Shown piece by piece: positions 1-22,081 of a DNA stretch of 22,081 nt (positions within the stretch are counted from its first letter, which is position 1; each line of letters starts with the position of its first letter). Origin of the DNA: a virus; IMG/VR virus record IMGVR_UViG_3300035698_008409, positions 1-22,081 of that record; one strand, given 5' to 3'. The notes beneath the pieces are model-generated. The model was given only the letters and a program-made list of their open reading frames with translations. It did not search any database and had not been told where the DNA came from. A program made the translations under genes and the position numbers.

Positions 1-1282
1 CAGCAGTGTATATAGTGGTTGGAGATGCACCATTTATTGCAACACCAGTTCCAGGTGTCACTACTGAAATTGTCGGGCTAGAGCCGTCCAAAGTATGGCG
101 ATGATTGTCATGGTTAGGATGGTTATTGTGAGTAGTCCCATGCCAAGTAAAACCACCAGTTTTATTTAATGTGTTATAATCTGTAACAGTAGAGTCATAA
201 CCAACTATAAATTTACCCCGCCAATCGCTGACAGACCCTGTCCCATCTAAAATCGCCCAACCCCTACTTGCCGTGGCACTATTAATCATGCGAGTTACAT
301 TAAGTGGAGCATCCGTTACATTAGTATCACAAATTGGAGATCGTAAATTGCCGTTGTCAGAGAAAAATGTAACATAAACGGAATCGCTACTTTCTACATT
401 TAAGGTTCCGAACTCACCAGCATAAAATAATACTGGGACTAAAATTCCTTTAATAGTACAATTAATAGTAGCTGATTTAGAACCTTGATTTCTACCGCTA
501 GTAGTTGCAGGGTACTTACAATATGGGCTTAGGGTACCAACAATCTCACCATTGTTAATTAATACAACATCGCCAGCCAAGAAATAAACAGTCTCATAGT
601 TTTTAGCTGTTGTAGTTCCAGAGGCTTCTCCGGTAGTTACGTTAGTGGCGTATATTACACTAATGTCCTCGGTAGCCGCCGATGTTTCCACAAAAGCAAA
701 TTCAGCGGACCCAGTAAATCCAGGTAATGCACATGCAACTAAGCTCTGCGACTGTTGGTTAAAGTATGCGTAACCTGCATTGCCTATAACCTGTGGGCCG
801 AATATGGCAGGGTCGTATGTTACAATAGTCCTATTAGTAGTTAGGCCGACGCGAACAAACAATTCAGACCCATTAATTTCTAAAATTTCAAACTTAACTA
901 ATCCATCAGCAAAATTATCCGCAATTATATAATTAGTATCTCCGTAGGTCTTAGAAATTGCTACTTGGTCGCCCAGCCTAGGCACACCCAAGTAGCTATT
1001 ATAAATTTCAGCTTCTAATAATTGGCCATCATTGGTTACTACAGTAGCTACCCCAGTAGACTCATTATACTCTGTTATAGTACCTGAGTAAGTCTCAGGT
1101 TCAACAACGGTTTCCCTATACAAATATACAATAATCTTAATCTCTAAAATTACAGGTTTATTAATTAATCCCGGTGAAGGGTTTAATGGATCATAACTAC
1201 GCTCATCAAAACCATCAACTGGATTTAGAGGCGTAGAAAAATCAGCATCGGACGGTGTTCTATTTCCCCAGTCTCTAGCCAT
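1..1282 (-). CDS. Tail collar/fibre-like protein, 3' end cut by window edge
   Basis: An open frame runs from an ATG at 1282 to the left edge: 427 codons with no stop, so the start is present and the C-terminus is missing. The ATG overlaps the stop of the upstream tail hub gene by 8 bases, the usual coupling in this operon. The visible N-terminal ~330 residues look beta-rich and I do not recognise them. Near residue 342 begins a stretch reading GWAILDGTGS, then DWRGKFIVGYD and LNKTGG, which resembles the phage tail collar pattern (PpGW..cDG ... PDlrGrf..G.d). It is followed at about residues 377-396 by a His-rich run with six histidines in 16 residues (HNNHPNHDNHRH). Similar HxH clusters bind metal in trimeric T4 fibres, so a metal-stabilised fibre tip is plausible. 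I infer a receptor-contacting tail-tip or fibre protein. The gene is certain, the collar assignment moderate. Confidence 0.8.
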   Translation of the reverse strand, partial: MARDWGNRTPSDADFSTPLNPVDGFDERSYDPLNPSPGLINKPVILEIKIIVYLYRETVVEPETYSGTITEYNESTGVATVVTNDGQLLEAEIYNSYLGVPRLGDQVAISKTYGDTNYIIADNFADGLVKFEILEINGSELFVRVGLTTNRTIVTYDPAIFGPQVIGNAGYAYFNQQSQSLVACALPGFTGSAEFAFVETSAATEDISVIYATNVTTGEASGTTTAKNYETVYFLAGDVVLINNGEIVGTLSPYCKYPATTSGRNQGSKSATINCTIKGILVPVLFYAGEFGTLNVESSDSVYVTFFSDNGNLRSPICDTNVTDAPLNVTRMINSATASRGWAILDGTGSVSDWRGKFIVGYDSTVTDYNTLNKTGGFTWHGTTHNNHPNHDNHRHTLDGSSPTISVVTPGTGVAINGASPTTIYTA

Positions 1283-4148
1283 CGACCAGTACCTCCTCTA
1301 AATCAATTTGAGTAGCATAGCCATTGGCAATTGCAGATAGACTAGGCCATACCACATCACTAGCAATATTATAATCCCAATAGTAGGGATACTCTGTTGT
1401 TTCACCGCTTCTAACAGGCAAATTAACAGTGTAATCTACGTTGTAATTGCCAGTGCCATAATTGGATTTTACAATTATACCAATGACAGCTGCGTCCATA
1501 AAATAATCGTTGGTTAGATCCAACGTAATTGAATCAGAAACGGTTAGGTTAAGCGTTTGTAACGGTGTTGTAAATGATGTTTGTTTCCATATGTTAGACA
1601 TTCTAGCAAGCCAAAATGTAGCTGCCTTTAATACTGAGGGTGCGTCATTGTAAATGTAGAAATCGTGGATTTGCTCAATAACACCATACTTACTAATGTT
1701 ATTACGTAGTGTAATTTCATAGTCTGAGTAATCAGGTAAGTAATTTGGTCGCCACTTAATGTCCATTCGAGTAATAAGATCATCATTACTTGTTTGCGTC
1801 ATTTGAATACTGTCAAAGTTAAAGTCTTCGACAGCAGTTGGCGACGAAGGTTTTCCACCTAAGTAATCAAAATAGGCGACGTCATTGTAATAGTACACTG
1901 AGCATCGTGCTTGCCAAGCAATCTCACTAATTACCTGAATTGCATTCTTATTTTCTAAGAGGGCGAAATTAGCTGGGAATGGTGCAGCTAATGTTTTAAC
2001 TTGGGCATACGATGTACTATCCACAGTGAACTCAGTGTAAGTCTCAACCAAGTATTTTAAGATGTCAGCTACGTTAGGCCCGACGCTGGATTCCAGACAA
2101 ACGTAGACTTCATTGCCCCATTTACCATTGTTTATAGTCTCTGGTGGTAAGTAAAATCTGAATGATGTAACTGTAAATGGGCCAATATCCTCGGCTTCAT
2201 TCTTGTGATAATAGGATGTTGGATACTGACTTAGTACCTTAGTTCCTTCATACTCACGATAACCGTAGATTCCCTTTATTGTAGAGGGCAGTAAGTTGGC
2301 TACAAAAGACACCGATTGATCCGCCGGTACTACAGTTGCTCCATTCTTAGCTTCCCAAAATAAGTTATCAGGGATCTCGTCTAATGGGAAATCGTTAAAC
2401 CAATGCGGCAATGGGATTTTACTAACTTCTACAATTTGGCGGATGTCTGCACCAATTAGCCAGTATGCTTTAGCCGGGTCAGGCGACGCAAAGTAAGTTG
2501 GCCCTGTGTCAAACGTGGATGCATGAATCCCATTTTTCAGTAGGTTATCTTCAGCTTGATTGGGCTTTACTGGCCCCAAGATATTAAGTATCGCTGGTGG
2601 CAATACTGTAGGTGGTGCATTATTGGCGTTAGCTTGTACAGCGTTGCCAATTACATTAACTTTGGCATTCTTAAATATTGGTGCTAAAAGAATATTGCCG
2701 GTAGAACCACCATCCTTTACCTTAACTAGCTCGAACTTACACTCTTTACCATTTTGCTCAACAACTTGAATTAAGTGATTCTCATTATAATTGTTACGAA
2801 CCCAACACCACATGCCCTTCAAATTATAACTGGCGTCCTCGACATAAAATGTGTTGAATCCCTTATCATCATACTTACGATCACAATTCTCGACTGGTGG
2901 CACCCAAGGGTCTAATGGTACATTACCATAGTAGCCTACCGGATACCCTGGAGTATTAAACGTGAATTGCCCATAGCCGTCGAACGTACCTAGAAATCTA
3001 ACACCGTCAATGAGTATGTTAGTTAAGCCGTCGAAATCACGCCAACCAGTAATATGGACTTTGTTTTTTAGGCCACGTTGCTGCCTACAATACTCGTTCT
3101 GTACCTCGATTAATTGTTGGTACAAATCAAACAAATTGTCCATTGCTTCAAAGATTAAATCAGTAGCAGTCTGCTGGTATTCAATAGAGGATATATAAGC
3201 CTGGATCTCGGCTATCAAGGCTTGGTGTGCTTGTAACACAGGGGCCCAAATAAGTTGTAGTCGTTGTATGTCTTGCAGGTTGCCTTGAATCCCCAACTGT
3301 GCTGCATTAACATTAAGTTGCCATTGGGCAGGATTAGCTACATTAGCCCCAGGGCCTTGTAACTTGGCCAATGCGTCTTTGTTAATTTTCAATTGGTCTT
3401 GGATTAATTTAAGTCTAGCATTAAATCCGTTCATTTTAACGATAGAAGCCGCGAAATCAGTGAACAATATTGTTGGACTACGGTGTGAAAGGCTTAATAA
3501 TGCAATTGTACTAATGTAATAATCACGTACATAAGTCCAAGTCTCAATTAAAGATACTAAATCGTTAATCCTATAAATTAGCATAGGATCAGGAACTGAC
3601 AGATAATCTGTAAGTGTTCCAACCGGAGTATCGCCAACTCTAGCAGCAGGAACAAATAAACAATTGCCAAATACTAATGGCCATGATTCGTCGAGGAACT
3701 TTTCTGGCACATCATAGTTAGTCGTTGATATTGCAAGGCCAGTTTCCCAATCCTCAATCTTGGTGAGGGCAGTTAACGATACAGTTCGCGAACCTTCACT
3801 CCATGTAATCGGTGTATTAATAACGCCACGGAATAGGAGAAACTTATCCCCGTCAGCCTCACCCGCAAATTGCTGATAGATATCGCAGCCAACGGCATTG
3901 ATATCTGTTGTATTAATAAGTTCTAATATTGTACCGTCTGTGTCGTCCAGTGTGAACTCTACAGACGAAGACGATCCTGTAAATGATGATATTGATTCAT
4001 CAATGTCACCAATTGTAAGGACTTTATCTAAAGTTGAATACTCTACATATGAAGTATCCCTAGTCCAAAATATACGGACTATCAAATACGGAGAAATCCC
4101 TGTCTCCGTAGCAATAGTTGCTTTAGCGTTGGTAGTTAAACCTCTCAT
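1275..4148 (-). CDS. Tail hub / tip (baseplate-like) protein, 957 aa
   Basis: A large gene starting with ATG at 4148, coupled by an ATGA overlap to the gene before it. Position after the tape measure and two small tip proteins, size, and an N-terminal beta-rich region (around residues 30-140, with VEFTLDD and LTALTKIEDW) fit a tail hub/tip protein of the kind occupying the gp27/Tal/J position in long-tailed phages. Residues about 238-365 differ sharply: they are Gln/Leu/Ile-rich, nearly free of predicted strand-like sequence, and look like a long helical coiled coil, then the chain returns to a mixed beta sequence (GWRDFDGLTN onward). A later segment (residues ~700-900) again resembles hub beta domains. 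No peptidase or lysozyme motif was recognised. Role inferred: closes the tube end and anchors the collar/fibre protein encoded next. The specific family is not recognised. Confidence 0.72.
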   Translation of the reverse strand: MRGLTTNAKATIATETGISPYLIVRIFWTRDTSYVEYSTLDKVLTIGDIDESISSFTGSSSSVEFTLDDTDGTILELINTTDINAVGCDIYQQFAGEADGDKFLLFRGVINTPITWSEGSRTVSLTALTKIEDWETGLAISTTNYDVPEKFLDESWPLVFGNCLFVPAARVGDTPVGTLTDYLSVPDPMLIYRINDLVSLIETWTYVRDYYISTIALLSLSHRSPTILFTDFAASIVKMNGFNARLKLIQDQLKINKDALAKLQGPGANVANPAQWQLNVNAAQLGIQGNLQDIQRLQLIWAPVLQAHQALIAEIQAYISSIEYQQTATDLIFEAMDNLFDLYQQLIEVQNEYCRQQRGLKNKVHITGWRDFDGLTNILIDGVRFLGTFDGYGQFTFNTPGYPVGYYGNVPLDPWVPPVENCDRKYDDKGFNTFYVEDASYNLKGMWCWVRNNYNENHLIQVVEQNGKECKFELVKVKDGGSTGNILLAPIFKNAKVNVIGNAVQANANNAPPTVLPPAILNILGPVKPNQAEDNLLKNGIHASTFDTGPTYFASPDPAKAYWLIGADIRQIVEVSKIPLPHWFNDFPLDEIPDNLFWEAKNGATVVPADQSVSFVANLLPSTIKGIYGYREYEGTKVLSQYPTSYYHKNEAEDIGPFTVTSFRFYLPPETINNGKWGNEVYVCLESSVGPNVADILKYLVETYTEFTVDSTSYAQVKTLAAPFPANFALLENKNAIQVISEIAWQARCSVYYYNDVAYFDYLGGKPSSPTAVEDFNFDSIQMTQTSNDDLITRMDIKWRPNYLPDYSDYEITLRNNISKYGVIEQIHDFYIYNDAPSVLKAATFWLARMSNIWKQTSFTTPLQTLNLTVSDSITLDLTNDYFMDAAVIGIIVKSNYGTGNYNVDYTVNLPVRSGETTEYPYYWDYNIASDVVWPSLSAIANGYATQIDLEEVLVDG

Positions 4149-4507
4149 AAAATCTCCAGTGTCATAGCAACAGAATCATTACTGCTACAGTACGCCCCTC
4201 GGAAATCGTAACTTAATTCGTTGGGACTATTTTGACAGAAACCGACTTGAATTAAATCGCCAACGTCTTCGTATAAAAACCAACGGTCTTGCATGTGATC
4301 TTGCATAAACCGGACAACTTCATTTGCTTTTTCTTGTGTGAGAATAAAGTCAAATGTAGATCGGTCGCCTAAGACAGAGGGAACATAGGAATATACATTC
4401 CCTTTATAAGTCCATCTAAATGCGATGTCTTTGTTAAGTCCCTCATGAGACTCGCCCCACTCGGGACTTGGTAGCACCAATGAGTCACCCTGGGCTCGAA
4501 TAATCAC
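4145..4507 (-). CDS. Small tail-tip protein, 120 aa, relative of the upstream gene
   Basis: The first codon is GTG at 4505-4507, overlapping the stop of the preceding gene (GTGA) and preceded by a GGGAG Shine-Dalgarno at a good distance. No ATG lies nearby that would keep the conserved N-terminus. Residues 7-20 (GDSLVLPSPEWGES) align with residues 7-21 of the neighbouring 119-residue protein (a Gly, then LPxPxxG-acidic). Both proteins end in a short Leu-rich beta strand. The middle has RWTYKG and a region rich in Phe/Tyr/Trp (DRWFLYEDVGD), typical of beta-rich distal-tail or tip components. Position between tape measure and hub supports a distal-tail/tip connector role. Function is inferred from order only. 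Confidence 0.75.
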   Translation of the reverse strand: MIIRAQGDSLVLPSPEWGESHEGLNKDIAFRWTYKGNVYSYVPSVLGDRSTFDFILTQEKANEVVRFMQDHMQDRWFLYEDVGDLIQVGFCQNSPNELSYDFRGAYCSSNDSVAMTLEIL

Positions 4508-4863
4508 AGGAGTTCTCCCTCAAATGTAAGTGATAATGTATACTGGCAGCCTCGGCCCTGTAGTTCGTAAGTTGGTCTGGACGTTACAATTCCAGACCAT
4601 GAAAGCCCAAGATGATCGTAATTTAGTATGCCAACGGTTCCCCAATTGTCGTTTAACAATAAAATTAATTCGTCTATTTTTGCCATTGCTAGATCGATAA
4701 ATTGAAAGCTGAAAGCTTCAAATTTAGGCCAGTCAGTTTCGCGAAAGCTATACTGCTTGCCTTGTGATTGATTTAACGCCCTTGATGCAGTCGGCGTTCT
4801 TGTATCGCCAAATACTGGATTTGGTAATTCAACAGAATCTGAGCCATAAGTTATTGTAATCAT
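4504..4863 (-). CDS. Small tail-tip protein, 119 aa, relative of the downstream gene
   Basis: ATG at 4863 overlaps the upstream stop by ATGA. The N-terminus has LPNPVFGDT at residues 13-21, matching the LPSPEWGES of the next protein; the chain then runs through an aromatic-rich middle (NDNWGTVGILNYDHLGLSW) and ends in a beta strand (YTLSLTFEGELL). That pattern, an N-terminal LPxPxFG turn plus a beta-rich body of ~120 residues, is seen in tail-tip components of long-tailed phages. The adjacent pair probably arose by duplication. Together they would form stacked rings or adaptors between tube/tape measure and the large hub. I cannot assign a named family. Confidence 0.75.
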   Translation of the reverse strand: MITITYGSDSVELPNPVFGDTRTPTASRALNQSQGKQYSFRETDWPKFEAFSFQFIDLAMAKIDELILLLNDNWGTVGILNYDHLGLSWSGIVTSRPTYELQGRGCQYTLSLTFEGELL

Positions 4864-5372
4864 AATGGTCTATCCACATTCTTAATAACCGAGCTACCAA
4901 TTATAATCTCGCCGTCTCTTAATAACACCGGATAAATATATTCGGTGAAATTTAAGTTGTCAGAGTAAGAGCGGTTATAAGTAGTTTCAGTACTAATTAC
5001 TTCTACCATAGTAAGCGAGTCAACTACTAAATTAGCTGAAATATTAATTACCGTAATTGTTTCAGTAAAATTAAGATTTTCTTTGTGTACTGAAAATAGG
5101 TAAATAGTAATTACTTCGGTAAGTGATAGGTTATCGGATAGTGATTTAATGTAAGGCTGTAATAATTGTTCTGTTAATACCAAATCCTCTGAGTTAATAC
5201 CATTATAACCACCGAGGACTTCGGTAATTTCCAATGTCTCAAACTGAGTTGAAGAAAAAGGGCCGATGATTTCAGAGATTACTAAATCTTCTGCGACCGT
5301 CAGCCCTCTTCCCTTATTGCTTGAGTCAGTAATGGTAAGATTCTCAGTGAGATTCTTAGTATATACTGTCAT
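4860..5372 (-). CDS. Tandem-repeat virion protein (DNLxLTE repeats), 170 aa
   Basis: ATG at 5372 shares one base with the upstream stop (TAATG) and no strong Shine-Dalgarno is visible, so translation is probably coupled. Nearly the whole protein (residues ~10-145) is eight degenerate repeats of 17-20 residues with core [ED]-x-L-x-[ILFM]-[TSV]-[ED]: ENLTITD, EDLVISE, ETLEITE, EDLVLTE, DNLSLTE, ENLNFTE, DSLTMVE and DNLNFTE, whose Leu residues fall at 12, 30, 47, 64, 82, 100, 120 and 140. The last 25 residues (LLRDGEIIIGSSVI) are outside the repeats. Acidic and Thr/Ser-rich with regular strands, it could form a repetitive beta structure such as a tail-tip decoration or fibre shaft. Short Ser/Asp/Leu/Thr repeats of this sort occur in other phage virion proteins, but I do not recognise a named family. 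Confidence 0.7.
   Translation of the reverse strand: MTVYTKNLTENLTITDSSNKGRGLTVAEDLVISEIIGPFSSTQFETLEITEVLGGYNGINSEDLVLTEQLLQPYIKSLSDNLSLTEVITIYLFSVHKENLNFTETITVINISANLVVDSLTMVEVISTETTYNRSYSDNLNFTEYIYPVLLRDGEIIIGSSVIKNVDRPL
4941..5345 (-). repeat. Eight 17-20 residue repeats encoded in the repeat protein
   Basis: Eight copies of a degenerate unit with the core [ED]xLx[hydrophobic][TS][ED], spaced 18, 17, 17, 18, 18, 20 and 20 residues between the conserved Leu positions. The DNA copies have diverged (no long exact repeat was seen), so this looks like an old expansion kept by selection on the protein. Confidence 0.75.
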
Positions 5373-5863
5373 TATACCGGTATTGTCAATTCATAGGAAA
5401 CCTTGATATCGTCGCCACTAACTACGGGCAACACAGAATCGAACGCAATCGAAGACCAAAGAACACCAGTTGTAGTAGTTGCTACTGAGCATAAAAATGC
5501 CCCATAGATTGTTGCTGTCGCTGTGCTTGGGAATGTAGCGGCACTAGTAGTACCCTTTACACCACCAGTAGAATCAGCGTCAACCCATGCTTGTCTGTTC
5601 CCTGTATAGGAACTGAACTCAGCCCAACCTGCATGTGATGCTAACGTGTCCGCTACAGCCAATGTCGGCGTTGGACTATTATTAATAAGACCAAAATACC
5701 AAGGAGTAACTTGGGTTACTGGAGTCGCTGCCCCAAAGACTGTATCAAGACAATGGTCCTTGCCTTCCTCTGTAATCGTATTCTTTTGAGTCCATGATGC
5801 AATAACTTTGCCATCCCTAATATGCTCAATTGTGTATCGACCTTCTAATGGTAACTTTTCCAT
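5372..5863 (-). CDS. Conserved phage virion protein of unknown role, 163 aa
   Basis: I place the start at ATG 5863 rather than the in-frame TTG three bases earlier, because GAGGAG lies 7 bases before the ATG and the ATG overlaps the tape-measure stop (TGATG). The protein has a pattern I associate with small phage virion proteins: an N-terminal strand (GRYTIEHIRDGKV), WYFGLI near residue 57, then ADTLASHAGWAEF, a SYTGNRQAW segment, and alternating Thr/Ser-rich strands ending GDDIKVSYELTI. This points to a beta-sandwich. Such proteins usually sit among structural genes and are annotated without function. Here it follows the tape measure, so I infer a tail-tip or surface decoration role. Confidence 0.75.
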   Translation of the reverse strand: MEKLPLEGRYTIEHIRDGKVIASWTQKNTITEEGKDHCLDTVFGAATPVTQVTPWYFGLINNSPTPTLAVADTLASHAGWAEFSSYTGNRQAWVDADSTGGVKGTTSAATFPSTATATIYGAFLCSVATTTTGVLWSSIAFDSVLPVVSGDDIKVSYELTIPV

Positions 5864-8800
5864 CAATTCACTCCTCTACGGTTAAGTCTCTTAATTTGAT
5901 TGGCAATAGCGGTTGCTGTAACCTGTGGGCTGCCACTACCGTCAACGTTAATTGTTACGTTACTGTTATTACTATAGCTTCGGCCTGAGCCAGAGCCAGT
6001 CATAGTTGTGTATCCTGCTCCTGTGGTTCTTCCAGCCGAAAATCCGGCAGGGGTATTAATGGCAGTCGGGGCCCCTCCAGATGGATTAGTTCTGAACCAC
6101 AGACCATTCGCAAGCCTATAAATACTACCGGAATCAATCTGCTGACGTATAGTTGCATTCGCACCAGCCTGCAAGGTATTATCAATTGACACTAATGACT
6201 TAGCAACCTCGTCCATCTTAATCTTTTCGGCCCTTAAAATAACGTTTGTGGCCCTGGATTCTTCCTCAATCCGGGTATTGGCTGTGGCTATATCAGCTTG
6301 AGCCCTATTAACCACCACATTTGCGTCGTCAATTACGCCTTGTTGTTGATCAATCGCACTTAAATCCCCTCTAAGATCTCTTTTTAACTCGTCCAGAGTC
6401 TTGCCGGTAGTCTTGTCTATAACCACGCTACCAATATCATAATCGGCCCCACTATCTTTAATTAACTTCTCTAACCTAGTTAATTCTGTAAGGAATCTAG
6501 ATGGATCCGAAGCTTTGACAGCATCCTGAAGATTGCTAACTATGTTAGCAATCTCATTGGCCCCAAGATTAATTTCTTTACTGCCATGACCCCTCAGAGA
6601 ATACTGGGCTAAATCATATGCACCGAATTCTGCTTTCAAGATAGCGTCGCGAATTTCGTTGTACCCAGTTCTCAAATCAGCTTTTATATTAATATTCGCC
6701 AGAAAGCCTAGGATTTCCTTTGAGGTAGTAGTAGCAGTAGTTGTAAGTTCGCCTTTTTTCGCTTGAGCATCCGCGGATTTCTTGGTATTTTCTTCAAAGA
6801 CTTGTTGGTTTTTATTTATATCGTCTTCTAATTTAGCGACCGCTGCTTTATTGTCTAACAAGCCCTTCGAAGCCAAGACTGCTTTCTGTTGTTTAGACAA
6901 TGCACCGTCAAGTGCCTGAATTGTTTGTAATTGTAGGAGCAAGGATTCTCGTTGCAAAGCGTTGGCCTCTTTTTGGGCATTTATTTGGTCTTGGATTAAT
7001 TGCTCTTTAAGCCCCAACACACCCAATTCTTTATTTAAGTCTCCTTGAAGCTTAGCCAAATTCTCAGGGTCTTTGTCTTTCTCACCACCTAATTCAAGCT
7101 TAGAAATTTCTTTTCTTAGTTCCTGTACTCGCGTTAAAGCCTTGGCTTGTGCCTCAGCATCAGCCTTTAATTTGGCCGCAGCAGCTTCCTGCTTGACAAT
7201 GGCTTTCTCTGCTAATGCAATCCTAGCCTTTTCAGCAGCGGCAATCTTCCCGTCAATAGCTTTTTGGTCTTCCCTTACTTTCTTTTGCCTGAGTGTTTGG
7301 TTGGTAGCTTCCCCAGCAACATGAACAAATTGACTTTCTAACTGTAATCTTGCTGCCTCGATAGCCATTATCTTTTGTAGGGTTAAGCTACCTTCCTTTT
7401 TAGCTTGAGCTTCGGCCTCGTCTAATTTAATCCTTTTAGCATTTAATTCTTCTGCTTCAGTAGCAGTAGACTTTGATAAATCACTCAACGCCGACTGTGT
7501 GGCCTTCTCTTTAACCAGATACTCTTCAGTTAAATCAATTGCTTCCCTAATTTTTTCTGGGTCTTCTAAATTTAATAGGGAATCCTGGCCTGCTTTGCCC
7601 TTAGCTCCCACTAATTCCGCAATTTGCTTACTAGTGTTCCGGGCTATTTCATTTAATAATTTGGCTTTCCCTAATTGCTCAGCAAAAAGAATACTTCTGA
7701 CTTTGAACGCCGCATTAGTCTCATTTACTCTGGCTACCAAACCAAGTTCTGCTTGTAGGTCATAAGCACCAAATCTATTATAATTACCGGTTACCTTTTG
7801 CCTAGCAGCGTCTAAACGTGCTAACAACTCATTTTGAGCATGTAATATATCAGTAGAAACAACACCAAATTGCTTCTTAGCCTCCTGCAATTTAACGCTA
7901 AAGCTACGTGCTAATTGGTAATTACCACCACGGATTGCAGCAAAATATTGCTGTTCTAAATCTTTCTGAATGGCAATTAAGTTAGTAGCTTGGTCTTCTA
8001 ATGCCTTAGTTTCAGGGTTGGCAATGTCTTGTTTCTCTTCGAATTTATCCACGGCTCCCTGCTCACGCTCGCCTTGGATTTCCTGTCTGAACTTGGATAA
8101 ATTAGTCACTAATGATTTAGCTGAAGCCTCTAACTTCTTAGCCTCTGACCCCATACTCTTAATGTTATCGCCAACAATTTTAATCAAAGTTTTCAGGGAG
8201 GTATCAATATCCTCTGTCGAGGACTCAAAAGCCTTTTCTAATGGATTGAGTAGTCTATCAATTTCTAAGTTAATATCGGATATATAAACCCTGAATCCAC
8301 GTATTGACTTCTCATAAGCCTCCTGTACTTTTTCAACCATCTCACCGATTCTAGCTTCGTTCTTCGCTGCTGTCTCGGCTATAATCTTAGTATATCTAGA
8401 CATGCTGGTTTTTGCAGCAGTTTCAAATTCGTCTTGAGATTGAGTTAGGAAGTCATAAAGTTCGTAAATTGCGTACGCAGCTAAAGCAAGGCCACCTACC
8501 CAAGCAGTCCATGTCGCTGCCTGGGCAACCTTAAGCTCCTTTTGACTCTTAGTCAACAATACTGTTTTATCGGTCAGTGATTCAATTCCACGTGCTGCTG
8601 CACCGGCGGCATAAAACAAGCTAACAAATACTCTGGCACCACGAGTTAAAGTATAGTAGGCTATAGTAACTTTAACTAGCTTACCAAGACCTGAGACTAG
8701 CGTGAAAATAGTTCTAGATAACCTATCGGCGGCTCCGTCACCAGTATTGAATAATGCAACCAAATTACCGATTACAGCAAGTAAGCCATACGACTTAGTT

Positions 8801-10530
8801 TCCAATCCAGCAAAGGCCAATGTCATATCATGAATTATATCATTAAATCCACGGCCAACATCAACAACAAAAACATTCTTAATTGCATTGAATGCGACTT
8901 CAATTTGTTTAGCTTGGGTGCCAAGAATTATAGCCTGGGCTTCATTAGCGGAAGCCTGTGCGTTAGCTACTGCATGAATACCTTCTTCATAGACTTCAAT
9001 ACGTTGTAGAACACTAGCAACACCTGTTAAACCCCGAAGATTAGGGAATAATCCAGCTAAGATATCGGCGGATGATCCACCCTTATTTACTGTCGCGAAT
9101 AATCGTGTGAACGCGCCGGTTAATCCTTCAGCGGCGATGGCGGCTTGTGGGGTATCATAACCCCATCCCCTAACAACTTCCCTTAATTCCTTGGATGGCT
9201 TAAGCATTGAATTAATAATATTATTAATTAATGTAAATGCTACGTTAGATTTAATACCTGCACGCGTTAATGTAATTACAGTTCCCTGTAATTCATCAAA
9301 TGACACACCCAATGTATTTGCTAACGCAGCCGATCGGCCCATACTATTAGACAGATCGGACAACCGCAATCGTCCTAATTCTACAGTCTTAAACAGCTTG
9401 GCATTTACTTGTTCGGCTTGAGTGGTTGAAAGATTAAACGCGTTGATAACAGATGAGCTCGCTGATACTGCATCATCCAACGAACTTACAGTAATCAATG
9501 ACAACTTAGCAGCCGCATTGAGAAAGTTCATGTTGTCAGCGGACTGGAGAACTTGGTTACTTAATGCTTGATATGCAGCTTCGGCAGTATTCGCAATGTC
9601 AATACCATAAGAGGTACTTATTGATCTTAGGGCAATAGACCACTCATCCAATGAATTACCAGCTTCTTGACTGATCGTTTGGATTTCGCCAATTGCTAAA
9701 GCAAACTCACGGGATTCACCAGATGCTTTACTAAGTGCATTAATTACTTGGTTTAATGCAGCATAAAGAAACTGCACTTGTAGAATACGAATTAACGATT
9801 TCCAAGACAGCAATATTTGTTGCGAATAAAGTACAGCCTTCTTTGCACCAGAATTATAACCTGTCCATGTTGCGTCAGCTGCCTTCCCTATGGCGTGCAT
9901 TTCGTCGAGAGTTCTTTTATTAAATTTGGAACCCTCAATAGCCCCTTTAGCTCTTGTACTTTGTTTTGCTTTTTCCCTGGCTATATCGTTTTCAATCGCA
10001 CGGTCGATACCTCTTTGAGCCGCAGGGCCATAAGCCCCCACAGGTGGCAATGCTTTATTCTCACCACGTTCAAAGGAACTATTGATGTATCCAGTAAGAG
10101 CTCGTGGGTTCTTAAGTGATGCAATGCGTGCAGAGGATGCAGCAACAGTACCAAGCATAGCATTTACAGCTTGCAGCTGACTGAGGTATTTTGCATACTC
10201 TGCTCTAGAATTAGCTGTTGCCGCTGAAGCTGTTTTCTGGGCATTAGTTAATCCCTTCTCAGAGACTACTACTGAATCTAGGACTTCCTTGTATCTACGC
10301 ATCTCACCAGCAGTAGCCTTGACAGTACCTTGATAATTCTTGCCAGCTTTATCAGTGGCTTTCCAAGTTAATGTTAAATCTTTTGAACCTTTATTAGCTT
10401 TGCCCGTAACACTGGTTAAATCAGTGAAACCCAGGCCCATTTTCTTGAGCATGGTAGCTACAGCAGTACCGCCTCTCATTGCTTGAGAGACATCCATCTT
10501 GATTTGAATATTTTTAGTAATGTTAGCCAT
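5863..10530 (-). CDS. Tail tape measure protein, 1555 aa
   Basis: The largest gene in the window. ATG at 10530 shares a base with the upstream stop and is preceded by a very strong AGGAGG. Residues ~300-510 carry the TP901-type tape-measure core: ALSNQVLQSADN, LSLITVSSLDDAVSASS, AFNLSTTQAEQ, LSNSMGRSAALANTLGVSFDEL, LTRAGI and LFPNLRGLTGVASVL. Hydrophobic stretches follow at about 600-640 and 668-693 (WVGGLALAAYAIYELYDF). Residues ~720-1280 are long Ala/Lys/Glu/Gln-rich helical segments. The C-terminus (NVTINVDGSGSP ... IKRLNRRG) is typical of this family. The protein sets tail length and leads DNA into the cell; by the usual ~1.5 angstrom per residue rule it would suggest a tail on the order of 230 nm. 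No lysozyme or peptidase motif was seen. Confidence 0.96.
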   Translation of the reverse strand: MANITKNIQIKMDVSQAMRGGTAVATMLKKMGLGFTDLTSVTGKANKGSKDLTLTWKATDKAGKNYQGTVKATAGEMRRYKEVLDSVVVSEKGLTNAQKTASAATANSRAEYAKYLSQLQAVNAMLGTVAASSARIASLKNPRALTGYINSSFERGENKALPPVGAYGPAAQRGIDRAIENDIAREKAKQSTRAKGAIEGSKFNKRTLDEMHAIGKAADATWTGYNSGAKKAVLYSQQILLSWKSLIRILQVQFLYAALNQVINALSKASGESREFALAIGEIQTISQEAGNSLDEWSIALRSISTSYGIDIANTAEAAYQALSNQVLQSADNMNFLNAAAKLSLITVSSLDDAVSASSSVINAFNLSTTQAEQVNAKLFKTVELGRLRLSDLSNSMGRSAALANTLGVSFDELQGTVITLTRAGIKSNVAFTLINNIINSMLKPSKELREVVRGWGYDTPQAAIAAEGLTGAFTRLFATVNKGGSSADILAGLFPNLRGLTGVASVLQRIEVYEEGIHAVANAQASANEAQAIILGTQAKQIEVAFNAIKNVFVVDVGRGFNDIIHDMTLAFAGLETKSYGLLAVIGNLVALFNTGDGAADRLSRTIFTLVSGLGKLVKVTIAYYTLTRGARVFVSLFYAAGAAARGIESLTDKTVLLTKSQKELKVAQAATWTAWVGGLALAAYAIYELYDFLTQSQDEFETAAKTSMSRYTKIIAETAAKNEARIGEMVEKVQEAYEKSIRGFRVYISDINLEIDRLLNPLEKAFESSTEDIDTSLKTLIKIVGDNIKSMGSEAKKLEASAKSLVTNLSKFRQEIQGEREQGAVDKFEEKQDIANPETKALEDQATNLIAIQKDLEQQYFAAIRGGNYQLARSFSVKLQEAKKQFGVVSTDILHAQNELLARLDAARQKVTGNYNRFGAYDLQAELGLVARVNETNAAFKVRSILFAEQLGKAKLLNEIARNTSKQIAELVGAKGKAGQDSLLNLEDPEKIREAIDLTEEYLVKEKATQSALSDLSKSTATEAEELNAKRIKLDEAEAQAKKEGSLTLQKIMAIEAARLQLESQFVHVAGEATNQTLRQKKVREDQKAIDGKIAAAEKARIALAEKAIVKQEAAAAKLKADAEAQAKALTRVQELRKEISKLELGGEKDKDPENLAKLQGDLNKELGVLGLKEQLIQDQINAQKEANALQRESLLLQLQTIQALDGALSKQQKAVLASKGLLDNKAAVAKLEDDINKNQQVFEENTKKSADAQAKKGELTTTATTTSKEILGFLANINIKADLRTGYNEIRDAILKAEFGAYDLAQYSLRGHGSKEINLGANEIANIVSNLQDAVKASDPSRFLTELTRLEKLIKDSGADYDIGSVVIDKTTGKTLDELKRDLRGDLSAIDQQQGVIDDANVVVNRAQADIATANTRIEEESRATNVILRAEKIKMDEVAKSLVSIDNTLQAGANATIRQQIDSGSIYRLANGLWFRTNPSGGAPTAINTPAGFSAGRTTGAGYTTMTGSGSGRSYSNNSNVTINVDGSGSPQVTATAIANQIKRLNRRGVN

Positions 10531-11033
10531 TAACTTGATCCTCCTGAGAAGTTCAGTAAGCCTTCGATTTGGGCCGCGAAATCTTTGTCTACTCTGTCTT
10601 CAAAAGCCCTGCCACCAATCTCTAATGATTGCCAGATTTCGGGGTCCCAGTGCTTCCAATGTTCAACAGTGATATTCCAAGTGAAAGATAATGTATGTAG
10701 CCCATACTGATTTTTCAGGGTCCGGAGAAAAGGCCCTCTATCAGCATTAGCTAAGCCAAGCGATCTACGCTTTCTAGCCCACGGCTTGTGTGTTCTAGGG
10801 TTAATTGGCAATGCAACCTTGGAATCGCTATACACCGATCGGTTGATGAAATCAACAACTGGGCGAAGTGATTGTCGGGCCTGCCCAGTATAAACAGGAA
10901 CCCTATTTATAACTGCCAATGCCCAATCAACCATGCCATTATAAAAAACACGTTTCGCCGCTTTTTCGAAATTACGGCGAAACGCGGTTGCACTAAATCC
11001 AAATTTTTCATATACAATAGTCGTTCTAGTCAT
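10530..11033 (-). CDS. HK97-gp10-like tail completion/neck protein, 167 aa
   Basis: ATG at 11033 overlaps the upstream stop (ATGA). Residues ~45-58 read VPVYTGQARQSLRP, close to the PVdTGxLRxS signature of HK97 gp10-like proteins, which form the tail-completion/tail-terminator region at the head-tail interface. An N-terminal Phe/Arg/Lys-rich helix (FEKAAKRVFYNGMVDWA) precedes it, as in that family; the rest has Trp-rich strands. The length of 167 fits. Oddly, it lies between the tail chaperones and the tape measure rather than upstream of the tube gene. It could therefore be a specialised relative used at the other end of the tail, or a rearranged neck gene. Confidence 0.65.
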   Translation of the reverse strand: MTRTTIVYEKFGFSATAFRRNFEKAAKRVFYNGMVDWALAVINRVPVYTGQARQSLRPVVDFINRSVYSDSKVALPINPRTHKPWARKRRSLGLANADRGPFLRTLKNQYGLHTLSFTWNITVEHWKHWDPEIWQSLEIGGRAFEDRVDKDFAAQIEGLLNFSGGSS

Positions 11034-11218
11034 ACTCTTACCATTGCCATCTTTTCTTGGGTTTCTTCGTAAGTTCTACCTTCTTCATAAGCAATGATGC
11101 AAGATTGCATCCAAGGCGAGTTATCGTCCCATTCTTTTTTGACATCTGGTGGAGTAATACCTAAACGCTCACAGGCTCTCCAAACAGTGTAAGCAAACGT
11201 CCTCCCTGACGGGATCAT
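11030..11218 (-). CDS. Second tail-assembly-chaperone-like frame, 62 aa
   Basis: A short open frame with ATG at 11218, 5 bases after the stop of the preceding chaperone candidate, and an ATGA overlap with the next gene. It lies in the -1 register relative to the preceding gene and is open upstream to 11266, so the two frames overlap by about 40 bases. That geometry matches the G/GT arrangement upstream of tape measures in lambda-like phages, where a -1 frameshift makes a fused protein. However, no canonical X-XXY-YYZ slippery heptamer was found in the overlap, and the Shine-Dalgarno before the ATG is weak. The product (WRACERLGITPP, then WMQSCIIAYEEGRTYEE) is helical and acidic, as expected of a chaperone C-terminal region. 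Whether it is made alone or as a fusion is open. Confidence 0.6.
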   Translation of the reverse strand: MIPSGRTFAYTVWRACERLGITPPDVKKEWDDNSPWMQSCIIAYEEGRTYEETQEKMAMVRV

Positions 11219-11223
11219 TGTCT

Positions 11224-11691
11224 TTACTGTTGGCCCTGCGACAGTATAAAAAGATCTTTCGCATCCTTAAAGGATTGCTCAGACATACCGTTAATCTCGA
11301 TTACCTCACTCATAATCTTCATTACTTCCATTTCAGTAATGCCAGATTCTTGAAGCTCTTCTTTCCAAAGACCCCAAGACAGAGGATCGTCGTAATTTAC
11401 CTTTTCCCACTCAAGACCATCAGTTGCCTTAAGGGTCTGAATTACAATCCAGTCCATACGCTTCTGGCCATGATCCTCGATTGCCTTCAAGTATTTGGGG
11501 TTATTAAGTTGGGGCTTAGGAAGTAATTCGCCTTTCATCAAGATTTTAGGCGGCTCCGGTGCAGGGCATAGAGCCTCAAATTCCTTGAAACTCATGACGG
11601 CCTTAAGACCAAGCGGGATAATCGAATCTTCTCTCGGAAGAACTAGGTACTGCACTTTAGGCGGTGTTAGTACCAAACCATTAATTTTCAT
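11224..11691 (-). CDS. Tail assembly chaperone (G-like), 155 aa
   Basis: The frame could begin at an ATG at 11751, but that would overlap the tail tube gene by 40 bases. I choose ATG 11691 because AAAGGAG lies 6 bases upstream of it and the product then starts MKINGLVLTPPKVQYLVLP, a plausible folded N-terminus. Position directly after the tube gene and two genes before the tape measure, size (155 aa), acidic character and helical C-terminal half (EVMKIMSEVIEINGMS) fit the lambda-gpG type chaperone that coats the tape measure during tail assembly and is absent from virions. The family call rests on gene order more than on motif. Confidence 0.65.
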   Translation of the reverse strand: MKINGLVLTPPKVQYLVLPREDSIIPLGLKAVMSFKEFEALCPAPEPPKILMKGELLPKPQLNNPKYLKAIEDHGQKRMDWIVIQTLKATDGLEWEKVNYDDPLSWGLWKEELQESGITEMEVMKIMSEVIEINGMSEQSFKDAKDLFILSQGQQ

Positions 11692-11697
11692 CGGCTG

Positions 11698-11704
11698 CTC
11701 CTTT
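11698..11704 (-). promoter_or_regulatory. Shine-Dalgarno fixing the chaperone start
   Basis: AAAGGAG sits 6 bases before ATG 11691. It supports the shorter 155-residue protein over the 175-residue reading that begins inside the tube gene. Confidence 0.7.
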
Positions 11705-11711
11705 AGGTTAC

Positions 11712-12194
11712 TTAGGCGGCTCGTGCAGTTGTGGGTGAGATTACTCGACACTTGCCACTACACTCGATGCTCCCATTTTGAGCATCATGATTTAGCGATT
11801 CAAAACGGAATTCGCTGAAGGTATAAACCTCAGAGTAAATTGTCCCACAATCGGGATCATTCGTAAATTCGAGGTCGCAAGCATAAGGCTCGCAAGGGTC
11901 CGTAGATACAGTGGTCTGACCACTAGTTCCACGGAGGAACTGCTCTACAGTATCCGCAGTTGGATTAACCGTAGTTCCAACGATCCATTCCCAAACGAAA
12001 GTAAAGGATACTTCGCAAGGAACTTCATCGCCTTCTCGGATCGTCGCAGTAGCCAGAAGACCTTTGTCAAGGTTGTACTCCATAGTACGAGCCACGGTAT
12101 AAGTAAGATTACCTGTACCGATCTTGACTTCAATCTCAGCGGCGGCTCCGTCGATGATCTTCAAAGTAGTATTTTTCAGATCAAGTTGTGCCAT
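11712..12194 (-). CDS. Major tail tube protein, 160 aa
   Basis: ATG at 12194, three bases after the previous stop, with GGAG upstream. The sequence has a pattern familiar from tail tube proteins of long-tailed phages: GTGNLTYTVARTMEYNLDKG (residues 26-45), REGDEVPCEVSFTFVWEWI (53-71), NPTADTVEQFLRG, DPCEPYACDLEF (99-110), a strand with FSEFRFESL, and a final GSIECSGKC. Its place between a head/tail completion gene and the chaperone/tape-measure block is the standard tube position. It would polymerise into hexameric rings forming the tail conduit. Six cysteines (60, 101, 106, 116, 145, 149) are unusual for a tube subunit and could bind metal or form bonds. No Ig-like C-terminal extension is present. 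Confidence 0.82.
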   Translation of the reverse strand: MAQLDLKNTTLKIIDGAAAEIEVKIGTGNLTYTVARTMEYNLDKGLLATATIREGDEVPCEVSFTFVWEWIVGTTVNPTADTVEQFLRGTSGQTTVSTDPCEPYACDLEFTNDPDCGTIYSEVYTFSEFRFESLNHDAQNGSIECSGKCRVISPTTARAA

Positions 12195-12197
12195 CTA

Positions 12198-12638
12198 TTA
12201 TATCTCCATTTGATATTGGCCTAAAATAGTCGCCTGTAATAAATTAGTATCTATTTCAGGCTTGCCGAAATTCACAATTTCGACTTCACTCTGTAGTGTA
12301 TAACACCCCCAGAAATCGCCGCTACCTGACGGGCCTAATTCATACGCCGAAATCGACGGGCTGAATAAATCCGCAAAATAGCCAGCGATATCTGTAATGC
12401 TGTGGATGTTTGACACTGAAGGTTCTACTTGAACAGTGACTTCAATACCGGCTGTTAAGATGTATATTGATGATGGTAACTCAAGGATTGAGGGACCGTC
12501 AACATGTAACATTGCCCAGCCAGACTCACTTTGAGTATGGAAATCATCAATGCTTAATTGGACTGTGTATGAACCTGCATTATCTATAAAATGCTTATTA
12601 AAGGATGCATTAGTCCATGTTATCCAATTAGCGTTCAT
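12198..12638 (-). CDS. Putative tail terminator/completion protein, 146 aa
   Basis: ATG at 12638 overlaps the upstream stop (ATGA). The protein starts MNANWITWTNASFNKHF and continues with alternating strands; it contains ELPSSIYILTAGIEVTVQVEP and ends with a strand-rich ILGQYQMEI. Size and position directly before the tube gene are those of the tail terminator (lambda gpU position). No signature motif is visible, so the call is by order only. It is tightly coupled to the head-closure candidate before it. Confidence 0.6.
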   Translation of the reverse strand: MNANWITWTNASFNKHFIDNAGSYTVQLSIDDFHTQSESGWAMLHVDGPSILELPSSIYILTAGIEVTVQVEPSVSNIHSITDIAGYFADLFSPSISAYELGPSGSGDFWGCYTLQSEVEIVNFGKPEIDTNLLQATILGQYQMEI

Positions 12639-13009
12639 CGTTGGGTTCTCCTAATCGAACAAAAGTAACTACTATTATAATCGGTTAAATCATGCGAATT
12701 AACGATAAATACGTCGCCGTCGATTGTGACTTTATTCTCCTGGCCCCAAACAAAGGTACTAGGTAAGTCACGATTATCAATAACAATTATTTTATCTCCA
12801 ACCTCGTATGGAACCCGAGTCAAATACTTATTTTGTATTGTCTCGGGTAGAACAACAATCCGATTAATAGAGTAATTTACTGATGTTAGAGTTTTAGCCC
12901 CTGTGTCGGGGTTTATGGCCCCAAATGTAATAGTGGTTAATACCGCTGAAACATTGCATCTATGTTTCAAATGGTATAATACTTTTCTAACAGTCCCAGG
13001 TATTCTCAT
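12635..13009 (-). CDS. Putative head-closure (stopper) protein, 124 aa
   Basis: The frame is open further upstream (ATG at 13066, 143 aa), but I choose ATG 13009. It makes an ATGA overlap with the preceding gene, has AGGA 8 bases upstream, and avoids a 61-base overlap and an odd Cys-rich extension (SRCCCSNGRNS). The product (MRIPGTVRKVLYHLKHRCNV...) is beta-rich, with strands RIVVLPE, YEVGDKIIVIDN and TIDGDVFIVNSHD, as in small beta-barrel head-closure proteins of the neck. Position between the coat protein and tail terminator supports this. The match is by size, order and strand pattern. Confidence 0.6.
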   Translation of the reverse strand: MRIPGTVRKVLYHLKHRCNVSAVLTTITFGAINPDTGAKTLTSVNYSINRIVVLPETIQNKYLTRVPYEVGDKIIVIDNRDLPSTFVWGQENKVTIDGDVFIVNSHDLTDYNSSYFCSIRRTQR

Positions 13010-13218
13010 AATGGAATTCCTGCCATTGCTGCAACAACAGCGACTAATAGACCTAAATTGAACCATGCTAATTTGGACAAAAACTCGACCTTAGTCTTGT
13101 TCACAGCAGTCGCAATTGCCAAGGGTTCTACGATCAAAGTGATACGATCCAAAGTGTCAACTACGTGTTGCAATTCGCAAGTACAAGCAATTACTTCTTC
13201 ACATTTTTCTTCTGGCAT
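13006..13218 (-). CDS. Small tail-anchored membrane protein, 70 aa
   Basis: ATG at 13218, 35 bases after the coat protein stop, with an ATGA overlap to the next gene that argues it is translated. Residues 1-45 are hydrophilic, with Glu and Cys (KCEEVIACTCEL) followed by a heptad-like stretch (LDRITLIVEPLAIATAV). Residues ~50-70 form one hydrophobic segment (LAWFNLGLLVAVVAAMAGIPL), so this looks like a C-terminally anchored membrane protein. A membrane protein inside the head/neck gene block is unexpected: the slot after the coat gene normally holds a decoration protein or head-tail adaptor. It could be a holin-like or membrane-targeting protein, or a virion protein with a hydrophobic tail. 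Function unknown. Confidence 0.65.
   Translation of the reverse strand: MPEEKCEEVIACTCELQHVVDTLDRITLIVEPLAIATAVNKTKVEFLSKLAWFNLGLLVAVVAAMAGIPL
13018..13021 (-). promoter_or_regulatory. Ribosome binding site for the head-closure start
   Basis: AGGA, 8 bases before ATG 13009. It decides between the 124-residue and 143-residue readings in favour of the shorter. Confidence 0.55.
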
Positions 13219-13227
13219 AAAAATAAC

Positions 13228-13241
13228 GGGAATCCTTTCCC
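13228..13241 (-). promoter_or_regulatory. Hairpin GGGAA-AGGA-TTCCC after the coat gene
   Basis: In the 35-base gap between the coat protein and the 70-residue gene, the minus strand reads GGGAAAGGATTCCC, a 5-bp perfect stem with loop AGGA, followed by GTTATTTTT. The loop holds the only Shine-Dalgarno-like bases before the next ATG, at a long spacing. It could work as a leaky terminator that raises coat expression relative to downstream genes, or modulate ribosome access. The short stem makes both weak inferences. Confidence 0.35.
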
Positions 13242-13253
13242 TTCTCCGACGCC

Positions 13254-14603
13254 TTAACCTAAAAGGACGCAGCCGAGATTAGAATCAAGAGTCTTAGTGC
13301 CGAACAGGGAATCTACAGTCACCTGCATACCCTGAGTCGTGCTGTTGTACTGCATGACAACACGCATGGCGGTGTTGTTATAAACAGAAACAGCAGACAT
13401 AGCACCAGCCGCTTGCGGAGGCAATGCCAACGGACGATTAACGAGAGCGATAGCACCCTTGGTGAAACCAAGGTTCATCTGGCCGTCAGGACCAAGACAA
13501 CATACGTCGTTATTCGTCAAAGCAGTGTCAAGAGGACGATCCAAGATCAGATCATACTCACCACCAGTGTTATCAGTAACACTGAGAATTACATATTCGC
13601 CGGAACGGACGGTTCCAGTTGTAGCATCACCGTCATTGAAGGCGATGATCTGACCCTCCTGCGGGGCAGCCGAAAGGCCATCAACGTTGACTTCCTTGAC
13701 ATAACCCGTAGCAAGAGAACCATTTACAGCACCGACCGGGTACTTAGTAATCGCCGCACCACTACCAACAGCACTCGCAAGGCCACGATTAATCGTAGCA
13801 GTAGTCGAGTTAGCAGTCGATCGCAGAGGCGTGTAATCGCCAGCAACCGTGATGTAAGTACCAACGCCAAGAGCCGCCGTAGCCGCAATCGTCGTCGCAC
13901 CAATAACAGCCGCTGCCGTGGTCGTAGTCGCGGTCGTAGACTGACCCGATACGCTCATCACGTTCTGATCCATGAAGTTCATGAATCCGAGCTTGCGACC
14001 AAGGTAACCCTCACGTTGAGCAAGGCCACCGTCGCCGGCTTCGTTAGCCGCAACAAAGATGTTAGTCTTGAGCATCTCAGCTTCGGAATCCGCCGAGAAA
14101 ATCATATTACGACCAACAACCGGGGCCTTGTTGTTATTCATTACAGTTCGGGCACTGACCAACGAAGCCTGAGCGTTCGTTGCAGACAGTTGACCGAGTC
14201 CACCAGCGGTGCTACCCAGGAAATCGACACTACGTGCCAACAGTGCTTGATCCACAAATCGCGACTGTGCGATCATGGCAGGCTCAAGGTACACACGTAC
14301 CAACTCCTGGAAACTCTTGCTGAGGTCTTCATCAGCAATGGTGAAGGACACGTAAACGTGCTGGTTCAGGGAAACCTGAACATTAGTTGCCGCAGCATCC
14401 TGATTCGTAATCGAATCCGTGCTGGTCTTACGTTTGGCGGTGAACTCCTGGGGCTTCCGAGTGTTCACAACATCGCCAAAACTGGCGATTTCGTTGTTGA
14501 AATCAGAATACACCAAAGGGGCCATGACCATATTCTCTTGCAGAATAGTGATCGATTCGTTCGCCCATAGTTCAGGAATAAAAGCATCTAAGTCGTTAGC
14601 CAT
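13254..14603 (-). CDS. Major capsid protein, P22 coat-like, 449 aa
   Basis: ATG at 14603 overlaps the scaffold stop, with GGAGAG upstream. The N-terminus (IPELWANESITILQENMVMAPLV) is the recognisable P22 coat-type start, followed by FGDVVNTRKPQEF, VYVSFTIADEDLSKSFQEL, a long helix (YLEPAMIAQSRFVDQAL) and MIFSADSEAEML, all in family order. Residues ~225-350 look like an inserted Ala/Thr/Gly-rich beta domain, comparable in position to the insertion domain of P22-type coats. The C-terminus has MRVVMQYNSTTQGMQVTVDSLFG. It forms the HK97-fold shell from a scaffolded procapsid without proteolysis. Codon use is richer in C/G-ending codons than neighbours (e.g. 29 of 60 bases G+C at 14041-14100), as expected of the most expressed gene. 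Confidence 0.95.
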   Translation of the reverse strand: MANDLDAFIPELWANESITILQENMVMAPLVYSDFNNEIASFGDVVNTRKPQEFTAKRKTSTDSITNQDAAATNVQVSLNQHVYVSFTIADEDLSKSFQELVRVYLEPAMIAQSRFVDQALLARSVDFLGSTAGGLGQLSATNAQASLVSARTVMNNNKAPVVGRNMIFSADSEAEMLKTNIFVAANEAGDGGLAQREGYLGRKLGFMNFMDQNVMSVSGQSTTATTTTAAAVIGATTIAATAALGVGTYITVAGDYTPLRSTANSTTATINRGLASAVGSGAAITKYPVGAVNGSLATGYVKEVNVDGLSAAPQEGQIIAFNDGDATTGTVRSGEYVILSVTDNTGGEYDLILDRPLDTALTNNDVCCLGPDGQMNLGFTKGAIALVNRPLALPPQAAGAMSAVSVYNNTAMRVVMQYNSTTQGMQVTVDSLFGTKTLDSNLGCVLLG

Positions 14604-15420
14604 TGTTCTCTCCGATAGTATTTAGTTTTAATTTACCACTTAGCCGTCTTTCGACGTAAGTCTTAGGGTCTTTGAGCGACTCAATTGACGCGGGCTGACC
14701 AGCATTGCCGGAGCCAAGACCACCAGAAACAAAGCCCTTGAACAAATTACCATATTCATCCGGGTAATTCTTCATATGACTCATAATTTCTTTTGGTGCA
14801 AGGTCCAATACTAACGCCTCTCCCTTTTCGTTAGTATATTCCATTTTGGTCTTCACGGCGAACTCACCAGTATAGTTCCCTTCGTCGTCTGCTTGTCGCT
14901 CAAGCCTGGTATTTCCTTTCAGGAGTTGCATAATCTGATTAGGATTAACAGCTTCGGCAGAAAGAGCAGCGTCCACTAATGCACGTTGAACTGTACTTTC
15001 CGAGTAACGATCTTCCCAAGATTTAGACTCCGCCTTTGCCTCTTCAAGCTGGGTTGTCAACTCTTCCTTAAGTCGAGCCTTGTCCTTAGCAGCAATTTCT
15101 TCTTTGCTTGCAAGGTTAGCTGTCAGAGTATTAACTCGCTTGCTGAGAGTCTCTTTTTCTTGCTCAGTCAAGGTGCCACTCTTCTGAAGATTTTCAACTT
15201 CAGCGGTCAACTTAGCTGTTTCGTCCTTGTGTCGCTTAAGCCTAGTTTGAACCACTCGATCCACTTCGGCTTGTGATAGTAATTTTTCTGGCGGAGTAAC
15301 AATTGGCGGTTTTACATCATCACCAGTATCGTCTCCACCGATATCGTCGCCACCTGAATCATCATCTTCGCCGTACACAGGTGTCCAAATTTCCCTCCAC
15401 AGGTCATTATTAATAGTCAT
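14596..15420 (-). CDS. Capsid scaffolding protein, 274 aa
   Basis: ATG at 15420 with GAGG upstream, ending within the start of the coat gene. The N-terminal ~35 residues are acidic and Gly-rich (DDDSGGDDIGGDD). Residues ~50-140 are a charged coiled coil (LLSQAEVDRVVQTRLKRHKD, then a repeated Lys/Glu/Leu pattern). A folded middle (VQRALVDAALSAEAVNPNQIMQLL) precedes a Gly/Ser linker and a basic C-terminus (TYVERRLSGKLKL). This arrangement, with the position immediately before the coat gene, is that of the common phage scaffold family with DUF4355-like character. The basic C-terminal helix would bind coat. The protein is expected in procapsids and lost on maturation. Confidence 0.88.
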   Translation of the reverse strand: MTINNDLWREIWTPVYGEDDDSGGDDIGGDDTGDDVKPPIVTPPEKLLSQAEVDRVVQTRLKRHKDETAKLTAEVENLQKSGTLTEQEKETLSKRVNTLTANLASKEEIAAKDKARLKEELTTQLEEAKAESKSWEDRYSESTVQRALVDAALSAEAVNPNQIMQLLKGNTRLERQADDEGNYTGEFAVKTKMEYTNEKGEALVLDLAPKEIMSHMKNYPDEYGNLFKGFVSGGLGSGNAGQPASIESLKDPKTYVERRLSGKLKLNTIGENNG

Positions 15421-15428
15421 CGTAAACC

Positions 15429-15869
15429 TCAGCTTTGTCTAACAATCTTAATTAAGGAACCGTCCTTTAAGTATGGCAATAACATATTCCAGGCTTGAGC
15501 ATTGGGAATACCATGTACTCTGAAATCTGGAATCCAACCGGTATCTCTGGAGTCTGAGACCGATGCATACTTAAAGGCCGTACTATTGAGAGTCTGTAGT
15601 TCTTCTTCTGGCTCAATGCCATCAATCAAACTATAGGCTACCAAACAACATACTTTTTTGATGACATCTGGTACGTCCGTTTCGTCATCCCGAGGAAATT
15701 CATTATCCTGCGTACTGCTCGTCTTGTCACCGTCGTAATTCAACGTGTCTAATAATCGGGTGGCCGTATTTAATGCTAAATCTTTATCAGTAGCACTGGA
15801 CCAAGCCGAGTAACCATACTCCGTAGCGAAGAAAGCATCTGCGTAAGTTTCGTCAGCGTAACTACTCAT
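15429..15869 (-). CDS. Head-tail connector-like protein (DnaT_2-like), 146 aa
   Basis: ATG at 15869 directly abuts the portal stop, with GGAGGG a little upstream. The N-terminus reads YADETYADAFFATE, then YSAWSSATDKDLALNTATRLLDTL. That matches the pattern YaDaYfa ... W..at...k..AL..AT..ld often labelled DnaT-like ssDNA-binding (DnaT_2) but usually found in phage head-neck operons as a connector/adaptor of the gp6 type. A helical segment (VPDVIKKVCCLVAYSLI) follows, as in that group. It would bridge portal and head-closure proteins. Its place between portal and scaffold, not after the coat, is less usual. It is probably not a DNA replication protein. Confidence 0.72.
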   Translation of the reverse strand: MSSYADETYADAFFATEYGYSAWSSATDKDLALNTATRLLDTLNYDGDKTSSTQDNEFPRDDETDVPDVIKKVCCLVAYSLIDGIEPEEELQTLNSTAFKYASVSDSRDTGWIPDFRVHGIPNAQAWNMLLPYLKDGSLIKIVRQS

Positions 15870-17522
15870 CTACTTACCCTCCCCACGTTGTTCTTTGCCT
15901 TCTTTTTCTTCCGAAGAAGTAGGCTGTCCTGATTGAGTCTCTGGTAAACCTCTAGCTTCGCCACCTGCAGCGGCCATACCGCCACCCTTGGCTTGCGAAA
16001 TCGCAATAGCCTCTAACTTGTCTAAGTGGTCTTCCTTAGCTTTCTCAGATTCCCCGGTCTTGTAACCTCTAGCTGCCGAAGCCGTCGCAGCTGAAACCAA
16101 ACCATTTTCAATGTCAGTATCAATGGTCTTAGGATCAGCATTCACAGTCTCAGCTTTGTCAATCTCTGATGCTATCTTAGTTAAAATATCTTCCGATACC
16201 TTACCATTAAGAACAGAAACTGACACTTGCTTAGAAATTTCACGCCGGTAAGTATTGCTATTGACTTGGTGTTGCATGTCAATAAAATACTTTGAGTCTT
16301 CTCGTCGGTCTTCATCACTCTTAAGGCTGTAATTTAATGGGTAATTTACTTGGGAGGTCTGAGAGTTCTCATACTCTGCCCAAATTTCAGCGATTTGATT
16401 CTCGCCGTTCTCTAATACAAGGCCAATGAAGCTAAGACCGGCTTCTAACGATCGGTTGTCAAAGGACTTAGATTCCGCAGACGACATTGCCGTTGAGAAA
16501 TCTGAAACTCCTAGATTAACTAACCTTTTAATATCCTGCTTTAATTGCTCTGCCTTCTGCATACTGACCACTAATGGTTCAGACGAAGGATGAATAAAGC
16601 CAGGACGTTCCACATTCACGCCATAGGATCTGCCTGTTGCAGCACCAGTAGCAATAGTAGTGTCCTCTTCGCCCTCAGTGGGCTTCAAATGCTTCCCTTT
16701 TACCCTGCCATCAACCTGTTCTGTGTAGAACGGATAGTTTGATTTCAGGATGTAAGAGATATCAGAAGATTCTATATTTAATAGAGCCACCTGATAATCC
16801 GCAACATCCTCCATCAAAGCAGAAGGTAACTGGAAAACAACAAAAGGAATTCGCTTCAAATTGAGAATAGTTTTTTCTGCATGGGTCGGTGTGAAATCAT
16901 AAGTCTCACTAAATTGAACCGTAACATAACCATCTTCCAAAGTATAAAAGCGAAATCTTTCAGTTGAATCATAGACCAGTCCTGTGACTGAGTCGTTCTT
17001 ATAAATTGTATCTCTTAAGAGCAACGTCCTTAAATTATTGGCCGAATCATAAGACCAAGATAAAATATCTTCAGTGCGATATAGATATAAGTAGGGTACT
17101 TTACCCAAAGAATCTGCTAGTGTATTACCTTCAAACGTAGGCATGTCAACGTAAACGCCAACTCTGCCCATAGGCAATAGTTCAGTTAATAGCTCTGAGC
17201 CAATGAAACTATTCATGTTTTGGCCGGTAAGGTCAACACCGTTGGCCAGCCCAGCCATTGCGTCTTGGTAATTATTAGAACCACCAATGCGTTTTACATC
17301 AACGATGCGTTGAAAAATAGCATTCTTGATGTCATTAATAGCTGCTTTAGCAAATGAAGGGCTGAAACTAAGTTCTTTCCTATCATTAAATTCGTCAGTA
17401 GTCTCTCTAGTAGACATTTTCTTCAAATATCTATTTAAAAAGTCCTGTCCGCCTTTATACGCCAACCTGAATTTATCCCAATTAAGTTGGTTGGAAAGAT
17501 AAAATGGGTGTTCTCCTACCAT
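15870..17522 (-). CDS. Portal protein, DUF4055-like, 550 aa
   Basis: ATG at 17522 lies within the end of the terminase gene (8-base overlap). Residues ~50-140 carry FSPSFAKAAINDIKNAIFQR, VKRIGG, NGVDLTGQNMNSFIGSEL and LLPMGRVGVYVDMP, a portal pattern of the DUF4055 type (..vDl.G.....f......L..Gr.gv.VD.P). The middle has NLKRIPFVVFQLPS and LLNIESSDISYILKSNYPF, then a helical stem/clip region (SSAESKSFDNRSLEAGLSFIGLVLE). The C-terminal ~80 residues are Lys/Glu/Gly-rich and probably disordered. Twelve copies would form the vertex ring through which terminase pumps DNA. Adjacency to terminase, connector, scaffold and coat is the expected order. Confidence 0.92.
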   Translation of the reverse strand: MVGEHPFYLSNQLNWDKFRLAYKGGQDFLNRYLKKMSTRETTDEFNDRKELSFSPSFAKAAINDIKNAIFQRIVDVKRIGGSNNYQDAMAGLANGVDLTGQNMNSFIGSELLTELLPMGRVGVYVDMPTFEGNTLADSLGKVPYLYLYRTEDILSWSYDSANNLRTLLLRDTIYKNDSVTGLVYDSTERFRFYTLEDGYVTVQFSETYDFTPTHAEKTILNLKRIPFVVFQLPSALMEDVADYQVALLNIESSDISYILKSNYPFYTEQVDGRVKGKHLKPTEGEEDTTIATGAATGRSYGVNVERPGFIHPSSEPLVVSMQKAEQLKQDIKRLVNLGVSDFSTAMSSAESKSFDNRSLEAGLSFIGLVLENGENQIAEIWAEYENSQTSQVNYPLNYSLKSDEDRREDSKYFIDMQHQVNSNTYRREISKQVSVSVLNGKVSEDILTKIASEIDKAETVNADPKTIDTDIENGLVSAATASAARGYKTGESEKAKEDHLDKLEAIAISQAKGGGMAAAGGEARGLPETQSGQPTSSEEKEGKEQRGEGK

Positions 17523-19147
17523 GATTCAATATCCTCGTTTGGGGTATATCCAGCGGCCAGGGGTAATGCAATCTCTGCGTAGTTCCTGGCATGGGCAAAG
17601 TGGTCAGCACCTTCATTTTGATACCGACCGACTGAGTTTCCGTCAGGGTCTTCTTTATATACTTTCACAGGCTCTTGTAAATGGATTAAATAATCCTCTG
17701 GAGTATTAGTAGGTAATAGAATTCTTCCTGAACGGAATCGGCTTAAGGCCAAATCAAGCCAGGATGTTCTATCTACCGATACTCTATGTTCTTCTTCTGG
17801 GCCGGTTTTGAATTGCTTTGCTGCCGCACCGCGTACATAATAACAAACTCTTACAAAGCCATAAAAGCGTTCAGCGAAAGCAAGTGCTGCTCTGACTTCT
17901 GGCTGTGCGTCAATGACACAATAATCAACATTGTAATCATACATTAATTTGTCTAAGTCACTAAAATTATCCACTGTCAGGATATTAATGACTCGACATT
18001 TGGCATTTAGATTAGGTAGTATATTAGCTGTTCTATCGAACTTCCAACTGTCAATCTCTACATGAATGACTTTACCTACGTCAACGCCCATTGTAGTTAT
18101 TTCACCGTCCTTGTGGGTTCCCATTTGATGCGAACCTATGTTATCAGTTACTTCTTTTCTAGATAATCTCGCATCCTCAGCTTCAAAGACCAAACCCATT
18201 TTAGAGTTATAAAGCTCTTGTGCTTCGGCTGAATTGTAGCGGGCTCGGATCGTGTGAGCGGCTATTAATTGCGGAGGTACTGTTGTTGAGTATAACTGAC
18301 TACAAGTAAAACCCTTAGAGTCTCTATCTGTGTAAGCGGGGACATACTGACCCGTTGCTAACCATTCTGATTTAGTTTCATGGGGCAGTATTGCCTTACA
18401 CTTGGTGCAAATTAAATGTGATCCTTTTAATTTCTGGTCGTCCAAATTATCCGAAGTTACTATCAATGAGTCTGGGTATGATAAATTAATTATTCTGCCA
18501 CAGCTGGGACACGTAAAGAAAAACTCTTCTTGCGTCGATCTCTTATAGTAAGCATTGATACCTTTGTTCTCCGTTGTAGGAGTAGAAATCATTAGACATT
18601 GTTTGATCTCTTGACCAGACATTCGCTCCAATGCCAACGGGATGTTGTCTTTGGGCATTTCGTCTAATTCATCCAGTGCGACAAAACCACAAGGAATCGA
18701 TTTTAATTGTGACTTTGATCTACTACCTCTAACATACAGGTTGTTTTGACCGGCCCTCTTGTGTCCTACATTCTTCACGTCTGTAAAAATGTTTTTAAGA
18801 TGAGGACTGGCTTCGAGGGCCGTATCAAAACGTCCAGCTGAAAATTCACTGGCGTCCCTTTGCGTAGGTAGTACATACAAACAATCAACCGATTCCATAT
18901 CAATCTTATAAAAGGTCATGTTCAACGCCCACTCGGTGAAACCCATTTGAGCGGCTTTTTGACCTATAATTAATTCGGAATCACACTCATGTGGCTCTCT
19001 TAACCACGGAAATCTGTCAAAACGCCAATTATGTGAGGCTGGTTTTGACATTACCCGGTAAGTTTCAGCCCATTTAGCACAAGATACGATAGAGTTTCGT
19101 TTCAACCCTTCGGCAATCCGTTCCTTCATCGCTTGTGCTAAGCTCAT
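17516..19147 (-). CDS. Terminase large subunit, GpA family, 543 aa
   Basis: ATG at 19147 overlaps the previous stop by ATGA. The N-terminus has the GpA-type CAKWAETYRVMSKPASHNWRF. A Walker A-like site GQKAAQMGFTEW spans residues 62-73, and Walker B LDELDEM residues 158-164 with D159/E160. A coupling motif ISTPT lies at 187-191. A zinc-binding pair C213/C216 with C247/C250 follows, as in this family. The nuclease domain starts near residue 350 (MGVDVGKVIHVEI) with a further acidic site CVIDAQPE around 405, and ends with DHFAHARNYAEIAL. It packages and cuts concatemeric DNA at the portal. No small terminase subunit is recognisable upstream, where a protease and small membrane protein lie instead. 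Confidence 0.95.
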   Translation of the reverse strand: MSLAQAMKERIAEGLKRNSIVSCAKWAETYRVMSKPASHNWRFDRFPWLREPHECDSELIIGQKAAQMGFTEWALNMTFYKIDMESVDCLYVLPTQRDASEFSAGRFDTALEASPHLKNIFTDVKNVGHKRAGQNNLYVRGSRSKSQLKSIPCGFVALDELDEMPKDNIPLALERMSGQEIKQCLMISTPTTENKGINAYYKRSTQEEFFFTCPSCGRIINLSYPDSLIVTSDNLDDQKLKGSHLICTKCKAILPHETKSEWLATGQYVPAYTDRDSKGFTCSQLYSTTVPPQLIAAHTIRARYNSAEAQELYNSKMGLVFEAEDARLSRKEVTDNIGSHQMGTHKDGEITTMGVDVGKVIHVEIDSWKFDRTANILPNLNAKCRVINILTVDNFSDLDKLMYDYNVDYCVIDAQPEVRAALAFAERFYGFVRVCYYVRGAAAKQFKTGPEEEHRVSVDRTSWLDLALSRFRSGRILLPTNTPEDYLIHLQEPVKVYKEDPDGNSVGRYQNEGADHFAHARNYAEIALPLAAGYTPNEDIESW

Positions 19148-19482
19148 TTGACGATAACCGCATCGGCGGGAACCATCTTAAATCCCATTATTCGGCAATA
19201 ATGGTCTGCCATTGGCTTGGCGATTTCACGCGTGACAAAAGCTTCAGTGTCAGGTCGTTCGACCAAATCTGTAAGCATCTCACGCTGGGCTGCCATATTG
19301 CCAACGACAAAATGACCAATAAGCTTCGATAGCCAAGAATTGCCGCTCTTAACAAGTTCGTTCTCAAGTACGTTAGCTTTGGCTTGAAAATCGTTGATTT
19401 TCTTGTTGGCAGCAAAAGCATAAACGCCAAGAACAATGGCCAAAACAATCGCAATACTAATCCCAATAATCCAAATTAACAT
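19144..19482 (-). CDS. Small protein with N-terminal membrane segment, 112 aa
   Basis: ATG at 19482 with AAGAGG 8 bases upstream; its stop overlaps the terminase start. Residues ~2-25 are strongly hydrophobic (LIWIIGISIAIVLAIVLGVYAFAA), then NKK, an Ala/Leu/Glu-rich helix (DFQAKANVLENELVKSG) and a mostly helical soluble part to the end. One membrane helix plus a coiled coil is the shape of an inner-membrane spanin (i-spanin) or a membrane-tethered adaptor. Topology is ambiguous: the NKK after the helix would favour a cytoplasmic C-terminus, against a spanin. No outer-membrane lipoprotein partner was found. The neighbour, a membrane-anchored protease, suggests a joint envelope function. Family not recognised. 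Confidence 0.72.
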   Translation of the reverse strand: MLIWIIGISIAIVLAIVLGVYAFAANKKINDFQAKANVLENELVKSGNSWLSKLIGHFVVGNMAAQREMLTDLVERPDTEAFVTREIAKPMADHYCRIMGFKMVPADAVIVK

Positions 19483-19494
19483 CTTAATTACCTC

Positions 19495-20328
19495 TTAATT
19501 ACTTTTTACTTGCTTGATTCCAAAAACAATCGCCAGTGTAATGATGAAAATCAATACCATAGCAGACGGGAATAATAGGGCGGTCCAATTAAAATTACCC
19601 TCTTCTTCAATTTCTTTATTCTCTTCAGGCTTGGGTGTGTTGTTCGGCTTAGGCATATGCCTATCCCAAGGCCCTTCATTAACCCCGTTAAATTGTGGCT
19701 TTGGCGTTGTCGGAGGACAACTACGGCGATTAGGCCGGCATCGTTGAAATAGCCTTAGATTAGTTGTGTCAGTAACAGAACCGAAATAACATGCACCATT
19801 AGTTCCAATTGATCCTTTGCTGATAATTCCTACTAAGCCTTCAGCAGAAAAAATTCCACCACCAGATTGGCCTTTGAACAATCGGCCTTGGGTATGCAAT
19901 ATAGTTCCATCTGACACCATAGTATGCCGCGTATACATCTTAGCTCGATCAGTAACCCCAGGATAACCGCAAGCAAATAACTCAGTGCCGGGGTTTGGTG
20001 ACTGAGCAAAAGTAGCCTTAGCAATTTGATGACTTACAGGGGCAGTCGTAATAACAGCAATATCCTTTGTGCTATCTACAGTGTCTAGCTTACCGGCTAC
20101 TGAGGTCTTACCATACTGCATTGTATAAACGATATCTGAGGATACACAATGTGCGGCTGTCAAATGAAAGCCTTTCCCCTCGTAATCGCCAATATACACA
20201 CAAGAACCAACAATTGAATCGTCGGTATAAAAGCGTCCTACTGATGTAAAATGGTCAGTGGGTGGTGCAGTAGCAGCGGCTAATGGCGTAGTTAGCAATG
20301 CTAACATTATAATCCAAATTTTATACAT
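19495..20328 (-). CDS. Membrane-anchored trypsin-like (S1-fold) serine protease, 277 aa
   Basis: ATG at 20328 with AGGAG 7 bases upstream. Residues 1-21 form a signal peptide (K3, hydrophobic core WIIMLALL, AAATA then AP, a plausible cleavage site). The catalytic domain covers ~28-195: TAAHC with H60, a C43/C61 pair like the chymotrypsin C42-C58 bond, D89 in STKDIAVI, and S155 in GQSGGGIF followed by VGIIS. Family knowledge makes H60-D89-S155 the triad. Asp189 of trypsin has no clear equivalent (R149 falls there by counting), so specificity is unknown, and Gln154 replaces the usual zymogen Asp194. Residues ~199-245 are a Pro/Asn/Glu-rich linker; ~248-270 is a transmembrane helix, then a short IKQVKSN tail. 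The catalytic domain should lie outside the cytoplasm. Such a gene is unusual in a phage late operon; role unknown. Confidence 0.9.
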   Translation of the reverse strand: MYKIWIIMLALLTTPLAAATAPPTDHFTSVGRFYTDDSIVGSCVYIGDYEGKGFHLTAAHCVSSDIVYTMQYGKTSVAGKLDTVDSTKDIAVITTAPVSHQIAKATFAQSPNPGTELFACGYPGVTDRAKMYTRHTMVSDGTILHTQGRLFKGQSGGGIFSAEGLVGIISKGSIGTNGACYFGSVTDTTNLRLFQRCRPNRRSCPPTTPKPQFNGVNEGPWDRHMPKPNNTPKPEENKEIEEEGNFNWTALLFPSAMVLIFIITLAIVFGIKQVKSN

Positions 20329-20331
20329 CTC

Positions 20332-20475
20332 TTATCTCCTAATCATACATCCTGCAATAATAAAAAATGCCTTTCCCATTTTCAATGGGTGCCTAAATAT
20401 AGCCGAAATAAACATAGCTTTCAAGGCTTTAACAATTAAAGGCGTGAACAACGATAAAACAGATAAAATAATCAT
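20332..20475 (-). CDS. Cationic hydrophobic peptide, 47 aa, possible lysis/membrane protein
   Basis: ATG at 20475 overlaps the preceding stop (ATGA). The frame ends just before the protease ATG, and the protease Shine-Dalgarno lies within its last codons, so the three genes are coupled. The peptide has no Asp or Glu, seven Lys/Arg and one His, and two hydrophobic stretches (MIILSVLSLFTPLIV at 1-15 and AMFISAIF at 20-27, then AFFIIAGCMI at 36-45). It is likely membrane-active or membrane-embedded: a small holin-like protein, a protease partner or an inhibitor are options. It resembles no family I can name. Translation is supported by coupling but not by a separate strong ribosome site. Confidence 0.55.
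   Translation of the reverse strand: MIILSVLSLFTPLIVKALKAMFISAIFRHPLKMGKAFFIIAGCMIRR
20375..20389 (-). terminator. Possible weak hairpin/attenuator before the protease gene
   Basis: A perfect 6-bp stem with a 3-base loop (CCCATT-GAA-AATGGG on the minus strand) is followed nine bases later by a run of six T. It lies inside the 47-residue gene. The gap before the T run is longer than for a good intrinsic terminator, so at most it could reduce read-through or slow transcription before the protease. Confidence 0.25.
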
Positions 20476-20756
20476 GCTTCATAGAATAGTTCGACGGTTG
20501 CGGTTGCTGTAGTAGCAGTATATACTTGCAAGTGTTCCGTCGGATTCCACGCCGGAATAATCTTGGTTATGCCTGAAGCTACTGTTAGTGTAGCTGATGT
20601 GTAAATATCCTTGATAGTAATATCCGCCGAAGGCGTAATATTAACTTGAACTACCTTTTGGCTTTCAAGGTCAAGTAATGTAGCCAATAACGTCGGCGTA
20701 GTAGTAATATTAATGTTCTCAATTCGATACTTGTGTGCAATGGGTAGTTGGTTCAT
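20472..20756 (-). CDS. Small beta-rich protein of unknown function, 94 aa
   Basis: ATG at 20756 with AGGAG 7 bases upstream. The sequence is Thr/Ile/Val-rich with alternating hydrophobic residues (VVQVNITPSADITI, SATLTVASGITKIIP, TATATVELFYEA) and no cysteine, consistent with a small beta-sandwich. Its place after a fibre-like gene and two mini-genes suggests a virion appendage component. I do not recognise the family. Its stop overlaps the start of the cationic peptide gene. Confidence 0.75.
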   Translation of the reverse strand: MNQLPIAHKYRIENINITTTPTLLATLLDLESQKVVQVNITPSADITIKDIYTSATLTVASGITKIIPAWNPTEHLQVYTATTATATVELFYEA

Positions 20757-20771
20757 TTTTATACTCCTAAG

Positions 20772-20921
20772 TTAAATTCCTAATCCTAATTCTAATTCGA
20801 GGCCGGGCGGTTTCATATCTCCACCCTCCGGAAAAACCGGATCAAACCGGAATGTGTCCCAATGGGCGAATGTAAAGCTATCCCACTCAGCAAACGTGAA
20901 TGTAGTCCAGTCGATTGGCAT
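20772..20921 (-). CDS. 49-aa mini-protein with three 8-residue WxxFxF repeats
   Basis: ATG at 20921 with a very strong AAGGAG exactly 6 bases upstream, and a TAA at 20772-20774 just before the next gene's ribosome site, so it is very likely translated despite its size. Residues 4-27 are three units of eight residues: DWTTFTFA, EWDSFTFA, HWDTFRFD, with Trp at 5, 13, 21 and Phe at 8/10, 16/18, 24/26. A Pro/Gly-rich linker (PVFPEGGD) leads to a C-terminal ELELGLGI. The aromatic period of eight could give stacked beta hairpins or a binding peptide for a larger virion protein. I do not recognise the family. Confidence 0.72.
   Translation of the reverse strand: MPIDWTTFTFAEWDSFTFAHWDTFRFDPVFPEGGDMKPPGLELELGLGI
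20841..20912 (-). repeat. Three tandem 24-base units coding for WxxFxF
   Basis: Seventy-two bases made of three 24-base units, each beginning with a codon before TGG and carrying TTC/TTT at fixed positions. The third bases have drifted while Trp and Phe positions are kept, which suggests selection on the protein. Confidence 0.7.
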
Positions 20922-20927
20922 TATTTA

Positions 20928-20933
20928 CTCCTT
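20928..20933 (-). promoter_or_regulatory. Strong Shine-Dalgarno of the 49-aa gene
   Basis: AAGGAG six bases before the ATG; it overlaps the TAA of the upstream 44-residue gene, so the two are packed end to end. This is the main support for the mini-gene being real. Confidence 0.75.
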
Positions 20934-21066
20934 AAAAAATATTAATTGACTGATAGAACTTATAAAATGCATACAGTCCTAGAAAAACTCTCTTATCCGC
21001 AGAATCTATTCTGCTATTCGGTAATGGGATTTTTAATACTAACGATTGTCTATTACGACTGTTCAT
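20932..21066 (-). CDS. 44-aa basic mini-protein of unknown function
   Basis: ATG at 21066 with AGGA 6 bases upstream, the AGGA overlapping the stop of the 261-residue gene. The product (MNSRNRQSLVLKIPLPNS, then RIDSADKRVFLGLYAFYKFY) is basic with an amphipathic aromatic C-terminal half. The IDSADKRxFLGLY segment has the look of a conserved helix, but I cannot place it. Packing between two translated genes and a good ribosome site support it. Possible roles are a small virion or assembly peptide. Confidence 0.6.
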   Translation of the reverse strand: MNSRNRQSLVLKIPLPNSRIDSADKRVFLGLYAFYKFYQSINIF

Positions 21067-21074
21067 AATCTATC

Positions 21075-21860
21075 CTAACTATACTCTCCCCTAGTGGTCG
21101 TGCCGCCAGAATCGGATACAGTAGATGCGGCCACTGACCCAGAACCAGCATCGTCATAAACGGTCTGTGTGTCTGAGGTCTGAGTTATTTTATTCCTAGC
21201 TAGCAGTGTCAACCATCCTATTTTATCTTTCAAACTGGCTGTGGCAGCTGGAACACCTACTGGTTCTGAGTAAGTATCAGTGATTAATGATGCTACAATT
21301 TTCAAGGCTATAGCCTCTTGACTATGTGTATTGTCATTATAATCAGCAATTGTACCATCGACGGCCAGCATCTGAGCTAACACTGAATCGTTTGCTATAA
21401 TTGATGTTAATGTTGCTGCATTGGCGAATAAGTATTGAGCAATTTCGGCCAGATCGGTTACTCTATCTGTACTACTACCAATCGCATAGAGGTCGACGGT
21501 TTCAAGCCAGATCGGAGTGGCAATCACATCAACATCCGAATCGTTTGCATTGTCCGACGTTACCGTAACCACGACAGTATCATTCGCAAAGGCAGTGAAT
21601 CCGAACGTGTAAAGGCGGACCCTAAGTACGCCAGCTGCCTTGGTGACTGTCTGCTCTGACCCGCCGAAGGTCTCACCCTCGACGGTAACAGAAATGGTCA
21701 ACGTTCCGGCGTCAGTATGCAGGTTCTTCGTACCGTCACCAATCCGAAGGGCAACTTGCATATATCTAGCAACTGTTGCACTTGGCGTGGCGTTGTAGCA
21801 TATCTCGCCTGTAGCTAGGTCACGGTCGTCATTTACTTCTGCTCCAATTGAGATTGCCAT
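21075..21860 (-). CDS. Fibre/appendage-like virion protein, 261 aa
   Basis: ATG at 21860, one base after the previous stop, with AGG about 11 bases upstream. Residues ~1-120 are a beta-rich domain (YMQVALRIGDGTKNL, TLTISVTVEGETF, RVRLYTFGFTAFANDTVVVTV). The middle (~125-205) is helical, and the C-terminal ~60 residues read LKDKIGWLTLLARNKITQTSDTQ followed by VYDDAGSGSVAASTVSDSGG and TTTRGEYS. That ending, a short helix then a DDxGxx...StvsDxgtTxTrGEy tail, recurs at the C-termini of phage tail appendage proteins as I remember them, and may serve assembly or attachment. I infer a virion surface protein. The N-terminal half is visibly richer in G+C than the small genes downstream. Confidence 0.7.
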   Translation of the reverse strand: MAISIGAEVNDDRDLATGEICYNATPSATVARYMQVALRIGDGTKNLHTDAGTLTISVTVEGETFGGSEQTVTKAAGVLRVRLYTFGFTAFANDTVVVTVTSDNANDSDVDVIATPIWLETVDLYAIGSSTDRVTDLAEIAQYLFANAATLTSIIANDSVLAQMLAVDGTIADYNDNTHSQEAIALKIVASLITDTYSEPVGVPAATASLKDKIGWLTLLARNKITQTSDTQTVYDDAGSGSVAASTVSDSGGTTTRGEYS

Positions 21861-21861
21861 T

Positions 21862-22081
21862 TTAGTTTGCCTTCATAAAAGGTTCAGTTATGATTATTTG
21901 CGGGCCTGAGCTTGTGGCGGGAGTGTACACTTCGTATGTTGCATAGACCGAGGGCTTGGCGAAGTTCAACGCCACTGAAGGGAAAGTTGCCGGAAGCTCT
22001 CCGGCACTCGCCGCACTTCGCCTCGATGAGTTAGTATCGGAAATGTACGATCTCGACGGCGTGTTAACCCCCGCCCCAGGA
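21862..22081 (-). CDS. C-terminal end of an unknown gene, cut by window edge
   Basis: An open frame enters at the right edge and ends at TAA (21862-21864), giving at least 72 residues with no stop. The visible part is Ser/Ala/Pro-rich (PSRSYISDTNSSRRSAASAG), then a strand-like region (YATYEVYTPATSSGPQIIIT) and EPFMKAN. The coding stretch is G+C rich (36 of 60 bases at 21901-21960). It precedes the fibre-like gene by one base, so the two are co-transcribed. A short virion/fibre-related protein is likely by context, but no motif supports a function. Confidence 0.6.
   Translation of the reverse strand, partial: PGAGVNTPSRSYISDTNSSRRSAASAGELPATFPSVALNFAKPSVYATYEVYTPATSSGPQIIITEPFMKAN

Follow-up and report, generated by a model that had tools for sequence, protein, structure and literature searches.

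Trypsin-type serine proteases are annotated in a number of cultured phages, namely Sulfitobacter pCB2047-A and pCB2047-C, NYA-2014a, Rhizobium 16-3 and its relatives as well as Rhizobium and Sinorhizobium phages of about 150 kb; Sinorhizobium phiM9 and Rhizobium P10VF and AF3 likewise carry one. The trypsin of Rhizobium phage 16-3 (p036) is noted as 'typically periplasmic'. In addition, two motif scans of IMG/VR yield at least 73 trypsin ORFs in at least 45 clusters, some of which may be host DNA at provirus edges; most of those listed encode proteins of 210 to 250 amino acids which combine an N-terminal signal with a single domain carrying the H/D/S triad. From the annotated and the IMG/VR sequences taken together it follows that the exported phage trypsin is a known and common kind of protein. 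The novelty implied by the original prediction for the protease studied here can hence not be upheld in this general form. What is unusual is its predicted C-terminal anchor with a stalk and its setting within cargo beside the gene of the terminase large subunit (TerL).

The window analysed, 22,081 nucleotides in length, is an entire 22-kb IMG/VR record and represents a fragment of an uncultured virus. Like its protease, the cultured-phage trypsins consist of a single trypsin-type domain, share the same active-site region and belong to tailed phages, and those of pCB2047-C, 16-3 and NV1.1.1 also possess a signal sequence. In contrast, the proteins of this group that were read have neither a Pro-rich stalk nor a C-terminal helix, those aligned show 23–26% identity to the window protease, and their genes reside elsewhere in the genome, in the lysis or a non-structural region. 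The IMG/VR trypsins, too, mostly lack a C-terminal anchor. The HtrA family members DegS, DegP and DegQ resemble the window protease in fold, catalytic residues and periplasmic site (predicted for the latter), whereas it bears no PDZ domain and its anchor is C-terminal; that of DegS is N-terminal. MarP (Rv3671c) is likewise a membrane-held periplasmic protease of chymotrypsin fold but possesses four N-terminal helices; it cleaves RipA (PMC6628586). With regard to the role proposed below, the closest parallel is the phage-derived Listeria metzincin Mtz, an exported protease at the envelope which, along with a TIMP-like lipoprotein, confers higher sensitivity to phage lysis (PMC8235301). Mtz, however, is a metalloprotease of unrelated fold and is paired with that lipoprotein (Tim).

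Predicted architecture and fold of the protease

The features of the protease and its surroundings are compiled in Table 1. The original prediction had read from the gene a signal peptide, a His60/Asp89/Ser155 triad, a chymotrypsin-like cysteine pair, a Pro-rich linker and a C-terminal membrane helix, and each of these elements is recovered, those concerned with export and anchoring as predictions from hydropathy and the -3/-1 rule. The N-terminus, MYKIWIIMLALLTTPLAAATA, is of the Sec type, and the -3/-1 rule allows cleavage after residue 18, 19 or 21. Since the strongly hydrophobic segment 250–271 is followed by KQVKSN, the predicted topology places the protease domain outside and the tail inside, so that the orientation of the active domain towards the periplasm or cell exterior, as suggested originally, is well predicted. 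A helix spanning residues 248–276 is also present in a model of low confidence (3 sequences, pLDDT 34).

Table 1. Positions of the protease gene, of its predicted elements and of neighbouring genes within the window.
Feature	Position	Strand	Basis or remark
Trypsin-type serine protease, 277 aa, ATG start; predicted to be exported and C-terminally anchored	19495..20328	-	Pfam, PHROG, alignment, model, hydropathy
Predicted Sec-type signal peptide, codons 1-21, predicted cleavage after 18-21	20266..20328	-	hydropathy and -3/-1 rule only
Chymotrypsin-fold protease domain, codons 31-185	19774..20238	-	Pfam, model and PDB fold matches
His60, predicted catalytic residue, followed by Cys61	20149..20151	-	alignment, sequence
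Asp89, predicted catalytic residue	20062..20064	-	invariant in 41 sequences
Ser155, predicted nucleophile, within GQSGG	19864..19866	-	invariant in 41 sequences
Cys/Pro-rich linker, codons 197-247 (CRPNRRSCPPTTPKP...)	19588..19740	-	sequence
Predicted C-terminal transmembrane helix, codons 250-271	19516..19581	-	mean Kyte-Doolittle 2.76
AGGAG ribosome-binding site, 7 nt 5' of the protease ATG	20336..20340	-	sequence
Possible 47-aa hydrophobic ORF (holin-like?)	20332..20475	-	weak; no family match
112-aa protein with N-terminal membrane helix	19144..19482	-	its homologues in L003 and L074 adjoin exported proteins
GpA-type terminase large subunit (TerL)	17516..19147	-	Pfam/PHROG-type matches; 4-nt start overlap with the end of the 112-aa gene
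94-aa protein, upstream cargo gene	20472..20756	-	no convincing family match
261-aa protein, upstream cargo gene	21075..21860	-	no family match

The protease scores above the cut-offs of both Pfam Trypsin_2 (E=4.1e-10, 41 bits, cut-off 27.6) and Pfam Trypsin (E=2.7e-4, 21.3 bits, cut-off 20.6); among the PHROG families it hits phrog_9683, labelled 'protease' (E=1.5e-9). An alignment of 41 sequences contains only five invariant columns, namely H60, located within TAAHC, D89, G153, S155 and G156, the two glycines flanking the putative nucleophile as would be expected for an oxyanion hole. Out of the six cysteines at positions 43, 61, 120, 180, 197 and 204, C43 and C61 would by position correspond to the 42–58 pair of chymotrypsin, Cys61 taking the place of C58. 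Zymogen trypsins need Asp194 for N-terminal activation; since the GQSGG motif of the window protease lacks this aspartate, no such activation step is expected, as in HtrA-type enzymes.

The S1-type fold which the original prediction had proposed to look for is indeed obtained by modelling. Calculated for residues 15–207 with the alignment of 41 phage homologues as input, the model reaches a pLDDT of 82 and a pTM of 0.82, and it matches 752 PDB structures at E<=0.001 (best 1.5e-8). The best matches, with E-values of about 1e-8 and TM-scores of about 0.7–0.78 relative to the query, include Rv0983, Rv3671c (MarP, 3lt3), DegP, DegS, DegQ and HtrA1, so that a chymotrypsin-type fold of the HtrA/DegS/MarP kind is predicted by a confident model. 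Consistently, the profile of the phage sequences matches chains of the HtrA family with an E-value of 2.4e-43 that reflects all 41 sequences, as a single-sequence phmmer search of the protease against the PDB returns nothing. Used alone as query, the window protease finds no match in the phages collection, the PDB or viral contigs either, and a profile search starting from it retrieves only trypsins of the type encoded in two related loci, L061 and L062. No match to a PDZ domain is found in the window protease, whose C-terminus is made up of the linker of about 50 residues and the helix.

Assignment to the MarP family was rejected in view of an NCBIfam score of 16.2 bits against a cut-off of 250 and of a single signal sequence as the only N-terminal hydrophobic element. 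A weak match to Avs1b lies below the cut-off and was discarded. A prohead or capsid maturation protease was likewise dismissed on account of the signal peptide and the anchor and because all family matches of the protein are to trypsin-type or general 'protease' families. As a phage-encoded protein with a signal sequence and one trypsin domain, it fits the informal group of exported phage trypsins. Altogether, we are highly confident that the gene encodes an exported, anchored and probably active trypsin-type protease.

Genomic setting

On the minus strand the gene order reads 261-aa gene, 49-aa ORF, 94-aa gene, possible 47-aa ORF, protease, 112-aa protein and TerL, followed by portal, adaptor, scaffold, P22-type coat and tail genes including that of the tape measure protein. 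As originally described, the protease gene lies in an operon-like arrangement with terminase and virion genes, being co-directional and tightly packed with the genes of the 112-aa membrane protein and the GpA-type TerL. Its location within the packaging and head block leads us to infer late expression. The hydrophobic 47-aa ORF, which overlaps the preceding gene by ATGA and stops 3 nt short of the protease ATG, possibly encodes a small membrane protein, conceivably a holin. Scans of the window for promoters and terminators do not exceed chance level. Within its 22 kb we found no recognisable holin, endolysin or spanin gene and no integrase or repressor gene, and two scans of genome contigs with TerL profiles detected no provirus.

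The cargo site between TerS and TerL

The TerL profile retrieved 80 IMG/VR loci with 45–53% identity, while among the matches listed the TerL proteins of cultured phages remain below 25%. Upstream of TerL, 57 of 83 loci encode a small protein with RCQ..GQC..HGG motifs, which judging from its position is probably the terminase small subunit (TerS); its only match is to phrog_3678, the function label of which is 'unknown' (E=1e-4). TerS and TerL usually abut in this lineage: the distance is within 600 bases in 39 loci, and in 18 others 0.8–7.4 kb of cargo lies between the two. This cargo is rich in ORFs with an N-terminal hydrophobic signal: 37 of its 94 ORFs possess one, whereas 3' of TerL the figure is 38 of 580 (odds ratio 9.3). 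The corresponding Fisher p of 1.6e-15 is too small, as ORFs from related phages are not independent, the difference nonetheless being large. No TerS gene is present in the window within the 2.9 kb 5' of TerL at which the record ends, so that the protease appears to sit in the same kind of cargo.

In none of 82 related loci does a trypsin occupy the slot adjoining TerL, which instead carries other exported enzymes. Four loci (L036, L068, L073 and L075) share the order holin-like gene, exported protein, papain-like enzyme of roughly 310 amino acids, thioredoxin and/or DUF1360-like protein, TerL. The holin-like gene of these four encodes 61–63 amino acids and weakly matches phrog_4712 (E=0.007); a further weak match of holin-like genes in this interval of the relatives has an E-value of 0.12. 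Aligned with the sequences from L008 and L027, the papain-like group retains Q85, C90, H246, N265, S266 and W286 and thus the papain pattern, and it gives 31 weak PDB matches, mostly to papain-family chains (best E=0.013), while those members scanned against Pfam and PHROG return no match. Elsewhere the cargo comprises a papain-family enzyme above the cut-off (L013, E=8.6e-11), a transglutaminase-type enzyme (L045, 1.3e-11), a C39-like enzyme below the cut-off (L074, 5e-4) with a homologue in L003, and an exported thioredoxin (L003, 5e-12). The cargo is thus mixed in content, several loci (L021, L023 and L029) encoding proteins that lack export signals instead, which counts against the role in lysis proposed below.

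Homologues of the 112-aa neighbour of the protease are found in L003 (pair E=2e-5) and, by alignment, in L074. In both loci the homologue follows an exported protein that ends in a C-terminal helix but lacks a trypsin domain. Hence, these loci agree with the window in the neighbour and in the anchored layout but not in the exported domain. A linker motif of the CxPNRRxC type is common to the window protease and the L003 protein (5160-5831) only, and a homology between the two linkers is suggested by it, though no more firmly than that: BLASTP gives nothing significant, and a Smith-Waterman score of 43 is reached by 10 of 2000 shuffles in which local composition was not kept.

The recurrence of such proteases next to GpA terminases, which the original prediction had proposed to survey, is borne out as far as the virus lineage is concerned but not with respect to adjacency. 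Trypsin_2 exceeds its cut-off in 4 of 50 larger TerL-related records, namely those of L061, L062, L079 and L008, and none of the four trypsins adjoins TerL. L061 and L062 share one protein of 411 amino acids, to which the window protease aligns with E=1e-4, and L079 encodes one of 402. Like the window protease these are exported and contain a trypsin domain (GDSGG) and a Cys/Pro-rich segment. Unlike it, they comprise about 400 residues, carry the Pro-rich part N-terminal to the domain, end in a long coiled-coil-like tail instead of a helix and are encoded 5' of TerS. The 112-kb record of L008 encodes, at a locus designated L084, an exported trypsin of 199 amino acids. The concern that homologues might be confined to host genomes turned out to be unfounded, as they lie in phages. 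Among the IMG/VR trypsins, that of a 177-kb record (L115, IMGVR_UViG_3300033145_000192), of which a context of 1.6 kb was read, is exceptional in bearing a C-terminal helix besides its N-terminal signal or helix.

Possible function of the protease

We tentatively propose that the protease is a late accessory enzyme which cuts periplasmic or other envelope proteins and thereby assists lysis and release. It would be made together with the packaging and head proteins of this uncultured tailed phage, pass through Sec with removal of the signal peptide and remain attached to the inner membrane through the C-terminal helix. The trypsin-type domain, borne by a flexible Cys/Pro-rich stalk, would then reside in the periplasm (or outside in a one-membrane host) and, active without N-terminal processing, could cut envelope proteins of the host at a late stage of infection. 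Easier lysis and virion release would be the likeliest gain, brought about either by removal of envelope-stabilising proteins or, in the way MarP acts on RipA, by release or activation of a cell-wall hydrolase. Activity, timing, substrate and a contribution to lysis are in this scheme deduced from the predicted architecture and the setting of the gene.

Among the targets named originally, nothing observed here points directly to receptors or tail proteins. A lysis-associated role receives positional support of an indirect kind. For the lineage of the window, the case consists of the late-block position, of cargo combining holin-like genes with exported hydrolases, and of the lack of matches to common endolysin families. 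In 22 larger TerL-related contigs no match exceeds the cut-off for seven such families (Amidase_2, Phage_lysozyme, SLT, Peptidase_M15_3, NLPC_P60, Peptidase_M23 and Amidase_3), although some endolysins may have escaped detection or belong to families beyond the seven, and the contigs themselves are possibly incomplete. Records of L002, L003, L008, L018, L056 and L077 are among these contigs. Nor does an endolysin occur among the best 25 of 31 PHROG families for 55 selected ORFs from two contigs of about 42 kb. In Sulfitobacter pCB2047-C, the gene of the exported trypsin is preceded by those of an endolysin and an XhlA-like protein. Across the 45 clusters of exported phage trypsins, however, endolysin and spanin families account for only about two each among 139 neighbours, which does not support a general lysis link; the notion that such trypsins generally belong to lysis cassettes was rejected on these grounds. 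The commonest recognised neighbour is a DNA-repair exonuclease (phrog_704, 9 of 139). Exported proteases are common in phages; the literature searched yielded no tested function for those of the trypsin type and no paper on phage trypsins in lysis or exclusion.

The frequent placement of trypsins beside this exonuclease rather than beside lysis genes in other phages would fit a host-interaction role such as superinfection exclusion, in which the anchored protease would damage or remove envelope proteins on which the adsorption or DNA entry of later phages depends. The predicted envelope location would suit this role as well, but exclusion would be less useful at the late time of expression suggested by the packaging and head operon, and the fragment contains no integrase or repressor gene; we therefore consider it unlikely. 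A similarly low probability is assigned to envelope quality control, that is, DegS/DegP-like degradation of misfolded exported proteins or an altered envelope-stress response of the host as phage membrane proteins build up. DegS, DegP and DegQ do represent the closest solved folds and profile matches, and exported thioredoxins occur in the cargo of relatives, yet the window protease passes from its domain via a short Pro-rich linker directly into the helix with no PDZ domain in between, and its anchor is at the opposite end from that of DegS.

That no trypsin shares the slot in the 82 related loci, a cargo hotspot, might point to a neutral or recently captured host gene without a specific phage function. 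The intact triad and anchor, the good ribosome-binding site, the tight packing and the repeated occurrence of similar enzymes in phages all speak against it, and we rate this as improbable. Maturation of an exported or virion protein of the phage, or service as a virion component at the time of infection, appears least probable, and markedly so: the gene does lie within the virion block, but signal peptide and anchor would take the protease out of the cytoplasm, the site of capsid and tail assembly, its fold is not of the prohead-protease type, and no maturation protease is implied by a coat and scaffold set of the P22 type.

If proteases of this kind actually serve lysis or release, they would provide a route of attack on the envelope in addition to that of holin, endolysin and spanin; should they instead keep other phages out, they would constitute a proteolytic exclusion system. 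Either finding would assign a role to dozens of clusters labelled only 'protease' or 'hypothetical', and the anchored form, in a cargo slot shared with other exported enzymes, offers a concrete set for testing. Going beyond the accessory role in lysis favoured above, one may speculate, with little probability in our estimation, that the exported trypsin-, papain-, C39- or transglutaminase-type enzymes, exchanged between phages in one region at the side of TerL, are the main envelope breakers of the lineage and assist or replace a standard endolysin, lysis proceeding via envelope proteins and not via peptidoglycan alone.

Further proteins encoded near TerS and TerL

The six papain-like enzymes are encoded 5' of TerL or TerS (L073:1950-2915, L075:1982-2941, L036:1618-2535, L068:1597-2541, L008:253-1200 and L027:2280-3218), and four of them have Tat-like or Sec-like N-termini. 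The Tat-like RRxFL signals are, as we presume, reminiscent of Planctomycetes. Adjoining TerS, L003 (4043-4633) and L074 (756-1370) encode proteins of about 200 amino acids which are 48% identical to each other and by eye look like cysteine enzymes of the YiiX/NlpC-P60 type; they match phrog_1128 (E=4.5e-8), the label of which looks unrelated. At L013:1820-2329, a small exported protein resembling a phospholipase-D-type nuclease adjoins the papain-family enzyme. Exported thioredoxin-like proteins recur 5' of TerL, at L003:6425-6784, L073:2909-3244, L036:2522-2860, L048:622-1080, L057:1-411 and L074:2917-3228.
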